The notes: generated by a model not told the origin, from the letters alone. A DNA stretch of 64,000 bases from Thermococcus sp. 21S7 (GCF_012027615.1 NZ_SNUT01000003.1:62001-126000); one strand, 5' to 3'; positions 1-64,000 are shown, counted from the first letter of the stretch. Program-made: numbers and translations.

Positions 1-443
1 GTCTCCTTCAGCAGAAGTCCTCCCGCTATAACAAACACACCAGTTATACCCAGAGTGGCGGCACTTGTTATGGTCCACACGGCGTCTTCAGTATACAGAT
101 ACACGCCAACTATGTACGCCATAAACGCCACAGGCATTATCGCCAGAATGGCCAGGGTTCTGTGTCTAACGGTGATTGATTCTTCCTCAAGAAACTTCAC
201 CGCGCCGTAGAATATAAAGGCGGAGAACGCAGGCAGTAGCACGATGCCAATCATCTGCACGATGGGGTTTGTAATGGTGGTAGAGAGAATGGCCAGAAAA
301 TCAAAGATCCACGCTATGGAGAAGGCCAAGGCGGATTTTCTTCTGTTGCGGAGGTATATACGGAATATCCATCCAGCGGCCATGAGGTCCGCGATCAGGA
401 CCATTACTGCCTCAGCAAACACGAGTGCCTGGATGCCATCCAA
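1..443 (-). CDS. Multi-pass membrane protein, C-terminus beyond window
   Basis: The reverse strand is open from a TTG at 443 to the left edge. The translated part holds about five hydrophobic helices separated by short basic loops (for example RIYLRNRRKS after helix 1), so it is an integral membrane protein cut by the window. The TTG start is chosen because GGGGTGA lies just upstream and overlaps the stop of the preceding gene (450-452), which implies translational coupling in one operon. The helix pattern resembles the sensor-like N-termini that Thermococcales fuse to DUF835 domains; that is an inference because the C-terminus is not visible. Confidence 0.6.
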   Translation of the reverse strand, partial: MDGIQALVFAEAVMVLIADLMAAGWIFRIYLRNRRKSALAFSIAWIFDFLAILSTTITNPIVQMIGIVLLPAFSAFIFYGAVKFLEEESITVRHRTLAILAIMPVAFMAYIVGVYLYTEDAVWTITSAATLGITGVFVIAGGLLLKE

Positions 444-449
444 TACATC

Positions 450-1508
450 TCACCCCACTTTTCTTTCGGGGTTCCCGAACCCATCCCATCTAAACGGTCC
501 GTGCGGTGGAGTTCTGAGTGCGGTTTCGTCCTCAATTTTGACAACCAGGACCTCGGGCCTGGCTATCAGCATGGCCACCCTTCCGCGTTCGTGGCGCTTC
601 ACTATCCGGTATCCATCGTCCTCTTTTTCCATCGGGAAGATTATCGTAAACGGATAGTTGGGATAGTACCAGAACTCCTTGCCCCTGCGTATGCCCATAA
701 GGTCTCCAATGAGATAATAGCCGTAGAGAGGTATAAGCTTTGTGCCTTCAAATTTCGCGCTAAGTGCCTCGAAGAATTCGTGGTTAACACCGACGCCGCT
801 GATGATCGCCGTCTCAATGTCTTCGCTGTGCGATTCAAAAAGAGCCATCAAAGGCGGTGCCGAGCGTACCGTGTTTATGGAGTCCCTCTCCAGAATCCGG
901 TTTGTGTATCTAACCAACGGATCAAGGATCCTCAAAACCGCCTCCAGCCCCTGAGTCTCATAGACCTTTTTCAGCCCATCCGTCTCCATGCCGATGAAGT
1001 AAAGCAGACCTCCGTAGCCCCACACCAGCTCACTGATTTCCTCCTGAAACCATCCGTATGGGCCGTGAGCGATCGCTCTCATCCGGTGAGTCTCATCGTA
1101 AGTTTTATCGAGGGCATAGATTTCGTCGAGAGCCGCTTTTAGGTATCTGTGAACCGCAAACAGGTACTCTCTGTCCCAGTGACCTATGGCCCTTTCCCTG
1201 GTGGTTCCCGAAGATTGATAGAACCTAATTCTCCCGGGATATCTATCGGGGACGAATTCCACCCAGTTGTGTCTGAGGTATCCTTCCTCAACGGCAAGTC
1301 CGGAATTAAAAATATTCTCAAAAACAGTCTCCAGCTTTCCCTGGAAGATCTCATCCAGGTTAACCTCTGTGCCACTACGAATTCCCCTCCAATATGGGGT
1401 TTCGCAAAAATGAAACTCGAAAACCCTCCTGAGGTATTCTACCGAATCGTCCCTACCCACCTTCAGAGGCTTTTGATACACGGTCTCCAAAATTTCTCTG
1501 TAGTTCAT
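450..1508 (-). CDS. PaaK-like adenylate-forming enzyme, short form
   Basis: A 352-residue relative of phenylacetate-CoA ligase / ANL-superfamily enzymes. The AMP-binding P-loop is seen as YQSSGTTRERA near residue 100, and a later GVGV...LYGYY stretch fits the adenine pocket region. The protein ends soon after this core and lacks the mobile C-terminal domain with the catalytic lysine that its divergent neighbour (1626-2909) retains, so it may bind or adenylate a substrate without completing thioester formation. There is no Shine-Dalgarno site; a TATA-like TTTTTATAC (reverse strand, 1531-1539) sits about 23 nt upstream of ATG, suggesting a leaderless message. Substrate unknown. Confidence 0.65.
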   Translation of the reverse strand: MNYREILETVYQKPLKVGRDDSVEYLRRVFEFHFCETPYWRGIRSGTEVNLDEIFQGKLETVFENIFNSGLAVEEGYLRHNWVEFVPDRYPGRIRFYQSSGTTRERAIGHWDREYLFAVHRYLKAALDEIYALDKTYDETHRMRAIAHGPYGWFQEEISELVWGYGGLLYFIGMETDGLKKVYETQGLEAVLRILDPLVRYTNRILERDSINTVRSAPPLMALFESHSEDIETAIISGVGVNHEFFEALSAKFEGTKLIPLYGYYLIGDLMGIRRGKEFWYYPNYPFTIIFPMEKEDDGYRIVKRHERGRVAMLIARPEVLVVKIEDETALRTPPHGPFRWDGFGNPERKVG

Positions 1509-1606
1509 AACGGCAGTTTAACAACGACAGTATAAAAACCTTTTCTATTGTGGTTCATCCAAAGAGTCTTGGGCAAACCCCAACAATTATATACTTTAAG
1601 TCAGTT

Positions 1607-1624
1607 AGTACTCTGGTGAGTACT
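1607..1624. promoter_or_regulatory. Perfect palindrome over the RBS of the ligase gene
   Basis: AGTACTC (1607-1613) and GAGTACT (1618-1624) are perfect inverted repeats around TGGT. The Shine-Dalgarno GGTGAG (1615-1620) lies inside, and TTATATAC at about 1588-1595 is a plausible TATA box, which puts transcription start near the palindrome. It could be a repressor operator or an RNA hairpin masking the ribosome site. Confidence 0.55.
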
Positions 1625-1625
1625 C

Positions 1626-2909
1626 TTGGTCCTGATCGTTGGGAGAACAGATAAAAAAAGGATTGGCGACCTCAGGTACACCCTTGAAAAAGCCCTAGAG
1701 ACGACGAAGTTCTGGCAGGAAAAATTATCGGACGTTGACCCTGATGGAGTATCCTTCGAAGACATCGCCAGCCACGTCGATACTGTAAGAATAACCCCCC
1801 ATGATCTCTATGACGTTGATAAAGTATGGCCGGATTACATCCAGCGGGCCCAAATCTTCTACACTGTGATGAGGACAAGTGGGACGACCGGAAAGCCAAA
1901 GAGGGTGGCATACACGCGGGACGACCGCTTCAGAACGGCCCGACAGGTAGAGCCTTGGATTAGAGGATACATGGACAAAGGAGACAGAATAGCCTCGTTC
2001 TTCCCCCCGCTGCCGTCTTCATCTGGCATGTTCGCCTTCGGGAGCTTTGAAGCTCTCAACGCGAAGTCCGCATACTACCAGATACCGATCCAGTATCTGC
2101 TCGATAAAGAGATGCTCCTGAAGGAGTTCAACCACATCAAGCCCACGGCGCTCTTCTGCCTGACCGCCACCGCTTACAACCTCGGCCTCATTCTCCCGGA
2201 GTCCATAAAGAAGGACATTCAAACCATCGTGGTCGGAGGCGAAACCCTGACTCCAGAACTCGCGAGGGCGACCCTTGAGCTGTTCGAGAACGCGGTGATA
2301 ATAGACAACTTTGGCTCAACTGAGGACGCCATAACAGGCTACCGTGTCATCACGAGAGAGAAGGCCACGAAGTTCAACTTCGAGGAGTCCATAGTCGTCC
2401 TCAAGGACAACGGCGACGGCTACGACGACTACAAGCGCATCTACATAACCAAGGTCATGAGGGAAGGCGAGCTTACCGGTCTGCCACTCTTCAACTACGA
2501 CATCGGTGACCTCGCAAGGATCGAAGACGGCGAGGTCAAGAATATAATCCGTATCAAGGACGTCGTAACGCTCGCGGGAGCCAAGCTTCACATCGACCAG
2601 GTGATGGAGATAGTCTACGACCATCCTGACCTCCTCGACTTCGTGATAATCTACCACCCGCTCTCGCCCGAAAATCCCAGGCCGAAGGCAATACTGCGCG
2701 TCGCCTACAGCGGCAAAAAGCCGGCTGGAATAGAAGACGAGGTCAGAGAACTCATCTACGAGGCGAACAACCCCGTCCGCTACGAGGTGGAGGAGTCCAA
2801 ACAGGCCGAGCTGGCCATCGAGGCGGTTCCGCTTGAGAAGCTCAGGGCCGACCTCCCGAAGAGGCTCGGAAAGACCAAAAGGATATACATCGCCGGCAGG
2901 GACCTCTGA
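1626..2909 (+). CDS. PaaK-like AMP-forming ligase, full length
   Basis: A 427-residue ANL-superfamily protein of the phenylacetate-CoA ligase type. Motif TSGTTGKPKR (about residues 80-89) is the ATP/AMP P-loop; VVGGETLTPELAR and NFGSTEDA correspond to the adenine-binding region, and the C-terminal domain ends with RLGKTKR carrying a candidate catalytic lysine. It probably activates a carboxylic acid as acyl-AMP, perhaps to CoA, with no substrate visible. The TTG start at 1626 is chosen because GGTGAG is 5 nt upstream; no ATG or GTG fits better. It is divergent from the shorter paralogue at 450-1508, with both promoters in the 117-bp gap. Confidence 0.75.
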   Translation: MVLIVGRTDKKRIGDLRYTLEKALETTKFWQEKLSDVDPDGVSFEDIASHVDTVRITPHDLYDVDKVWPDYIQRAQIFYTVMRTSGTTGKPKRVAYTRDDRFRTARQVEPWIRGYMDKGDRIASFFPPLPSSSGMFAFGSFEALNAKSAYYQIPIQYLLDKEMLLKEFNHIKPTALFCLTATAYNLGLILPESIKKDIQTIVVGGETLTPELARATLELFENAVIIDNFGSTEDAITGYRVITREKATKFNFEESIVVLKDNGDGYDDYKRIYITKVMREGELTGLPLFNYDIGDLARIEDGEVKNIIRIKDVVTLAGAKLHIDQVMEIVYDHPDLLDFVIIYHPLSPENPRPKAILRVAYSGKKPAGIEDEVRELIYEANNPVRYEVEESKQAELAIEAVPLEKLRADLPKRLGKTKRIYIAGRDL

Positions 2910-2992
2910 TTCTGCCGTTCTTTTCCCTCCGATTTTGTCACAATGCCGAAAATTTATATAAGGCTTCTCTCAAACTTCCAGCGGTGGTGTCG

Positions 2993-4243
2993 ATGGATGG
3001 GAAGATTATTCACGATGGGATTCATGGAAGCATGAAGCTCACCGGCATTATCCTCGACCTCGTCAAGACCCCGGAGTTCCAGAGGCTCAGGAACATAAGA
3101 CAGCTCGGTTTGGCCTACCTCGTCTATCCCGGTGCCAACCACAGCAGGTTCGAGCACTCCCTCGGCGCGTGGCACCTCGCCAAGAGGCTCTCGCAGGAGG
3201 TCGGCCTGGATGAGAACGAGAGCATGCTCCTGCAGGTGGGAGCGCTCCTCCACGACATCGGCCACGGGCCCTTCAGCCACACCTTCGAGAGCATATACAA
3301 GCACTACGTCAAGGAGCACGACCACATGCACCTCGGCCGGGATATGGTGCTTGGAAAGGTGGACATAACCGAGAGCGAGAACGGAGGAAGGATTCCAGAG
3401 ATAATCGAGGGCTACGATTACGACTTCACGCCCAAGGACGTCGCCGACCTCATACGCGGGAAGCACGAAAAGCATTACCTCGGCCACATGCTGCACGGCG
3501 ACGTTGACGTTGACCAGCTCGACTACCTCGTGAGGGACGCCCACTACACCGGCGTTGCCCACGGTATAATAGACCTTGAGAGGCTGCTTAAGGTTCTTAA
3601 GATTCACGATGGGGAACTCGTCGTTGACGAGAAGGGCATAGAGGCCGTCGAGGGCATGATGGTGGCGAGATCGCTGATGTACTCGCGCGTCTACTTCCAC
3701 CACACGGTCAAGATAGCCGAGGGCATGCTGACCAGGGCTTTGGAGTTCGCCCTGGAGGAGGGCTACCTCTGGGATTTCTGGCGCATGACCGACTGTAGGG
3801 TTCTGGTCGAGCTGGAGGACCTTGAGGGCTTCCCGGCAGAGATGGTGAGGCGCATAAAGTACCGCGAGCTTTACAAGGCCGCCGTTCTCGCAAGCGCGGA
3901 CGAGCTGACGGGTGAGGAGAAGAGGGAACTGCTGACGGCATACCGTAACGTGAAGCGGAGGCAGGAGATAGAGAGAACCCTCGCGGACATGGTCGGCGCG
4001 AGGGAGGGGGAGGTCATCCTTGAGTTCAGCATAGCAGACCTCATGCTCAGCGAGCCGAGGCTCAAGGCAACGGAGATAAACGTCCTCCTGGGCAACGGGG
4101 AGCTTCAACCGCTGACGAAGGTAACTCCGCTCGCCAACGCCCTCAAGAGACGCCAGACGCCGCGCTGGGCGGTCCTCATAGCGGCACCGAAGGAATACGT
4201 CCCGAAGGTAAGGGAGGTCTGGAGAAAAGTCATCTTCAGCTGA
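2993..4243 (+). CDS. HD-superfamily phosphohydrolase (dNTPase/SAMHD1-like)
   Basis: A 416-residue HD-domain protein. Visible metal-binding motifs are H-RFEHSLG (about residue 48), LLHDIGHGPFSHTFE (about 85-100) and the conserved D of DVDQLDYLVRD (about 180), the arrangement found in dGTPase/SAMHD1-like enzymes and in YdhJ-type proteins that remove phosphate from nucleotides. The ATG at 2993 is chosen over upstream GTG codons because GGTGGTG ends 4 nt before it. It is monocistronic, with a TATA-like AATTTATATAAG at about 2950. The 3' end overlaps the convergent HTH gene by 8 bp. Actual substrate (dNTP or other) not determinable. Confidence 0.8.
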   Translation: MDGKIIHDGIHGSMKLTGIILDLVKTPEFQRLRNIRQLGLAYLVYPGANHSRFEHSLGAWHLAKRLSQEVGLDENESMLLQVGALLHDIGHGPFSHTFESIYKHYVKEHDHMHLGRDMVLGKVDITESENGGRIPEIIEGYDYDFTPKDVADLIRGKHEKHYLGHMLHGDVDVDQLDYLVRDAHYTGVAHGIIDLERLLKVLKIHDGELVVDEKGIEAVEGMMVARSLMYSRVYFHHTVKIAEGMLTRALEFALEEGYLWDFWRMTDCRVLVELEDLEGFPAEMVRRIKYRELYKAAVLASADELTGEEKRELLTAYRNVKRRQEIERTLADMVGAREGEVILEFSIADLMLSEPRLKATEINVLLGNGELQPLTKVTPLANALKRRQTPRWAVLIAAPKEYVPKVREVWRKVIFS

Positions 4244-5195
4244 AGAGCCCCTTTTTTATCTCCTTCTTGAGCTCCTCTATCATCTCTATGAGTTCGTCGG
4301 CGTCCCTGACTTCTTCGAGGCTCTCCTTGGGTATCAGCGGAACCTCGCCGACAACCTCGGTTCTGGTCTTCTCCAGGATGAAAACGCCGTCGCTGTTGAT
4401 TATCTTGCTGACCTCCGTCACCATCTCTGCCCGCTTCACCGTTGAACGGGTTTTCGTCTCGTCTATCCCGGTTAGGATGCTGAACTCGTCCTCCTTGGAC
4501 ACCGCGTTGAAGGGCGCCTTTTTGACCTTCACCACTCCAAGACCCAGCCCCTTGAGGCGCTCAAAAATTTCCCTTTCGAGAGGACTCTCAGGGGTCACAT
4601 CGAGGTTGGCCTCGACCGTTGAATGGAGTATGTCAATCGGCTCGGCGAGGGGTTCGTCGAACAGTTCCTCAAGCCTTATCGCAACCTCAAGCGACACCGC
4701 CTGCTCCCCGCGCTCGTAGTTTATCAGGCTCTTGCGTGAGACTCCCAAAAGTTGAGCCAGCTCGTTCAGGGAGTAGCCGTACTTCTCCCTCAGCCGCTTC
4801 AGAAGTCCGCCGTTTATCCTCACGTAGAAGCCACCGCGCTCGGCGAATATCGCCGGCAGCTCGTTCTCAACGAGAACGTCGTAGAGGGTCTCCGGCCGGA
4901 GTGCGTAGATTCCAAACCTCTCGTAAACAACGCCCTCCTCAAGCTCGGCGTTCTTCGTCTTCAGCCCAACTATCAGGGGTGATGCCTTGAAGAACTTGGA
5001 GAGCCGCTTGAGGTCCTCGGCCTGCTCCTCTGTGACGGTATCTATGTTGGTGGCCACCTTGACGAAGAGCAGAAGGAGTAACCTGCTCGCCACTATGTCG
5101 AAGCACGAGCCCTTGAAGTCCATCCGTGCCGTCTTGTACCCGGTGCCCCTGAGTATCGCCTCGACGGTTCTTATGAGCCTATCCCTGTCCATCAT
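4236..5195 (-). CDS. Archaeal HTH regulator, COG1395 type
   Basis: A 319-residue protein. The N-terminal half (about 1-120) looks like an alpha/beta restriction-endonuclease-like fold of the kind found in COG1395 regulators (LLLLLFVKVATNID...LIVGLKTKNAELEEGVVYERFGIYALRP). A XRE-type helix-turn-helix follows at about 130-165 (LREKYGYSLNELAQLLG / SRKSLINYERG). The C-terminal half is alpha/beta and of unknown function. Family members are conserved archaeal transcription factors without known ligands. No RBS precedes the ATG; AACTTTATTAAG (reverse strand, 5214-5225) is a plausible TATA box giving a leaderless transcript. ATG at 5192 is an equally good start. Divergent from the GNAT gene. Confidence 0.75.
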   Translation of the reverse strand: MMDRDRLIRTVEAILRGTGYKTARMDFKGSCFDIVASRLLLLLFVKVATNIDTVTEEQAEDLKRLSKFFKASPLIVGLKTKNAELEEGVVYERFGIYALRPETLYDVLVENELPAIFAERGGFYVRINGGLLKRLREKYGYSLNELAQLLGVSRKSLINYERGEQAVSLEVAIRLEELFDEPLAEPIDILHSTVEANLDVTPESPLEREIFERLKGLGLGVVKVKKAPFNAVSKEDEFSILTGIDETKTRSTVKRAEMVTEVSKIINSDGVFILEKTRTEVVGEVPLIPKESLEEVRDADELIEMIEELKKEIKKGLFS

Positions 5196-5236
5196 TTTTA
5201 AATACGCATAGGGCTTAATAAAGTTAAGGTGTTCGC

Positions 5237-5767
5237 ATGAGACCGATAATCGTTAAGGGCAATCTGGTTTCCCTGGGCGTGCTCCTTCGGGAGGACATGA
5301 AGCACGCCTGGGTCTGGTACAACGACCGCGACGTCAGGCGCTACCTTTCATTCTCGGAGGAGATATTCTTCTACGAGGATGAGCTGGAGTGGTACGAGGC
5401 CCTGAGGCGGGAGAAGAAGCAGGAAAAGGTCTTCGCAATACTGGAGAACTCGTCGCACTCCCTCGTTGGCCTTACTGGGCTTCACAGGATAGACTACCAC
5501 AACGGACGCGCCGAGCTGGGTTATTTTCTGGCCAAGGAGTACTGGGGCCGTGGCTACGCGAGCGAGGCCGTAAGGCTCGCCCTTGAATACGCCTTCGACT
5601 GGCTCAACCTGCGGAAGGTCTACGCCCACGTCTTCGAGACCAACATCGCCTCCATCCGGGTGCTGGAGAAAAACGGCTTCAAACTCGCCGGTCGCTGGAG
5701 GAAGCACCAGTACGTGCCTGGAGAGGGCTTCGTTGACGTGCTGATGTATGAGAGGTTCAGAGCTTAG
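5237..5767 (+). CDS. GNAT N-acetyltransferase, RimJ/RimL-like
   Basis: A 176-residue single-domain GCN5-related acetyltransferase. The acetyl-CoA loop is readable as LAKEYWGRGYASEAVR (about 100-115), followed by the typical NLRKVYAHVFETNIASIRVLEKNGFKLAGRWRKH helix-strand signature of the RimJ/RimL/SpeG branch. Such proteins acetylate protein N-termini, polyamines or antibiotics; the acceptor cannot be told from sequence. GGTG sits 5 nt before ATG. It is followed after 32 bp by tiaS on the same strand, so the two may be co-transcribed. Confidence 0.8.
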   Translation: MRPIIVKGNLVSLGVLLREDMKHAWVWYNDRDVRRYLSFSEEIFFYEDELEWYEALRREKKQEKVFAILENSSHSLVGLTGLHRIDYHNGRAELGYFLAKEYWGRGYASEAVRLALEYAFDWLNLRKVYAHVFETNIASIRVLEKNGFKLAGRWRKHQYVPGEGFVDVLMYERFRA

Positions 5768-5799
5768 CTTTTTAAACCCCCTCCCTTTTCTCTTCAACG

Positions 5800-7089
5800 A
5801 TGAGGCTTCACATCGGAATCGACGACACCGACTCCCCCAACGGCATGTGCACCACGTACCTCGGTGCCCTCCTGTACCGCGAACTTTCCCGCCTAGCGGA
5901 GCCTCTCGACCTCCCGAGGCTTATTAGACTCAACCCGAACATTCCCTACAAGACGCGCGGGAACGGAGCGGTCGCGATGACCTTCGAGGTCGATGAGGAG
6001 GCCATCCCCGAAATCAAAGATACAGTCCTTTTCTACGTGAACGGACTCGCCGACTTCACCCACGAGAACACCAACCCCGGTGTTGTCTTCTTCGAGGGCG
6101 AAATCCCAGAGGATCTCCGCGAGTTCTCGCTTAAAGCTCTGAGGGAGCACGTTACAATCGAAGATGCTGAAAGGGTCGCGGAAGATGTCGGGGCGGAGAT
6201 CTTTAAGTTCAAGCTCGGCAGGGGCATAATTGGAGCTCTCGCCTCAATCGGCTATCCCCTTGAGCGCTTCACCTACGAGCTGTTAGCTTACAGGGAGCCG
6301 GACAAGTGGGGAACGCCGAGAAAGGTCGATGCGAAGAGTGTTTTCGCCGCCGACCACTGGAGCTATCCCTTCACCTACGACAACGTTGACCCCTACAAGA
6401 GGAGCGTCCTCATAACGCCCCACGGTAAGGACCCCGTTCTGGTTGGCATCAGGGGGATTGACAGAGGAAAGGTTCTCCAGACCTTCGAGCGGGTCGAGTT
6501 TGGCGAGCCCGTTGCCTTCTACCAGCTCTACAAGACGAACCAGAACACCGACGACCACCTTGCTCCAAAGAAAATCGGCGAGCTGAAGCTCTACGACAGT
6601 GCGGTAGTCAGGGGAAGGGTTGCAGGCCCGTACTGGGAGCGCGGAAGGCACGTTTTCTTCGAGCTGGAGGACGAGACAGGGAAGGTACGCGTCGCGGCCT
6701 TCGAGCCGACGAAGAAGTTCCGGAACTGGGTCAGGAAGCTCCTGCCGGGAGACGAGATAATCGCCGCCGGTGGAGTGAAAGAGCACGAGGGCGCTCTGAC
6801 GCTTAACCTCGAAAAGTTCTATCCGGTGAAGCTCGTTCCCAAAATCGAGTACCGGAAGCCCACGTGCCCGAAGTGTGGAGGAACTATGAAGAGCAAGGGC
6901 GACTACCTCAAGTGCAAGCGCTGCGGCTACAAGATGCCGAAGAAGCTAATTCCGGTTGAAGTTCCGCGCGAGCTGGAGAGGAAAATCTACGAAGTGCCGC
7001 CAGACGCGAGGAAACACCTATCGAAGCCGCTGGTTCTGCCTGGTGGGGAGGAGAAAATACTAGAGGCACTGAAGAGATTAGAGCGGTAG
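5800..7089 (+). CDS. tiaS: tRNA-Ile2 agmatidine synthetase TiaS
   Basis: A 429-residue protein with the TiaS layout: N-terminal [18 protein letters not shown], a catalytic region, an OB-fold at about 280-345 ([30 protein letters not shown]), and a C-terminal zinc ribbon with CPKCGG...CKRCGY (about 355-380). TiaS conjugates agmatine to C34 of the AUA-decoding tRNA-Ile with ATP, so that the anticodon reads only AUA; it is essential in archaea. Length matches the family. Start ATG 5800 directly yields the conserved N-terminus. With Taw2 and Bud32 it is one of three tRNA-modification genes in the window. Confidence 0.95.
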
Positions 7090-7183
7090 TCTGGAGCATT
7101 TTGTTTAATGGCTCTTGCTTGATGCTGACCTAGGCTAGGTATCCTACTCAAGTAATTATCTTTAGGGGTTCTCACAAATCATA

Positions 7184-7202
7184 TTGTATCATATTGATAC
7201 AA
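7184..7202. promoter_or_regulatory. Palindromic operator upstream of the Cdc48 N-domain gene
   Basis: TTGTATC (7184-7190) and GATACAA (7196-7202) are perfect inverted repeats separated by ATATT. They lie just upstream of a TATA-like ACATATAAAG (7206-7215) and about 45 bp before the start codon at 7247, in an AT-rich stretch unlike the flanking genes. The position fits a transcription-factor site controlling that promoter. Confidence 0.5.
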
Positions 7203-7246
7203 AAAACATATAAAGAGCTTTCATCATATACAATATTAGATGATTT

Positions 7247-8023
7247 ATGAAGCAAATTAAAGGAGTTAATGGGGAGATTAAGCTCAAGGTCGCCTCTGCT
7301 TACCAGAGGGACGTTGGGAGGGGAATAGTTAGGATAGACCGCAAGTCAATACGCGATATTGGAGTCCAGAGCGGCGACATCATCGAGATTATTGGAACCA
7401 AAAACACTGCCGCCGTTGTCTGGCCGGCTTATCCAGATGACGAAGGGCTGGGCATCATTAGAATGGACGGAACCATAAGGAAGAACGCCGGCGTCGGCCT
7501 CGGTGATGATGTTACCGTGAGAAGGGCCGAGGTCAAGGAAGCGAAGAAGGTCATTGTCGCTCCAACCGAGCCGATTCGCTTCGGCCACGACTTTGTCGAA
7601 TGGTTCCACAGTAGGCTCGTCAGCAGACCCGTCGTTAGAGGAGACTACATCAAGATTAGAATCCTCGGCCAGGAGCTGACCTTCGTTGTCACCGCGACGA
7701 CTCCAGCCGGAATAGTCCAGATAACCGAGTCCACCGACTTCCAAGTTATTATGAAATCTTTGAAAAGTAAAAGTGCTGATGCAACTAGTGACATCGGTAA
7801 ATGCAAACTTGAAATTCTCTCAATACTTAAAGCTCTTGAGCTGTTTGATTATTCCACTGAAGCCAAAAAGAAAGTTGTTGAACAGCTAAAAACAAGAATT
7901 AACGAAATCTTAGAGATGAAACCGGATTCCAATACCCTCCTAATGTTGGGTCTTTATGTTTTTGCTCTTGAGATGATTAAATCTGAGAATTTTGAGAGAT
8001 TATGGGAGATTGAAGATCTCTAA
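7247..8023 (+). CDS. Cdc48/VCP N-domain only, fused to unrelated tail
   Basis: Residues about 10-170 match the substrate/adaptor-binding N-domain of archaeal Cdc48 (VGRGIVRIDRKSI, IIRMDGTIRKNAGV, VTVRRAEVKEAKKVIVAP, RPVVRGDYIKI, ELTFVVTATTPAGIVQIT). In true Cdc48 the first AAA+ module follows; here homology stops after TDFQV and a helical 80-residue tail (about 175-258) continues with no Walker motifs. The DNA becomes clearly AT-richer at about 7745, exactly at that junction, so the gene looks like a recombined duplicate. It could act as a free adaptor-binding decoy or regulator of Cdc48, or be an expressed relic. Start ATG 7247 has only a weak RBS. Confidence 0.75.
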   Translation: MKQIKGVNGEIKLKVASAYQRDVGRGIVRIDRKSIRDIGVQSGDIIEIIGTKNTAAVVWPAYPDDEGLGIIRMDGTIRKNAGVGLGDDVTVRRAEVKEAKKVIVAPTEPIRFGHDFVEWFHSRLVSRPVVRGDYIKIRILGQELTFVVTATTPAGIVQITESTDFQVIMKSLKSKSADATSDIGKCKLEILSILKALELFDYSTEAKKKVVEQLKTRINEILEMKPDSNTLLMLGLYVFALEMIKSENFERLWEIEDL

Positions 8024-8093
8024 ACCATTATTACTGAATCTTTACACTCCCACCACAAAGAGATTTAAAAAGAGTTTGCAGTGGTGATGCAAT

Positions 8094-8546
8094 CTATTTA
8101 ACGACCTCAATCACGTCGATACCTTCGAAGTCAGAGTCAAAAGTTGCTATCCTTGGAATCCCATGCAGTATGCAGGTTGCGAGGATTGTAGCATCGCTGG
8201 GGAGGAGCCTATAGAGCGAGGCAACCTCTTTTATTATCTCCGCCCTGCTCTCATCAGGGAATACATCAATCCCTGCATCCTCTACGAGGTCCAAGACCAT
8301 GAAAAAAGCGGTTTCGATTAGGTTCGAACCTTCTTTGGTCTTTAGGAACTTTTTCACGTCATAGATGTTCGAAATGCCGTGTTTGTCTCTGGCGAGCTTC
8401 CTGAAGGAGACGTAAACTGCCTCGTTGATTGAAATCGGGGAGATACTCAGCTCATCTTCCGAAGTCAGTATCTCCCTCGCCCTTGCGGTCAAAGGCGTCG
8501 TGAAGAGAAAGTTGTAAATGACGTTTGCGTCAATGTACGTCCTCAA
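8094..8546 (-). CDS. vapC: PIN-domain ribonuclease toxin VapC
   Basis: A 150-residue PIN domain. Acidic active-site residues are visible as D6 (YIDANVIYNFL), E42 (SINEAVY), D118 (LLPSDATILA) and D137/D139 (TFDSDF). The family cleaves structured RNAs such as initiator tRNA or rRNA. The open frame extends further upstream, but that part only overlaps the antitoxin gene and resembles nothing; TTG 8546, preceded by GAGG, gives the normal PIN N-terminus and a 17-bp overlap with vapB. Toxin activity is inferred from family and pairing. Confidence 0.8.
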   Translation of the reverse strand: MRTYIDANVIYNFLFTTPLTARAREILTSEDELSISPISINEAVYVSFRKLARDKHGISNIYDVKKFLKTKEGSNLIETAFFMVLDLVEDAGIDVFPDESRAEIIKEVASLYRLLPSDATILATCILHGIPRIATFDSDFEGIDVIEVVK

Positions 8547-8763
8547 AGCCCTCAGCCTCCAAAGAGTAGGCGTCGAGCTCCTCAGGGGAGGCCTCGCCGA
8601 ATACTCCCATGTACTCCTCAATTGAACGCTTTTCCCGTTTTTTCTTTGACTTCAGTTCAAGGTATATCCTCAACGCCTCAAGCTCAAGTTCCCTCTCAAT
8701 AGCCCGTCGTGTATCCTCGTTAATGCCCTTGGGCAACCTGACCCTAAGGATAACCTCTTCCAT
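8530..8763 (-). CDS. vapB: VapB-type antitoxin
   Basis: A 77-residue, highly charged protein directly upstream of and overlapping vapC. The N-terminal MEEVILRVRLPKGI strand followed by two helices (about 17-45) resembles a short DNA-binding dimer module; the acidic C-terminal tail (about 50-77) would wrap the PIN toxin. Such antitoxins neutralise VapC and repress their own operon. GGTG lies 5 nt before the ATG. Assignment rests on size, order and overlap with the PIN gene. Confidence 0.7.
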   Translation of the reverse strand: MEEVILRVRLPKGINEDTRRAIERELELEALRIYLELKSKKKREKRSIEEYMGVFGEASPEELDAYSLEAEGFEDVH

Positions 8764-8803
8764 GCTTTCACCATTCTTTAGTCTGCATTTATTGGATATA
8801 ACC

Positions 8804-9859
<1,056 letters not shown>

Positions 9860-9885
9860 TTATTCCCCTCCCCCAACTTTTCTCC

Positions 9886-10692
9886 ATGCCGGTGGAGATA
9901 GACCTGAACGGCCTCGGCGTCATCGTCACTGCATCATCCCGCGGCATAGGGTTCAACGTTGCAAGGGAGCTTTTGAGGAGGAACGCGAGGGTTGTTATAA
10001 GCTCGCGAAGCGAGGAAAACCTGAAGAAAGCCCTGGATGAGCTCTCAAGCTACGGTGAGGCCTATTCCGTTAGAACCAACCTTTTTGACCAGCGCGACCT
10101 TGAGAACCTCGTGAAGGAAAGCTGGGAGCTCCTTGGAGGGGTTGATGCCCTCGTCTGGAACGCGGGAAACGTCCGGTGCGAGCCCTGTTTTCTCCACGAG
10201 GCAAGCTATATAGACTGGATTGAGGCTTCCGCCCTTCATACGGTCGCGCCCGGCTATCTGACAACGCTCCTAGTCCAGACGTGGCTTGAGAAAAAGATGA
10301 AGGGTGCCCTCATCTATCTTAACTCGGTCTCGATAAAGGAGCCGATGCCGCCGCTGGTTCTGGCGGACGTCACGAGGGCAGGGCTGGTCCAGCTGGCGAA
10401 GAGCGTTTCGAGGACCTATGGAAAGCACGGAATAAGGGCCTACAGTGTTCTGCTCGGCAGCTTTGATACACCCGGCGCGAGGGAGAACCTCAAGGCAGTT
10501 GCCGAGGCGAGGGGAGAACCCTTCGAGGAGACCTGGGAGCGAGAGGTACTCGGAAGAACGCCCCTCCACAGAACCGGAAGGTGGAGCGAACTCGGCTCGC
10601 TCGTGGCGTTCCTCCTGAGCGAGGAAGCGGAGTACATGCTTGGCTCGACGGTTGTCATAGACGGAGCGATGACGAGGGGGATAGACATTTAA
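9886..10692 (+). CDS. Short-chain dehydrogenase-like protein, atypical active site
   Basis: A 268-residue Rossmann protein starting at ATG 9886. The dinucleotide loop is VTASSRGIGFNVA, and VWNAGN is the SDR core NAG motif. The catalytic serine is plausible (LNSVSIKEP), but where classical SDRs have Tyr-x3-Lys the sequence reads ADVTRAGLVQLAK, so both Tyr and Lys are replaced (Ala and Arg by my alignment). This resembles a known divergent SDR branch. First gene of an apparent operon with the isochorismatase-like, FAD and radical SAM genes (gaps or overlaps of 24 bp or less). Substrate unknown. Confidence 0.75.
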   Translation: MPVEIDLNGLGVIVTASSRGIGFNVARELLRRNARVVISSRSEENLKKALDELSSYGEAYSVRTNLFDQRDLENLVKESWELLGGVDALVWNAGNVRCEPCFLHEASYIDWIEASALHTVAPGYLTTLLVQTWLEKKMKGALIYLNSVSIKEPMPPLVLADVTRAGLVQLAKSVSRTYGKHGIRAYSVLLGSFDTPGARENLKAVAEARGEPFEETWEREVLGRTPLHRTGRWSELGSLVAFLLSEEAEYMLGSTVVIDGAMTRGIDI

Positions 10693-10715
10693 GGCCATTC
10701 TCCCTTTTTCAGACC

Positions 10716-11342
10716 ATGAAGGAGGACTACTTCACCGCGGAATTCATAGCCGAGATGAGGAAGGGGTATTTCAGACCGAGGAAGTGGGAGAAGGTCAGGC
10801 CGTTCCGGAAGACGGCGGTTCTGGCGGTAGACCTTCAGCGGTACTTCCTCACACCCGAGAGCAGGGCGTTCCTGCCTTCGGCGCCCCGCTTCGTTCCCAG
10901 GCTCCTGGAGTTCTACGGAGAAGTTGAAAAGCTTGGCGTCCCGATAATATTCACCCGCCACTTCCACCAAAACGACATAATGACCCGGTGGTGGGGCGGC
11001 AATATGCCAAAGAACGACCCGTTGAACGGGCTTCTCGACGAGTTCCTGCCCTTCGCGAGAACGGTGGTCGAGAAGAGGACATACAATGCCTTCTACGGAA
11101 CCGAACTTGAAGGGGTTCTGAGAAAGCTCGGCGTTGAGACGATAATCATCACCGGCGTCATGACGCACCTCTGCTGTGAGACCACCGCCCGGGAGGCCTT
11201 CGTGAGGGGCTTCAACGTGGTCTTCCCCGTTGATGGGACGCTGACCCAGAACAGGCACTTCCACGAGGCGACGCTCAGAAACCTCTCCCACGGCTTCGCG
11301 GTTACGCCGCTCCTCTCGGAGGTGTTGGAATGGCTCTCGTAG
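10716..11342 (+). CDS. Isochorismatase-family cysteine hydrolase
   Basis: A 208-residue protein with the catalytic triad of the isochorismatase/nicotinamidase family: Asp in VLAVDLQRYF, Lys in VEKRTYNAF, Cys in THLCCETTAREA. These enzymes hydrolyse amides (nicotinamide, N-carbamoyl compounds) or vinyl ethers. The start is ATG 10716; longer open frame upstream only overlaps the SDR gene. Its 3' end overlaps the next gene by 13 bp. Specific substrate not visible. Confidence 0.85.
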   Translation: MKEDYFTAEFIAEMRKGYFRPRKWEKVRPFRKTAVLAVDLQRYFLTPESRAFLPSAPRFVPRLLEFYGEVEKLGVPIIFTRHFHQNDIMTRWWGGNMPKNDPLNGLLDEFLPFARTVVEKRTYNAFYGTELEGVLRKLGVETIIITGVMTHLCCETTAREAFVRGFNVVFPVDGTLTQNRHFHEATLRNLSHGFAVTPLLSEVLEWLS

Positions 11343-12154
11343 GGATAATCGGGGCGGGAATCGGGGGGATAGCGGCGGCGGTTCAGCTGGCGCGCTACGG
11401 GATAGAGAGCGTGATTTTCGAGCGCGACCGGATAGGTGGACTCATAAGGAACGCCTACTCCGTCGAGAACACGATGTTCTTCCCCGACGGAATCAAGGGA
11501 GAGAGAGTCGTCGCAATCCTTGAGGAGTACGTGAGGAGGTATAACCTGAAAATCGTCTACGAGGAAGTCAGGGCTATCAGAAAGGCCGATAGGCGGTTTG
11601 AACTCGAAACCACGAGTGGAATTCATCGCTTCAAGTACCTTGTGGTGGCAACGGGGACGAGGCCGAGGAAGCTCCCATTCGACGGGATAATCTACCATGT
11701 TGCCGAGGTTCCGAGGAGGCACTACGGAAGGGTTCTCATCATCGGAGGCGGCGACGTGGCCTTCGACTACGCGCTGACCATGAGCGAGGTTAGCGATGAA
11801 GTGATAATCCTCATGAGGAGCGAGCCGAAAGCTTTGCCGTACCTCCAGGAACTCGTGAAGAGGCGTTCAAACATCAGGACGCTGATGGGACAGGTTCGGG
11901 AAATAAAGCCTATAAACGGAAAGGGAAAGCTTTTAGCCGAAACCAGCGCTGGCGACTTTGAGGTCGACCTGGTGCTCGGTGCCATCGGCAGGGTGCCGAA
12001 CATCGAACTGGTGGAGGGCATCGAGGACGATAACCTTTTCCTGGTCGGGGACGTTAAGAACGGGATTTACCGGCAAACGGCCCTGGCGATAGCTGACGGA
12101 ATCAAAACGGCGATGACGATATGGAGGAGGGAGAGGTATGGAGATACTGAGTGA
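11330..12154 (+). CDS. FAD/NAD(P)-dependent oxidoreductase
   Basis: A 274-residue two-dinucleotide-fold protein. FAD motif GIIGAGIGGIAAA is at residues 4-16, the second nucleotide motif IIGGGDVAFDYA lies near 135, and a thioredoxin-reductase-like ATG motif (VVATGTRPRK) lies between them. The end carries the FAD-site Asp (LFLVGDVKNGIYRQTALAIADG). No CxxC redox motif is present, so it is not a classical thioredoxin reductase; ferredoxin/flavodoxin or small-molecule reduction is possible. It overlaps both neighbours (13 and 17 bp), which implies tight coupling to the radical SAM gene downstream and suggests it could supply electrons to it. Confidence 0.8.
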   Translation: MALVGIIGAGIGGIAAAVQLARYGIESVIFERDRIGGLIRNAYSVENTMFFPDGIKGERVVAILEEYVRRYNLKIVYEEVRAIRKADRRFELETTSGIHRFKYLVVATGTRPRKLPFDGIIYHVAEVPRRHYGRVLIIGGGDVAFDYALTMSEVSDEVIILMRSEPKALPYLQELVKRRSNIRTLMGQVREIKPINGKGKLLAETSAGDFEVDLVLGAIGRVPNIELVEGIEDDNLFLVGDVKNGIYRQTALAIADGIKTAMTIWRRERYGDTE

Positions 12155-13085
12155 GGTTGGCGACCCGAACGTTGCCGTCGTTTACATTGGGAAGACCTCG
12201 AAGGGGAACATCGTGGAGTTCGTCGAATCAATCCCGACCTACAATCCGGCCGAGAAGTGGGTGCTCATCGTCTCATCGCTCAACGGCTGTCCGGTCGGCT
12301 GCAAGATGTGCGACGCCGGCTTCTTCTACAAGGGACGGCTGAGCGTGGACGAGCTGATGGAGCAGATAGAGTACCCGATAGCCAGGCGCTGGAACGGGAA
12401 GCCGAAGACCCGGAAGTTCAAGGTGCAGTTCGCGAGAATGGGCGAGCCGAGCTTCAACATGGCCGTCATCGAGGCGATGCGCATTTTGGGCGAGCGCTAC
12501 GACAACTTCCACCCATCGCTCTCGACGATAGCCCCGATAGGGACGGACAAGTTCTTCGAGGCACTGCTGGAGCTGAAGAAGGAGATGTTCCCGACCAACT
12601 TCCAGCTCCAGTTCTCGATACACTCCACGAACCCGGAGCAGAGGGACGAGATAATCCCGGTCAGGAAGTGGGACTTCGAGAGGATAGCCGAGTACGGTAA
12701 AGCTTTCTACGACGAGGGCGGCAAGAAGATTACGCTCAACTTTGCCCTGGCGAGGGAGAACGAGGCAGATGCAAGCGTCATAGCCGAGTACTTCCCGAAG
12801 GAATACTTCCTCATCAAGATAACGCCGCTCAACCCGACGGTTAGCGTGCTAAAGAACAGGCTCACCAACGACGTGGACCTTGAGACCGGCCTTCCGATGA
12901 AGCACAGGAAGTTCGTGGACGACCTGAGGAGGCTCGGCTACGACGTCATTATCTCCGTCGGCGACACGAGGGAGAACCTAATCGGCTCGAACTGCGGCCA
13001 GTACATCCTCAGGTTCCTGAAGGAGAGGCCGGAGCTTAGGGAAGCCTACACCTTCGCGAGGGGGTTCGAGTTTAGGGTGAGCTGA
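12138..13085 (+). CDS. RlmN/Cfr-like radical SAM protein
   Basis: A 315-residue radical SAM enzyme. The 4Fe-4S site is CPVGCKMC (C51, C55, C58), a CxxxCxxC motif. Two features match RlmN/Cfr methyl synthases rather than generic radical SAM proteins: RMGEPSFN, equivalent to the GMGEP SAM-binding segment, and SNCGQY with C286, equivalent to the C-terminal methyl-carrying Cys of RlmN (CGQ). RlmN methylates A2503 of 23S rRNA and A37 of tRNAs by a dual-Cys mechanism. The archaeal target is unknown. Last gene of the 9886-13085 operon. Confidence 0.75.
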   Translation: MEILSEVGDPNVAVVYIGKTSKGNIVEFVESIPTYNPAEKWVLIVSSLNGCPVGCKMCDAGFFYKGRLSVDELMEQIEYPIARRWNGKPKTRKFKVQFARMGEPSFNMAVIEAMRILGERYDNFHPSLSTIAPIGTDKFFEALLELKKEMFPTNFQLQFSIHSTNPEQRDEIIPVRKWDFERIAEYGKAFYDEGGKKITLNFALARENEADASVIAEYFPKEYFLIKITPLNPTVSVLKNRLTNDVDLETGLPMKHRKFVDDLRRLGYDVIISVGDTRENLIGSNCGQYILRFLKERPELREAYTFARGFEFRVS

Positions 13086-13129
13086 CGAAAACCTTATCTT
13101 ATTCTTTTCCTATCCTTTACGGTGGTTCA

Positions 13130-13543
13130 ATGAACCTAATGGAGCAACTCCGCAGGGACTTCCGGGAGTTCAAGGACTCCTGCATGGGGATTCTACTCTA
13201 CGGCTCTCACGCGAGGGGAGAGGCCACGAAGATAAGCGACGTTGATGTGTGTCTCGTCAGACCAAAGCCCGGGGTTTACGAGAGAGTTCTCCAAAGGCTC
13301 GGTGGAAAGTACGACGTTAAGGTCTTCGAGGAGCTTCCGCTATACGTCCAGATTGATGTCATCAGGAATCATAGGATTGTGTACGGCGACGAGCTTGAGC
13401 TTTCAGAGTACTTCTACCGGTTCCGGAAGCTCTGGAAGGATATGGAACACAGGATCAGGGAGAACCAGTTTGAGAGCGTGAGGGAGAAAGTAAAACTGAG
13501 GAGGCGCGCCCGTGAGAAGGCAAAGGTACTTAGAGAAGCTTGA
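13130..13543 (+). CDS. mntA: MNT nucleotidyltransferase antitoxin (MntA-like)
   Basis: A 137-residue minimal nucleotidyltransferase. The motif GS(x10)DxD is exact: G25-S26 and D37/D39 in GSHARGEATKISDVDV, with a third acidic position in VQIDVI. In characterised HepT-MntA pairs this enzyme adds AMP units to a tyrosine on the HEPN toxin and silences it. GGTGG lies 4 nt before ATG 13130. The gene overlaps the HEPN gene by 32 bp, so both are translated from one message. Confidence 0.85.
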   Translation: MNLMEQLRRDFREFKDSCMGILLYGSHARGEATKISDVDVCLVRPKPGVYERVLQRLGGKYDVKVFEELPLYVQIDVIRNHRIVYGDELELSEYFYRFRKLWKDMEHRIRENQFESVREKVKLRRRAREKAKVLREA

Positions 13544-13910
13544 GAGGTTTGAAGAGGAGTATGAGTTCATAAAGAGCCATGAGATGCGGGACGAGGTTAC
13601 CCAGAGGGCACTGCTCTACTCCCTCCAGCTCTGCGTGGATATAGCGATGGACATCGTTGCGATGCTTGTTAAGGACCTCGGCATGACGGTCGAGGACGAT
13701 TACACGAACATCGAACGGCTTAGGAAGGAGGGAATTATCTCCGAAGCAGATGCAAACCTGCTTAGAACTTATAACGGTCTGAGAAACGCTATAGTTCACA
13801 AGTATGACAGATTGAACCTCGACATAGTGAACGAAGGCCTCCGGAGGATTGACGAGCTGTACGAGGTCGTTTTAAAGCTTATAGAAAAGTATGAAAAACT
13901 GGAAGGTTGA
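13512..13910 (+). CDS. hepT: HEPN-domain RNase toxin (HepT-like)
   Basis: A 132-residue helical HEPN/DUF86 protein. The RNase motif R-x4-H-x-Y is present as RNAIVHKY (R91, H96, Y98); Y98 is the residue that MntA AMPylates in studied systems. GTG 13512 is preceded by GAGGAGG, supporting that start inside the end of mntA. Function as a tRNA/mRNA-cleaving toxin is known for the family and inferred here. The pair ends 2 bp before the convergent amidohydrolase gene. Confidence 0.85.
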   Translation: MRRQRYLEKLERFEEEYEFIKSHEMRDEVTQRALLYSLQLCVDIAMDIVAMLVKDLGMTVEDDYTNIERLRKEGIISEADANLLRTYNGLRNAIVHKYDRLNLDIVNEGLRRIDELYEVVLKLIEKYEKLEG

Positions 13911-13912
13911 AG

Positions 13913-15061
13913 TCACCAGTCCGCCTCGTGAATAAGCTCGCCCTCGGCAAAGACGTGCGTCGGGTAGTTCTCCATGCCGAAGGGGTCTCCGTTCCAGACT
14001 ACCAGAGAAGCCCACTTGCCATTTTCGATGCTCCCGAGCCTGTCGTCGACGCCGAGTATCTTCGCGTTGTTGTGGGTGATGACCTTTATCGCCTCCGCCT
14101 TGCTCATGCCGAGCCTTATGAAGTGTCTGAGCTGGAGGTAGAGGTTCGCCTGGAGCGTGACCGGGTGGTCACTCATGAGTCCGAAGAGGGGCTTGACCTC
14201 AAGCAGATAGCGGGCGTTCTTCCAGTCCTCGTGCTTGAGTTCCACCTTGTAAGGGTGGCTGTCGAAGGGGCCGTAAATCACCGGAACGCCCTCGGCCTTA
14301 ATCTTCTCGAAGGTCTCCCTGCTGTGGACGTCGCCGGCGTGCTCGATTGTTATCTTAAGCCCGAACTTCCGCTTTATCATCAGCAGAGCCGCGATGTCGT
14401 CCTCCTTGTGGACGTGGACGCGGAGCGGGATCTCGCCCTTGAGAACCGGAATGAGGGCCTCAACGGTAGGCTCGACCTCCTCCGGCTCCTTCTTGCCTTT
14501 CTCCAGCAGGGCTATTGTCTTCTGCGTCTTAATCAGCCAGTTGAGGAGAATCCCTATCGCGCCCATCCTCGTGCTCGGCCTCGTTCCCTTCCACTCCTTC
14601 GTTGAGCGCGGGTTGTAGCCGAAGGCCGCCTTAACGCCCGCGTACTGGATGAATGCGTCCTCTATGTCGCGCCCGTAGTTCTTTATGAAGACCGCCTTTC
14701 CGCCGATGATGTTCCCGCTCCCCGGCAGGACGGAGGAGTAGAGCACTCCGAACTCGATGGAGTGCCTGAAAGCCTTGTCGTCCATGTAGATGGAGTAGAG
14801 GGCATCGACGAGCGGCAGAACCGCGTCCATCTGTTCGTTGGCCTCGCCCTCCTGGTAGGGTTCTCCATACCTGTCCATTCCTATGTGGCTGTGGCCGTCT
14901 ATGAAGGCAGGAGTCACGACGCCTTCAGCTATTATCTCCGCTTCCTTCGGCCTTTCCTTCGTTACGTCCACGATGTTTCTATCAAAAACGACGTAGACAT
15001 CCTTCAGAACGTTCCCCAGGCCGTCGTAGAGAAGGGTTGCCTTTACAGCTTTCACGTTCAT
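13913..15061 (-). CDS. Amidohydrolase (imidazolonepropionase-like)
   Basis: A 382-residue metal-dependent hydrolase of the amidohydrolase superfamily. The TIM-barrel metal ligands are visible: HxH in DGHSHIGM (about 57-60), VHVHKEDD (about 220), EHAG (about 245) and the Asp of LMSDHP (about 300). The C-terminal GSIENGKWASLVVWNGDPF is the usual beta-sandwich return segment. It hydrolyses C-N bonds of cyclic amides, dipeptides or nucleobases; no substrate can be named. ATG 15061 or GTG 15055 (better spaced from GGTGAT) may be the start. TATA-like ATTTAAACG is on the reverse strand near 15085-15095. Confidence 0.8.
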   Translation of the reverse strand: MNVKAVKATLLYDGLGNVLKDVYVVFDRNIVDVTKERPKEAEIIAEGVVTPAFIDGHSHIGMDRYGEPYQEGEANEQMDAVLPLVDALYSIYMDDKAFRHSIEFGVLYSSVLPGSGNIIGGKAVFIKNYGRDIEDAFIQYAGVKAAFGYNPRSTKEWKGTRPSTRMGAIGILLNWLIKTQKTIALLEKGKKEPEEVEPTVEALIPVLKGEIPLRVHVHKEDDIAALLMIKRKFGLKITIEHAGDVHSRETFEKIKAEGVPVIYGPFDSHPYKVELKHEDWKNARYLLEVKPLFGLMSDHPVTLQANLYLQLRHFIRLGMSKAEAIKVITHNNAKILGVDDRLGSIENGKWASLVVWNGDPFGMENYPTHVFAEGELIHEADW

Positions 15062-15168
15062 CACCGTTAAGAAATGTGCGCTAACGTTTAAATGCTTGTC
15101 GATTCAGGAATTCGGTAATTATGTAGTTCAACAGTTATGTGACCATAGAAAGGGAGAATCGCTCAGTA

Positions 15169-15431
15169 GGGCTGTTCCATAAGTCGTAACTTTTGTAATT
15201 TTTGTGGGTTTTTGTTTTCCGTAATTTTTAAATATTCTTGGGTTTTATTTTGGGGTGGTGTGGCAGTCTTCGGTATGTGGGGTCTTTAAGCCCGAATGGG
15301 GACTGCTGAAAAGCCTGAAGATGTGGGGAGTTCCCGTTCCCCCCGAAAGCCCCCTAATGAAGACGGGAGGGTGGAAGGTTATCCGCTACGATTGGTTCAC
15401 AAGTTCCAAAAATAGCGGATAACCAGAACGG
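15169..15431 (+). mobile_element. MITE-like deleted IS200/IS605-family (TnpB) element
   Basis: This stretch fills the gap between the amidohydrolase and htpX. Its left 37 bp align without gaps to the left end of the intact element at 28626-30078 (29 of 37 identical, starting GGGCTGTT), and the shared promoter TTTAAATATTC follows. Then come short pieces of the tnpB 3' end (text for LSPNG, then LKMWGVPVPPESP); almost all of the ORF and the segment between these pieces is deleted. The right end is a 12-bp perfect hairpin, GGTTATCCGCTA (15377-15388) and its complement (15413-15424), followed by AGAACGG as in the intact copy. It cannot encode TnpB but may still specify a guide-RNA-like transcript. 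Confidence 0.8.
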
Positions 15432-16321
15432 AACTCAACCCCCATGTCCTTCGCGACCCTGCGGAGGTTCTCTATCCTCTGCTCGGTCGGCGGGTGGGTT
15501 GCAAAGAGCCTCGAAACGCGGTCGCCCTCGAAGTGGTTCACTATGAAGAGGTGTGCCAGCCCGGGGTTGCCGAGGGGCTTTTTCTTCTTCACCTCGGCCT
15601 CCTTCTGGAGCTTTTTAACCGCCTCGTCGAGTTTGAGAAGGGCACTCGCGAGGGCCCAGGGTTTTCCGCTGAGTCTCGCGCCGCCCTCATCCGCCGCGAA
15701 CTCCCTGCGCCTGCTTATCGCCGAGCGGATTATTACGGCCGCTATCGGGGCGGTTATGGCGATGAGGATGGCGTAGATGAAGCGGTCGAGGCTTAGGTCG
15801 CCGAAGATGGCCTTGAAGAAGGCCAGGTACTTGGTTACGTAGGCTATGTAAACAACCGCCCCAGCGAGAGCGCCGGCTATCGTTCCGACCAGAATGTCGT
15901 GGTTCCTCACGTGCGTAAGCTCGTGGCCCAGGACACCCTCAAGCTCGTCCCTGTCCAGGAGTTCGAGAATGCCCGTCGTGACTGTAACGAGGGCGTGCTT
16001 TGCGTTCCTGCCTGTGGCGAATGCGTTCGGCGTTGGGTCGTCGATTATCGCTATCTTCGGCATCGGGAGGTTGGCCTTTTTGCCGAGCTTTTCCACTATA
16101 TCGTAGAGCTCAGGTGCCTCCTCCCGGCTCACTATTCTCGCCTTCATCATCTTGACAACGAGCCGGTCGCTGTACCAGAAGGAGAGGAAGCTCATTCCAA
16201 CGGCGAACCAGAACATGTAGGTCATCCATCTGGCGCCGCCGAGGAGGTAGCCCATGGCCATCAGGAGGCCGGTTAGAAGGGCTATCATAAGGGTGGTTCT
16301 CAGGAACAACCAAATTTTCAC
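15386..16321 (-). CDS. htpX: HtpX-like membrane zinc metalloprotease (copy 1)
   Basis: A 311-residue M48 peptidase. Two N-terminal membrane helices (about 8-50), the zinc motif HELTH with Glu (GVLGHELTHVRNHD, about 137), two further hydrophobic segments, and third ligand E in RRREFAADEGG are seen. HtpX degrades misfolded membrane proteins. GTG 16321 is used, preceded by GGTGATAATCC. The last 14 residues (RSGYPLFLELVNQS) and the stop are read from the right-end hairpin of the adjacent transposon relic; the native C-terminus was therefore replaced. Tandem paralogue at 16453-17331; thermosome gene next, a folding/quality-control neighbourhood. AGTTCGAACT palindrome at about 16346-16355 upstream. 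Confidence 0.9.
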   Translation of the reverse strand: MKIWLFLRTTLMIALLTGLLMAMGYLLGGARWMTYMFWFAVGMSFLSFWYSDRLVVKMMKARIVSREEAPELYDIVEKLGKKANLPMPKIAIIDDPTPNAFATGRNAKHALVTVTTGILELLDRDELEGVLGHELTHVRNHDILVGTIAGALAGAVVYIAYVTKYLAFFKAIFGDLSLDRFIYAILIAITAPIAAVIIRSAISRRREFAADEGGARLSGKPWALASALLKLDEAVKKLQKEAEVKKKKPLGNPGLAHLFIVNHFEGDRVSRLFATHPPTEQRIENLRRVAKDMGVEFRSGYPLFLELVNQS

Positions 16322-16452
16322 GGATTATCACCTTCGTATGTGTTAAGTTCGAACTAATCCTTTACAAACCTTTCGTTCGCTTCAAAAGATGGGCAGAAAT
16401 GGAGAGAACAACCTCCCCGCCCCAATGGCGAGGCTTAAGAGAAAAGACAATG

Positions 16453-17331
16453 TCAGAAGGTCGGGGCGTAGCCCATCTCCTCGGCCATCTTCCTGAGCCT
16501 CTCGATCCTCTTCTCCGTCGGCGGGTGGGTGGAGAAGAGGCTCGCCATGCTCATGCCCCTGAAGGGGTTCACTATGAACATGTGCGCCGTTGCAGGGTTC
16601 CCTTCCCTCATCGGCCGGTAGCTGACGGCGCGCTCTATCTTCATCAGCGCGCTCGCGAGCGCCCAGGGTTTGCCGCTTATCCTCGCACCGCCCTCATCGG
16701 CCAGGAATTCCCTCGACCTGCTCACGGCCGCCTGTATGAGCATCGCCGCTATCGGGGCGAGGACGGCTATGAGTATCGCGGTCAGGACGTTGCCGGCGTC
16801 GTCCTCATCCCTGCCGAAGCCGCCGAAGATGGCTATCCACCTGGCCCAGTAGGCGAGCTGGACGATGGCGCCGGCGAGTGCTGCCGCGAACGTTCCGATG
16901 AGCATGTCCCTGTTCTTTATGTGGGTAAGCTCGTGGCCTATCACTCCCTCAAGCTCATCCCTGTCGAGGATTCTGAGCAACCCCGTGGTCACGGCAACGA
17001 CCGCGTGCTTTGGATCCCTTCCTGTGGCGAACGCGTTGGGCGTCTCGCTGGGGATTATGGCCACCCGCGGCATTGGTAAGCCCGCGTTCTCGGCGAGCTT
17101 TCTTACTATGGCGTAGAGCTCCGGGGCCTCGAACTCGTCAACTATCCTCGCGCGGTACCAGCTCAGGACGATTCTATCGCTGTACCAGTAGGTTATGAAG
17201 TTGAAGACCATCGAGAACAGGAACATCATGAAAGCTACGCTGGGGCCTCCAAAGGCGTAGCCGATGGCCATCAGTAATCCCGTCAGGGCGGCCATCAGCA
17301 GGCCGGTTCTGAACCACAGACCAAGCCCCAT
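16453..17331 (-). CDS. htpX: HtpX-like membrane zinc metalloprotease (copy 2)
   Basis: A 292-residue paralogue of the downstream htpX, with the same order: two N-terminal helices, [14 protein letters not shown] zinc site, two central hydrophobic segments, and [17 protein letters not shown] carrying the third ligand. It keeps the ordinary family ending ([13 protein letters not shown]). ATG 17331 is chosen over the upstream open frame because GAGGTGA precedes it. The two copies are separated by 120 bp with their own upstream region, so they may be regulated separately. Role: turnover of damaged membrane proteins at high temperature. Confidence 0.9.
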
Positions 17332-17433
17332 GCTCTCACCTCCTTGAGGTTCTCGCTCCCATAATAAGAGAGGTATTGCCAAATAAAACCTTTTGGTACA
17401 AGATTGAGTATAAGGAAAGAGAAGGGAGGGATA

Positions 17434-19089
17434 TCACATGCCCATGTCCATGCCGCCCATTCCGCCCATACCGCCGGGCATTCCTCCGCCCTGGCCGCCT
17501 TCGGGCTTGCTTATCTTGGCGGCGATGACATCGTCGATTCTGAGGATCATTATTGCCGCCTCGCTGGCGCTCTTGATGGCCTGCTTCTTAACCCTCAACG
17601 GCTCGATGATGCCCTTGGCGAGCATGTCTGCCGGCTCTCCCTCAAAGACGTCGATGCCTATGGCCCTGCCCTTGTTCTTGTGCTCGCTGATGACCTTGAC
17701 GAGCATCTCAACGGTGTCGAGACCGGCGTTCTCGGCGAGGGTCTTCGGGATTATCTTGAGCGCGTCGGCGAAGTTCTCGATGGCAAGCGCCTCCTTGCCG
17801 CCGACCTGCTTGGCGTACTCGTCAAGCTTGATGCTGAGCTCTATCTCGCCGGCACCACCGGCCGGAAGGACGTAGCCGTCCTCCATGACGTCCTTGACGA
17901 CCTTGATGGCGTCCTCAAGGGCGCGCTCAACCTCGTCGATGACGTGCTCGGTGCCGCCGCGGATGAGTATGGTAACGGCCTTCGGGTTCTTGCAGCCCTC
18001 AACGAAGATCATGCTCTCGCCGGCAATCTTGCGCTCCTCGACGAGGTCGGCGTGGCCGAGGTCGTCCTGGGTTAGGTCCTTAACGTTGGTAACAACCTTC
18101 GCGCCGGTGGCTTTCGCGAGCTTCTCCATGTCGCTCTTCTTAACCCTCCTGACGGCGAGGATGCCGTACTTGGCGAGGTAGTGCTGGGCAAGGTCGTCGA
18201 TGCCCTTCTGGACGAAGAGAACGTTCGCACCGGTGGCGGCAATCTGGTCAACCATCTCCTTGAGCATCTTCTCCTCCTGCTCAAGGAAGCTCATGAGCTG
18301 GTCCGGGCTGGTGATGTTTATCTTGGCATCCGTTTCGGTCTTCTTGACCTCAAGGGCCTCGTTGATGAGCGCAATCTTAGCTCCCTCGATCCTCTTCGGC
18401 ATCCTGGGGTGGACGCGCTCCTTGTCGATGACGACGCCGCGGACGAGCTCGCTCTCCTCAACGCTCTCTCCGGCCTTCTTCTCGATCTTGATGTTGTCGA
18501 TGTCCACGACGTACTTTCCGTCCTTCTTCTCGGCGACCTGCCTGACGGCGTCAACGGCGAGCTTCGCAAAGAGCTCCTTGTGGCTCTCGGCGTTCTTGCC
18601 GGTGATTGAAGTCATGGCTATCTTCATGAGGGTCTCCTCGTCGTCAGGGGTGACCTCTATGGCGATCTCCTGGAGTATTTCCTGGGCCTTCTCGGCGGCC
18701 ATCGTGTAACCCTTGACGATGATGCTCGGGTGGATGTTCTGGTCGAGGAGCTCCTCAGCCTTCCTGAGAAGCTCGCCAGCGATGACGACGGCAGTAGTGG
18801 TTCCATCGCCCGCCTCCTTGTCCTGAGTCTTAGCAACCTCAACCATCATCTTCGCAGCCGGGTGCTGGAGGTCTATCCTGTCGAGAATCGTGGCTCCATC
18901 GTTGGTGACAACGACGTCACCGAGGCTGTCGACGAGCATTTTATCCATACCCTTCGGGCCGAGGGTGGTTCTAACGGTTTCAGCAATAATCCTCGCGGCA
19001 AGAATGTTCAGCCTCTGCGCATCCCTACCAACGTACCTCTGAGTCCCCTCAGGCAGAATAACAACCGGCTGTCCGCTAAGCTGTGCCAT
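17434..19089 (-). CDS. Thermosome (group II chaperonin) subunit
   Basis: A 551-residue CCT/TCP-1-type chaperonin. Signature motifs: [39 protein letters not shown] and the C-terminal Gly-Met tail ([17 protein letters not shown]). It builds the two-ring ATP-dependent folding chamber of archaea. Length is standard. ATG 19089 is preceded by AGGAGGAAT. Reverse-strand AAATTTATATGC (about 19141-19155) is a strong TATA box. Thermococcales often carry two subunits (alpha and beta); which one this is cannot be told here. Likely heat-regulated, but I see no certain Phr site. Confidence 0.97.
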
Positions 19090-19140
19090 TTGACATTCCT
19101 CCTATCGAATTGCTTTTTGCAGAAACGCTTCGTCAGCGTT

Positions 19141-19160
19141 GCATATAAATTTTTGGGTCA
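19141..19160 (-). promoter_or_regulatory. Thermosome promoter (TATA region)
   Basis: On the reverse strand AAAAATTTATATGC lies about 55-65 bp before the thermosome ATG and is preceded by purine/C-rich bases compatible with a BRE. It fits an archaeal core promoter. Assigned by consensus only. Confidence 0.55.
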
Positions 19161-19272
19161 AAAATTTCAATTAACGCGGAAGATTTTGAAAAAATGACAA
19201 AGATGTGGCCGGGAACCGGAGGAAAGGGCTAAAACCTCAACGCACAACTGAGGACGGGTGGATGAGGTGAGG

Positions 19273-19935
19273 ATGATAAAGCAGGGCGCGGAGGCGAGGA
19301 TATATCTGGGGGAGTTTGGAGAGTACTTCGGGGCAGAACTCCTCCCGGGAGAGAGGATAATCATCAAACACAGAATTCCAAAGCGCTACCGCATAAGGGA
19401 GATAGACGAACGGTTGAGAAAGGAGAGAACGGTTAGGGAAGCCAGGGTCCTCCACAGGGCGAAGGAGTTCGGTGTGAACTGCCCCTACGTCTATGAGGTT
19501 GATACAAGGGACATGAAGATAGCCATGGAGTTCATAGACGGCGAGCGCCTGAAGGAGCTTTTAGAGAGGCTGCCGATGGAGGAGCGCTTAAAACTCTGCC
19601 GCGAGATTGGGAGGCAGGTTGGAAGGCTCCACGAGGCGGGGGTAGTGCACGGCGACCTGACCACCAGCAACATGATACTCAGGGAGGGGAGGGTCTACCT
19701 GATAGATTTTGGCTTGGCCGACTTTGACCCCACCCTGGAGGCGAGGGGCGTTGACCTGCATCTGCTCAGGCGCGCCATGGAGAGCACGCACTACACCTGG
19801 TTCGAGAGGGGCTTTGAGGCGGTTCTGGAGGGCTACTCCGAGGTCAGGGGCGAGGAGAAGGCGGAGGAGATCAGGGCGAAGATAGAAGAAATCGAGAGCA
19901 GGGGAAGGTACAGGGAGCGGAGCTGGGTGGGCTGA
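19273..19935 (+). CDS. bud32: KEOPS kinase/ATPase Bud32
   Basis: A 220-residue atypical small protein kinase. Motifs: IKQGAEARIYLGEF (nucleotide loop), catalytic VVHGDLTTSNMI, LIDFGLADF (DFG), and the C-terminal basic tail RGRYRERSWVG typical of Bud32. Within KEOPS it acts with Kae1 in making t6A37 on ANN-decoding tRNAs. Unlike several archaea it is not fused to Kae1 here. ATG 19273 follows GAGGTGA; GTG 19258 is an alternative adding five residues. The gene is divergent from the thermosome. Confidence 0.93.
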   Translation: MIKQGAEARIYLGEFGEYFGAELLPGERIIIKHRIPKRYRIREIDERLRKERTVREARVLHRAKEFGVNCPYVYEVDTRDMKIAMEFIDGERLKELLERLPMEERLKLCREIGRQVGRLHEAGVVHGDLTTSNMILREGRVYLIDFGLADFDPTLEARGVDLHLLRRAMESTHYTWFERGFEAVLEGYSEVRGEEKAEEIRAKIEEIESRGRYRERSWVG

Positions 19936-19939
19936 CTTC

Positions 19940-19956
19940 GGCCACCAGCGGTGGCC
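19940..19956. terminator. GC hairpin between convergent genes
   Basis: GGCCACC (19940-19946) and GGTGGCC (19950-19956) form a perfect 7-bp stem with an AGC loop just after the bud32 stop. There is no T-tract on either side, so a classical terminator role is uncertain. Confidence 0.3.
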
Positions 19957-20062
19957 CTACAGTACTCCGGGCATTCCAGTCATCCCGAAGAACGTGCCTG
20001 AGCATCCCAGGAACAAGAAGCGAATTCCGGAGAAAAATGTAGGCGGACAAAAGATAGAAAAA

Positions 20063-21322
20063 TCAGACCTTGAATTTGTTGACGACGTCCACAAGCTCCT
20101 GGATGACCCGTTCGAAGTCCGTGATGGCCGCCCTGACCTCTTCGAGCGCCGATGTCTGCTCCTCTGCGGCGGCGCTGACCTCTTCAGCCGCCGCGGTGGT
20201 CTCCTCTGCACTGGCGGCAAGGTTCTCCAGGAAGCGCAGGCCCTCGTCTATCTTCTCGCCCTCTTCGAGCACTTTGCTCTTGAGCTCGTTGGCCTTGACC
20301 TCCATCTCAGCCATGAGCTCGGCTATGTGGGTGAGGTACGAGACGCTCTCCTTGAGGACCTCGGTTGAGTTGGAGACAGTTTCCACGCTCTTGCCAGTGA
20401 CCTCAACGCTCTCCTGTATCTTCTCCATAATCTGGCTCACGATGTTGCGTATGTCGTCGGCGGCGTTCTTGCTCTCCTCCGCAAGGTTCCTAATCTCCTC
20501 GGCGACAACCGCGAAGCCTTTTCCTGCCTCCCCGGCGCGGGCGGCTTCAATCGCCGCGTTTAACGCCAGGAGGTTTGTCTGCTCGGCAATGCCCGTGATA
20601 ACGTTGGTGATGTTGGCGATGTTCTTACCCATCTCAGCGACGCCCTTGACGGTCTCCTCGATCATGAGCATCATGTTCCTTATCTCCTCGATCTGGCCGA
20701 CGGCCTCCTCGCCCTTCTGGCCGCCTTCCCTGGCCAGTGCAACGACATCACTCATCGACTTCTCAAAATCCTCCATTGTCGTTATGGTTTCCTTTCCAAT
20801 CTCATCGATGTAGCGCATGGTTTCGGTCATGTGGTTGATGTTCTCCTGCTCGCGCTGGGCTTCTATGCTAACCTGGTTGATGGCCTCCGCAACCTGCTGA
20901 ATGGCCTCGCTGATCTGGTCGACGTTTTCCCGTATCAGCTTGCTCCGCTCCTGAACGACGTCAGTAGCATCGTGGATTTCAATCACAATGTTCCTGAGGT
21001 TCTTACGCATCTTCTCTATGGCATCTCTAATCCTCTTCAAGTGACCGTCAAGGGCCTTGTCCTCAACCGAGAGGTCACCCTCCGCAAGCCTATCGATGAT
21101 TTCACTTATGATGTCGATCTGATGCTCAATTTCTCTCCGGTACCTCTCGATATCCTTGGGAATCTTTTCCTCTTTGATGGATCCTTTGGCCACCATGATG
21201 CCCACAACAACTCCCAGAACTCCCCCAACGGCACCCGCCAGCGGTCCGATGGTAACCGCGGGGAGTAATGTTAGGATGAACGCTATCACAGGGGACGCTA
21301 CGATGCCCGTTTTTCCATCCAT
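20063..21322 (-). CDS. Methyl-accepting chemotaxis-type protein
   Basis: A 419-residue MCP homologue. Two closely spaced N-terminal hydrophobic segments (about 6-45) leave no extracellular sensor domain. A HAMP-like linker follows ([26 protein letters not shown]), then a long coiled coil with the invariant hairpin tip [36 protein letters not shown] (about 245-285), the CheA/CheW contact site. Glu/Gln-rich heptads such as [15 protein letters not shown] are likely methylation helices. Lacking an external domain, it probably senses membrane or cytoplasmic cues. No other chemotaxis gene is in the window. ATG 21322 has the best distance from GGTGGT; 21325 is possible. Confidence 0.88.
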
Positions 21323-21428
21323 CATGACCACCCATCATTAAAACCGCTTTCTCCTTACTTAAGCTTTTCTAATTAATTGAAGTAAGAACTTAACGCCAAA
21401 AAGATGTAGTAACTACCTACACAGGGAC

Positions 21429-23162
21429 CTACACATCCGCCCTGAAGGCTCGCAGAACCCTCTCGAAGATCTCCTTCTCCCTTCCGCGTTTCTTTCTTGC
21501 GAGGCTTTCAACGATGAGCTCCGGTGTGCTTCTGCCCAGTTTTCCAAATACTGGCTGTCTGTCAACGATAAGGTTGAGCTTCTCGTCCAGTCCCTTCGCC
21601 TCGATTCCATCGACCCTCGCGAAGGGGAGATTCTTCCTGAGGTCCCCTCCGAGGTGCGACACTATGACAACGTAGAAGCCCTTCTCATGGGCAATCTTCA
21701 AAAGTTCGCCGATTATCTTGAGGGCCGCGCCCGGCTCGGTTATGGCCTCGAACTCATCTATGAGGATGAGCTTTCTACCGGAGCCTTTGAGTGCCCTCAC
21801 GAATGACCTTAACGCCGTCTCGAAGGCACCGGCGCCGTAGGCGCTCCTCTTTCGCCTGAAGAAGAACAGCTCATTGAGGGGCTCAATCCATGCCTTTTCC
21901 GCCGGAACCGGGAATCCCATGTGGGCGAGAACCGCTATCTGGGTCATCAGCTCCAGAAGACTTGTCTTTCCACCGCTGTTGGCGCCGGTGAGGATGACGA
22001 TTCCCTCGCCGTGAATCTCCCCGGCACCGGGCACCGAGAATCCGTCGGGTGTTTTCCCTACGGCGTAGCTGACAGGCTGGGGGTTTTCTATGAAGAGGTG
22101 CCGTCCGCTGACGAACGCCATTCCACCGCTCCAGAGCTCCGGAAAAGAAAATCCTTCCGTAAAATCCCTCACCGCCAGCAGGAAATCCAGCTCGTGAACC
22201 CACCCCAGTTCCTCCCTGAGCTTTGGAAGCAGGGGCATGACTTTTTCAAGCACCTCCCTGCTTCTGAGGTACAGCTCAATCTTAAGCTCCCTTTCGAGTT
22301 CTTCCCGAAGCATCCCCACTCTCTCCGGCGGAACCGTCACCGGGTACAACTCCTCCCGGGAGAAAAGTTCAACCGCAACGCCCAGCTTTTCGCTCAGCTC
22401 GTTCTCGGCCTCGTTTATTAAATCGAGAATCTCACCCTCTACCTCACCGAAGTGCCTGAATATCGCCTCGTAGTTCCCGGCCTTGAGTTCTCCGAGGAAG
22501 TCGAGCAGCTCCTTCCCGCTCAGCGTCAGGCTGAACTTCTCAAGCTTCTCGGATATGTTCTCGTTAAGCTCGCGCTCCTTCTCGGCTATCAGCTCCTCCA
22601 GCCCATCGAGGAGCTTCCGCTTTGCCATGACCTCCCCAAGTTCGTTCAGCTCCCCGAGAATCTCCGAAGCGACGCCCCGTTCCCCCCTCAGCTCGCCGAT
22701 TCTGGCCAGGGCCCTAAGCGTCTCCCTGTTCTCCCATAGGGGCATTATGTAAAGCTCCGGAGCTATCTGCGACGGTGTGAGTTCAACGTCGATGCCGTAG
22801 CCGACGGTGCTGAGGACAACGGGGTATCCCTCGGCATCCTCAATGCTCGTAGAAACCTCACAGAGCCCCAAACTCTCGGCCCTCTCGACCTCGCTTTCGT
22901 CAACTATGAGAATCCTGTCGTGGAGGTAATCGCGGCGGAATCTTACCGGCTTGACTCTGGAGATATGCTCCCTCATCTCAGGGCGGATTTTTGGAAAGTT
23001 TTCCCGGAAGTAATCCTGCCTGCGGAGAATCTCCTCCACATCTGCGGTAGGTTCAAACCTCTCAAGGATGGAGGCGCTCCCAGGAAGAACTAACCGTTTC
23101 TGTATTTCTCCACGGATTGCCCTGTAAATCGCTTTGGCCTCGGGGTTCAGCTTAAGCGTCAT
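21429..23162 (-). CDS. MutS2-like DNA-binding ATPase
   Basis: A 577-residue MutS-superfamily protein. Walker A is GANSGGKTSLLE (about 385), Walker B LILIDEFEAITEPGAA, and the H-loop VIVSHLGGDL; the preceding 350 residues form the helical core/clamp with a long coiled coil. It lacks the mismatch-binding domain I of MutS and the C-terminal Smr nuclease of bacterial MutS2, as usual for archaeal MutS2-like proteins. Probably recognises branched DNA or stalled-ribosome structures; exact role is unknown. Downstream-oriented from DUF2095 gene (34 bp gap), so probably co-transcribed. Confidence 0.85.
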   Translation of the reverse strand: MTLKLNPEAKAIYRAIRGEIQKRLVLPGSASILERFEPTADVEEILRRQDYFRENFPKIRPEMREHISRVKPVRFRRDYLHDRILIVDESEVERAESLGLCEVSTSIEDAEGYPVVLSTVGYGIDVELTPSQIAPELYIMPLWENRETLRALARIGELRGERGVASEILGELNELGEVMAKRKLLDGLEELIAEKERELNENISEKLEKFSLTLSGKELLDFLGELKAGNYEAIFRHFGEVEGEILDLINEAENELSEKLGVAVELFSREELYPVTVPPERVGMLREELERELKIELYLRSREVLEKVMPLLPKLREELGWVHELDFLLAVRDFTEGFSFPELWSGGMAFVSGRHLFIENPQPVSYAVGKTPDGFSVPGAGEIHGEGIVILTGANSGGKTSLLELMTQIAVLAHMGFPVPAEKAWIEPLNELFFFRRKRSAYGAGAFETALRSFVRALKGSGRKLILIDEFEAITEPGAALKIIGELLKIAHEKGFYVVIVSHLGGDLRKNLPFARVDGIEAKGLDEKLNLIVDRQPVFGKLGRSTPELIVESLARKKRGREKEIFERVLRAFRADV

Positions 23163-23196
23163 CGATGAAAATGAGGGGGATGCACTAAAAAGCTTT

Positions 23197-23580
23197 TCAT
23201 CTCGCGCGGTGCCTCTCGTACCATCCCCACTCCTTCTTGGAGCCGAAAGCCCTGACTCCCTTTTTTACGAGCGTTATCCTCAGCTCCTTGGCCATTTCGT
23301 GGGTTATTTCCCCTCGATCCTCCATCCAGTTTATTATCTCAAGCGCCTCGTCGTCGGTCTCGCATCTCCTCAGAAAGTCTATGACGGTGGGGTTGTATCC
23401 GGAGAAATCCCGCGCTTCCTCATCGATGGCCTTCTTCTCGTCGGTTCTGTAAGCGTCTATCGGGACCCCATCCTCCTCCAGCTCCCTCGCCAGGGCAGGG
23501 AAACGCTCCTCAAACTCCCCCCTGTCGTATTCCTGCCAGGCAAATTCATCAACGGGGCGCTTCTTTTTCTTTTCCTCCAT
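23197..23580 (-). CDS. Conserved Thermococcales protein, DUF2095-like
   Basis: A 127-residue, very charged soluble protein (starting MEEKKKKRPVDEFAWQEYD) with a predicted helical C-terminal half (DFLRRCETDDEALEIINWMEDRGEI). I believe it is the DUF2095 family restricted mostly to Thermococcales, from memory of its N-terminal pattern; no function is known. ATG 23580 is chosen over GTG 23589 because GGTGTGGAG precedes it. It sits 34 bp upstream of the MutS2-like gene on the same strand. Confidence 0.65.
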   Translation of the reverse strand: MEEKKKKRPVDEFAWQEYDRGEFEERFPALARELEEDGVPIDAYRTDEKKAIDEEARDFSGYNPTVIDFLRRCETDDEALEIINWMEDRGEITHEMAKELRITLVKKGVRAFGSKKEWGWYERHRAR

Positions 23581-23640
23581 TCTCCACACCTATGGGGGTT
23601 AGGCTTGAGGGTTTATAAACTCTGAGTGGGAGTGATTCCC

Positions 23641-24105
23641 ATGAGGGGCGCGTACTTCCTTGTCATCCATCTGCCCGATGGGAGGAAAATAGCCACAAAG
23701 GGACGCCTGTTCTTCCTGCAGGGAGGATACTACGTCTACGTTGGCTCGGCGATGAACTCCCTTGAGAAAAGGGTCGCCAGGCACTTCAGGAGAGACAAAA
23801 AGCTCCACTGGCACATAGATTTCCTTCTGAAGGACGCAAAACTCCTGAGGGCGTACATGATTCCAAGCGAGGAAAGGCTTGAGGAGAAGCTCTCGGTTGA
23901 GGTATCCAGGCACGGTGAGCCGGTGGAAGGCTTCGGTGCGGGCGACGTTAGGGTAAAGGCAAACCTCTACAGATTCGATGAGGAACCGGACGCCCTCCTC
24001 ACCGGAATCCTCAAAGGACTGGGCCTGAAATGGAAAAGGGTTAAAAGCGAGAGGGAAGCTATAGAATTCGGTGAGGAAAATGAAGCTCAAACTGGGGAGA
24101 ATTGA
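23641..24105 (+). CDS. GIY-YIG-related DUF123 protein
   Basis: A 154-residue protein with MRGAYFLVIHLP and the degenerate GIY-YIG pair GGYYVYVGSA (about 30-40), then RVARHFRRDKKLHWHIDFLL, the DUF123 signature. This domain occurs alone or fused to endonuclease III in archaea, suggesting DNA repair. ATG 23641 is used because GGGAGTGAT precedes it. The gene overlaps the GGGP synthase start by 26 bp, so the two are one operon although functionally unrelated. Confidence 0.8.
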   Translation: MRGAYFLVIHLPDGRKIATKGRLFFLQGGYYVYVGSAMNSLEKRVARHFRRDKKLHWHIDFLLKDAKLLRAYMIPSEERLEEKLSVEVSRHGEPVEGFGAGDVRVKANLYRFDEEPDALLTGILKGLGLKWKRVKSEREAIEFGEENEAQTGEN

Positions 24106-24841
24106 GTCATACATTCATGAAAATCTCAAAAGAGAAAAGCTCCACTTCGTTCTCATCGATCCCGACGACGTTACCCCCGATACCGCAGGAGAGATAGCGA
24201 GGATGAGCGAGGAAGTCGGCGTTGATGCGGTGATGATAGGCGGCTCCACCGGGGCCGAGGGTGACGTTCTGGATGGTGTCGTAAGGGCAATAAAGGAAAA
24301 CTCGAACCTTCCAACGATACTCTTTCCCGGTTCCCACGGCGGGATAAGCAGGTACGCCGACGCGATATTCTTCATGAGCCTGCTCAACTCCACCAATCCC
24401 TTCTTCATAACCGGCTCGCAGGCTTTGGGGGCCTTTACCGTCAAGCGCTATGGAATAGAACCGATTCCGATGGCATACTTAATCATCGAACCCGGCGAAA
24501 CGGTCGGCTGGATTGGCGACGCGAAGCCCATTCCAAGGCACAAGCCGAAGATTGCGGCCGCCTACGCCCTGGCCGGTCAGTACTTGGGGATGCGTCTCGT
24601 ATACCTGGAGGCGGGGAGCGGGGCGAGGGAGCCCGTTCCGCCGGAGATGATTTCCCTCGTTAGAAAGGTCATAGACGTCCCGCTCATCGTCGGCGGCGGC
24701 ATCAGAACCGGGAAGCAGGCGAAAATGGCCGTCGAGGCAGGGGCGGATATAATCGTCACAGGGACGGCGATTGAGAAGGCGGGTTCGCTTGAAAAGGCCA
24801 GAGAAAAGCTGGAGGAGCTCAATAGGGAGATAAAGGGTTAG
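24080..24841 (+). CDS. Geranylgeranylglyceryl phosphate synthase
   Basis: A 253-residue TIM-barrel prenyltransferase. Recognisable elements: FVLIDPDDVTPD (Mg site), MIGGSTGAEG, LEAGSGAREPVPPEMI and VGGGIRTGKQA (phosphate site), VTGTAIEK. The enzyme joins geranylgeranyl-PP to sn-glycerol-1-phosphate, the first committed step of archaeal ether lipids. Full length. ATG 24080 follows GGTGAGG; GTG 24071 is the alternative. Confidence 0.95.
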   Translation: MKLKLGRIESYIHENLKREKLHFVLIDPDDVTPDTAGEIARMSEEVGVDAVMIGGSTGAEGDVLDGVVRAIKENSNLPTILFPGSHGGISRYADAIFFMSLLNSTNPFFITGSQALGAFTVKRYGIEPIPMAYLIIEPGETVGWIGDAKPIPRHKPKIAAAYALAGQYLGMRLVYLEAGSGAREPVPPEMISLVRKVIDVPLIVGGGIRTGKQAKMAVEAGADIIVTGTAIEKAGSLEKAREKLEELNREIKG

Positions 24842-24852
24842 CACTTTGCAGG

Positions 24853-24883
24853 TTTTGTATACTACTTTATATAGTGTACAAAA
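24853..24883. promoter_or_regulatory. Inverted-repeat operator enclosing a TATA box
   Basis: TTTTGTATAC (24853-24862) and GTGTACAAAA (24874-24883) are inverted repeats matching at 9 of 10 positions. The 11-bp spacer TACTTTATATA holds the TATA box for the secreted-protein gene at 24952. A factor bound here would block TBP, so this looks like a repressor site. Confidence 0.55.
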
Positions 24884-24951
24884 TTTGAAGAGAAAAGGTT
24901 ATATTGAAACGGATGTCAGGGTACTTGAATATCTCAACAGGGTGTGCAACT

Positions 24952-26061
24952 ATGTTTAAAGCCAGGCTCCTCAGTACCTTCATCCTCATGTTCATCTTTT
25001 CAATTCTCCCGCTGGCATCCGCACAGAATCTTAGCTCCAATCCCTGGGGAATCTCACTCCAGCCCTTCGTCATCTATGCGGATTCAAAAGGTGTTCTCGT
25101 TGGCGTCGATTATGACTACTACGAGGAAGCCGGCCATTTTTCAGGGGGAATCCTTAAACCAGTATCGCCCTGGAGTTACTTCGTCTTCTACGTTAACCAG
25201 AGTGGAGTCTATTACGTTAATTTTACTGGGTTTACCGGGCATGAACGTTTTCCGTTAGTCTTTTACGGAGGATGGCTCTACCTCCTTATTCCCACCAGTG
25301 CCCACGTCGAGTCCCCTGTAAAAGAACCCCCTGTTGCCGACACCCTCCTCATACTCCGCTACCGCGAGGGGACGATCCAGAAGCTCGGGGAGGTGCCATG
25401 GCTTGATGGCATAAATATTTCAATGCCGTACATCCTGCTCTTCGAGGAACCAAATGGAACACGGGTCCTTTATAAAATAGACGGCTCGGTTAAACTTATC
25501 ACCTCCGGAGACGACGTAACCTTGGAGAACCGGGTCAACATAACTGACCTTCCCTTCCATCCCGGAACCCTGCTAAACAAAGCATGTCTTCGCCCGGTGA
25601 TCACCGGGGAGTACGTACTCTTTTCCCCGTCCCGCTATAAAATCGCCCTGGGAGAACTGGAGACAAAGTTTGAACCGGTCAATCTCTCCTGCGCTATACC
25701 CCTTGACGATGGCCTTTTGATAGTTCCCCCAAGTATTGGAGTTGGTTTTGCCAATGACAGCATGTGGATACAACCCAACACCAACTATCATTCAGGGGTA
25801 CCAGTAATCGTTCTACATCCCGATAAGGAACGCCCTCAAAAACCACTAAATGTTTCTCTATACCTTTACAAGAAGGGACGCATTGAGGAACTGCCCCTTT
25901 TCCAGGTTTCAAATGACGGAGTGAGAGTGTTGACTCCACCCATCAAGTATAGCAAGATAGCCCACAAAGAATGGTACCGGACTCAAGAGGCAATATCCTT
26001 TACAATCGTTCTAGTGGTCCTGGTGTTTGTGCTCGTAGCCGCCGCATGCAGGAAACGCTAG
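24952..26061 (+). CDS. Secreted, C-terminally membrane-anchored protein of unknown function
   Basis: A 369-residue protein. ATG 24952 (after GGTGTG) gives a typical signal peptide MFKARLLSTFILMFIFSILPLASA. The extracellular part is beta-rich with several N-glycosylation sequons (NLS, NQS, NFT, NIS, NVS) and no recognised domain; repeated [FYW]-rich strands suggest a propeller-like fold. A single hydrophobic helix (FTIVLVVLVFVLVAAA) followed by CRKR anchors it at the C-terminus. Its promoter carries the palindrome at 24853-24883. Upstream frame from 24904 is not needed. Confidence 0.65.
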   Translation: MFKARLLSTFILMFIFSILPLASAQNLSSNPWGISLQPFVIYADSKGVLVGVDYDYYEEAGHFSGGILKPVSPWSYFVFYVNQSGVYYVNFTGFTGHERFPLVFYGGWLYLLIPTSAHVESPVKEPPVADTLLILRYREGTIQKLGEVPWLDGINISMPYILLFEEPNGTRVLYKIDGSVKLITSGDDVTLENRVNITDLPFHPGTLLNKACLRPVITGEYVLFSPSRYKIALGELETKFEPVNLSCAIPLDDGLLIVPPSIGVGFANDSMWIQPNTNYHSGVPVIVLHPDKERPQKPLNVSLYLYKKGRIEELPLFQVSNDGVRVLTPPIKYSKIAHKEWYRTQEAISFTIVLVVLVFVLVAAACRKR

Positions 26062-26091
26062 GCAGTGCCCAAATGGTAAAATTTGGAAGAA

Positions 26092-26337
26092 TCAAACCTC
26101 ACTTAGGACCTGGACTTTAAACAAAACCTTTCCGTCCCCCGCGATATTCCTGAGATCCCTAACGAGCTTTTTACCGTTCTCCGCTTCAATCTCCATCCTT
26201 ATCTCACTAATACCATCCAGAGTCGGCGGGAAGAAGTGTATGTCCCGAATCTTGCCCCTAACCTTTTCATACAGACGGCTCAAAATCTTTCCCCTTCCTT
26301 CGTAGGGCAATTTAATGTCGAGTTCGACAATTTGCAT
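26092..26337 (-). CDS. Small conserved alpha/beta protein of unknown function
   Basis: An 81-residue soluble protein starting MQIVELDIKLPYEGRGK. Predicted strand-helix-strand-strand-helix-strand order would fit an ACT- or ferredoxin-like fold, but no motif is diagnostic. ATG 26337 is used because GGTGATAGGT precedes it. A TATA-like TTATATATGC lies on the reverse strand near 26367-26376. The gene is divergent from the D-aminopeptidase gene. Confidence 0.6.
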   Translation of the reverse strand: MQIVELDIKLPYEGRGKILSRLYEKVRGKIRDIHFFPPTLDGISEIRMEIEAENGKKLVRDLRNIAGDGKVLFKVQVLSEV

Positions 26338-26488
26338 ACCTATCACCACTTTATTCTATCAAAGAAGGCATATATAACCCTTTTCATGAGCGGGAATCAT
26401 TGAATCTCACGCCGCATATTCCCCAAGGTTATAAAGCCCACCACAAGATTTATCTTTTATCGCTTCGATTTTTGTCGTGGTGATGTCG

Positions 26489-27331
26489 ATGCGTGCCTTC
26501 ATATCCCTCGATCTTGAGGGCTTGCCGCACATAGTCAGCAGGGAGCACCTCTTCGTGAAGGGTGCGCTCTACGGGGAGGCGAGGAAGATAGCGACCGAGG
26601 TGGTCAGGGTCGTCGCCGAGACCCTGCACGAGAACGGGGTGGACAGGATTGTCATAGCCGACAGCCACGGGCCGATGGTAAACATCCTCGTGGACGAAAC
26701 GCCGAGCTACGTCAAGCTCGCACGGGGTTTTCCCCGGCCCATGAGCATGGTGGCCGGCGCCAAAGGCTCGGATTTTGCCGTCTTCCTCGGCTACCACGCC
26801 AAGGCCGGAACCGGCCACGCTACGTTCGACCACACCTACAGCGGTGCGACGGTGGACAGGCTTGAGATAAACGGCGTTGAAGTCAGCGAGACGCTCCTCA
26901 ACGCCTACCTGCTCGGCGAGTGGAACGTTCCTGTCGCGATGGTCGCTGGAGATAAGGCCCTGATAGAGACCGACGTGAAGGAGCACCTCCCCTGGGCAGC
27001 TGGTGTTCCCCTGAAGGAGAGCTTCGGCAGGTACTCTGCAATCAGCCCAGGGATGGACGGCATAAGGGATCTCCTCCGTGAAGGGGCCCTCGAAGCGCTC
27101 AGGCGCGTTGAGAAGAACGAGGTTAGGCCCCTCAAGACTGAAACACCGGTCGAGGTTAAACTGCGCTTCCTCAACAGTGCCCACGCCGAGACGGCCGCGC
27201 TCCTGCCCTTCGTGGAGAGACTCGACGGGAAGACCATCCGCTTCGAGGCCAAGAGCGTGGAGGAAGCTTACAGAGTCTTTGAGGTTCTCGTCCTCGCGTC
27301 GGCGGGCGTTAGCTCGATAGTGAACCGCTAA
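26489..27331 (+). CDS. M55 family D-aminopeptidase (DppA-like)
   Basis: A 280-residue homologue of DppA. Zinc ligands can be read as D and E in SLDLEGLPH (about 7-10), H in ADSHGPM (about 60), H in FLGYHAKAG (about 100), with ATFDHTYSG and EVSETLLNAYL completing the active site. M55 enzymes release N-terminal D-amino acids from peptides and form decamers. ATG 26489 follows GGTGATG with 3-4 nt spacing. TATA-like GGTTATAAAGCC is at about 26428-26440. Confidence 0.88.
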   Translation: MRAFISLDLEGLPHIVSREHLFVKGALYGEARKIATEVVRVVAETLHENGVDRIVIADSHGPMVNILVDETPSYVKLARGFPRPMSMVAGAKGSDFAVFLGYHAKAGTGHATFDHTYSGATVDRLEINGVEVSETLLNAYLLGEWNVPVAMVAGDKALIETDVKEHLPWAAGVPLKESFGRYSAISPGMDGIRDLLREGALEALRRVEKNEVRPLKTETPVEVKLRFLNSAHAETAALLPFVERLDGKTIRFEAKSVEEAYRVFEVLVLASAGVSSIVNR

Positions 27332-27360
27332 CGATTTAAGGCCTGAGGGAGAACCCACAA

Positions 27361-27432
27361 CGCCCCCGGGAAACCGCGGGGGATGAGCGCTCGGCGAGCC
27401 GTGAGTCCCCTTCGCTCCCCGGGGGTACAGCC
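27361..27432 (+). ncRNA. Probable H/ACA guide sRNA
   Basis: This GC-rich gap before the lipoprotein gene folds as one H/ACA hairpin. Lower stem: CCCCCGGG (27363-27370) with CCCGGGGG (about 27418-27425). Upper stem: GGGGA (27379-27383) with TCCCC (27406-27410). The apex has paired TGA...TGA elements (27384-27386 and 27402-27404), as in a K-turn, over the short stem CGGC/GCCG. Two unpaired arms, AAACCGC and TTCGCTC, would form the pseudouridylation pocket. ACA lies at 27427-27429, 16 nt after the upper stem, the expected distance. Such RNAs guide Cbf5 on rRNA; the target was not determined. Confidence 0.6.
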
Positions 27433-27465
27433 CAACTTTATAAATCCCGCACCCTATTTTTGAGT

Positions 27466-28620
27466 ATGCGGATACACATCCTATCGGCCCTCCTGGTGTT
27501 AATGCTTCTCTCATCCGGCTGCATTGCCCCGTTGAACGGTGCAGGTGAAAGGGGAATCTCCAGCCCGGGACAGACTCCGGAGGTCTCCTCTCATCCCACC
27601 ACACCCCCGACGACCTGGACGAATCCCTTCGTGAAGTGGGAAAACTCAACGGTCTCCCTGCCGGGTCAGGACGCCGAGCTCAGCTGTCCGGGAATCCTCT
27701 GGCGCTACATTCTCAGGGACGCACTCCCCTGCATGCTGGGCAGGGAAGAGCTTGAGGTCATATCCCCCCTCGCGGAGGAGCTCAAGGGTGAAGACCTCAC
27801 CCAAAGCGCCTGGAACGTCCTGGCCTGGGAGGAGGAGTGGCTGAGCTACGACTGGGAGAAGGCCAAACAGCCCTTCGCCAAGGTCGTGATATACCCCGAC
27901 GGAAGGCAAGAGGTCGTTGATGGGCAGAACAACACGATTCAGACACCCTACGAGACGATAATGAGGAGAACCGGGATATGCACAGACTACACCGTCCTCA
28001 CGGACGCCCTTCTTCTGGCCATGAACTACTCACCGGTCTACGCAATGGCCATAAACCTCACGGATTTAGGGCATGCAACGGCCCTGGTAAAAATAAACGG
28101 CTGGTACTTCGCTCTCGACCAGCACCTTCCGCCCATGGATTTGGGTGCCTACTACCGCTACTGGGAGCGGCAGGGGAGCAGGATAATCAACGCCACGCTC
28201 TACGAGATAACACAGGGAGGGGAGAAAGCCAGCGTAAAGGTTCTCGGCGTCGTTACCGGCGAGGAGTTCCTCAACCAGGATTACATCATGGGCGATGCCG
28301 ACGCGAGGAATTTAGCCGTCTCGATGATGAACCTTCTCTACAGCCGCTTTGGCCTGGAGGCAGACGAATCACTAAAAAGCCTCTCCGACGGAAAGCTCCC
28401 GAAGGGATACAAGGCCGGCTGGACGTGGGGGGTTACCTACTACAACCTGGCCGACTACTACCACCCGTTCTTCCATGAAGAGTACGCCGAATGGCTGCTC
28501 TCCCAGATGCTTTCAGACCAGGAGTTCGCAGGCTACGTTCAGAAGAGCGACGCGGTCTGGATAGAGGTCAAGATAGAGGGCGAGGACTTGATCCTCACCA
28601 TCTACCTCGGGAGTTCTTAG
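27466..28620 (+). CDS. Lipoprotein with transglutaminase-like domain
   Basis: A 384-residue exported protein. The signal peptide ends in a lipobox (LMLLSSGC), then comes a Ser/Thr/Pro-rich linker (about 25-55). At about 165-225 a transglutaminase/protease-like triad is visible: Cys in RTGICTDYTVL, His in LTDLGHATALVKI, Asp in YFALDQH. In archaea such lipoproteins are common but uncharacterised; they may crosslink or cleave peptides outside the cell. ATG 27466 is preferred over TTG 27460. TATA-like CTTTATAAATC is at about 27435-27445. The transposable element at 28626-30078 begins 6 bp after the stop. Confidence 0.75.
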   Translation: MRIHILSALLVLMLLSSGCIAPLNGAGERGISSPGQTPEVSSHPTTPPTTWTNPFVKWENSTVSLPGQDAELSCPGILWRYILRDALPCMLGREELEVISPLAEELKGEDLTQSAWNVLAWEEEWLSYDWEKAKQPFAKVVIYPDGRQEVVDGQNNTIQTPYETIMRRTGICTDYTVLTDALLLAMNYSPVYAMAINLTDLGHATALVKINGWYFALDQHLPPMDLGAYYRYWERQGSRIINATLYEITQGGEKASVKVLGVVTGEEFLNQDYIMGDADARNLAVSMMNLLYSRFGLEADESLKSLSDGKLPKGYKAGWTWGVTYYNLADYYHPFFHEEYAEWLLSQMLSDQEFAGYVQKSDAVWIEVKIEGEDLILTIYLGSS

Positions 28621-28800
28621 AATAGCCGTTCTGGTTAGCCGTAACTTGCGTGAAGTTCGTAAACGTCGTTACGGCTAACCTTCCCCACTCCCTTCTTCAT
28701 CGTGGGGCTTTCGGGGGGAACGGAAACTCCCCACATCTTCAAGGCTCTAAGCGAAATATTCCAAGAGCCAACCACATCTCTATCAGCCTCAAACCCACAA
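28610..28800 (-). ncRNA. Candidate omega RNA (TnpB guide RNA)
   Basis: In studied TnpB systems the guide RNA is the tnpB 3' end plus the right-end hairpin, followed by a guide copied from flanking DNA. Here the tnpB stop (28635-28637) lies inside the right-end hairpin, the same layout. The guide would begin just after AGAACGG, that is, from about 28625 downward into the lipoprotein gene end. Boundaries are approximate and expression is inferred. Confidence 0.5.
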
Positions 28801-29816
28801 TTCAAACACTTCAAAACCCTGTGCCCATTCGGGCTTAACTTACCCCCACATACCGGGCACAGGGAGGAAGTATGAGCAGGATTCACAAAAACAACCCTAA
28901 CACCCTTCAGTTTAGCCTTGTATTCGATGATTGACTGGAGTTTACGAAAACTCCAGCGATGAAGCCTGCCGTTCATCTCGGCGGAATATCTAATTGAGTC
29001 CCTGATTTCCGTCAAATCCTCAAGAGCAAGACCACCGTATTTCTCTGCCAGCTCAACGATTTTGTTCGCCAATTTGTGGTAAAGGTCGTTAAGCCTGTTC
29101 CTCTCCCTCTGTCCGTATTTTTCGAGGAGTTCTCTCCTCCTCTTTCCAGCCCTGATTTTCCGCTGTATTTTCCGTCTCTTCACGAAGTATCCAGTCCTAA
29201 TCTCCCGCTCGTGGGTGGTGATTTGAACGAATTCACCGTTTGGCAAGGCAAGGGTTACGTTGTTCTCGTTCAAATCAACTCCAACAAAAGCATCAGGCTC
29301 TTTAACCTCAACTTCCTTCGAGAAGACGACGTTTAGGAAGACTCCCTTCGGCGTTCTAACCAACCACGCTTGGCCAATCTTCCAATCCTTGAACTTCTCG
29401 TGATACTTGGCGGGATAAAACTCCAAACTAAACCTGCCTTGGGAAGTGGAGAGTTTTACAGTTCTGTTCTCTAAATCAAGTTTGAATAGATGGTCGTCAA
29501 GCATAATGACTTCCTTCTTAAAAACTGGTCTCCCCTTGGCCTTATCCTTCTTCTTCCGCTTCCTAAAGCTTTTGAAGATTGATATGGCCATCTGACAGGC
29601 CGTGTAAATGTAATGGCTCGGAAGTTCTGAATACTCCCTGCGTAAGCCCTTGTAGGTCTCCTTCTTCAGCCGGTAAAAGCTGGTAACATTGTTCTCAAAA
29701 GCGTGTGTGATGAGAAAGTTCACGATTTCACGATAAGTAGAGAAAAGGTCGTCTAATCCTTCGGGTGTTTCTTTCAGCTTGAATTTGGCGGTGAGTTTGA
29801 TGGTTTCACTCGGCAT
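28635..29816 (-). CDS. tnpB: TnpB RNA-guided nuclease (OrfB transposase-accessory)
   Basis: A 393-residue intact TnpB. The split RuvC site is complete: D in VGVDLNENNV (about 178), E in LALEDLTEIR (about 270), D in EADRDVVGSWN (about 355). The zinc finger CPVCGG...CLNCGF is present, and the N-terminal wedge/REC part begins MPSETIKLTAKFKL. TnpB cuts DNA next to a TAM using omega RNA and so preserves the element. ATG 29816 is inside the end of the RHH gene (11-bp overlap), implying coupled translation. The frame could extend to 29873 but that only duplicates the RHH region. Confidence 0.9.
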   Translation of the reverse strand: MPSETIKLTAKFKLKETPEGLDDLFSTYREIVNFLITHAFENNVTSFYRLKKETYKGLRREYSELPSHYIYTACQMAISIFKSFRKRKKKDKAKGRPVFKKEVIMLDDHLFKLDLENRTVKLSTSQGRFSLEFYPAKYHEKFKDWKIGQAWLVRTPKGVFLNVVFSKEVEVKEPDAFVGVDLNENNVTLALPNGEFVQITTHEREIRTGYFVKRRKIQRKIRAGKRRRELLEKYGQRERNRLNDLYHKLANKIVELAEKYGGLALEDLTEIRDSIRYSAEMNGRLHRWSFRKLQSIIEYKAKLKGVRVVFVNPAHTSSLCPVCGGKLSPNGHRVLKCLNCGFEADRDVVGSWNISLRALKMWGVSVPPESPTMKKGVGKVSRNDVYELHASYG

Positions 29817-29970
29817 TTTCCAGCTCCTTTTTTGTTTTTTTAATCCAATCCTTGATTGCTTCTTCAATTGCAACGCTTAAAACTCCTCTTTTGTCTCCAT
29901 AACGTTTCTTGGCGAGTTTTTTGAACTCTTCGAGGGTTTCCTCGCTGATGACGAAAGTTGCTTTAGACAT
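29806..29970 (-). CDS. Small ribbon-helix-helix protein of the TnpB element
   Basis: A 54-residue ORF: MSKATFVISEETLEEFKK, then AKKRYGDKRGVLSVAIEEAIKDW and a lysine-rich end. The beta strand followed by two helices is the ribbon-helix-helix pattern (as in CopG/MetJ-like repressors), with TFVISEE as the DNA-contact strand. It lies at the 5' end of the element, overlaps tnpB by 11 bp and follows GGTGGTTAGT. It probably binds the element's left end and represses tnpB, or helps recognise the ends; this is inference. Confidence 0.7.
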   Translation of the reverse strand: MSKATFVISEETLEEFKKLAKKRYGDKRGVLSVAIEEAIKDWIKKTKKELENAE

Positions 29971-30064
29971 ACTAACCACCACTTAGAGAATACTAAGTGG
30001 GAATATTTAAACCTTATGCTAACAGAAACTAATAAAAATCAACAGAAGTTACGAAAGTTACCAA

Positions 30065-31285
30065 CTAAGAAACAGCCCGAGAGTCCCTGGGGTAGCGAGA
30101 GTTTCTTCTTCCGTTTCTTCTGTAGCCATCTGAAGGGCCGCGCTCGTACCTCTCCCGGTACTCCTTCGGAATCTCCTCGCTGAGCTCGGATTTCCTTATC
30201 TCCACTCCCGCAACCTGGGCAATGTAGCGCAGCCTCTTGAACTCGCCGGGCATTATGAAGGTTATCGCCCTTCCTTTCTTGCCCATCCTGCCGGTTCTCC
30301 CTATCCTGTGGACGTAGTCCTCGGCCGTCATGGGCAGGGAGTAGTTGACGATGTGGTTTATATCCTGGACGTCCAAACCGCGCGCGGCGACATCGGTTGC
30401 CACGAGAATCCTCGTTCGCTTGGTCTTAAAGCGCCAGAAGGTTCTCTCACGGGCGGCCTGGCTCATGTCGCCGTTGAGTGCCTCGGCGCTGTAGCCGGCC
30501 CTCCTGAGCCTCTCGCTCAGCTCCCTGGTTTCCCGCTTGGTGGCGCAGAAGACTATCCCGTAGAAGTCCCCGGCGCCGTCGAGTATCTTCTTCAGCACCG
30601 TGAACTTCCTAGCTGGAACGACCTCTATGTACTCCTGATCAACCATCTCGGGCACAAGCTCGTCGCTGCTGACGCTTACCACCTCGTAGTCACCCATGTA
30701 GCGCCTCGCGAGCCTCTTTATCTCCGGCGGCATCGTGGCGGAGAACATCAGCACACGCTTCTTTCTCGGCGTCTCCCTGAAAATCGCCTCTATGTCGTCT
30801 ATGAACCCCATATCGAGCATCCTGTCGGCCTCATCGAGGATGAAGAACTTTACGGAGCTCAGGTCGAGGGTCCCGCGCCTTATGTGGTCGAGAACTCTGC
30901 CAGGGGTTCCGACTACGACGTGGGTCCCCCGCTCAAGCGCCCTTATCTGCGGCCCTATCGGCTGGCCGCCGTAGACGGCGTAAACGTAAACCCTCTTCCT
31001 CCCGCGGAGGCTCTTGATTTCATCCGACACCTGAAGGGCAAGCTCCCTCGTGGGTGTGAGGATTATCGCCTGAACGGCTTTTATCTTCGGGTCAATCGCC
31101 TCGATTATCGGGAGCGCAAAGGCAGCCGTCTTTCCCGTCCCGGTCTGAGACTGGCCGATTATATCGACGTCGCCCGATAGAAGGCGCGGGATTACCTCCC
31201 TCTGAATGTCTGTAGGCTGTGAGAAGCCCTTCTGCCTGACGGCCACTAACGTGGCCTCCGATAAGCCTAAGCTTTCAAAACTCAT
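30065..31285 (-). CDS. DEAD-box RNA helicase
   Basis: A 406-residue SF2 helicase with all motifs: Q-motif GFSQPTDIQ, I QTGTGKT, Ia PTRELALQ, II DEAD (ILDEADRML), III SAT, V ARGLDVQDI, VI HRIGRTGRMG. The C-terminal tail is Arg-rich (YRRNGRRNSRYPRDS), as in cold-induced archaeal DeaD proteins that unwind mRNA or rRNA. The last residues AVS and the TAG stop are encoded by the left end of the inserted TnpB element, so the original tail was altered. tRNA-Lys lies upstream. Confidence 0.95.
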   Translation of the reverse strand: MSFESLGLSEATLVAVRQKGFSQPTDIQREVIPRLLSGDVDIIGQSQTGTGKTAAFALPIIEAIDPKIKAVQAIILTPTRELALQVSDEIKSLRGRKRVYVYAVYGGQPIGPQIRALERGTHVVVGTPGRVLDHIRRGTLDLSSVKFFILDEADRMLDMGFIDDIEAIFRETPRKKRVLMFSATMPPEIKRLARRYMGDYEVVSVSSDELVPEMVDQEYIEVVPARKFTVLKKILDGAGDFYGIVFCATKRETRELSERLRRAGYSAEALNGDMSQAARERTFWRFKTKRTRILVATDVAARGLDVQDINHIVNYSLPMTAEDYVHRIGRTGRMGKKGRAITFIMPGEFKRLRYIAQVAGVEIRKSELSEEIPKEYRERYERGPSDGYRRNGRRNSRYPRDSRAVS

Positions 31286-31354
31286 TTTCCTAACTCCTTA
31301 CGTTGCTCAAACGCATCCCTTCTCAAACGGAACGCGTCGAGAAGAAACGCGGTC

Positions 31355-31432
31355 TGGCGGGCCGGGGGGGATTCGAACCCCCGACCACGGGATTAAGAGT
31401 CCCGCGCTCTAACCATGCTGAGCTACCGGCCC
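31355..31432 (-). tRNA. tRNA-Lys (CUU)
   Basis: The reverse strand folds as a cloverleaf: acceptor GGGCCGG with CCGGCCC, anticodon stem CGGGA/TCCCG-type around loop CTCTTAA (anticodon CUU), T-arm GGGGG-TTCGAAT-CCCCC. Discriminator G and an encoded CCA (31355-31357) are present. No intron. It lies between the helicase start and the DUF835 gene. Confidence 0.95.
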
Positions 31433-31559
31433 TCAACCCGAAACCATAGACGGGAGGTGGCTTTATAAATTTTTTGGTGCCCCCGCGGGACAGGAACAAC
31501 CCAGCATCTAACAGACTTTCATCGAAAAGCCTTTAAACGTATATCATGATGTGGTGTTG

Positions 31560-32306
31560 ATGATTGGATACGAGCACATAAAGTTAGGCGCCGAGATAGT
31601 GTCCTTCCTGTCCCTATCAGGACTCATCTACCTAGCTTTCTCACTCCGGAAATCCCTGGGAGGAATCTTCGACGATAAAATCATCAAGAGGTTTTTTATG
31701 GGTGCCTTCGTGTTCTGGAGTGGCTATTTTGTGAACGTTATGAACGATGTTGTTCCCCTGAAAGTCCTGAAGATCCTCGATGATGCCCTGGGTGCACTGG
31801 GGATACTCATAATAGCCATTGTATTCCGAAGCTTGAAGGAGGAAATAGAGCTCAAGGTAAAGCCCACGGTTGTACTCAACGGCCAGTCAAGCCTTCCTCC
31901 CGGAGCGTACCTCATGAAGCCGATTCCCGCTAAGAAGATTCTCAAAACTCTTGCCGGGAAGAAAGTCATTGCACTCACGAGGTTTCCTCAAAAGTGGAAG
32001 CAAGCGGGGGTCCCGTATATCTGGCTCTCCAACGTTGAAGACTCCAAATCCATATCACCAACCCGGCTCGCGGCCATCCTCCACATAATAACCCAGGAGG
32101 TCGAATCCGATACATTTGTAATCGTCGAGGGTGTGGAATATCTAATCCTCCAAAACGGTCCCACAGGAGTCCTGAGGTTTCTGCTCTCGCTGAAGGACCA
32201 TGTACTGAAAAACGGTGGAGGAATAGTCCTGATAGTCGATCCGGAGTCCGTGGACCACTGGGTCTACAAAATTCTGGAGAAGGAATTCAAAGTCCTCCAA
32301 GTTTAA
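31560..32306 (+). CDS. DUF835-domain membrane protein
   Basis: A 248-residue protein. Three hydrophobic helices (about 12-28, 45-60, 75-95) are followed by a soluble domain with LPPGAYLMKPIPAKKIL, VIALTRFPQKWKQAGVPYIWLSNVED and DTFVIVEGVEYLILQNG, the pattern of Thermococcales DUF835 proteins. They are thought to be sensory or regulatory, with unknown partners. ATG 31560 follows GTGGTGTTG. TATA-like CCTTTAAACG is at about 31530-31539. A similar membrane half may be the cut gene at 1-443. Confidence 0.75.
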   Translation: MIGYEHIKLGAEIVSFLSLSGLIYLAFSLRKSLGGIFDDKIIKRFFMGAFVFWSGYFVNVMNDVVPLKVLKILDDALGALGILIIAIVFRSLKEEIELKVKPTVVLNGQSSLPPGAYLMKPIPAKKILKTLAGKKVIALTRFPQKWKQAGVPYIWLSNVEDSKSISPTRLAAILHIITQEVESDTFVIVEGVEYLILQNGPTGVLRFLLSLKDHVLKNGGGIVLIVDPESVDHWVYKILEKEFKVLQV

Positions 32307-32354
32307 GAAACCACAAAATTTATAAAGGGCGATTGGCGGTTATACTTTGGCGGC

Positions 32355-32442
32355 GCGGGGGTTGCCGAGCCTGGTCAAAGGCGCGGGATTGAGGGTCCCG
32401 TCCCGTAGGGGTTCCGGGGTTCAAATCCCCGCCCCCGCACCA
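32355..32442 (+). tRNA. tRNA-Leu (GAG)
   Basis: Class II cloverleaf: acceptor GCGGGGG with CCCCCGC, anticodon loop TTGAGGG in stem CGGGA/TCCCG (anticodon GAG), a long variable arm (TCCCGTAGGGG), and T-arm GGGG-TTCAAAT-CCCC. Discriminator A and encoded CCA (32440-32442) follow. No intron seen. Confidence 0.95.
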
Positions 32443-32778
32443 CAGCAAGCCTTTCTGATTGGCGTATTAGCAGGAGCAAAGTTCTCCGTTTAAATTGCAA
32501 GTTTTGCAGTAATCCATCTGAATGCATAAGCTTTAATCAAGCTTTTCCGAGAGTCTGCGGAGTTTCGTAAAGCTGACATTTTCTTTTTCAAGCTTCACCC
32601 TTCCGGGAGGGATGAAGTCAGCCGGATGTTTAGAGAGGACGAAGGGTTCCCTGGGTGATGTATCCGCCAAACATATCGATGACATTTCTCTTCACCAAGC
32701 CTCGCCCTTCAGGGGATACTGTGTTTGATAAATTAGCCTTCAAACAGGAAAGCAATCTTTTTTTAAAGCCCAAAAGCC
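32443..32778. repeat. Gene-free stretch with element debris and a broken ORF
   Basis: No intact gene. On the reverse strand two adjacent frames (VKRNVIDMFGGYITQG, then EPFVLSKHPADFIPPG ... ending RRLSEKLD at stop 32533) join if one base is changed near 32645, so a small gene has decayed here. CTTCACCCTTCCGGGAGGG...GAAGTCAG (32592-32621) resembles the right end of the second TnpB element family at 33235-33268. TTTTTTTAAAGCC (about 32759-32771) is the promoter of the following tnpB fragment. Confidence 0.45.
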
Positions 32779-33291
32779 ATGCCATACTTTGAAATGAAGC
32801 GGGCAGTAACGGTAAAACTCCAACCCTCAAAGGAGCAGGAGAAAATCCTTTTTGAGTTAGCCCACGCTACGGCAGTAATCTGGAACAGGCTCAACTACGA
32901 GAGGCTTAAACAGTTCAAGGAATTCGGTAAAATAGACTTCTCAACAACTGAAAAAGAGGCATATCACGAGTTCAAAAACTGGATTGGTAGTTCAACAGTC
33001 CAGCAGTTGGCCAGAAAGAATGCTGAAAGCTGGAGGAGTTTCTTCTCCCTCAACAAAAAGAAAAAGGGGGGAGAACTCCCCGCATGGTTCAAACCCAAAC
33101 CACCTAAATTCATCAGGGAAAAGAACGGCAGAAAACTCTTCGTAATCCCCCTCAGGAACGACCAGTATCGGATTAAGGGCTCTGGTGAGAACCCCCCAAA
33201 CTTCTCCGCCATTGGGTTAGGGGGTTCCTCGTTGGAACCCTCACCCTTCAGGGCGGGAAGGAGGTCAGCCAAAGGCATAATCTTAGTTTAA
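32779..33291 (+). pseudogene. tnpB: tnpB fragment of a second element family
   Basis: The first about 135 codons are a normal TnpB N-terminus (KRAVTVKLQPSKEQEKILFELAHATAVIWNRLNYER, then STVQQLARKNAESWRSFFSL). The middle, with the RuvC and zinc-finger parts, is absent; the frame jumps to a terminal sequence encoding SLEPSPFRAGRRS. The nucleotide right end AACCCTCACCCTTCAGGGCGGG...GAGGTCAG (33236-33268) also occurs at 51258-51290. This is an internally deleted, inactive copy, distinct in sequence from the TnpB at 28635-29816. Start ATG 32779. Confidence 0.8.
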
Positions 33292-33443
33292 GATGGAATC
33301 AAATTTACGTCCCGGCACACACTAGGACATTCAAGAACACATTAAGTTAACAGATGAACTTAACTTAGGATGAGTAGTGAAACGCTTCCTTTTGCGAAGG
33401 CCTTATATCCTCCAACCCGAAAATCTTTCGAGGTGATTCTGAT

Positions 33444-35345
33444 ATGGAGGCGAAAGGTGGTTACTGGGGCAAGATTCTGAGGGTCAACCTGACGACCCGC
33501 GAGGTCAAGGTGGAGCCCCTGCCGGAGGAGTTTCCAAGGAAGTACCTCGGCGGTGTTGGTTTCGGTACCAGACTTCTCTACGACGAGGTTCCAGCCGGAG
33601 CGGACCCCCTCGGACCTGAGAACAAGATGATAATCACTCCCGGCCTGTTCGTTGCCACGGGAATTGGAACCGGTTCAAAGACGGCGTTCAATTTCAAGAG
33701 CCCGCTCACCGGCGGTTACGGCCGCTCGATGGCCGGCGCCAAGATGGGTGAGGAGCTCAAGAAGGCCGGCTACGATGTTCTGATAATCGAAGGCCAGAGC
33801 GAAGAGCCCGTTATGGTTGTAATCGAGAACGACGAGGTTAAGATAGTCCCAGCCGAGGGATACTGGGGCCTCACCACCGGCGAGGCCAGGAAGAAGGCTA
33901 AGGAGGAGTACCCCGGATTCGCTACGGCTTTCATCGGCCCAGCCGGTGAGAACCTCAGCAGGATAGCGACGATAGAGACCGACGATAGGCAGGCCGGCAG
34001 GGGCGGCCCCGGAGCCGTCCTCGGAAGCAAGAAGCTCAAGGGAATCCTCGTCAAGGGAACCAAGAAGATACCAATCGCCGAGCCGGAGAAGCTCCGCGAA
34101 CTGATTAAGGAGTGGGCAAGGGTCTTTAAGGACCACCCGGCCACCAAGGCGGACATGGACTACGGAAGCGGCGAGTTCCTCGACTGGATGAACCGCGAGC
34201 GCGGTACCTTCCCAGTCAGGAACTGGCAGATGGGCTTCTTCAAGAAGGCCTACGAGAAGGCCAAGGAGGAGGGCAGGGAGCACATCGGAATCGACCCGTA
34301 CTTCTGGGCGCCGAAGTACCGTGCGGGAAGGAAGCCGTGCCCGATGTGCAACAAGCCGTGCAGCCAGTACATAAAAATCGAGAGCGAACGCTGGGGCACC
34401 TTCATGACCGACGGTCCTGAGTACGAGACCCTCTACTCATTCGGCGGCGTGCTTGAGCTCGACGACTTTGAAACCGTTGCGTACCTCAACTACCTCGCCG
34501 ATGAGCTCGGCCTCGACACCATCTCCGCCGGTGTTACCATCGCTTGGGCGATGGAGGCTTACGAGAGGGGCCTTCTCACCAAGGAGGAGGCGGACGGCCT
34601 TGAGCTGACCTTCGGCAATGGAGAAGCAGCGGTCGAGGCCCTCAAGAAGATGGCCCACCGCGAGGGCAACCTCGGAAAGCTCCTCGCCGACGGTGTCAAG
34701 AGGGCCAGCGAGAGGCTTGGAAAGGACAGCTGGAAGTTCGCCATGCACGTTAAGGGGATGGAGCCGCCGGCCTACGACGTCCGCGGCATAAAGGGAATGG
34801 CGCTCGCCTTCGCCGTGAACGTCCGCGGTGCCGACCACCTCACCAGCGGCGCCTACGGAACCGAGCTGGTCGGCAGGTGGTGGAAGTTCGACGGCGTCGA
34901 CAGGACTAGGGGCGAGAATAAGGGATTCGAGATAGCCTTCCACGAGAACCTCATGGCGGTCTACGACGCCACCGGCGTCTGTAAGTTCTCAAGGCACATG
35001 TACTTCCTCGAAGGCTTCCCGCCGCTCGTCGAAGCCGTCACAGGCATGAATGTAGGCGAGGCCGAGCTGATGGTCATCGGCGAGAGGATAATGAACATCG
35101 CCAGGGCCTTCAACGCCCGCGAGGGCTTCAGCAGAAAGGACGACACCCTGCCGTACAGGGTCATGTGGGAGCCGATTCCGGAGGGCGTCAGCAAGGGCCT
35201 CCACGTCCCGCCGTGGGAGCTCGACAGAATGCTCGACGAGTACTACCAGGCCCGCGGCTGGAGCAGGGACGGAATCCCGACCAAGGCCAAGCTCATGGCC
35301 CTCGACCTCCCGGACATCGCGGAGGACATCGGGGCTGGAGTTTGA
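33444..35345 (+). CDS. Tungsten aldehyde:ferredoxin oxidoreductase family enzyme (WOR-like)
   Basis: A 633-residue AOR-family protein. N-terminal GYWGKILRVNLTTREVKVEPLP and TGGYGRSMAG are typical of the tungstopterin domain. The 4Fe-4S ligands are CPMCNKPC (about 300-307) plus a later Cys (TGVCKFSRH, about 520), and DTISAGVTIAWAME is a pterin-contact segment. Members oxidise aldehydes with ferredoxin during sugar or peptide fermentation. Sequence at the N-terminus differs from classic AOR and FOR, so it is more likely one of the WOR paralogues; substrate unknown. Start ATG 33444 follows GAGGTGATT. Small Cys-rich gene 40 bp downstream. Confidence 0.88.
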   Translation: MEAKGGYWGKILRVNLTTREVKVEPLPEEFPRKYLGGVGFGTRLLYDEVPAGADPLGPENKMIITPGLFVATGIGTGSKTAFNFKSPLTGGYGRSMAGAKMGEELKKAGYDVLIIEGQSEEPVMVVIENDEVKIVPAEGYWGLTTGEARKKAKEEYPGFATAFIGPAGENLSRIATIETDDRQAGRGGPGAVLGSKKLKGILVKGTKKIPIAEPEKLRELIKEWARVFKDHPATKADMDYGSGEFLDWMNRERGTFPVRNWQMGFFKKAYEKAKEEGREHIGIDPYFWAPKYRAGRKPCPMCNKPCSQYIKIESERWGTFMTDGPEYETLYSFGGVLELDDFETVAYLNYLADELGLDTISAGVTIAWAMEAYERGLLTKEEADGLELTFGNGEAAVEALKKMAHREGNLGKLLADGVKRASERLGKDSWKFAMHVKGMEPPAYDVRGIKGMALAFAVNVRGADHLTSGAYGTELVGRWWKFDGVDRTRGENKGFEIAFHENLMAVYDATGVCKFSRHMYFLEGFPPLVEAVTGMNVGEAELMVIGERIMNIARAFNAREGFSRKDDTLPYRVMWEPIPEGVSKGLHVPPWELDRMLDEYYQARGWSRDGIPTKAKLMALDLPDIAEDIGAGV

Positions 35346-35385
35346 AGGTTTTCTCTCCCTCTTCTTATTCCCTCCGGTGGGCAAC

Positions 35386-35538
35386 ATGGACGAGAAGCTC
35401 AAGGCCTGCAAGAACTGCCGCTGGTTCGGGCCGATTGACTCCTACTTTCTGACCTACGGGATGTGCAGGAAGCAGGTGAAGACCGTCCACATGAACTTCA
35501 TCTGCGACGATTGGGAGCCACTATGGGGTGAGCGCTAA
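35386..35538 (+). CDS. 50-residue four-Cys protein beside the W-oxidoreductase
   Basis: MDEKLKACKNCRWFG begins a 50-residue ORF with CxxC at residues 8-11, a third Cys in YGMCRKQ (27) and a fourth in FICDDWEPLWGER (40). Four cysteines could hold zinc or an Fe-S cluster. GGTGGGC precedes the ATG at good spacing, 40 bp after the oxidoreductase stop, so co-transcription is likely. It might serve as an electron carrier or metallochaperone; that is inference. Its last 18 bp overlap the convergent ATPase gene. Confidence 0.65.
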   Translation: MDEKLKACKNCRWFGPIDSYFLTYGMCRKQVKTVHMNFICDDWEPLWGER

Positions 35539-36750
35539 GGCGTCCATCCAGTCAAAGACCCTCGCGTTCTCGGGCTCCCTCGGGAGGACGCTCTTGTCCG
35601 GGACGATGAGGAGGTTAACCTCAGCCCCCGCGCTCTCAAACTTGTTTTCGGCCTTTCTAATGTCCCACTCCCTGAGCTTCTCCTTCCACTTGACCTCGGC
35701 GACCAGATAGAACCTCCTGTTCTTCACGAGGGCAACGTCAAGCTCAAGCTCCGGCTTCTCAATCCTGACAGGCTGAAGGCCGTAGTGCTGGGCGAGGAGC
35801 CGTTCAAAGAACACCTCAACGTAGCGGGGCAGTGTTTCCTCCAGCAATCTGCGGACGGTTTTCTGTGGAAGACCCGTCTCGAAGAAACCGTATTTTGCGT
35901 TCAGGTAGTACGCGAAGTCCACGAGGGGTGATACGTGGCGGTAGCGGTAGACCTTCCGCCTCTTTCCGGAAACCGGGAGTCTCTCAAGCAACCCCATTCC
36001 CACGAGGGTTTCAAGGTATGGCGCAACGGCCCCGGGGAAAGCGTTCTCCATCAAACCCCTGGAGGATAGCTCACCCGCGATTTCCCCGGTGCTTACCTTC
36101 CCATCAGCAACGGCCTCAAGAATCGCCCAGTACCTCTTGGTAAGCTCGCGCTCCTCCTCGGTAAATATCTCACCCACGAGGCCGGGGACGTAGTCCTTGA
36201 GAACAGTGCCGATGACATCAAAGGTTTCAACGCCGTAGGATTCCACCGTCGGCGCAAGCCACGGTTCCTGAACGAGAACGGCGAGTTCGACAAGGGATTT
36301 GCCTTCAAAACCAAGGGAGCGAACGAAGCTCAGGGCGTCCGAGGGCCTGACAAGACCAACCTCATGGGCGTGGAAGAGGCCCAGCAGCGGACTGCTCTCC
36401 CCGAGGAACCTCTTGAAGTAGTGTCTCGTCGAGGTTATGAGGGTGAGCTCACCCTTTCCCGACAGGCCCTGAAGAAGCGAGAAGAACGGCTCCCCAAGGC
36501 GGTGAAACTCGTCGATGACTATCCGGCCGGTTTGGAGAAGGAGCGGGAGAAACTTCATGAATTCGTTAAGGGTCATTCTCTCCCCGTTCCCCACGTCAAT
36601 GAGCTCCGAGCCCCTCGTAACGATGAAATACCTCGCGTACTTACTCTTCTCGCGGACGTAGAACGTCTTTCCAGTCTTCCTGCGCCCGTAGAGGAGCAAC
36701 CACTTCGCTTTGAGGGCAACGTCTAGTTCGGGCCTTTCTATAATGGCCAT
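35521..36750 (-). CDS. Archaeal ATPase with DUF234 nuclease-like end
   Basis: A 409-residue protein. P-loop ATPase part: Walker A LLYGRRKTGKTF (about 22-33), Walker B GRIVIDEFHR, sensor ITSTRHYF. A winged-helix segment follows (VSTGEIAGELSSRG...LVGMGLLERLPV), and the C-terminal DUF234 region shows a PD-(D/E)xK-like pattern, D in ELDVALV and ExK in VAEVKWKE. Such ATPases are numerous in Thermococcales and of unknown function. ATG 36750 sits directly beside a palindrome that contains its RBS (36751-36772). Confidence 0.75.
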   Translation of the reverse strand: MAIIERPELDVALKAKWLLLYGRRKTGKTFYVREKSKYARYFIVTRGSELIDVGNGERMTLNEFMKFLPLLLQTGRIVIDEFHRLGEPFFSLLQGLSGKGELTLITSTRHYFKRFLGESSPLLGLFHAHEVGLVRPSDALSFVRSLGFEGKSLVELAVLVQEPWLAPTVESYGVETFDVIGTVLKDYVPGLVGEIFTEEERELTKRYWAILEAVADGKVSTGEIAGELSSRGLMENAFPGAVAPYLETLVGMGLLERLPVSGKRRKVYRYRHVSPLVDFAYYLNAKYGFFETGLPQKTVRRLLEETLPRYVEVFFERLLAQHYGLQPVRIEKPELELDVALVKNRRFYLVAEVKWKEKLREWDIRKAENKFESAGAEVNLLIVPDKSVLPREPENARVFDWMDALALTP

Positions 36751-36772
36751 TAGTATAACCACCATTATACTA
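36751..36772. promoter_or_regulatory. Palindrome enclosing the RBS of the ATPase gene
   Basis: TAGTATAA (36751-36758) and TTATACTA (36765-36772) are perfect 8-bp inverted repeats. On the coding (reverse) strand the 6-nt loop is TGGTGG, the Shine-Dalgarno site, and the ATG follows immediately. Both DNA operator and RNA hairpin functions are possible. Confidence 0.6.
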
Positions 36773-36793
36773 ATTCTGATTATTCTTAAAAGC

Positions 36794-37633
36794 CTAACGC
36801 TTGAACACCCTCACGTCAACGACGACGTGCCAGACCCCGGGGGCGTAGCGCTTGATGACCAGCTCGTTGAGCTTCTCGGCCTCGTAGCCGTGCTCCCTTG
36901 CGATTCTCTGAAACGTTTTGAAGGGTTCTTCCGGCATCAGCCTCTCGGGCACGGTGTTGTGGTAGTGGATTACCGCCTCATCCTTCGCTATGCTCAGCGC
37001 CTTTGGTATGAACTCGTGGGTCGTTACGACGTAGCCCATCAGAACGCGGTCGGCTATGTTCTCCCCGGGGAAATCCCGGTTGTCGATGTTGTAAGCCGTC
37101 ATCCTGTCCTGAACCCTGTTCAGCTCGATGTTTTCGACGAGGAACTGGAATGTGTACGGGCTCTTTTCTATCGCAATGACCCTAGCCTTTCCGTGGACGG
37201 CCATGGGGAGGCTGAGGTGCCCGATTCCAGCGAACATGTCCACGACCAGCTCGCCTGGTTTGGCGACCTTCGCCATTCTAACGCGCTCCTTAACGTTCGC
37301 AGGGGAGAACATTACCTTTGCCGCGTCCAGCTTGTACCTTATCCCGTTCTCAACGTGAACCGTCACCGTGTCGCCTCCGTAGAGAACCTCGTAGTTCGTC
37401 TCGCGGAACTCGCCGCCTATGCGGCCCTTTCTCAGGACCGTCTTGACGCCTAGAACTTCCGCGTAGACCTCGGCTATTCTGCCCTTGTAGGGTTCAAGTT
37501 CGGGCCTGAGCGGCAGAATCAGGACGTCGCCTATCCGAACCCAGTGCTTTGGGAGAATTCCAACTAGCTCCCCCGGAAGATCCTTCGAGAGTATCTCCCT
37601 GATGCGCGGCTTTATCAGTTGCGTCCTCCCCAT
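36794..37633 (-). CDS. taw2: Wybutosine pathway enzyme Taw2 (TYW2)
   Basis: A 279-residue Trm5/Tyw2-type Rossmann protein. Motifs: PLRPELEPYKGRIAEVYAEVLG, ANVKERVRMAKVAKPGELVVDMFAGIGHLSLP (SAM site), NRDFPGENIADRVLMGYV and IHYHNTVPE. It closely follows the archaeal TYW2 sequence I recall from Pyrococcus. Taw2 moves the aminocarboxypropyl group of SAM to C7 of 4-demethylwyosine at G37 of tRNA-Phe. Start ATG 37633 matches that family N-terminus (MGRTQLIKPRIREIL); upstream frame discarded. Confidence 0.92.
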   Translation of the reverse strand: MGRTQLIKPRIREILSKDLPGELVGILPKHWVRIGDVLILPLRPELEPYKGRIAEVYAEVLGVKTVLRKGRIGGEFRETNYEVLYGGDTVTVHVENGIRYKLDAAKVMFSPANVKERVRMAKVAKPGELVVDMFAGIGHLSLPMAVHGKARVIAIEKSPYTFQFLVENIELNRVQDRMTAYNIDNRDFPGENIADRVLMGYVVTTHEFIPKALSIAKDEAVIHYHNTVPERLMPEEPFKTFQRIAREHGYEAEKLNELVIKRYAPGVWHVVVDVRVFKR

Positions 37634-37751
37634 CGGCCTTACTCGACCCGGAAACTTTAAAAAGCCTTCTCCCGTCATTTCGGCAAAAAGCGATGAGAAA
37701 GCCTTAAAAACCTGGAGAACGAATTTAAAGCGAGAAATCCTCCGGAGGTCG

Positions 37752-38096
37752 ATGAGGAGTATGGATGATGAGCCCTCAAGTAGTTGGTTTTCCCGTCTGT
37801 TTAAGCCACGTGAAAAACCCGCCCTTCTTGAGCAGAAACTGAGTCGGGAGGCGTACGAGGACTACAGGCAGCTTTTGATGAAAGCCCGCCCAGAGGTGAA
37901 CGGCTCGAAGCTCACCCTCAGGCTCTCGAACGGAACCGTCGAGCTTGAGGACGGAGTCCTGCGCGTCAGGGCGAAGAACAGGAAAGCCGCGGAGAAAATA
38001 CTCCGCAATCTGCATCACTACGAGCAACCGCCGAGCCTCTGGCCCGCGTACGGCCTCAGCTACTCGCTCAAGAGGAAGAAGGGCACCATACTCTGA
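37752..38096 (+). CDS. Conserved small protein of unknown function
   Basis: A 114-residue, charged soluble protein: MRSMDDEPSSSWFSRLFKPREKP at the start, then a helical EDYRQLLMKARPEV and a beta-rich part (SKLTLRLSNGTVELEDGVLRVRAK) ending with a basic helix and KRKKGTIL. No known motif. GGAGGT lies just upstream; ATG 37761 is an equally reasonable start. It is divergent from taw2, with about 120 bp between them. Confidence 0.6.
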   Translation: MRSMDDEPSSSWFSRLFKPREKPALLEQKLSREAYEDYRQLLMKARPEVNGSKLTLRLSNGTVELEDGVLRVRAKNRKAAEKILRNLHHYEQPPSLWPAYGLSYSLKRKKGTIL

Positions 38097-38163
38097 TTTT
38101 ATTTCCTCCATTCCGGTCTTCTTTCCCAAAGATTTAAATGGTGGGTCAGGCTTAACTCTCCAA

Positions 38164-38219
38164 GCGGATGACGACCCTTGCCCAGTCTGATGGGTGATGA
38201 CGTCGGTATTAGCTGACGC
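38164..38219 (+). ncRNA. C/D box guide sRNA
   Basis: All four boxes occur in order with ideal spacing: C box ATGACGA (38168-38174, one change from RTGATGA), 12-nt spacer CCCTTGCCCAGT, D' box CTGA (38187-38190), C' box GTGATGA (38194-38200), 12-nt spacer CGTCGGTATTAG, D box CTGA (38213-38216). GCG/CGC closes the ends. This is the canonical archaeal double-guide RNA directing fibrillarin 2'-O-methylation at the base paired five nt before D and D'. Predicted target segments are ACTGGGCAAGGG and CTAATACCGACG. It lies 54 bp upstream of the Cas4-like gene. Confidence 0.88.
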
Positions 38220-38273
38220 AGGGGCGGCGAGGTTCGCGGGCCGATGACCCGCCCCGTCTCTGGAGGGAAAACA

Positions 38274-38912
38274 ATGAGCAACAACGGTCACGGCGAGGAT
38301 GGGGAACTCATAGAGTTTTACGCTAGCGAGGCCCTAACCTGTCCCAGGAGGATATACTTCCGGCTCAAGGGCTATCCCGAGAGATGGCCCGAGTTCGTTA
38401 AGGTGAGGCTCAACCAGGGGATAAACACCCACAACGTCCTCGGCGAGATTCTGCAGAAACGCTTCGGCTTTGAGCTTGAGAAGCGCATGATTCTGCGCTC
38501 CCCCCGCCTGGGCTTCGAGATACACGGGAGGGTGGATGCCATACGGGACTTCCCCATCGAAATCAAGGGGAAGACGAGCCTCCCGCGGAACCCCTACGAC
38601 TACCACCTGGCACAGCTCAACGTGTACCTCCGCTGGGCAGAGGCGGAGTACGGCTATCTCTACTACATCAAGCTCCACGAGGAGCCGATGAGGGTCATCA
38701 GCAAAATAGACTTCTCCCGCTTCCCCATAGTTAAGGGGCCGAACTTCAAGGCTTTTGAGGTTCCCTACGACGGCAAGCTCTTCCGAGAGACGCTGAGGCA
38801 CTTCTACTCCGTTAAGCGTGCGTACGAGAAAGGAAAGCCGCCGAAAGGCTGGAACGACTTCACCTGCAGGTTCTGCCCCTACCGCTACCTGTGTTATCCC
38901 GACGAGGAGTGA
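38274..38912 (+). CDS. Cas4-like PD-(D/E)xK exonuclease with Fe-S cysteines
   Basis: A 212-residue protein. The nuclease core shows IHGRVDAIRDFPIEIKGKTS (D...ExK), preceded by a conserved His/Gln-bearing helix. One Cys near the N-terminus (ALTCPRRIYFR) and three near the end (TCRFCPYRYLCYP) match the 4Fe-4S ligands of Cas4/AddB-type nucleases. Cas4 proteins trim DNA ends. There is no CRISPR array or other cas gene nearby, so this is a solo Cas4-like enzyme, probably for DNA repair. ATG 38274 follows GGAGGGAAAACA. Confidence 0.82.
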   Translation: MSNNGHGEDGELIEFYASEALTCPRRIYFRLKGYPERWPEFVKVRLNQGINTHNVLGEILQKRFGFELEKRMILRSPRLGFEIHGRVDAIRDFPIEIKGKTSLPRNPYDYHLAQLNVYLRWAEAEYGYLYYIKLHEEPMRVISKIDFSRFPIVKGPNFKAFEVPYDGKLFRETLRHFYSVKRAYEKGKPPKGWNDFTCRFCPYRYLCYPDEE

Positions 38913-38928
38913 AGTGTTTGGTGTTGTT

Positions 38929-39002
38929 AACCACAAACTCTTGGGAAAAGTTTGTGGTTGCTAATCACAAAGTTTTAATCTTTGCTGTTGGCAACCACAA
39001 AG
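38929..39002. repeat. Cluster of AACCACAAA-type inverted and direct repeats
   Basis: AACCACAAACT (38929-38939) and AGTTTGTGGTT (38949-38959) are perfect 11-bp inverted repeats. They are followed by two further copies in direct orientation: AATCACAAAG (38963-38972) and AACCACAAAG (38993-39002). The cluster lies between convergent genes and enters the end of the MBL gene. It is not GC-rich enough for a standard terminator. Confidence 0.6.
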
Positions 39003-39880
39003 CTGCCACCCCTCACGACCCACTTAAGTCCGTTATCGACCACGGGCTCAATGAGTTCACGGTTGTACAGCGTCGCTATGAACGCCCTGACTGGCACGAG
39101 GTTGAGGGCGAGTTTTTGAGGTGTCACCTCGACCCCGCAATGCCCCATGATTTTGAAGGCCAGCTCGTCGATGCTCATTGGGTTTTTGAGGAGTTCTAGG
39201 ATGAGGTTTTCTGTCTCCTCCACCCGTCTGAGATTGAAGTCGAGCAGTTCGAGTGCCTCTTCGCCCTTCACGGCCTTCCCGTGGGAGGGTATGAGCAGGA
39301 AGTCTTTCTCTGCATAATTCTGCAATTCTTTAATTGAAGCTTTAAATAGGTCTGGGTCGACCAGGTACGGCAGTCCCACCGCCTCTATTACCCTCTCGCC
39401 GAAGAACGCATCCCCTGCGTAGATGAGGCCGTTCTCCTCGTCCAGAAAGCCCGTCATTCCCGGTGAATGGCCGTTCAGCTTAACGGCCCTCAGGCCGAAG
39501 GGTTCGTCGCCCCACTCGAAGACGGCGTGGACTTTGACCTCCTCCTGAAACTGGAAGACGAGGAACCCCTCCGGTGCCTTCGAGCCGAAGGTGAGGAGTT
39601 CCCTGCTGAGCGGGCCCTCGGCAACTGAGAACTCGAACCGGTGCATGAAGAGGGGTGCGTCTATCCTGGGTGCCACCGCGATGTGGTCCGCGTGACCGTG
39701 CGTTGCAAGCTGGGCGTTTATTTCAAGCCCGAGCTTTCTGGCTTCCCTCCTGAGGTCCTTGTGCCTCCCGCTCCCGTGGCCGGGGTCAACGATGACCGCG
39801 CCCCCTTCGACCGCTCTGATGAGGGTCGAGGGGCTTCCAGGGTAGAGGTATGCAGAATCGCCGAGTTTTCTTAACGCCAT
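38975..39880 (-). CDS. Metallo-beta-lactamase fold hydrolase
   Basis: A 301-residue MBL protein. Zinc motif HxHxDH is ATHGHADHIAV (about 60-66); further ligands are H in LNGHSPGMTGF, D in YAGDAFFGE and H in IPSHGKA. A C-terminal helical domain (about 210-301) resembles the winged part of glyoxalase II/LACTB2-like enzymes. Substrate (thioester, lactone or RNA) unknown. ATG 39880 follows CGGTGGTATC; the longer upstream frame is spurious. The final codons (FVVANSKD) lie in the repeat cluster. Confidence 0.85.
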   Translation of the reverse strand: MALRKLGDSAYLYPGSPSTLIRAVEGGAVIVDPGHGSGRHKDLRREARKLGLEINAQLATHGHADHIAVAPRIDAPLFMHRFEFSVAEGPLSRELLTFGSKAPEGFLVFQFQEEVKVHAVFEWGDEPFGLRAVKLNGHSPGMTGFLDEENGLIYAGDAFFGERVIEAVGLPYLVDPDLFKASIKELQNYAEKDFLLIPSHGKAVKGEEALELLDFNLRRVEETENLILELLKNPMSIDELAFKIMGHCGVEVTPQKLALNLVPVRAFIATLYNRELIEPVVDNGLKWVVRGGSFVVANSKD

Positions 39881-39995
39881 GATACCACCGTAGGGATTAG
39901 GTGGAGGAAGATAAAAGGGCATCGGCCACAATCCATCGCCGTGAGCGGCTGGGTTCTCAAAAGAAAAATGTCGGCACAAGGAAAAGAAGGGGAAA

Positions 39996-40175
39996 TCAGA
40001 CGTGCCTCGGGTAGAGGGTCTTCTTGCCCTCGTCCTTGGCCCTCTTGACGGCTTTCTCGATGAGAGCCTTGAGCTCGGCCTCAAGGGCCTCGTAGAACTC
40101 CGGGTTAACCCTCATCTCGGGGTCCACGGCCTTGACGGCCTCCTTAACCTTGGACTTAACTATCATCTCAGCCAT
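39996..40175 (-). CDS. Histone-fold protein, DUF1931-like
   Basis: A 59-residue protein starting MAEMIVKSKVKEAVKAVDPEMRV and continuing NPEFYEALEAELKALIEKAVKRAKDEGKKTLYPRHV. The helix-strand-helix-strand layout, with ALIEKAVKRAKDEGKKTLYPRHV matching the end of an archaeal histone fold, identifies a DUF1931-type single histone fold. Whether it binds DNA is unproven. GGAGGTGTG precedes ATG 40175. Confidence 0.8.
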   Translation of the reverse strand: MAEMIVKSKVKEAVKAVDPEMRVNPEFYEALEAELKALIEKAVKRAKDEGKKTLYPRHV

Positions 40176-40361
40176 TTTCCACACACCTCCATCTCAGGCA
40201 CCGCCCCAGGCGGTTGCCATTTATTTTACCCCTCCCGGGTTTATAACCCTTCCTGCGGCCCCTTCGGCGGTGTACGTCCCTGCGCCTAATTCAGGGGTGC
40301 CCATTCCGAAGTCCCGGCAAAAGGTTAAATCCTCCAAGTGTTAGATGTTAACGGTGGTGTT

Positions 40362-41669
40362 ATGGGAAAGGGAAGGCTCGTTCTGATTGACGGCGAGCAT
40401 TACCCCGACGTTACCGCCTGGGCGGTGAGAAAGCTGGGTGATGTCTGCTGTGCGGTTTTTCTCGGCGGGAGCGAGAAGATTGGCGACGTTGGCGAGCTGG
40501 AGCGGAAGCTCGGCGTTGCCGTGTACCTCGACGGCGATTACCTCTCATCCCTTAGAAGGGCCCTCGCTGAGAACGAGATAACCGAGGTCGTTGATTTAAG
40601 CGATGAGCCGGTGCTCGATTACGAGGACAGATTCAGGATCGCCTCGCTGTGCATGCTCCACGGCGTTCCCTACAGGGGGGCGGATTTCCGCTTCACACCG
40701 CGCCGGCTCAAGAGAACGAGGAAGCCCAGTCTGGCGGTCATAGGCACGGGGAAGAGGGTCGGAAAAACGGCCGTGAGCGGATTCATAGCGCGAACCCTCA
40801 AGGAGATAGCGAGGCCGGTGATAGTGACGATGGGACGCGGGGGTCCGGCAGAGCCGGAGCTGATAGACGGAGAGAAGTTTGAGATAACGCCCGAGTTCCT
40901 TCTCAGGCTCGCCGAAAGCGGGAAGCACGCCGCATCTGATCACTTCGAGGATGCACTCACCTCGCGCGTGACAACCATAGGCTGCCGCCGCTGCGGGGGA
41001 GGCATGGCGGGCTTTTCTTTCTTCGACGTGATAGACGAGGGGATACGGCTCGCCGAGAGCCTTCCCAACGACCTCATCATCCTTGAGGGCAGTGGGGCGA
41101 CCTTTCCAGCATACCGCGCCGATGGATACATCTTGATAACCAGCGCGAAGGGAAAGCTGGACTTTATACGGGGCTACTTCGGCCCCTTCAGGGTGAGCCT
41201 CGCGGACATAGTCGTCGTTACAATGGCCGACTCCGCGAGCGAGGGACATCTAAGGGCGCTGGAGAAGGCGGTGAGGTCAATCAATCCCGACGCGGACGTC
41301 CATTTCACCACCCTGAGGTCAAGGCCCCTCGGGGACGTTTCGGGAAAGAGGCTCGGCCTCGTCATGACCTCCGGCGATGCCCTTCCGAGGGCCGGCGAAT
41401 GGCTCGAAAAGCTCGGTGCGGAGGTGGTGTGCGCCTCGGCCAACCTCTCCAAGAGGGGCCCTCTCATGCGTGATCTGGAAGCCTTCAGCGGGATAGACGC
41501 GGTTGCGGTTGAACTCAAGGCTGCCGCCGTTGACGTCGTCACCAGATGGGCGCTGGAGAGGGGGATAGAGGTCATCTATCTGGACAACGAGCCGGTCAAC
41601 GTGGACGGCAAAGACCTGAGGGAGGCGGTTCTGGCGCTGGGACGTTCGATTCTGGGGGGAGGGCGATGA
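40362..41669 (+). CDS. Cyclic 2,3-diphosphoglycerate synthetase
   Basis: A 435-residue protein with the cDPG synthetase layout: an N-terminal domain ([20 protein letters not shown]), then a P-loop [16 protein letters not shown] (about 127-142), [32 protein letters not shown] and a C-terminal domain. It closes 2,3-bisphosphoglycerate to the cyclic form with ATP. cDPG is a potassium-balanced thermoprotectant of hyperthermophiles and methanogens. ATG 40362 follows GGTGGTG. Stop TGA overlaps the next ATG (ATGA), coupling it to 2-phosphoglycerate kinase. Confidence 0.9.
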
Positions 41670-42553
41670 TAATCGTCACCGACCCCGAGAGAAAGATACG
41701 CCTGCCATTTTCGCGGGGCATTCTGACGCGCTCCATAACCCTCGCAGGCGTTGAGGTTGGTGTGGCATACATCATCGCGACGGAGGTTCAGAAGGAGCTC
41801 AGCGAGGAGAGACGCAAGCTGGTAACCACGGAGGAGATAAGGGCGCTGACGTACAGAAAGCTCATCGATCACGGGCTGAGTAAGGCCGCGAAGCGCTACC
41901 TCTTCTGGCGCCAGCTTCGGAGGCTCAAGATACCCATAACCATGCTCCTGGGGGGTGCAACCGGCGTCGGCAAGTCCACGATAGCGACCGAGCTGGCCTT
42001 CCGCCTCGGCATAAGGAGCGTTATTGGAACGGATACGATAAGGGAGGTTATGAGGAAGATAATCGCGCCGGAACTCCTTCCGGACATACACACCTCCTCC
42101 TTCCTGGCATGGAAGGCGGTGCCGCAGGGCAGGGGAGAGTCCCCCCTCATAAAGGGCTTCAAAAATCAGGTCGAGCACGTCTCGGTTGGCGTTGCGGCCG
42201 TTCTCGACAGGGCCTACAAGGAGGGCTTCAACGCAATAATCGAGGGCATTCACCTCGTCCCCGGCTACGTGGAGCTCAAGGAGAACAGCTTCATGTACGT
42301 GATAACCGTGGGCGGGAGGAAAGACCTGGAGGCCAGGTTCTACGAGAGGGCGCGGTACAGCAAGAGGCCGGCCGACTACTACCTGGAGCACCTCGACGCG
42401 ATAATCGAGATACAGGAGTTCATCGTTGAGAGGGCCAGGGAACATGGAATCCCGGTCATAAACAACGTCGAGCTTGAGAAAACGGTCAACGCAATAATGG
42501 AGGACATAATGGAGAGGCTCATGGAGAGGGTTGAGGAGAGGATGAGGGGCTGA
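41666..42553 (+). CDS. 2-Phosphoglycerate kinase
   Basis: A 295-residue kinase. An N-terminal ATP-cone-like region (REKI-type, [14 protein letters not shown] ... [18 protein letters not shown]) precedes the P-loop [21 protein letters not shown] (about 97-117) and the nucleotide-kinase core with a lid rich in Arg. It makes 2,3-diphosphoglycerate from 2-phosphoglycerate and ATP, the substrate of the upstream cDPG synthetase. The two genes overlap by 4 bp (ATGA). The 3' end overlaps the convergent phosphoesterase gene by 35 bp. Confidence 0.9.
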
Positions 42554-44054
42554 ACGGGGCCTTTATTTTCCATATCCCGACGAGCCTTCCGCTCCCCCAC
42601 GTCGCCTGAACCTCGAAGACGACCACCATGTCCCGGTAGACGTCTATCACGTTGAAGCTGTTCCCGTAGGGGTTTCTGTGGAGCTCCCAGCTTATGGAGC
42701 CCGCGTTAACGATGGGCGTTTTCTCAACCTTGATTCCAAACGAGTTGCCCCCGTGACCGGTCAGGACGAGGTTTGCCTCCCGTCCGGTGATGACGCGGAG
42801 AACGTCGCCCGCGTCCTCCAGGAAACCGACCTCCCTGCTCCTGGGTATGGGAACCACGTTGTGGTGCATGACGACGACCGTGAAGTTCTCGCGGTACTCC
42901 CCGAGGTGCTCCGCAAGGTTTCTCTGGCCTATCCTTCCCACGACGCCTATCGGCGTCTCGTACTGGGCGCTTATGACCGGGATGAACGTGAAGCGTCCCA
43001 GCTCCTTTATCTCGGGCTCACCGAAGTATTCCATGAAGAGGTCGTAGCCGAGGTAGGTTATGTCGTTGTGGCCCGGAACGACGAGCTTTTCGGCCTTTAT
43101 TCTCTCATAGAACTCGTAGGCCTTCTCGTAGTAGCGCTCTATGCCCATGTCGACGACGTCGCCGCAGTGAACCACTATGTCCGGCCTGAGCTTCTCGTTT
43201 ATCGTCCTGATGGCGTTCTCCAGAACCTTCCTCCTGAAGTACATCCTGTCCGAGACGTTGCTCTCGCTCACCTGAACTATTCTGAGGAGCCTCCTGCCGC
43301 GGGGAACGAAAAGCTTTGGCCTCACGGGCCTATGCTCCTTGATTATCTGCTCCCCCGTAACGCGCTTTATCCTCACCTCTATTCTCCCATCATCGCGGAG
43401 AGTTATAACGTTGTAGCTGTTGACGTCGCCCTTGCGCGTTTTCCTGCACGAGGTACAGCCGGCGTTGTCCACCACCATATCCTCGATGCGGTAGACGTTG
43501 GGCACGTGCTTGTGGCCGCAGGTGTAGAGGCTGACCCCGTGCCTGAGAAGCAGGTCGAGAACGTCGCCGGCGTTGAAGAGCACGTTCCTTTCCCTCCCGG
43601 TGTCCGGGAGCGGCACGAGGTGGTGGTGGGCGGCGACTATCTTAAACTTCCTGTCCGAGTACTCCTCCAGTTTTTTCTTGAGCCATCTGAACTTGTGACC
43701 GCCAACGCGACCGTCGCTCAGGTCAGGAATCGTGGAGTCCACCCATACCACGACGCCGTCCTTGAACTCAAAGACGCCGTTCAGCGATCCGATGAACCTC
43801 TCAAAGAGCGTGTATCCAACGTTCCTGACGTCGTGGTTGCCGGGAATAACAACCAGCGGCTTCTGAATTTTTCTGAGTTCGTAGGCGGCCCTCTCGTACT
43901 CCTCGCGGAGACCGTTGTTCGTCACGTCGCCGGTGTGGATGACGAAGTCGAAATCTCCCCGGTTTATTTCGTTGACTATGAGGTCGTAGGCGTACCCCTT
44001 GTAGGCGCTCTCACCCGTTATGTGGGTGTCGCTTATGTGGGCTATCCTTATCAT
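42519..44054 (-). CDS. Tandem calcineurin-like phosphoesterase, second half degenerate
   Basis: A 511-residue protein with two metallophosphoesterase copies. The first (about 1-240) has the full set: DTH (HISDTHITG), GDVTNNG, GNHD (PGNHDVRN), HHHL and GHKH. The second (about 260-495) begins [11 protein letters not shown] where DxH should be, then [14 protein letters not shown] in place of GNHD, MHHN and TGHGGNS; metal ligands are partly lost. The first half is probably the enzyme (nucleotide or phosphodiester hydrolase) and the second structural or regulatory. ATG 44054. The CBS gene upstream ends 5 bp before it. Confidence 0.8.
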
Positions 44055-44059
44055 GGCCA

Positions 44060-44467
44060 TCACTCTGCCGCTATGGCCGTTTCAAGCCTCCTCCTGCTTG
44101 CCGTTAGGAGGTCGCTCAGGCTGAATATCCCGACTATCTCGCCGTCCTCCTCGATGAGCATGTGTTTGATGCCCTTCTTTGCCATCAGGTCCAGGACTTC
44201 CCTGAGGGGGGTATTTGAGTCGACCGTTATCAGCGCCCCGCTCATTATCTTCCTCACGGGAGTCGTGTTCGGAAGTCCGGGAATGACGACGCGCCTTATT
44301 ATGTCGCTCTTTGTGAAGAAGCCGACGACCCTGCCCTTCTCAACGACGACAAGAGATCCGATGTCAAACTCCACCATGACCTCACAGGCCCGCTGTATGG
44401 TATCGTCCGGCTCAACGCCGATGAGCTTTCTGGTCATGTAAACCTTAATCGGGGCGTTCGTGTCCAT
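44060..44467 (-). CDS. Two-CBS-domain protein
   Basis: A 135-residue protein made only of a CBS pair: VYMTRKLIGVEPDDTIQRACEVMVEFDIGSLVVVEKGRVVGFFTKSDII and VRKIMSGALITVDSNTPLREVLDLMAKKGIKHMLIEEDGEIVGIFSLSDLL. Such modules bind adenine nucleotides or SAM and regulate a partner. ATG 44467 follows GGGTGGTGGG. Transcribed just before the phosphoesterase gene (5-bp gap), so that enzyme may be the partner. Confidence 0.9.
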   Translation of the reverse strand: MDTNAPIKVYMTRKLIGVEPDDTIQRACEVMVEFDIGSLVVVEKGRVVGFFTKSDIIRRVVIPGLPNTTPVRKIMSGALITVDSNTPLREVLDLMAKKGIKHMLIEEDGEIVGIFSLSDLLTASRRRLETAIAAE

Positions 44468-44512
44468 CCCACCACCCAAAATAAAAATATGAAGGCATCA
44501 TATATTAACGTT

Positions 44513-45304
44513 TCACAGGTGAACCGTCTCGACTTCAAAGGCATCCCCACGGATGCGCACACAGAACGCGGTTTCGTTCGGTGCCACCTCGTATTCCTCC
44601 GGATGGTAGAGCTCCAGGGTTGATGAAACAACCGCGAAGAGTTTTTCCTTCTTCAAAACCAGGAGCTTGCCGTAGTCGTAGTTCAGGGGATTCTCCATGT
44701 ATTCGTCGCTCATCCTCGCTGTGATGAAGGCCATGAAATCTCCCGCAGACCTGTGGAAGAGGGTCACCGTGTTGAAGAGGGACTTCGTGGTCTCTTCGAT
44801 GGTTCTGTAGTGGACGAGCAGGTTGCTGAGGCTCGGGTTCTGAAGCTTTCTGCACAGGTAGGTTGCGAAGGCGTAGGTGTCGGATGCGTTTTCCAGCTCC
44901 TTCCCGTCCAGGTCCGCCAGTCCTATGATTCTGGACTTGTCGAGGTCGCCGTTGTGCATGATCCAGAAGGTAAAGCCGTGCCTTGAGGAGAAGGCGAAGG
45001 GCTGGACATTGAACAGGCTCTTGATGCCCTGGGATGCCGCCCTGGCGTGCACCATGAGCGTTACGAAGCCCTCCAGCTCATTCCTGAGCGACTCCACCGC
45101 CTCGGTGTCCCCAAAGACTGGCTTCATTGACCTGTAGTGTCTCACGCTTCCGTCCTTGAGCAGCACGTAGCCCCAGCCGTCGCGATGTTGCCTGCCCTTC
45201 CCGCGCTTTTCCTTGTAAGGATCGTTTTCGGACGCCTTGACCAACGCATCCAAGAGGGGGGCGACGTCCTTGCCCTCCCCGGTTGCAAAGAGTATCCGGC
45301 ACAT
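44513..45304 (-). CDS. Class II glutamine amidotransferase-like protein
   Basis: A 263-residue Ntn hydrolase of the GATase II/YafJ type. MCRILFATG puts the catalytic Cys at position 2, which fixes the start at ATG 45304. HRDGWGYVLL, VHARAASQG and WIMHNGDLD are the other class II motifs (Asn/Gly oxyanion residues). No synthase domain is attached, so it may release ammonia for an unknown partner or act as an amidase. Followed by the CBS gene on the same strand. Confidence 0.88.
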   Translation of the reverse strand: MCRILFATGEGKDVAPLLDALVKASENDPYKEKRGKGRQHRDGWGYVLLKDGSVRHYRSMKPVFGDTEAVESLRNELEGFVTLMVHARAASQGIKSLFNVQPFAFSSRHGFTFWIMHNGDLDKSRIIGLADLDGKELENASDTYAFATYLCRKLQNPSLSNLLVHYRTIEETTKSLFNTVTLFHRSAGDFMAFITARMSDEYMENPLNYDYGKLLVLKKEKLFAVVSSTLELYHPEEYEVAPNETAFCVRIRGDAFEVETVHL

Positions 45305-45388
45305 GTTCTCCACCGGGCGATACTACTCGACCAACCCCAAAAGCTTTTAGGTTGCCTGGGGCAGAACCTACGTGCTGGGGGTATGGGC

Positions 45389-46261
45389 ATGGACGAACTC
45401 AGGGAAGCGGTGGTCAACGTTCTCAGGAAGGTGCGCGCTCACAGGGACCTCTACACCAAGAACGAGGAGGCGGTGAAGCAGCATCTCATCGGTGAGATAT
45501 TTCAAGCCCTCGGCTGGGACTGGAACAACCCGGAAGAGGTTCGACCGGAGGCCAGAACCGAGGACGGCAGGGCGGACTACGCCCTCATGCTGAATGGGAA
45601 GGTCTTCGCCTACGTCGAGGCAAAGAACATGGGCGTGAACATCCTGAAAAGGGACGAGCCGCTTCGCCAGCTGGCCCGGTACTGCTTCAACTCCGGCGTG
45701 AGATACGGAATTCTCACGAACGGCACCGTTTGGATAGCGGTCAAGGCCTTTGAGGAAGGCTCCCGCCTCTGGGACAGGGTTTTAATGACCGCCAACATCG
45801 AGGAGGATTCCCTTGAGCGGGTCGTTATTAAGCTCTCCCTGCTCGCCAAGTCGAGGATAAATGACATTGAGAGGCTCGCCTCCCTGCTTAAGGCGCTGGA
45901 GCTGAGCTTTGAGAGGCTGAAGAGGGAGGGCTATTCGGAAAAAACTCTCATCGAGTATCTGACTTCCCGCGAGGGTTCCACGACGCTCCCCGTTGCCGAA
46001 CTCCGCGGAGACGAAACACCCCGGGCAGTCTACGTCTACGAGGACGGGTGGAAGCTCCTGCCCCTGCCGGAGAAGAGCATCAAGGGCGTTCTCCTCGCGG
46101 TTCTGCTGTACATGGAGAAGGCATCGTCCGGCTATCAGAGGGATGAGATAAGAAAAGCCTACGAGCACCTCAGAACCGTTCGGCTCGATCCTAAGACGGC
46201 CCTTGAGATACTCCGGAAGCTTGAGGAAGAGGAAAGGCTGAGAATAGCCGTGGAGCTTTAG
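45389..46261 (+). CDS. HsdR-N/type I R-M nuclease-like protein
   Basis: A 290-residue protein. The N-terminal 150 residues match the HsdR_N nuclease domain: VKQHLIGEIFQALGWDW, GRADYALMLNGKVFAYVEAKNMG (PD-(D/E)xK: D, E-A-K) and YGILTNGTVWIAV. The C-terminal half is helical, with a winged-helix-like end (ALEILRKLEEEERLRIAVEL). No helicase, HsdM or HsdS is near, so it is an orphan nuclease-like protein, perhaps with Mrr-like or defence roles. Starts: ATG 45389 has the better spacing from GGGGG; 45383 possible. Confidence 0.75.
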   Translation: MDELREAVVNVLRKVRAHRDLYTKNEEAVKQHLIGEIFQALGWDWNNPEEVRPEARTEDGRADYALMLNGKVFAYVEAKNMGVNILKRDEPLRQLARYCFNSGVRYGILTNGTVWIAVKAFEEGSRLWDRVLMTANIEEDSLERVVIKLSLLAKSRINDIERLASLLKALELSFERLKREGYSEKTLIEYLTSREGSTTLPVAELRGDETPRAVYVYEDGWKLLPLPEKSIKGVLLAVLLYMEKASSGYQRDEIRKAYEHLRTVRLDPKTALEILRKLEEEERLRIAVEL

Positions 46262-47250
46262 ACAACCTTCCAGAGCTCGTCGCTCGCTGGCCGCTCCAGC
46301 GGCATCTCCTTTCCATCCTCGACGATTACCTTCACGCCCAGGTCTTCCACGAACTCGCCTATGACCGAGGCGTTTATGCCCTTCCTTCTCAGGGCTTCAA
46401 CGATCCCCCCAACCCGCTCCCTGGGGGCGGCTATCATCAGCGTCCCGGAGCTTATCAGCGCCAGCGGATCCAGGCCGTAGAACCGGCATATCTTAAGCGT
46501 CTCTTCCCTCACCGGGATTCTCTCCCTGTAAACGCGGAAGCCCAAACCTGCCGCGTCCGCCATCTCGTGGAGGCCGTTGGCTATGCCCCCCTCCGTTGGG
46601 TCGTGCATGGCGTGGACGCCGACCTCGTTGGCGGTGAGGGCATCCTCCACGACGCTTATCATCTCGATGAATGACCTGGCTTTTTCCACGAACTCCCTTC
46701 CGAAGGCCTTCTCCAGCTCCCCGCTCCTCTCGCCCGCTATTATTGACGTCCCCTCAAGGCCGGCCCACTTGGTGACGATAACCGCATCCCCCGGCCTGGC
46801 CCCGTTGGAGGTTACGAGCTTCTCCCGCTCAACCTCACCGAGCATCGTCCCGACGACTATGGGCTTCTCCAGTCCGGGGGTCACCTCGGTGTGGCCGCCG
46901 ACTATGGCAACCCCAAGCTTTGATGCGCTCTCGTGGAGCTCGCGCATTATCCCCGTGAGAAGGCTTTCATCGGCTCTCTCCGGGAGGAGTATGCTCACCA
47001 GAAACCACTTCGGCCTTGCGCCAAAGGTTGCAACGTCGTTGGCGTTGACATGAACCGCGTAGAAGCCTATCCCCTTTTCGGCCCCGGTTATCGGGTCAGT
47101 CGATGCCACGAGAACGGAAGAACCAAAATCGATTGCCGCGGCGTCTATGCCGAGGTCCGCACCGATTATAACCCGCTCTCCCCTAGCCCCGAGGTGGTTA
47201 AAGACCAGCTCTCTGAGCTTTTCCGGAGGGATTTTGCCTGGAGGCAGCAT
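46258..47250 (-). CDS. AIR synthase/HypE-related protein
   Basis: A 330-residue member of the PurM/HypE superfamily: GADLGIDAAAIDFG, STDPITGAEKGIGFYAVHVNANDVATFGARP, VGGHTEVTPG and HDPTEGGIANGLHEMAD (nucleotide-binding glycine-rich turn). HypE proteins end in a Cys that becomes thiocyanate; this one ends ASDELWKVV without Cys, so it is not a canonical HypE. ATP-dependent activation of an unknown substrate is likely. ATG 47250 begins one base after the stop of the upstream small membrane gene, an operon link. Confidence 0.85.
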   Translation of the reverse strand: MLPPGKIPPEKLRELVFNHLGARGERVIIGADLGIDAAAIDFGSSVLVASTDPITGAEKGIGFYAVHVNANDVATFGARPKWFLVSILLPERADESLLTGIMRELHESASKLGVAIVGGHTEVTPGLEKPIVVGTMLGEVEREKLVTSNGARPGDAVIVTKWAGLEGTSIIAGERSGELEKAFGREFVEKARSFIEMISVVEDALTANEVGVHAMHDPTEGGIANGLHEMADAAGLGFRVYRERIPVREETLKICRFYGLDPLALISSGTLMIAAPRERVGGIVEALRRKGINASVIGEFVEDLGVKVIVEDGKEMPLERPASDELWKVV

Positions 47251-47251
47251 T

Positions 47252-47452
47252 TCAGACTTCCTCAAGCTTTTTCTTGACTTCCTCGGTGTGTCTCTTGGTC
47301 TCCTCCAGTGTGTTCCTCAGCTGGGCGAGCTCAAGCTTGAGCTCCCCAAGGGTTTTGTTCATCTGGTAAAAGGCGAAGACCATTATTGCTATCAGGATGA
47401 GCCCGAGGGTTATGCTTATCCACCCGCTTGGGGCCGATGCGTAGGGCATCAT
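47252..47452 (-). CDS. Small membrane-anchored coiled-coil protein (copy 1)
   Basis: A 66-residue protein: short N-terminus, one helix (ISITLGLILIAIMVFAFYQM), then a charged coiled coil (NKTLGELKLELAQLRNTLEETKRHTEEVKKKLEEV). It resembles the product at 50712-50933 in both helix and coil, so the two are paralogues. It lies between an ArsR-type regulator (1-bp overlap) and the HypE-like gene. Function unknown; a scaffold or small regulator at the membrane is plausible. Confidence 0.7.
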   Translation of the reverse strand: MMPYASAPSGWISITLGLILIAIMVFAFYQMNKTLGELKLELAQLRNTLEETKRHTEEVKKKLEEV

Positions 47453-47748
47453 CACACCTCCTTAAGGTTCTTTATAGTCTCATTATCAACGACGAACTTA
47501 AAGGGCTTTGCCCGGTAGTACTTCTTCGCCCTGGGGTCGTTGGGCTCCAGGCGGAGCTCGCTCTCGACGAGGTTGGCCTTTTCGAGCTTTTTGAGGTGGA
47601 GGTAGAGCAGCTGGCGGGAAATGCCAAGGGCCTTGGCCAGCTCGTAGACGTACCATTCCTTTTCGCAGAGCATTTTGAGTATCCTTACTCTCACGGGGGA
47701 ACTCAGGGCCTCTGCAATCACTGTTATCTCCTGTATGCTCTCGACCAT
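47452..47748 (-). CDS. ArsR-type winged-helix transcription regulator
   Basis: A 98-residue DNA-binding protein. The winged helix is clear: ALSSPVRVRILKMLCEKEWYVYELAKALGISRQLLYLHLKKLEKANLVESEL (about 14-66), followed by PRAKKYYRAKPFKFVV. No cysteine cluster of metal sensors is visible (a single Cys), so the signal is unknown. It is the first gene of a three-gene unit and a candidate regulator for the shared operator at 49170-49195 and 52125-52150, by proximity only. Confidence 0.85.
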   Translation of the reverse strand: MVESIQEITVIAEALSSPVRVRILKMLCEKEWYVYELAKALGISRQLLYLHLKKLEKANLVESELRLEPNDPRAKKYYRAKPFKFVVDNETIKNLKEV

Positions 47749-47824
47749 CTCACATCACGCTTGACCTTCCATAGGGCAGCAGACTCTTGCATAAGTTGGT
47801 GGGGAGAAATAAAAAGCTTTCGAA

Positions 47825-48007
47825 TCAGCGCTTCAGGAGGGCGTGAATCACTGCACCAAGGAGCAGGAAGGGCAACAGCAGGAAGGCGATGCGGGCGAAG
47901 AGCAGGAGGAGGGCGAACATTCCAAAGCCCCACCACATCCACCCGAAGCCCCTTCTTCCAAAGGCAGGCCCCATCATCGGACCTCCGAATCCCCTCGGCA
48001 TCTTCAT
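47825..48007 (-). CDS. Small Gly/Met-rich membrane protein
   Basis: A 60-residue protein: MKMPRGFGGPMMGPAFGRRGFGWMWW, then a hydrophobic stretch FGMFALLLLFARIAFLLLPFLLLGAVIHALL that may cross the membrane once or twice. ATG 48007 overlaps the preceding stop (ATGA) and follows GGAGG. It is probably co-translated with the gene at 48004-48306. No function known. Confidence 0.6.
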   Translation of the reverse strand: MKMPRGFGGPMMGPAFGRRGFGWMWWGFGMFALLLLFARIAFLLLPFLLLGAVIHALLKR

Positions 48008-48306
48008 CCCTCCAGGTAGAGCCAACCAACAACGCTTTCGCCGCAGTCCAGCGTCACCTTTATCCCAAACGGGGTCTGGTAGGCGCTCCCTATGGAGAGC
48101 TTCTCCAGGGGGCAGCCGCCAACGACCTTTCCGATGTAGTTCCCGTACTCATCAACGAGCTTGAAAACAGTCCCGCGCGACGTGCCGTACCTCTCAACTG
48201 TCACGCGCCCAAGAAGTTTCAGCGCGTCGTCCATAACCTCATCAACATCGATTTCCTCGACAGGAAACTCCCCAAACTCGACGAAGTGCCAGGCTTGAGC
48301 TTCCAT
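48004..48306 (-). CDS. Small soluble protein of unknown function
   Basis: A 100-residue protein starting MEAQAWHFVEFGEFPVEEIDVDEVM, with a conserved-looking beta part (TSRGTVFKLVDEYGNYIGKVVGGCPLEKLSIGSAYQTPFGIKVTLDCGESVVGWLYLEG) and two cysteines. I recognise no family. ATG 48306 follows GGGGTGATT; the longer frame to 48393 is not needed. It overlaps the following membrane gene by 4 bp. Confidence 0.6.
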   Translation of the reverse strand: MEAQAWHFVEFGEFPVEEIDVDEVMDDALKLLGRVTVERYGTSRGTVFKLVDEYGNYIGKVVGGCPLEKLSIGSAYQTPFGIKVTLDCGESVVGWLYLEG

Positions 48307-48344
48307 AATCACCCCTCCTCTTCGTGAAGAGAAAAAGAAAGGCT

Positions 48345-49154
48345 TCAGATAGGCATCCCAATCCTCTGGGCAAGCCCGTTCATCCACGCCCAAGCGTGCC
48401 TGAATGTGTTGGTTATGCCCGCCATGATGCCGCCTTCCTGCATTCCGCCGGCCTGTCCGCGGGCGGCTGCCATACCGCGACCGCCGTGCCCGTGGCTGGC
48501 TGCGGTGCCGATAACGCTCTGGTAGTAGTCATCACCTACGACCTGGGGCTCGTAGGTTACGCCGTAGGCCTCAAGCTGGCTCGTAAAGGCCCTGAGGTGG
48601 TTCTCACTGCCGGCCATGAGGTTCTCGTAAACCTGTCTGATGTCATCGTTGTCGGTCTGAGCTATCCTCTCCTGGAGGTCAACGATGTCCGTCTCCTCTA
48701 TCAGCGCGCCGACCTTGAGGGCATCGACGACGCTTCCGCTTCCCATCTCAATCAGCTGGTCGTAGAGGGCCTGCAGGTCGGGGTTGGTGAAGACCCCTAT
48801 CTCATCGCTGGCCGGGTCGGTGAGGTTGTACTTCTCTATCAAGGCGAGCACTGTGTCGGTGTGCGTCTGCTCGCTCTGGGCTATGTTGTAGAATATCTGA
48901 AGGCCGTACATCTCGTAGAACGTTAGGTAGACGTCCCGTGCGAGCTTCTCCTCCTCGCGCATGTAGAGCAGTCCATCTATCTCCTCCTGGGTCAGGTCCG
49001 AGTAGTAAGTATCAAGGGTGCTGTTCGCCATCGGGGCGGTCGTCTGGGATGCGTATGGGTTCGGCCCGGGGGTTCCCATGTACGCCGAAACCGCTCCCAG
49101 AGACATTCCAATCAACAGGGCCATCAGCCCAATTCCAAACCACATCTTTCTCAT
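48345..49154 (-). CDS. Exported DUF2202 ferritin-like protein
   Basis: A 269-residue protein with signal peptide MRKMWFGIGLMALLIGMSLGAVSA. The core is the DUF2202 four-helix bundle: TQEEIDGLLYMREEEKLARDVYLTFYE, then IAQSEQTHTDTVLALIEKY and later MAGSENHLRAF; E, E and ExxH positions suggest a di-metal site as in ferritin-like proteins. A Gly/His-rich segment (HGHGGRGMAAARGQ) follows. Function unknown; metal storage or oxidant handling outside the membrane is likely. ATG 49154 follows GGAGG. TATA at 49204-49212 and the 49170-49195 palindrome precede it. Confidence 0.82.
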   Translation of the reverse strand: MRKMWFGIGLMALLIGMSLGAVSAYMGTPGPNPYASQTTAPMANSTLDTYYSDLTQEEIDGLLYMREEEKLARDVYLTFYEMYGLQIFYNIAQSEQTHTDTVLALIEKYNLTDPASDEIGVFTNPDLQALYDQLIEMGSGSVVDALKVGALIEETDIVDLQERIAQTDNDDIRQVYENLMAGSENHLRAFTSQLEAYGVTYEPQVVGDDYYQSVIGTAASHGHGGRGMAAARGQAGGMQEGGIMAGITNTFRHAWAWMNGLAQRIGMPI

Positions 49155-49169
49155 GGTTTCAACCTCCTG

Positions 49170-49195
49170 CATGTGTAAGTTCAATATTACATATG
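49170..49195. promoter_or_regulatory. 26-bp operator of the DUF2202 gene
   Basis: CATGTGTAA (49170-49178), 8 bp, TTACATATG (49187-49195). The arms match at 8 of 9 positions. It begins 8 bp downstream of the TATA box (CTTTATAAAG, reverse strand) and so covers the expected start of transcription, a repressor-like position. The same site occurs before the gene at 51347-52048. Confidence 0.7.
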
Positions 49196-49283
49196 TGCAA
49201 GACTTTATAAAGTTTTCGGTTCCAAGAAAAGGGTATGAATGCAAGGGGTGGGAAGAACGGGAACGGAGGAAAATAGAGAAGGT

Positions 49284-50477
49284 TCACGGCCCGGAGTGGC
49301 CGCCGTGCCCGGGAGGGTTCATTCTCTCCTTGATATGAAGCCTTCCGTGAAGGTACTCATTCATCAAGCGCTCCCTGATCTGTTCCATCAAGGTCTGGAT
49401 GGCGTCCTGGTCTCCATCCCTGATGGCCGCCTTGAGCCTCTCAAGCATGGCCCGGAGTTCGGTCGTGTTAAGCCCTGCCCTCTCCATCACCCAGAGCTGC
49501 CTCTCGACGCGGTGGACGTACATCTCCGCCCTCATCAGGGTGTTCTTTTTCATCTCGGCGCTCCACTCCTCAGACGCGATCCGAATCACAAACTCCGCGT
49601 GAGCTTTTGCTGCCATCGCCTGACCGTAGGCCCTTCCGTAGTCTCCCCTGTTGTAGGCATCCTCGGCGTTCTCCAGCTCCATCTCGGACATCATTAAAAA
49701 TCTGCTCACTACGGTGAATCTTCCACCGACGAGGTCTCCCGTGCTTGGAGTGATATTGGATGCCATCTCCTCGGCCAGACTAAGCTTTTTCTCCGCAGTC
49801 TTTATCGCTTCAAGCGCGGTTTCGGCGGTGATGTTGACCTCCGTTGAGGTACAGTTGCACTCCCGGAGCTGTTCCCTGATACGAAGCATCGTCCCATTCA
49901 TGAGTGGCGTTTCCACAAGGGTCAGGTTGGCGCCCCTCACCTGGAGCTTCAGCATGAGCCGGCTGACGTTGGAGGTGTCGTTTACGAAGGCTATCATGGC
50001 CTTTCTGCGAACGGCTATCCTGAGCGCGGCCCTTATTGCGGCCCTGTCGTTGCCAGGAACCATTATGACGCTGTTGTTGAATTTGAGTTTGAGTTTGACT
50101 TTGGCCTGTTCCATGACCATGAGGTTGGTCTCGTACCTGTTCTGGCCGCCCCAGCGTTCGACCTCGATTCCCAGATCTTGGAGGTCATCAGCGTACTGCT
50201 CGACCACCGCGTCAGGGCCGCCGATTATTATCACCTCGTCCGGGGCGTAGCTCATAACCTCGGCAGTAACATTCGAATTATAAACGCCCCATGGGGTGGT
50301 CACAACAATGGCCCCCGTCACGTTCGCCAGGTACTCGGCAAGGGCACAGTCTGCCTCATTGTCGCTGACCAGGACCACGGTTACCTGAGTACCATCTGCA
50401 GCTACCCTCTCAAAGGACAGGGTGGTCGTCAGGAGCATAAAACCAAAGAGCAATGCAATGCCTTTTTTCCACACCAT
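49284..50477 (-). CDS. Exported protein with CWB2-like domain
   Basis: A 397-residue exported protein. Signal peptide MVWKKGIALLFGFMLLTTTLSFERVAA. Residues about 30-115 resemble a cell-wall-binding repeat 2 (PF04122-type) unit: VVTTPWGVYNSNVTAEVMSYAPDEVIIIGGPDAVVEQY...VERWGGQNRYETN. The rest is mostly helical, with an Ala/Glu-rich coiled coil (about 215-360), and ends in a His/Gly-rich GHGGHSGP tail. It could bind the S-layer or act as a protease inhibitor-like surface protein. ATG 50477 follows GGGGTGAAG. Confidence 0.75.
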   Translation of the reverse strand: MVWKKGIALLFGFMLLTTTLSFERVAADGTQVTVVLVSDNEADCALAEYLANVTGAIVVTTPWGVYNSNVTAEVMSYAPDEVIIIGGPDAVVEQYADDLQDLGIEVERWGGQNRYETNLMVMEQAKVKLKLKFNNSVIMVPGNDRAAIRAALRIAVRRKAMIAFVNDTSNVSRLMLKLQVRGANLTLVETPLMNGTMLRIREQLRECNCTSTEVNITAETALEAIKTAEKKLSLAEEMASNITPSTGDLVGGRFTVVSRFLMMSEMELENAEDAYNRGDYGRAYGQAMAAKAHAEFVIRIASEEWSAEMKKNTLMRAEMYVHRVERQLWVMERAGLNTTELRAMLERLKAAIRDGDQDAIQTLMEQIRERLMNEYLHGRLHIKERMNPPGHGGHSGP

Positions 50478-50595
50478 GGCACTTCACCCCGACATTCTCT
50501 ATGAGAAAAGCAATATTTAAGCTTTTTTCACGAAATCGTCTGCTTAAATTCATGTTTGTTTATTGAAACGGCATCTTCTGCCTTTTTTCCACTTT

Positions 50596-50635
50596 TATCG
50601 TTAAACAACGTTACCCAACGTTTATCTGCGTTTAA
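50596..50635. repeat. Four 10-bp phased CGTT repeats
   Basis: Four consecutive 10-mers place CGTT at 50599, 50609, 50619 and 50629: TATCGTTAAA, CAACGTTACC, CAACGTTTAT, CTGCGTTTAA. The exact 10-bp period puts each copy on one face of the helix. The array lies about 85 bp upstream of the TATA-like region (about 50506-50516) of the CWB2 gene. Confidence 0.6.
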
Positions 50636-50711
50636 GCTACCAGCTAAGAAAAGATTGGAAAAAACGGGGGCCTGTCCTTAGGATGCTGTGCCAGGAGGGG
50701 ATGTATCCCCT

Positions 50712-50933
50712 TTAAACCTCTTCTAGAATCTTCTCCACCTCGCCCGTCTCCTCCATGAGTTCAACCGCCGAGGCGTTTATCCCCTGCATCTCCGTGAGTA
50801 TCCCGTTTAGGGTTTTGCTGAGCCGGTACATGGAAATGGCCACCACTGCCAGGAGAACGACCCACAGTGCGATGCTTACATTTTTCTCCCGAAAGCCTCG
50901 CTCTTTAGAGCGGGGATGTAATAAACCACCCAA
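50712..50933 (-). CDS. Small membrane coiled-coil protein (copy 2), 5' end altered
   Basis: A 73-residue frame. From about residue 19 it parallels the 47252-47452 product: helix SIALWVVLLAVVAISMYRL, then SKTLNGILTEMQ and an acidic coil ending EVEKILEEV. The first 18 residues come from element debris (AGCCTCGCTCTTTAGAGCGGGGATG-type sequence is split over this point) and the only in-frame start is TTG 50933 without a good RBS. The original start was probably lost to an insertion, so the gene may be silent. Confidence 0.5.
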   Translation of the reverse strand: MGGLLHPRSKERGFREKNVSIALWVVLLAVVAISMYRLSKTLNGILTEMQGINASAVELMEETGEVEKILEEV

Positions 50934-51290
50934 CGGCCATTAAACCAGCGAAACCCTTAAATGTCCTCCCGTCTAATAAGGGCCTCGGAGAGGCCACTGT
51001 AAAACAATCCCATAAGATAAGGGGTTTCACGTTACCCTCCGGCATTGGAGGGTTGACGCTGTTAAGCGTCCTTTCAAAAACCGCCTTTGAGTGGTTAGAA
51101 AATCTAAAGGTGGCCTCTAAGACAATAACCCCAATCCGCTCTGCGGTAGGGGTAACGGGCCGGAGACCCGGCCTGCGGGCTGAACCGAAACCGGCAACGG
51201 GAGTAAGTAATGGGCCCGCAAACCGAACCGCCCAATGGCGAGGGGTTAACTCGCCGGAACCCTCACCCTTCACGGCGGGGAAGAGGTCAG
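50894..51290 (+). mobile_element. Relic of the second TnpB-type element family
   Basis: This gene-free 400-bp stretch shows a right end at 51258-51290 (AACCCTCACCCTTCACGG...GAGGTCAG), nearly the same as that at 33236-33268, and a frame from about 51053 ending in SPEPSPFTAGKRSD, parallel to SLEPSPFRAGRRS there. A second end-like hairpin lies at 50894-50918 (CTCGCTCTTTAGAGCGGGG). Several strong hairpins between, for example CCCTCC/GGAGGG near 51033-51051, could be guide-RNA scaffold. No transposase or nuclease domain survives. Confidence 0.6.
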
Positions 51291-51346
51291 ATACTCAACG
51301 TAGCCTGGAGCTTCCGCGTAGATATATTGGGGGAAGTATGGGCCCA

Positions 51347-52048
51347 TCAGCCTTCGCCCCCATCCGATGTCTCCGACGTTGTGTTGGTCGCAGCCTCTTT
51401 TGCTCCGAGGAGCCTTTCAATTGCTGCCGCTAGTTCTTCCTTAAACACTTCCCTGTCCAGGCCGTTGCTGGCCTCTATGGCTTCGAGGAGATCGCCTGGC
51501 TCTGCATTGATGCCGTAATCTTCCTTCAACACCCTCACCAAGTCTTCTGCGGAGACACCGTAGATTTCCGCCACCTGCTGGAGTGTGTACGTCTTCATCA
51601 TTGAGCCCGTTATCTCCACGTAGGTGTAGGTAGTGTTGGTGTCGGCGGCTACGTAAACCTCATAATCGGTGCTCCCGCTTGAGTCCTCCGTAAAGTACGA
51701 CTCGTAAGCCTGGAATCCTCCGGCGATCAGTCCTGCGGCAATCAGAAACGCCACCGCGGGCTTCCATCTGCCCTGTTTGAAGCCCACTTTAAGCATGGTT
51801 AGCATGCTTCTGAAGCCTATTATCAGGTGCACCGCTATGAGGCCGATCATGGCAAAGCCCATGTACGTGTGTACGTTCGTCCAGGTGTCCTTATCCAGGC
51901 CAAGGAACGTCCATCCTATCGTGTCGGCTATTCTCCCTGAGGGGGCGAGGTAGAGGGCTATTCCCGAGACGGCGAGTATTGTGAACACTGCCGTAAGAAC
52001 CAGGTCAACTACTCCTCTAAACCATGCCGGAGCCGTCCATCTTGCCAT
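51347..52048 (-). CDS. Cytochrome b-like (DUF4405) membrane protein
   Basis: A 233-residue protein. Helices at about 12-35 (VVDLVLTAVFTILAVSGIALYLA), 62-82 and 97-115. Histidines in NVHTYMGFAMIGLIAVHLIIGF are spaced as heme ligands of the cytochrome b561/DUF4405 type. An external domain follows (TDYEVYVAADTNTTYTYVEITGSMMKTYTLQQVAEIYGVSAEDLVRVLKEDYGI), ending in a Ser/Thr tail. Probable membrane electron-transfer protein. ATG 52048 follows GGAGGTGCCGGTG. Its promoter holds the 52125-52150 operator shared with the DUF2202 gene. Confidence 0.75.
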   Translation of the reverse strand: MARWTAPAWFRGVVDLVLTAVFTILAVSGIALYLAPSGRIADTIGWTFLGLDKDTWTNVHTYMGFAMIGLIAVHLIIGFRSMLTMLKVGFKQGRWKPAVAFLIAAGLIAGGFQAYESYFTEDSSGSTDYEVYVAADTNTTYTYVEITGSMMKTYTLQQVAEIYGVSAEDLVRVLKEDYGINAEPGDLLEAIEASNGLDREVFKEELAAAIERLLGAKEAATNTTSETSDGGEG

Positions 52049-52124
52049 CACCGGCACCTCCCGCGACATTTTATCGCTTGGAGCCTTCCAGAGATTGCGT
52101 CAAACCAAATCATACAATCACCCA

Positions 52125-52150
52125 CATATGTATGCTCTAACTTACATATG
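52125..52150. promoter_or_regulatory. 26-bp operator of the cytochrome b-like gene
   Basis: CATATGTAT (52125-52133), 8 bp, TTACATATG (52142-52150), with the same 9-8-9 architecture as 49170-49195 and an identical right arm. The TATA-like TTTTTAAAC (reverse strand, about 52159-52167) lies 8-9 bp before it, the same geometry as at the DUF2202 gene. Confidence 0.7.
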
Positions 52151-52255
52151 CTAGTCCAGTTTAAAAAGGTTTCGGATTGAACATACTCCAAAACAGAATT
52201 GAGAATGCAACAAGAAGGGCTAGAAAAACGCAAAAGAGGGTGCGGGGGGGATGTC

Positions 52256-54031
52256 TCATGCCGAGACGTAGTAGTACTCGCCCCTCTCCTTCTGCTCCCT
52301 GTCCTTGACGCTTCCCTCTTTGTTGGCCCTCGGTCTTCCGGTGTCCGGGTCGCGCCTGAAGGTTATCCCGACCGAGGCCAGGAAGCGGTTCATGCCCTCC
52401 CTCATTCCCATGGGCTGGAGCGCCCTTCCGCTCCTTCCGGGCTCGCCCTCGAAGACTATGAGCCTGTCGCTGAGGTAGTCCACCATCATGACGTCGTGCT
52501 CGACTATGAGGGCAGTCTTTTCGTTCTTGGCCATGAGGGAGCGTACCGCCTTTGAGACCGCCAGCCTCTGTTCGACGTCGAGGTGAGCGGAGGGTTCGTC
52601 GAGGAGGTACAGGTCAGCATCGCGGATCAGGCAGGCGGTTATCGCGACCCTCTGCAGTTCTCCACCGCTCAGCTCGTTCACCTTCTTGTCGTAGAGATCC
52701 GGGATGCCGAGCGGGTTCAGGAGTTCGGTCTTGTAGAAGCTGTTCATCAGCTTTCCCGCGTTTATCTTGCTGAGGAGATCATAAACCGTTCCATCGTAAT
52801 CCACCTTGATGTACTGCGGCTTGTAGCTGACCGTGAGCGTCCAGTCCACCTCGCCCTCGGTTGGTTTCTCAACGCCGGCGAGCATCTTGACGAATGTGGT
52901 CTTACCTATTCCGTTGGGGCCCACTATACCGACCACCTCGCCGACGTAGAGCGTTCCGGGTTCGGCCTCAAGCCTGAAACTTCCGTAGTCCTTCACCAGC
53001 CCTGGGTACTCGACAAGTATCTCTCCCTCCCCGCTCTTCCTCTCGCTCTTCTTGGTGAAGCTGACCTCGTAGGGCCTAAACCTGACGTTCTCGTCGCGGA
53101 GGTAGCCGCGCAGGAACTCGTTTATGCCGTTGCGCGTTGACTTCGGCTGGGAGAATATACCGTACGCTCCGGGCTTGCCGTAGACGACGTGGATTATGTC
53201 GCTCATGTAGTCGAGTATCGCCAGGTCGTGCTCGACGGTCAGGACGGCCTTTCCGGAGTCGGCAAGCTTGCGGATGATCCTGGCAACCCTGAGACGCTGT
53301 CTTATGTCCAGGTAGCTCGAAGGCTCGTCGAAGAAGTAGAAGTGGGCCTCCCGGAGCATGGCAGCGGCTATGGCCACGCGCTGAAGCTCACCGCCGGAGA
53401 GGTGTTTTATCTCCCTGTCGAGGATGTTCTCCAGTTCAAGCTCCCTGACAACCTCATCGAACTTACCCGCCTCGTCGGCCCTCTTCAGCAGATCCCTGAC
53501 TTTGCCCCTGACCGCCTTGGGTATCAGGTCAACGTACTGCGGCTTGACGACGGGCCTTATCTCGCCTTTCTTCAGTCTTTCGAAGTAGTTCTGGAGCTCG
53601 TTGCCGCGGAATGCCCTTATGACGTTGTCCCAGTCCTCGTTGTCGCCGCAGAGGTTCGGAACGATTTGGCCGGATAAGGCCTTAACGGCCGTCGTCTTAC
53701 CGGTTCCGTTCGGTCCGAGGATGCCGACCACCATGCCGTCCTTGACAACCGGAAGCCTGTAGAGCACGAAGGCGTTTACCCCATAGCGGTGGACGCAGCC
53801 CTCCTCAAGCTCCTCCGGAAGGTTCACTATGGTTATCGCGTTGAACGGGCACTTGTGGACACAGATTCCGCAGCCGGTACAGCTCGCCTCCTGAATCACC
53901 GGGCGGTAGCTCTCCTCGTCTATGATTATCGCCTCTCCGCCCATTCGATTGACCGGGCAGACGCGCTCGCACAGGAAGTTGCCGCACTTGTCCGGATTAC
54001 ACCTGTCGTAATCGATGACCGCTATCCTCAT
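52256..54031 (-). CDS. rli: ABCE1/RLI ribosome-recycling ATPase
   Basis: A 591-residue protein with two N-terminal 4Fe-4S clusters (CNPDKCGNFLCERVCP and CTGCGICVHKCPF), then two ABC domains: GPNGTGKTT with LSGGELQRVAIAAA, and GPNGIGKTT with LSGGELQRVAITAC, plus DEPSSYLD and DEPSAHLD. ABCE1 splits ribosomes after termination with aRF1 or aPelota. Essential and full length. ATG 54031 lies beside GGTGAGTG. Confidence 0.97.
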   Translation of the reverse strand: MRIAVIDYDRCNPDKCGNFLCERVCPVNRMGGEAIIIDEESYRPVIQEASCTGCGICVHKCPFNAITIVNLPEELEEGCVHRYGVNAFVLYRLPVVKDGMVVGILGPNGTGKTTAVKALSGQIVPNLCGDNEDWDNVIRAFRGNELQNYFERLKKGEIRPVVKPQYVDLIPKAVRGKVRDLLKRADEAGKFDEVVRELELENILDREIKHLSGGELQRVAIAAAMLREAHFYFFDEPSSYLDIRQRLRVARIIRKLADSGKAVLTVEHDLAILDYMSDIIHVVYGKPGAYGIFSQPKSTRNGINEFLRGYLRDENVRFRPYEVSFTKKSERKSGEGEILVEYPGLVKDYGSFRLEAEPGTLYVGEVVGIVGPNGIGKTTFVKMLAGVEKPTEGEVDWTLTVSYKPQYIKVDYDGTVYDLLSKINAGKLMNSFYKTELLNPLGIPDLYDKKVNELSGGELQRVAITACLIRDADLYLLDEPSAHLDVEQRLAVSKAVRSLMAKNEKTALIVEHDVMMVDYLSDRLIVFEGEPGRSGRALQPMGMREGMNRFLASVGITFRRDPDTGRPRANKEGSVKDREQKERGEYYYVSA

Positions 54032-54200
54032 CACTCACCACCGGGTTAGGCTGAGGGAGAGGGTTTTAAAGGGTTGCGGGTTGGTTCCACGCCTCCGACA
54101 CTCCAAGCCGTCCCTCCCGCTATCGCTCAACTTCTTTAAGCCGCATGTTTCGACGGCAGGTACCCGCTACTTTTTTAGCCATCCCATCAAACTTATCCCC

Positions 54201-56900
54201 ATGTCACTCTTCGAGACCCTCAAGCCCCTCAAGTCCGAGATAGCGAGGGTTCACGTTTTTCCTCCCGCGGAGGGCGAGTTCGGTAACTTCCGCTTCAAAA
54301 ATCCCGAAATAAACTCCCTCCTCGAAGAACTCGGCTTTACCCTCTACCGCCATCAGGTTGAGGCCCTCGAAAGGCTGTACTCCGGGGAGAACATCGTCGT
54401 CACGACGCCGACGGCCAGCGGCAAGAGCGAGATATTCCGACTGGCCATCTTCGACTCCTACCTCTCCAACCCCCGCTCAACTTACCTGCTCATATACCCC
54501 ACGAGGGCCCTCATAAACAACCAGCTCGAAAAGTTCTCCATCCAGAACCTCGTCTTCTACCGCCTCACCGGAAAGCACATGAGCGCGAGAATCCTGACGG
54601 GCGATGTCCCGTGGGAGGAGAGGCGGCAACTCCTCCATGAGAAGCCGAGGATTATCTTCACGACCCCGGACATGCTCCACTACAACATCCTGCGCCGCTG
54701 GAGGGACTACGAGTGGCTCCTCAGAAACCTCCGCTACCTGGTCGTTGACGAGCTTCACGTTTACAGGGGCGTCTTCGGGAGCAACGCGGCCTACCTCTTC
54801 CGCCGCCTCGACTTCAGGCTGAGGCGCCTTGGGGCGAAGCCCCAGATCATAGCGCTCTCGGCAACGCTCAGGAACCCGAGGGAGTTCGCGGAGAAGCTCT
54901 TCAGGAGGAGATTCGAGGCGATAAGCCACGCCACCAACCCCTTTCCGAGGAGATATCTCGTCCTCTTCGAGCCGAAGAACCTCGATGAGAGGCAGCTCCT
55001 CCGGGCGGCCGTTGAGAGGCTCGCCGGGGAGAATGTTAAGACGCTGGTCTTCTTCGACAGCCGCAGGGGGACTGAAAAGCTCCTTCGCTTCCTCCTCGGT
55101 TCAAAGGTTTTCTCGAAGGTGACCACCTATAAGGGAACCCTGCCCAAGAACGTCCGCTGGGAGATAGAGCGGGACTTCAAGGAGGGCAAGCTGCTCGTCC
55201 TCCTAACGACCAACGCCCTTGAGCTCGGCATAGACATCGGCGACCTCGATGCCGTCATCAACTACGGTATCCCTCCGGACGGGCTCTTTTCGCTGATTCA
55301 GCGCTTCGGCCGGGCCGGGAGAAAGACGGAAAGGGAAGCCCTGAACGCAATAGTCCTCAGGAAGAACGGTCTCGATTACTACTACGGGGAACACTTCGAC
55401 GAGCTCGTCGGGAGGCTGGAGAAGGGTATAATCGAATACATGCCGGTCAATCTGGAGAACGAGCGCATAGCCGAGAAGCACCTCTACTACCTCCTCACCG
55501 AGCTGGGGATAGTCGACTGGGACGAGCTTGACGAGTTTGAGAGGAAGATAGCCGAAAGGCTCGTCATCGAACGGAAGGCAGACCTGAAGAAAAATCCGCT
55601 CACGGGAAGGCTTGAAGTCCGCCTGAGAAAGCCGGCCTTCAGCTACTCGTCGCTGAGAACGGCGAGCGACGAGACGTTCTTCCTCGTCAAGGATGAGCCG
55701 TGGATAAGGGGCAAGCTGATGGAGAAGTCCTCGCTCAGGGAGTTGCTCAACTTCATCAACTGGCTCAAGCTCAGGGGCTACATCATCGAGGAGGTCGATT
55801 CCGACGAGTACCACCGCTCGCTGCTGCCGGGAATGGCATACTTCTCAAGGGGAGAACTCTACATGATAAGGGACGGACTCGCCCTCGGAAAGTTCCACTT
55901 CGTCTTCGCAAGGGGGCTTAACCGCTTCTGGGACGTGGAAACCTTCGTGGCCAAGAGGGAGGAAGTCGAGATACTGGAGAGCAGGGAGGAGAAAACCTAT
56001 CGGGGAGTCGAGATACACCTCGGCCGGCTGAGGGTCAGGCACGTCTACACCGGATTCGCCGTCAAAGGGGCCGACACCGGGAACTACGTCGGTGAGCTGA
56101 TCAGGTTGAAGGAGGACGGCATCCTGCGCGGCGAGATACATTCCCCGATGACCGGCGAGAGTGTGGATGCGGAGGAGGATTTCTCGATCCTCAACTGGGA
56201 GAAGTTCGCGAAGGTCGAGTTCGAGGAACCCTACGTCCGGGAGTTTGAGACGGAGGGAATATGGCTCGTCTTTCCAGATTCGATAAGGGAAGTCACGAGT
56301 GAGGAGTTCAGGAAGTTCTTCGATGTGGCCGCCGAGAAGGGCTTTGAAGACCTTGCCTTCACCCTCTACGGCAACCTCGACAGGAGGAAGCTCTTTCCGC
56401 TCTACCTCGGGACGACCACCCACGTCATAAGGAAGACCATCGGCGATGCCCTCCAGAGGCTCGGAATCAGCGATGAAGAGCTGGCCTTTGCGATAAAGAA
56501 GATGGTCGACAGCAAGGACGGAATTGGCTCGGCGCTCCACGCGATAGAGCACAACATGATAAAAATCGCCCCCATCTTCACCTACGTGGATTCAAGGGAA
56601 CTCGGCGGCTACAGCTACGCGAGCTTCCCGGGCTTACCCCACGTCGGAAGGCCGGTCGTGTTCATCTACGACGGCAACGAAGGGGGAGCGGGCCTTGCAC
56701 CGATAATCTACGAGAACGCCGAGCGGCTGATGGAGAAAAGCCTTGAGCACCTCCACTCCTGCTCCTGCCAGGACGGCTGTCCGGTGTGCACGCTCTCCCC
56801 GAAGTGCGGCACCTTCAACGAGTTCCTGGACAAATGGGCGGCGATAAGGGTATGGGAAAGGGTTCTGGAAAATAAGGGGGAGAGCCTCAATGGGGGCTAA
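54201..56900 (+). CDS. DEAD/DEAH helicase with DUF1998 (MrfA/YprA-like)
   Basis: An 899-residue SF2 helicase. Motifs: I TPTASGKSE (about 58-66), II DELH (VVDELHVYRG), III SAT, VI QRFGRAGRK. The C-terminal third contains DUF1998, with four cysteines CSCQDGCPVCTLSPKC (about 853-868) in the pattern known from MrfA/Hrq1-like helicases, which unwind DNA 3'-5' and help repair crosslinks. ATG 54201; the frame upstream overlaps ABCE1 and is not coding. Its end overlaps the convergent ATPase by 14 bp. Confidence 0.88.
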   Translation: MSLFETLKPLKSEIARVHVFPPAEGEFGNFRFKNPEINSLLEELGFTLYRHQVEALERLYSGENIVVTTPTASGKSEIFRLAIFDSYLSNPRSTYLLIYPTRALINNQLEKFSIQNLVFYRLTGKHMSARILTGDVPWEERRQLLHEKPRIIFTTPDMLHYNILRRWRDYEWLLRNLRYLVVDELHVYRGVFGSNAAYLFRRLDFRLRRLGAKPQIIALSATLRNPREFAEKLFRRRFEAISHATNPFPRRYLVLFEPKNLDERQLLRAAVERLAGENVKTLVFFDSRRGTEKLLRFLLGSKVFSKVTTYKGTLPKNVRWEIERDFKEGKLLVLLTTNALELGIDIGDLDAVINYGIPPDGLFSLIQRFGRAGRKTEREALNAIVLRKNGLDYYYGEHFDELVGRLEKGIIEYMPVNLENERIAEKHLYYLLTELGIVDWDELDEFERKIAERLVIERKADLKKNPLTGRLEVRLRKPAFSYSSLRTASDETFFLVKDEPWIRGKLMEKSSLRELLNFINWLKLRGYIIEEVDSDEYHRSLLPGMAYFSRGELYMIRDGLALGKFHFVFARGLNRFWDVETFVAKREEVEILESREEKTYRGVEIHLGRLRVRHVYTGFAVKGADTGNYVGELIRLKEDGILRGEIHSPMTGESVDAEEDFSILNWEKFAKVEFEEPYVREFETEGIWLVFPDSIREVTSEEFRKFFDVAAEKGFEDLAFTLYGNLDRRKLFPLYLGTTTHVIRKTIGDALQRLGISDEELAFAIKKMVDSKDGIGSALHAIEHNMIKIAPIFTYVDSRELGGYSYASFPGLPHVGRPVVFIYDGNEGGAGLAPIIYENAERLMEKSLEHLHSCSCQDGCPVCTLSPKCGTFNEFLDKWAAIRVWERVLENKGESLNGG

Positions 56901-58017
56901 ATTTTTTAACTGCCTCCCTGAGAAGCGGGTCTTCAATCCAATACCTTTTTTCCGATGAACGAACGAAGCCCGCCTTTTCCAGCGTTTCAAGGTATTTGTA
57001 GACGTGCTGTACCCTGGTGGGAGCGAGACCGAGGGATTGAAGCCTCCGGTAGATTTCGGCTCCTCGGAGGGCGCTGGGATAAGCCTCGGCCAGGACTCTG
57101 AGGACTCCCATATAAACCTCACTGTTGTAGACGTTCAGAAAAGCCTCTATGTCCTTCCGCCATTCCTCAAGCGCATACCTCCTGCTTTTCTCAAGGGCCA
57201 TTGGGAGCGCTTCTTCCGGGCTTTTTCCATCCCTCACGAAGTTGACGACCGTGATGCCGTAGTGGGAGACGAACCCGGGAACTCCCCCCAGCTCTTCAAC
57301 GGCCCTTGAGAGCTCCAGCTCGTTCGCCACACTTATTCCGTAACTTCTGAACCCTTCCATGAGGTAGCCCCTTCCCTCCCCGGTGCTCCACCTTGGAAGG
57401 GTGAAGATTTCCGCCGAGCGCATGAAGTTGGGCCTTTCGGCGCTTGGATTCAGATATTCAACCAGCATACCCGGCATTGAACCAGTGAAAACGAGGGAGA
57501 TGTTCGGATAGCTGTCCGTTATCTCCTGCAGGAGACCCCTGAAGTCGAGGTTCTTCAGCCTGGCCAGAACCTGAGCTTCATCGAATATCAAAACGCCCAA
57601 CCTGGCATTCTGGGAAATGACTCTAACCAGTGTCGAAAAGTCCCTGCTGAACTCTTCGATGCTCGTTTTTCTCACCTCAACACTGAGGCCCCTGAAGGAT
57701 ATTGTATAGCTCTTGCTCGTCGTTATCATCTTCAATGACGTTCTCTTTGGTTCTATATCCGATATTGAAATCGCCCTCGATCCGATGAACCGGGAGAAGT
57801 TGAAATAGACGTAGTGGTGTCCCCTCTTTCTCCGCAGCTTCTCCGCCATCACACTGACCACGCTCGTTTTCCCCACCCTTCTCGGGCCGAGGAGAACCGC
57901 GGTGTTGCCCCGAAGGGCCGCACTGAGGAGGTCTTCAACGGCCCCTCTGTGGCCCTCACCCCAGAGACATTCCTCCTCCATCACCGGCCTCGTCCGGAAG
58001 AAGTTTTTACATACCAT
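56887..58017 (-). CDS. Archaeal AAA-type ATPase with winged helix
   Basis: A 376-residue P-loop protein. Walker A LLGPRRVGKTSVVS (about 42-54), Walker B GVLIFDEAQVL (about 160-170), sensor VFTGSMPGM, arginine-rich lid, and a C-terminal winged helix (ALRGAEIYRRLQSLGLAPTRVQHVYKYLETLEKAGFVRSSEKRYWI). It belongs to the STAND-like archaeal ATPase group; function unknown. ATG 58017 with GGGGTG 8 nt upstream, or ATG 57981 after GAGGCCGGTG, may be the start. Three TGTAAWTTACA-type repeats cover its promoter and start. Confidence 0.75.
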   Translation of the reverse strand: MVCKNFFRTRPVMEEECLWGEGHRGAVEDLLSAALRGNTAVLLGPRRVGKTSVVSVMAEKLRRKRGHHYVYFNFSRFIGSRAISISDIEPKRTSLKMITTSKSYTISFRGLSVEVRKTSIEEFSRDFSTLVRVISQNARLGVLIFDEAQVLARLKNLDFRGLLQEITDSYPNISLVFTGSMPGMLVEYLNPSAERPNFMRSAEIFTLPRWSTGEGRGYLMEGFRSYGISVANELELSRAVEELGGVPGFVSHYGITVVNFVRDGKSPEEALPMALEKSRRYALEEWRKDIEAFLNVYNSEVYMGVLRVLAEAYPSALRGAEIYRRLQSLGLAPTRVQHVYKYLETLEKAGFVRSSEKRYWIEDPLLREAVKKFSPH

Positions 58018-58059
58018 GTAATTTACACCCCATGTAAATTACATACCGTGTAAATTTAA
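58014..58059. promoter_or_regulatory. Three phased palindromic operators at the ATPase start
   Basis: CCATGTAATTTACA (58014-58027), CCATGTAAATTACA (58030-58043) and CCGTGTAAATTTAA (58046-58059) repeat with an exact 16-bp period. The cores TGTAATTTACA and TGTAAATTACA are perfect palindromes. They span the TATA-like TTTAAATTTAC (reverse strand) down to the ATG at 58017. A protein bound here would block transcription; autoregulation by the ATPase's winged helix is a possibility. Confidence 0.65.
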
Positions 58060-58133
58060 AGGTTTCTCACCTGCGGACTCACAGACATGACCCGCAGATA
58101 AACTTTTAATCAACAAAGGGAGTACTGAGTAAC

Positions 58134-58991
58134 ATGGACATTTTATCCGCCAAAAATCTCGTGAACGAGAATAAGAACCGGGAGGAAATACTGTACAAAA
58201 TCGCCCGTCGCTTTGCGAAAAAAGAGCGATATTGGGAGCTCATCTCACTTGCAAAGCGTTATGGTTGTCCCGACGATGTTAGAAAGCTGGTTCTGTGGGA
58301 GGCAGAGGTTCTTGCGTCCAAGGGGGACGAAACCGCGTTCCGCCTCCTTGAGGCATGTGGTGAAGCCGAACCCAACGTGCTGAGAGAGTACTTTAGAAAA
58401 ACAGGAGACCATGTGACAACCATTGAGAACATCAATCTGGCGGGAGAGAACACCCGTGAGGCGTTCGGGATAGTAGTAGAAGTACTGCAAGAAAGAAATC
58501 CTGTGGAATTCCTCCCTTTCTGCAACCTCCCGGGGAAAAACTATCATAGAGAGATCTGCAAGCTGGCGGTTCTCAGGAGGGCCCTGCTAACCGGAGACCG
58601 GGAAGGAATGCTTACCGCCTGCCATGAACTTACCAAGCCCGTGAGGATGAAACTGTTCCGAAGTCTTGGACGGGACATCCTGACATGTGAGGATGCTGTT
58701 GAATACCTTCTTGAAGTCAACCGCGAAGGAATCTACTGGAACCAGTGCGTTGAGCTTGCATTGAGGGGCGAGCTTATGGAAGCACTATCGCTGGCAGGAA
58801 ACTCCGAAAAGTTGCTTGCCGAGATAGTTAAGGATTATCTCATCTCAGGATTCATCAAAAAGCCGCATGAGCTCCTCAAGGCAATCAGGAGTGAGGGGTT
58901 TAAAAGGGGGCTCCTGCATCTTCTCCAGACCTTTGCGAGACGGGAACTCAAACTTAGACCTGTCTATCTTGTTTACATGTGGCGAGAATGA
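58134..58991 (+). CDS. Helical protein of unknown function
   Basis: A 285-residue all-helical protein; no known motif. The pattern of paired amphipathic helices (for example NREEILYKIARRFAKKERYWELISLAKRYG and VRMKLFRSLGRDILTCEDAVEYLLEVNREG) suggests TPR- or HEAT-like repeats for protein binding. Cysteines occur in CGEAEP, CNLPG and CHEL without a metal pattern. Codon use looks a little less GC-rich than the neighbours. ATG 58134 with GGGAG upstream and a TATA-like AAACTTTTAATC at about 58097-58108. The broken ORF downstream overlaps it by ATGA. Confidence 0.6.
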   Translation: MDILSAKNLVNENKNREEILYKIARRFAKKERYWELISLAKRYGCPDDVRKLVLWEAEVLASKGDETAFRLLEACGEAEPNVLREYFRKTGDHVTTIENINLAGENTREAFGIVVEVLQERNPVEFLPFCNLPGKNYHREICKLAVLRRALLTGDREGMLTACHELTKPVRMKLFRSLGRDILTCEDAVEYLLEVNREGIYWNQCVELALRGELMEALSLAGNSEKLLAEIVKDYLISGFIKKPHELLKAIRSEGFKRGLLHLLQTFARRELKLRPVYLVYMWRE

Positions 58992-59332
58992 ACGTGGAAG
59001 AGCTCATAAGGTTAGAAAGGCTCGAAGAAGCCAAGGAGATTCTCCAGAGCATCGACCGAGGGAAGCTTAACGACTTGGGGCTCTGGACTACACCTATGAT
59101 GTCGTGAACCTCGGCTCGCTCTCTTGGAGTGCGGCGAGCTTGATGGGGACTGATAACTGTCCTGTCGCTCATAGACGACCTCGAAGACATCTCATGGGGC
59201 ATTAGCAGTGTTTTTGATGAATACCTTATGGACTTCACTCTTGAACGCGCCTGCGACGCCTGTGAGAGGATTCACATGACCCCAGAGCCGGAGGAAATGT
59301 TGAGGTCTTACTGGGGATTTGGGAGTATCTAG
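58988..59332 (+). pseudogene. Frameshifted small helical protein gene
   Basis: The gene starts at ATG 58988, overlapping the previous stop (ATGA): MNVEELIRLERLEEAKEILQ. It runs in three frames: frame 1 to GGGG at 59077-59080, then LDYTYDVVNLGSLSWSAASLM, then after GGGG at 59145-59148, LIDDLEDISWGISSVFDEYLMD ... ending RSYWGFGSI at stop 59330-59332. One added G at the first run and one removed G at the second restore a single frame of about 114 residues. Either true decay or homopolymer sequencing errors. Confidence 0.65.
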
Positions 59333-59370
59333 ATGATCCCGATGAGAAAAGTCCTGGAGAGGATGGGGGG

Positions 59371-60000
59371 CTAAAGATTCCCCTCAAACGAACTCATGAA
59401 GAGCCTCCTGAGCCGGATCCTTCCCCTCGTCCTCTCCGTCAAGAGCTCCATCAGCCCCTCGGCTTCGCCTTTTCTCGTTTCGACGGTAAACGTCACCAGC
59501 TCGCCGTAATCCTCTCCAACGACCCTCCCTCCGGAATTCTCAACGGTCTCCCTGACGAGATGAAAGAGGCTGTAGGGGAATGTGACCTGGAAGCGCTCCG
59601 TCTCGTAAACTTCGACGATACCCGCGTTCTCTATGGCCAGGCTCGCCGCATCGCTGTAGGCTTTGACCAAACCGCCGTAACCAAGTTTTATGCCGCCGAA
59701 GTAGCGGGTAACGACAACTACAACGTTGCTCAGCCCCCTGTTCTGGATAACCTTGAGAACTGGCTTCCCCGCGCTGCCCTTCGGCTCGCCGTCGTCATCG
59801 TAGCGGACTGCGAAGTTCTTCCCGTCGTTGATGAGGTAGGCGGAAACGTTGTGAGTTGCATCGCTGTGGTGGGCCTTGATTTTCGCGATGAATGCTTTGG
59901 CCCCTTCCTCCGTCTTCGCTGGCGAGGCGTAGCCTATGAACACTGACTTCTTGATCACCAGCTCAGCGGTTCCGATGCCCTTCAAAGTTCTGTAGTCCAT
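59371..60000 (-). CDS. IMPACT/YigZ family protein
   Basis: A 209-residue protein with the UPF0029/IMPACT core: SVFIGYASPAKTEEGAKAFIAKIKAHHSDATHNVSAYL, DDDGEPKGSAGKPVL and VTRYFGGIKLGYGGLVKAYSDA. The C-terminal half is a ferredoxin-like DUF1949 domain. In eukaryotes IMPACT regulates translation through GCN1; in prokaryotes the role is unclear, possibly ribosome- or nucleotide-related. ATG 60000. Followed (upstream on this strand) by the HAD gene 3 bp away, so they form an operon. Confidence 0.9.
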   Translation of the reverse strand: MDYRTLKGIGTAELVIKKSVFIGYASPAKTEEGAKAFIAKIKAHHSDATHNVSAYLINDGKNFAVRYDDDGEPKGSAGKPVLKVIQNRGLSNVVVVVTRYFGGIKLGYGGLVKAYSDAASLAIENAGIVEVYETERFQVTFPYSLFHLVRETVENSGGRVVGEDYGELVTFTVETRKGEAEGLMELLTERTRGRIRLRRLFMSSFEGNL

Positions 60001-60003
60001 AGC

Positions 60004-60450
60004 TCACCCTCTCAGGGTCGCTATGAGCTTTTTCTCATCGAGGAGCATGCCGATAGCATCCTTAACGTCCTGCACCACCACGTCGCTGGCGAGGAGGGCA
60101 TCTATGCTCGCTCCCTCCGGCCCTATCACGCAGAAAGCCAGCTCCGCCCCTTCGAGCATGGCCACGTCGTTGTTGCCATTGCCAACCGCTATGTACGGTT
60201 CGTAGCCCCTCGCGATTTCGGCCTTCTCGGCACCGCTCGAAACCCTCTCTACCCTCACGGGGAGTCCTTTAAACTCCTCCTCAAGCGTTCCAAAGGTGTC
60301 CGCGCTCAGAACGACGACCGTGTACCTGTCCGCAAGCCTTTTGAGGAGATGCTTTACCTCCTCCCCAACTTTTCCGCTTTCTCCAAGTGTGCCGTTGAGG
60401 TCGAAAAGAACGGCTTGGGCCCGTATTTCTCCGTAGTTCGGTATTCGCAT
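60004..60450 (-). CDS. HAD-superfamily hydrolase, small
   Basis: A 148-residue HAD protein. Motif I is AVLFDLNGTLG (D then N: second Asp replaced), motif II VVLSADT, motif III/IV region AEIARGYEPYIAVGNGNNDVAMLEGAELAFCVIG. It resembles the isolated phosphorylation domain of P-type ATPases (COG4087-like). Metal binding is possible but the N at motif I position 2 is unusual for a phosphatase. ATG 60450. It precedes the IMPACT gene in the same operon. Confidence 0.8.
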   Translation of the reverse strand: MRIPNYGEIRAQAVLFDLNGTLGESGKVGEEVKHLLKRLADRYTVVVLSADTFGTLEEEFKGLPVRVERVSSGAEKAEIARGYEPYIAVGNGNNDVAMLEGAELAFCVIGPEGASIDALLASDVVVQDVKDAIGMLLDEKKLIATLRG

Positions 60451-60559
60451 GGTCTCACCACCCCTTATTCGAGTGTAAGGTTTTTAAGGGTTGGAGTCGA
60501 AGGCGGTAGTGTGTTTAAGAATGGGGAATTAAAGGCTTGACTACTTGGGGGTAAAAGTT

Positions 60560-61375
60560 ATGAACCTGCTCCAGCGTCGCCTTCAGGACCCGGAGGTGCT
60601 CGTACGGCTCAACGCGTTCTTCCTCAGCTACTTTGGGTGGATCGCCTTCGGAGTGCTGTACGGAGTTATCGGCCGCTGGAGCGTTGATGTGACCTCGGAG
60701 TTCCTGAGGCTCCCCCTCACGTCCAGAGAATTCGTCGTGGGCCTCGTTGAGTTCACAAAGGGCATCCCCCCACTGTACTCACTCTTTACGGTTGTCTACT
60801 ATCTCGGGTTCTCCGGCTCCATAGCCCTCATAGTTGTCTATCTGCTCATCTACAAGAAGGACCTCATGGCCTCGGACGAGCTGTTCATCCGCTATCTGAT
60901 GGCCTACGCCGCTGCAGGAGCGGTGTACCTCGTCTTTCATATCTACGCCCCCCACATAGTCTACAACCTGCCGGGATACAACTCGTCGAACACTCTCCTG
61001 ACGAGACAGGAGTTCGTCCTTCCGTCCCTCCACAACACCATCATAACGATAAACATCGCCACCATCTGGAGGTACAGAAAAGAACTCGGAGGCAAGCTTC
61101 TTGTACTGGTGAACACCCTCATACCCTTTGCCACGGTTTTCCTAGGCCACCACTGGGTCTACGACGTTCTGGCGGGCATAGCGCTCGGCGCTTTCATAGC
61201 CAAAGCCACGGAAGGAAGGACAACCAGGATCCCCGAGACCCTCTACAACCTGGAGATCGCCTCCCTGCGGAAGGTAACGGTGGTGAACTTCCTCATTGCG
61301 GTTCTCGTCCTTATAGTCGCCGCCAACCCCGACAGGTGGCTGGAGATTATAAACGGACTCCTTCCGGGCCCCTGA
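60560..61375 (+). CDS. PAP2-superfamily membrane phosphatase/transferase
   Basis: A 271-residue integral membrane protein with about six helices. PAP2 motifs: a degenerate first motif, LPSLHNTIITI (SxH, about 162-170) and GHHWVYDVLAGIALGA (HxxxD, about 195-210). Such enzymes dephosphorylate polyprenyl-PP or transfer lipid headgroups (inositol-type); archaeal lipid metabolism is a likely setting. ATG 60560 follows GGGGGT. tRNA-Thr lies 40 bp downstream. Confidence 0.82.
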   Translation: MNLLQRRLQDPEVLVRLNAFFLSYFGWIAFGVLYGVIGRWSVDVTSEFLRLPLTSREFVVGLVEFTKGIPPLYSLFTVVYYLGFSGSIALIVVYLLIYKKDLMASDELFIRYLMAYAAAGAVYLVFHIYAPHIVYNLPGYNSSNTLLTRQEFVLPSLHNTIITINIATIWRYRKELGGKLLVLVNTLIPFATVFLGHHWVYDVLAGIALGAFIAKATEGRTTRIPETLYNLEIASLRKVTVVNFLIAVLVLIVAANPDRWLEIINGLLPGP

Positions 61376-61415
61376 GAAAAACTTATAAACTCCCCGCTGG
61401 TCTTTAACATCGGGT

Positions 61416-61492
61416 GCCGGGGTAGCCTAGCTCGGCAGGGCGGCGGACTCGTAATCCGCAGGTCGCGGGTTCAAATCCCGCTCCCGGCTCCA
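61416..61492 (+). tRNA. tRNA-Thr (CGU)
   Basis: Cloverleaf: acceptor GCCGGGG with TCCCGGC, D-arm, anticodon stem GCGGA/TCCGC with loop CTCGTAA (anticodon CGU), T-arm GCGGG-TTCAAAT-CCCGC. Discriminator T and encoded CCA (61490-61492). TATA-like CTTATAAAC lies upstream at about 61382-61390. No intron. Confidence 0.95.
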
Positions 61493-61903
61493 CAACAAAC
61501 TTTTGCATGGCAAAAGTTTGATCAAAAGTCGGTGATTCCTTTTGAAAAGTGTGTGCTGGAGTGGATTTCTTTGAAAATTTCTTTTTGGGCAGGATACGGA
61601 TTCATTCAACGGGAGTGTTTAAGTGAGGTTCAAGAGTCTTTAGCGCTCCTTTGGAGCGCGGTTCAAGTAGAACCCATCTGGAAAAAGCTTTATCTTAAAG
61701 AATCCAACCTTATAAATGCCAATTAAAATTGAAATCCTTTTTCATAAGGAACATTACCATGAATCACGGATTTTTGGTGAAGCTTTTCCTAAAAGCTTCG
61801 GCATTGACGGAAAAATGGCGTGCGATTCTAGGAATGCTTGTGTTCTAAGTGGTTTACGCCCCTTTGATGAGTTGCCTCGTTGAATGGTCTTTAATGAAGA
61901 ATC
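61493..61903. other. Gene-free 400 bp with strong hairpins
   Basis: No convincing gene. Two perfect hairpins: GCGCTCC (61643-61649) with GGAGCGC (61653-61659), and GAAGCTTTT (61779-61787) with AAAAGCTTC (61791-61799). CCTTATAAATGCC (about 61707-61719) is a good TATA-like element on the + strand, about 40-50 bp before ATG 61759, which opens a 29-codon frame (MNHGFLVKLF...). An unrecognised small RNA is as likely as a peptide. The region is AT-richer than its neighbours. Confidence 0.4.
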
Positions 61904-62317
61904 TCACCACAGAAACAGCCCGCCCTTCACTTGGAGGGAGACTGAAACGGCGTCTTTTGACTCGGGGATTATCACCATGTACATCGGACCTGCCTTGGGG
62001 AACCGCCAGATTTTGTCAACCCGGGTGGCACCGTCGACCTTGAACAGACACAGCGCCCCATCTCCGGACTTCAAGATTCTGAAGCCCACATCGTCAGTGA
62101 TGCACAGGGTCACTGGCTCGTCTGATTTAATGGAGAACCTCATAACGCTCCATTCGTGGCCCTCCACCCTGTACGCGTAGTACCCCCCCGCGGGTATCAC
62201 GATGTTCTCCTGGAACTTGTACGAAACTCCCAACAGGGTTGCGGCCAGAAGGATAGCCCCAACGATTAGAACCGCGAATCCAAACGCCTCTATCCTCTTC
62301 ACAGTGAGGGGCCCCAT
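61904..62317 (-). CDS. Small membrane-anchored protein of unknown function
   Basis: A 137-residue protein. ATG 62317 gives MGPLTVKRIEAFGF and one long helix (AVLIVGAILLAATLLGVSY). The external part is beta-rich (FQENIVIPAGGYYAYRVEGHEWSVMRFSIKSDEPVTLCITDDVGF...), like a small beta-sandwich of the emp24/GOLD or PPC type. No family recognised. A TATA-like TTTAAATAG (reverse strand, about 62362-62371) precedes it. Confidence 0.65.
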   Translation of the reverse strand: MGPLTVKRIEAFGFAVLIVGAILLAATLLGVSYKFQENIVIPAGGYYAYRVEGHEWSVMRFSIKSDEPVTLCITDDVGFRILKSGDGALCLFKVDGATRVDKIWRFPKAGPMYMVIIPESKDAVSVSLQVKGGLFLW

Positions 62318-62560
62318 CGTTACTGCCGCCACCCGAATCCCTCATTGTAATCTTGTTATCGTACTATTTAAACCTTGTGACCTTAGGTTTTAATTTTGTT
62401 CTTTTTTGTCACATATGTCCCCACAATCTGGAACCTACCCACCATTTTGGACAAAATCCAATATATGAGAATCCTTCCCCCCGCTCCTCGCCGCCGCAGG
62501 ACTCCGAAGGGACCCGCGACTTTCCGAGGATTTTTTAAGATGAAGATATGAGAAGGAAGT

Positions 62561-63403
62561 ATGAGGCAGGAAACCCTCGGGACGCTCTTTGCCCTCATCG
62601 GAGCCTTCATCTATGGCCTTGAGCCGGTCGTGATAAGGGCCAACCCGTCGAATCCCATAAGCTTCGCCGCCCTTTCGGCCCTCGTGGCCTCGGCCCTTCT
62701 GTGGACCAGCGTTATCATCTCCAGAGGGCTGGAAGAAATCCGGAGGAATCCCGGGGATTTAAGGAGGACTTTCCTGGTGGGTCTCTTTGGCACGGCCCTC
62801 GCCTACCTGGCGTATTCCTTTGGGGCGCGGATGAGCACGGCGATAAACGCGGCACTGATAACGCGGAGCGAGGTGCTCTTCTCGTTCATCCTTTCGTGGC
62901 TCTTCCTCGGCGAGAGAATAACACAGAGGCTGGTTGGCTGCTCCACCGCCATACTGCTTGGATTGACCGTGGTCATACTTCAGGGACACTCGGTGGAGCT
63001 ACACATCGGCGATTTCCTTCTCCTCCTCGTTCCGCTCTTCTGGCAGCTGGGTCACGTGATAGCCAAGAGGCTGCGGTACAGCCCGCCCACGATAGCAGCC
63101 CTGAGAAACACCTTTGGGTTTCTCCTGCTCTTTCCCCTAGCCATCGTCACAGGCCTGGAGTTCTCCCGCTTTGTTATCGCCGAAGGTCTGGTGATAGCCG
63201 TTGGCCAGCTGGTCTGGTACCGTTCGATAAAGCTCATCAACCTCTCCAAGGCGACAGCAATAATAACGCCTGCACCAGCCGTTGCAATCGGGCTGGGCGT
63301 TCTGCTGGGCGAGAGCTTTACGGCCTACCATGCGGTGGGTTTTCTCCTCATAACCCTGGGAACCCTGGGCGCGGTGAGGGTAGAAAGCAGGCTCAGAACC
63401 TGA
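62561..63403 (+). CDS. EamA/DMT-family transporter
   Basis: A 280-residue protein with ten predicted helices arranged as two EamA repeats (about 6-140 and 147-275): LGTLFALIGAFIYGLEPVVIRA, NAALITRSEVLFSFILSWLFLGERIT, and SKATAIITPAPAVAIGLGVLLGESFTAYHAVGFLLI. Such carriers export amino acids or metabolites; substrate not predictable. ATG 62561 with AAGGAAG upstream. Its end overlaps the convergent glycosyltransferase gene by 11 bp. Confidence 0.85.
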   Translation: MRQETLGTLFALIGAFIYGLEPVVIRANPSNPISFAALSALVASALLWTSVIISRGLEEIRRNPGDLRRTFLVGLFGTALAYLAYSFGARMSTAINAALITRSEVLFSFILSWLFLGERITQRLVGCSTAILLGLTVVILQGHSVELHIGDFLLLLVPLFWQLGHVIAKRLRYSPPTIAALRNTFGFLLLFPLAIVTGLEFSRFVIAEGLVIAVGQLVWYRSIKLINLSKATAIITPAPAVAIGLGVLLGESFTAYHAVGFLLITLGTLGAVRVESRLRT

Positions 63404-64000
63404 GCAGCACCCTGATGAAGCGAAAAACATCCCCCGGGCCGAAGCGTCCCTCCCGGGAGGGGTCGTATATCATGCTCACGGGTACCTCCCTTATCCTCGC
63501 CCCCATCCTCGCCGCCTTCAGGAGCATCTCTGTCTCGACCTCGTAGCGGTCGCTCTCTATTTCCGGCAGAAACTCCCTCCGGAAGGCCCGGAAACCGCTC
63601 TGGGTGTCGTAGACGTACTGCCGCAGTTTGAGGCGGATGAGGCGCGTCGTTATTATGTTGCTGAGCCTTCTGTGGAGCGGTCTCTTTCCGGCTTCCTCGA
63701 CCTTCCTCGCCCCTATCACAACGTCGGCATCTCCCCGGATTATGGGTTCAACGAGCTTTCCGATGTCCTCCGGTTTGTGCTGGCCATCGGCGTCGATGAA
63801 AACTATCACGTCCCCCGAAGCCCCCTCAACACCCTTTCTCATCGCACAGCCCTTGCCGCAGTTCTTCTCAAGCCTGATGGCCCTTATCCTGCCGTCCTTC
63901 TCGGAAAACGCCCTGGCCACCCCGTACGTCCCGTCGCTTGAGCCGTCGTCCACGACGATGACCTCATCAACAAAATCGGGAATCCTTTCGAGAACCTTCG
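63393..64000 (-). CDS. GT2 family glycosyltransferase, N-terminus beyond window
   Basis: The frame stays open to the right edge (ending with codons for KVLERIPDFVDEVIVVDDGSSDGTY). The GT-A motifs are present: VVDDGSSDGT, NCGKGCAMRKG and the DxD site FIDADGQHKPED. The later YDTQSGFRAFRREFLPEI and EMLLKAARMGARIREVPV match dolichyl-phosphate mannose/glucose synthase-like enzymes (DPM1/DPG synthase). Only about 30 N-terminal residues are missing. Probably supplies lipid-linked sugars for glycosylation. Confidence 0.88.
   Translation of the reverse strand, partial: KVLERIPDFVDEVIVVDDGSSDGTYGVARAFSEKDGRIRAIRLEKNCGKGCAMRKGVEGASGDVIVFIDADGQHKPEDIGKLVEPIIRGDADVVIGARKVEEAGKRPLHRRLSNIITTRLIRLKLRQYVYDTQSGFRAFRREFLPEIESDRYEVETEMLLKAARMGARIREVPVSMIYDPSREGRFGPGDVFRFIRVLLRF

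Follow-up and report, generated by a model that had tools for sequence, protein, structure and literature searches.

Repressors of the ArsR/SmtB family bind 12-2-12 inverted repeats (PMC8790569). The system described here resembles such family members as SmtB and AzuR in combining a winged-helix protein of the HTH_5 type with an inverted repeat and a small local regulon, and both the length of the repeat, 26 bp, and its location near the expected start point fit the 12-2-12 rule. Unlike these repressors, the ArsR-type protein of Thermococcus sp. 21S7 lacks conserved alpha-3/alpha-5 metal ligands, is associated with an archaeal promoter geometry and with exported iron/heme proteins as putative targets, and is encoded next to a gene for a membrane coiled-coil protein. 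The Phr-like and PH1932 ArsR-type proteins of Pyrococcus (2p4w, 1uly) show a distant winged-helix similarity to it but are about 200 aa long, twice its length, and its score against the NCBI Phr family, 34.7 bits, falls far below the cut-off of 320 bits.

The gene neighborhood itself has been noticed before. In 2015, Makarova and colleagues described a thermococcal neighborhood of arCOG04002, arCOG03957 and arCOG01679, for which iron-dependent electron transfer was suggested (PMC5898192). It comprises the same kinds of genes as the locus analyzed here, namely those for DUF4405, ferritin-like, ArsR, secreted and coiled-coil proteins; the available part of that paper contains no mention of an operator, a regulon, a regulator assignment or an ArsR-coiled-coil pair beyond Thermococci. 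Our search of the open-access literature yielded no account of the operator, the regulon or the regulator assignment and nothing on DUF2202 or MJ0754, and arCOG01679 surfaced in PMC5898192 only. We propose that a 26-bp palindrome very probably serves as the control site of a compact regulon under the 98-aa ArsR-type protein, a predicted repressor that might be released by iron or a redox change.

Palindromic sites and their promoters

Two near-perfect palindromes, CATGTGTAAGTTCAATATTACATATG as operator 1 and CATATGTATGCTCTAACTTACATATG as operator 2, were found exactly where the original prediction had placed them in the window, that is, the 64,000-nucleotide stretch of DNA that was analyzed; each deviates from a perfect 9-N8-9 palindrome by one mismatch. 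The relevant features, all on the minus strand, are the following.

49205..49220, minus: DUF2202 promoter elements, BRE plus TATA box (ACCGAAAA-C-TTTATAA); 9-bp gap to operator 1
49170..49195, minus: operator 1, 26-bp palindrome of the DUF2202 promoter, 1 mismatch
48345..49154, minus: ferritin-like DUF2202 protein of 269 aa, carrying a signal peptide; PF09968, 1.4e-59; model matches MJ0754 (3q4r/3q4n)
48004..48306, minus: p100, 100 aa, akin to the C-terminal domain of a 153-aa exported regulon protein; conserved gene order
47825..48025, minus: p66, small membrane protein of the DUF2202 cluster; conserved gene order
47452..47748, minus: 98-aa winged-helix protein of the ArsR type and probable regulator; PF01022, 1.1e-13; co-occurrence with the operator and pairing in outgroups
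47252..47455, minus: p67, one TM helix and a coiled coil, candidate partner; overlaps the ArsR stop
52161..52175, minus: DUF4405 promoter elements, BRE plus TATA box (CCGAAACC-TTTTTAA); 10-bp gap to operator 2
52125..52150, minus: operator 2, 26-bp palindrome of the DUF4405 promoter, 1 mismatch
52048..52113, minus: 21-codon mini-ORF MIWFDAISGRLQAIKCRGRCR, starting 11 bp past operator 2; its stop overlaps the DUF4405 ATG
51347..52048, minus: DUF4405 cytochrome-b-like membrane protein, 233 aa (revised start); PF14358, 5.4e-16; SD and ATG
50712..50933, minus: p73, p67-like small membrane protein with a coiled coil; a mobile element displaces the 5' part

The pattern CATATGTAA-N8-TTACATATG (26 bp, up to 3 mismatches) was searched along with its reversed version as a control. 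Operators 1 and 2 are the sole matches in the window, where dinucleotide shuffles give 0.01. The genome-wide search that had been suggested as a check detected five sites in the 2.37-Mb genome (with 0, 1, 1, 2 and 2 mismatches; none with 3), every one of them in a promoter position rather than among coding sequences, and the reversed pattern produced no match in the whole genome at the same threshold. The outcome that would have counted against the prediction, numerous copies at coding positions, did not arise. By chance, about 0.02 sites per genome would be expected at up to 2 mismatches, given the G+C content of the window (55 %). In a survey of 61 genomes of the genus, 97 sites were counted at a limit of 2 mismatches, spread over 40 genomes, and again no match to the reversed pattern. 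One additional near-site (L053 in G033), located before an unrelated exported protein, was an isolated instance and was not assigned to the regulon.

The arrangement of these promoters is stereotyped: BRE and TATA box, 9–10 bp, the operator over the expected transcription start, usually 15 bp, and the ATG. On the minus strand, site 1 begins 9 bp past TTTATAA, with 15 bp separating its end from the DUF2202 ATG (49154), and site 2 begins 10 bp past TTTTTAA; the palindromes thus do lie downstream of the TATA box, as predicted, at 9 and 10 bp rather than at the 8–9 bp originally given. The distance from operator to ATG is exactly 15 bp in 59 of 101 promoter contexts. Because TATA boxes in Thermococcus are centred about 27 nt upstream of the start (PMC5316973), the expected start falls near the centre of the operator. 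The logo of 55 dereplicated promoters consists of ACCGAAAA and TTTATAAA, 9–10 weakly conserved bases, the operator, a GAGGAGGTTGA-like SD and the ATG; transcription would begin close to a conserved T-T-purine in the middle of the operator.

This geometry bears on two other interpretations of the palindrome. A near-perfect inverted repeat close to the transcript start might fold into a hairpin within the leader of the mRNA or might even be fortuitous, rather than being bound by a protein. We regard this as very improbable because, with the expected start at the operator centre, the RNA would hold only half of the palindrome, because five sites are observed against 0.02 expected per genome, and because the arms are conserved across phyla together with the regulator and not with the target genes (see below). 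A search of Rfam gave no match around the operator sites. The ArsR-type protein could also bind the operator as an activator, or act both ways, given that several archaeal regulators both activate and repress, depending on the position of the site. Activator sites, however, are usually found upstream of BRE/TATA, whereas here the operator lies 9–10 bp past the TATA box, over the expected start, in nearly every stereotyped promoter, and a protein bound over the start point should block the polymerase; activation or dual action is accordingly unlikely, and repression is what we infer from the position of the site.

Genes behind the sites

Of the five sites in the genome, two head window genes: (a) DUF2202, followed by p100 and p66, and (b) DUF4405. 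The other three precede (c) another DUF2202 gene, which encodes a lipoprotein and from which a carotenoid-synthesis-like gene (PF04240) diverges; (d) the gene for the 153-aa exported protein, the C-terminal domain of which resembles p100 (BLASTP 7e-13, 40 % identity); and (e) a gene encoding a protein of 106 aa and following a gcvPB-like gene. The sites before the 106-aa and 153-aa genes each have two mismatches and draw their support from conservation in relatives. The protein of 102–106 aa (L004 1537-1845; G000:C2 near 11354) carries the operator in many Thermococcus genomes. The 106-aa protein yields a moderate, mostly beta model, for which a convincing PDB match was not found. Across the genus, the same few gene families are targeted in nearly all genomes. 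The small regulon under one regulator envisaged in the original prediction is still the best reading, albeit with five promoters in this genome rather than two.

In many relatives, one operator heads a single cluster consisting of a DUF2202 or 153-aa protein gene, p100, p66, DUF4405 and, further on, ArsR and p67, often with p73 or a DUF2202 lipoprotein gene between DUF4405 and ArsR-p67. The pair of sites that was first noticed is explained by a split of this cluster in the window, where either half has an operator to itself. The ArsR and p67 genes are possibly also a downstream part of the unit transcribed from the DUF2202 promoter. A protein with a weak match to cell-wall-binding-2 (CWB2), encoded at 49284-50477, adjoins the regulon, and in several relatives it is likewise kept next to the regulon or to ArsR.

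The p73 gene is interrupted by an element of about 410 bp (window 50877-51286), across which relatives lacking it align directly; the element displaces the p73 start and separates DUF4405 from p73. About 19 further full or partial copies, 69–97 % identical, are present in the genome, and no Rfam match to the element was obtained. Elsewhere in the window, two proteins look, from their sequence, like TnpB-type transposon proteins (28635-29873 and 32779-33291), the second apparently shortened.

The identities of the two window genes were borne out by Pfam. The DUF2202 domain scores 200.9 bits (PF09968, cut-off 22), and a Foldseek search matched the model to MJ0754 at 4e-14. MJ0754 (PDB 3q4n, 3q4r), which is also a DUF2202 domain and 55–56 % identical over about 170 residues, was crystallized with zinc in one of the PDB entries; the window protein differs in having a signal peptide and a Gly/Met-rich tail. 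Residues E67-E69, E95, H98, E153, E154 and H186 are invariant among 20 sequences, and the model is helical, with weak matches to ferritin-like folds at E values of about 0.01 and worse. At L067 and L074 (G021 and G044), two DUF2202 domains are fused in one frame of 468–489 aa.

The DUF4405 protein scores 59.3 bits (PF14358, cut-off 26.7), and candidate heme-binding histidines are located in VHTYMGF and VHLIIGF. The DUF4405 domain is shared with the FezC cytochromes, and purified bacterial members bind heme b; in bacteria, DUF4405/FezC proteins are tied to flavinylation and ferrosomes, whereas the partner here is DUF2202 (PMC11334425). The anticipated role of both products in handling metal or electrons is in keeping with heme binding of bacterial DUF4405 proteins and with the match of DUF2202 to MJ0754, the resemblance to ferritin-like folds being weak.

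The start of DUF4405 was revised to the likely ATG at 52048, which follows GGGAGGTG. Upstream of it, the mini-ORF has its own SD; such mini-ORFs of 21–36 codons in related promoters end with IKC(K/R)GRCR in seven of eight cases and with TKCRGRCR in one. This ending is partly fixed by the SD of DUF4405, which does not apply to the first cysteine.

The ArsR-type protein as candidate regulator

The gene for the ArsR-type protein lies inside the DUF2202 cluster, 1.4 kb from site 1. The protein contains an HTH_5 winged-helix domain (PF01022, 51.3 bits versus a cut-off of 22) but remains below the cut-off of the NCBI family HTH_metalloreg (NF033788; 48.7 versus 55 bits). Assignment to the PadR family was rejected, the domain score of 24.4 bits being below the Pfam cut-off of 27. 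PadR operators have the form ATGT-8N-ACAT, unlike the ATGT-12N-ACAT spacing found here. No conserved cysteine or histidine of a metal site (alpha-3 CxC or alpha-5) is present in the ArsR alignment, in which the sole invariant residue of these two kinds is H51, in the recognition helix. A cysteine redox switch through C28 was considered and dropped, this residue being replaced in relatives. With neither a conserved cysteine nor a usual metal site, a classical metal switch is unlikely.

The presence of the operator and that of an ArsR ortholog coincide closely. Among 94 Thermococcales genomes, 59 have both, 30 have neither, 2 have ArsR only and 3 have the site only (Fisher's exact test, 8e-19, with counts that are not independent of ancestry); the corresponding numbers are 37, 20, 1 and 3 within the genus, and 22, 10, 1 and 0 in the remaining five Thermococcales genera. 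The two genomes with ArsR only are drafts, 85 % and 77 % complete, and the three with the site only (G035, G036 and G045) are accounted for by assembly gaps because the site-bearing cluster runs into a contig end.

Because ArsR shares a cluster with the putative targets in most genomes, linkage alone could produce such co-occurrence: the operator and the regulon would be real, with another regulator binding and ArsR being a passenger of the DUF2202/DUF4405 cluster. The ArsR-p67 loci of five relatives, where no operator was found, could be taken in the same sense; they also indicate that autoregulation is not general. In the window, a TATA-like stretch, cgaaagcttttTATTT, is located between p66 and ArsR, so that ArsR may have its own operator-free promoter. 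However, two genomes (G003 and G019) retain ArsR and the site without DUF2202, and in another (G001) ArsR is kept although it is encoded about 270 kb from the site-bearing operon, from where it would act in trans.

Loci around ArsR homologs in GTDB genomes were scanned for the operator, and the results extend the pairing beyond Thermococcales. Archaeoglobus-type loci encode an ArsR with 56–67 % identity and carry sites with 0, 0, 1, 2 and 3 mismatches, behind which lie genes for an exported protein, DUF4405, sometimes DUF2202, ArsR and p67. One further archaeon has two perfect sites elsewhere in the genome, before exported proteins of a similar type. In a bacterium of the Thermoactinomycetaceae, the ArsR homolog is 39 % identical across the full alignment and 44 % identical in its best-matching segment. 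A site without mismatches lies 458 bp ahead of it, and behind this site follow a gene for a membrane protein resembling cytochrome oxidase, the ArsR gene and one for a coiled-coil membrane protein. Three Bathyarchaeota each have one 3-mismatch site per genome, 37–82 bp before ArsR. In these bacterial and bathyarchaeal loci, genes for DUF2202 and DUF4405 are absent, and what they have in common is limited to the site, ArsR and a small membrane protein, contrary to what would be expected of a passenger.

In Actinobacteria, a palindrome of the CATGCCAA-N6-TTGGCATG type, with variant arms in the same 26-bp register, is found 65–72 bp before ArsR (L215, L218, L222 and L226); genome-wide searches at 0–1 mismatch detected it once per genome in six of seven cases. 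The recognition helix of the actinobacterial ArsR is altered as well (SRALLQVHLKKLEKA versus SRQLLYLHLKKLEKA), which also argues against a passenger. Judging from these comparisons, the operator appears to track the regulator and not its putative targets, and no other observation speaks as strongly for assigning it to the ArsR-type protein; binding by some other regulator seems quite unlikely.

Proposed mechanism and significance

Under control by the ArsR-type protein, an ArsR dimer would occupy the operator, which spans the expected transcription start shortly past the TATA box, and would keep RNA polymerase from initiating. An iron or redox signal, which is our guess, would lift the repression, whereupon the cell would place on its surface a metal protein of the ferritin-like kind together with a membrane cytochrome of the heme-b type. 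Since ArsR lacks the usual conserved metal ligands, the signal may come via the adjacent membrane protein p67, the coiled coil of which is probably cytosolic. A p67-type gene follows ArsR in nearly all loci, bacteria included, and such a membrane coiled-coil partner gene is unusual beside an ArsR repressor. The signaling role of p67 is likewise a guess. Tentatively, one could go further and imagine ArsR and p67 as an ancient transmembrane signaling pair of archaea and bacteria, in which p67 might sense or transmit the redox or iron state of the envelope and capture or release the repressor that controls exported heme/iron proteins through the 26-bp operator; we consider this possible but doubtful.

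The gene neighborhood and the principle of an ArsR repressor with a 12-2-12-like operator were known before; the operator, the regulon and the regulator assignment seem to be new, to judge from the open-access literature searched. For a neighborhood that had been described but not explained, there is now a regulon hypothesis that can be put to the test: the candidate regulator is named, the operators are defined to the base and the targets are few. Genetic tools exist for this archaeal group, and two little-known families, DUF2202 and DUF4405, are tied to one control. If the proposed pairing is true, the set of regulator, membrane partner and operator, not described as such in the open-access literature searched, would point to an old envelope-sensing system kept from hyperthermophilic archaea to bacteria.
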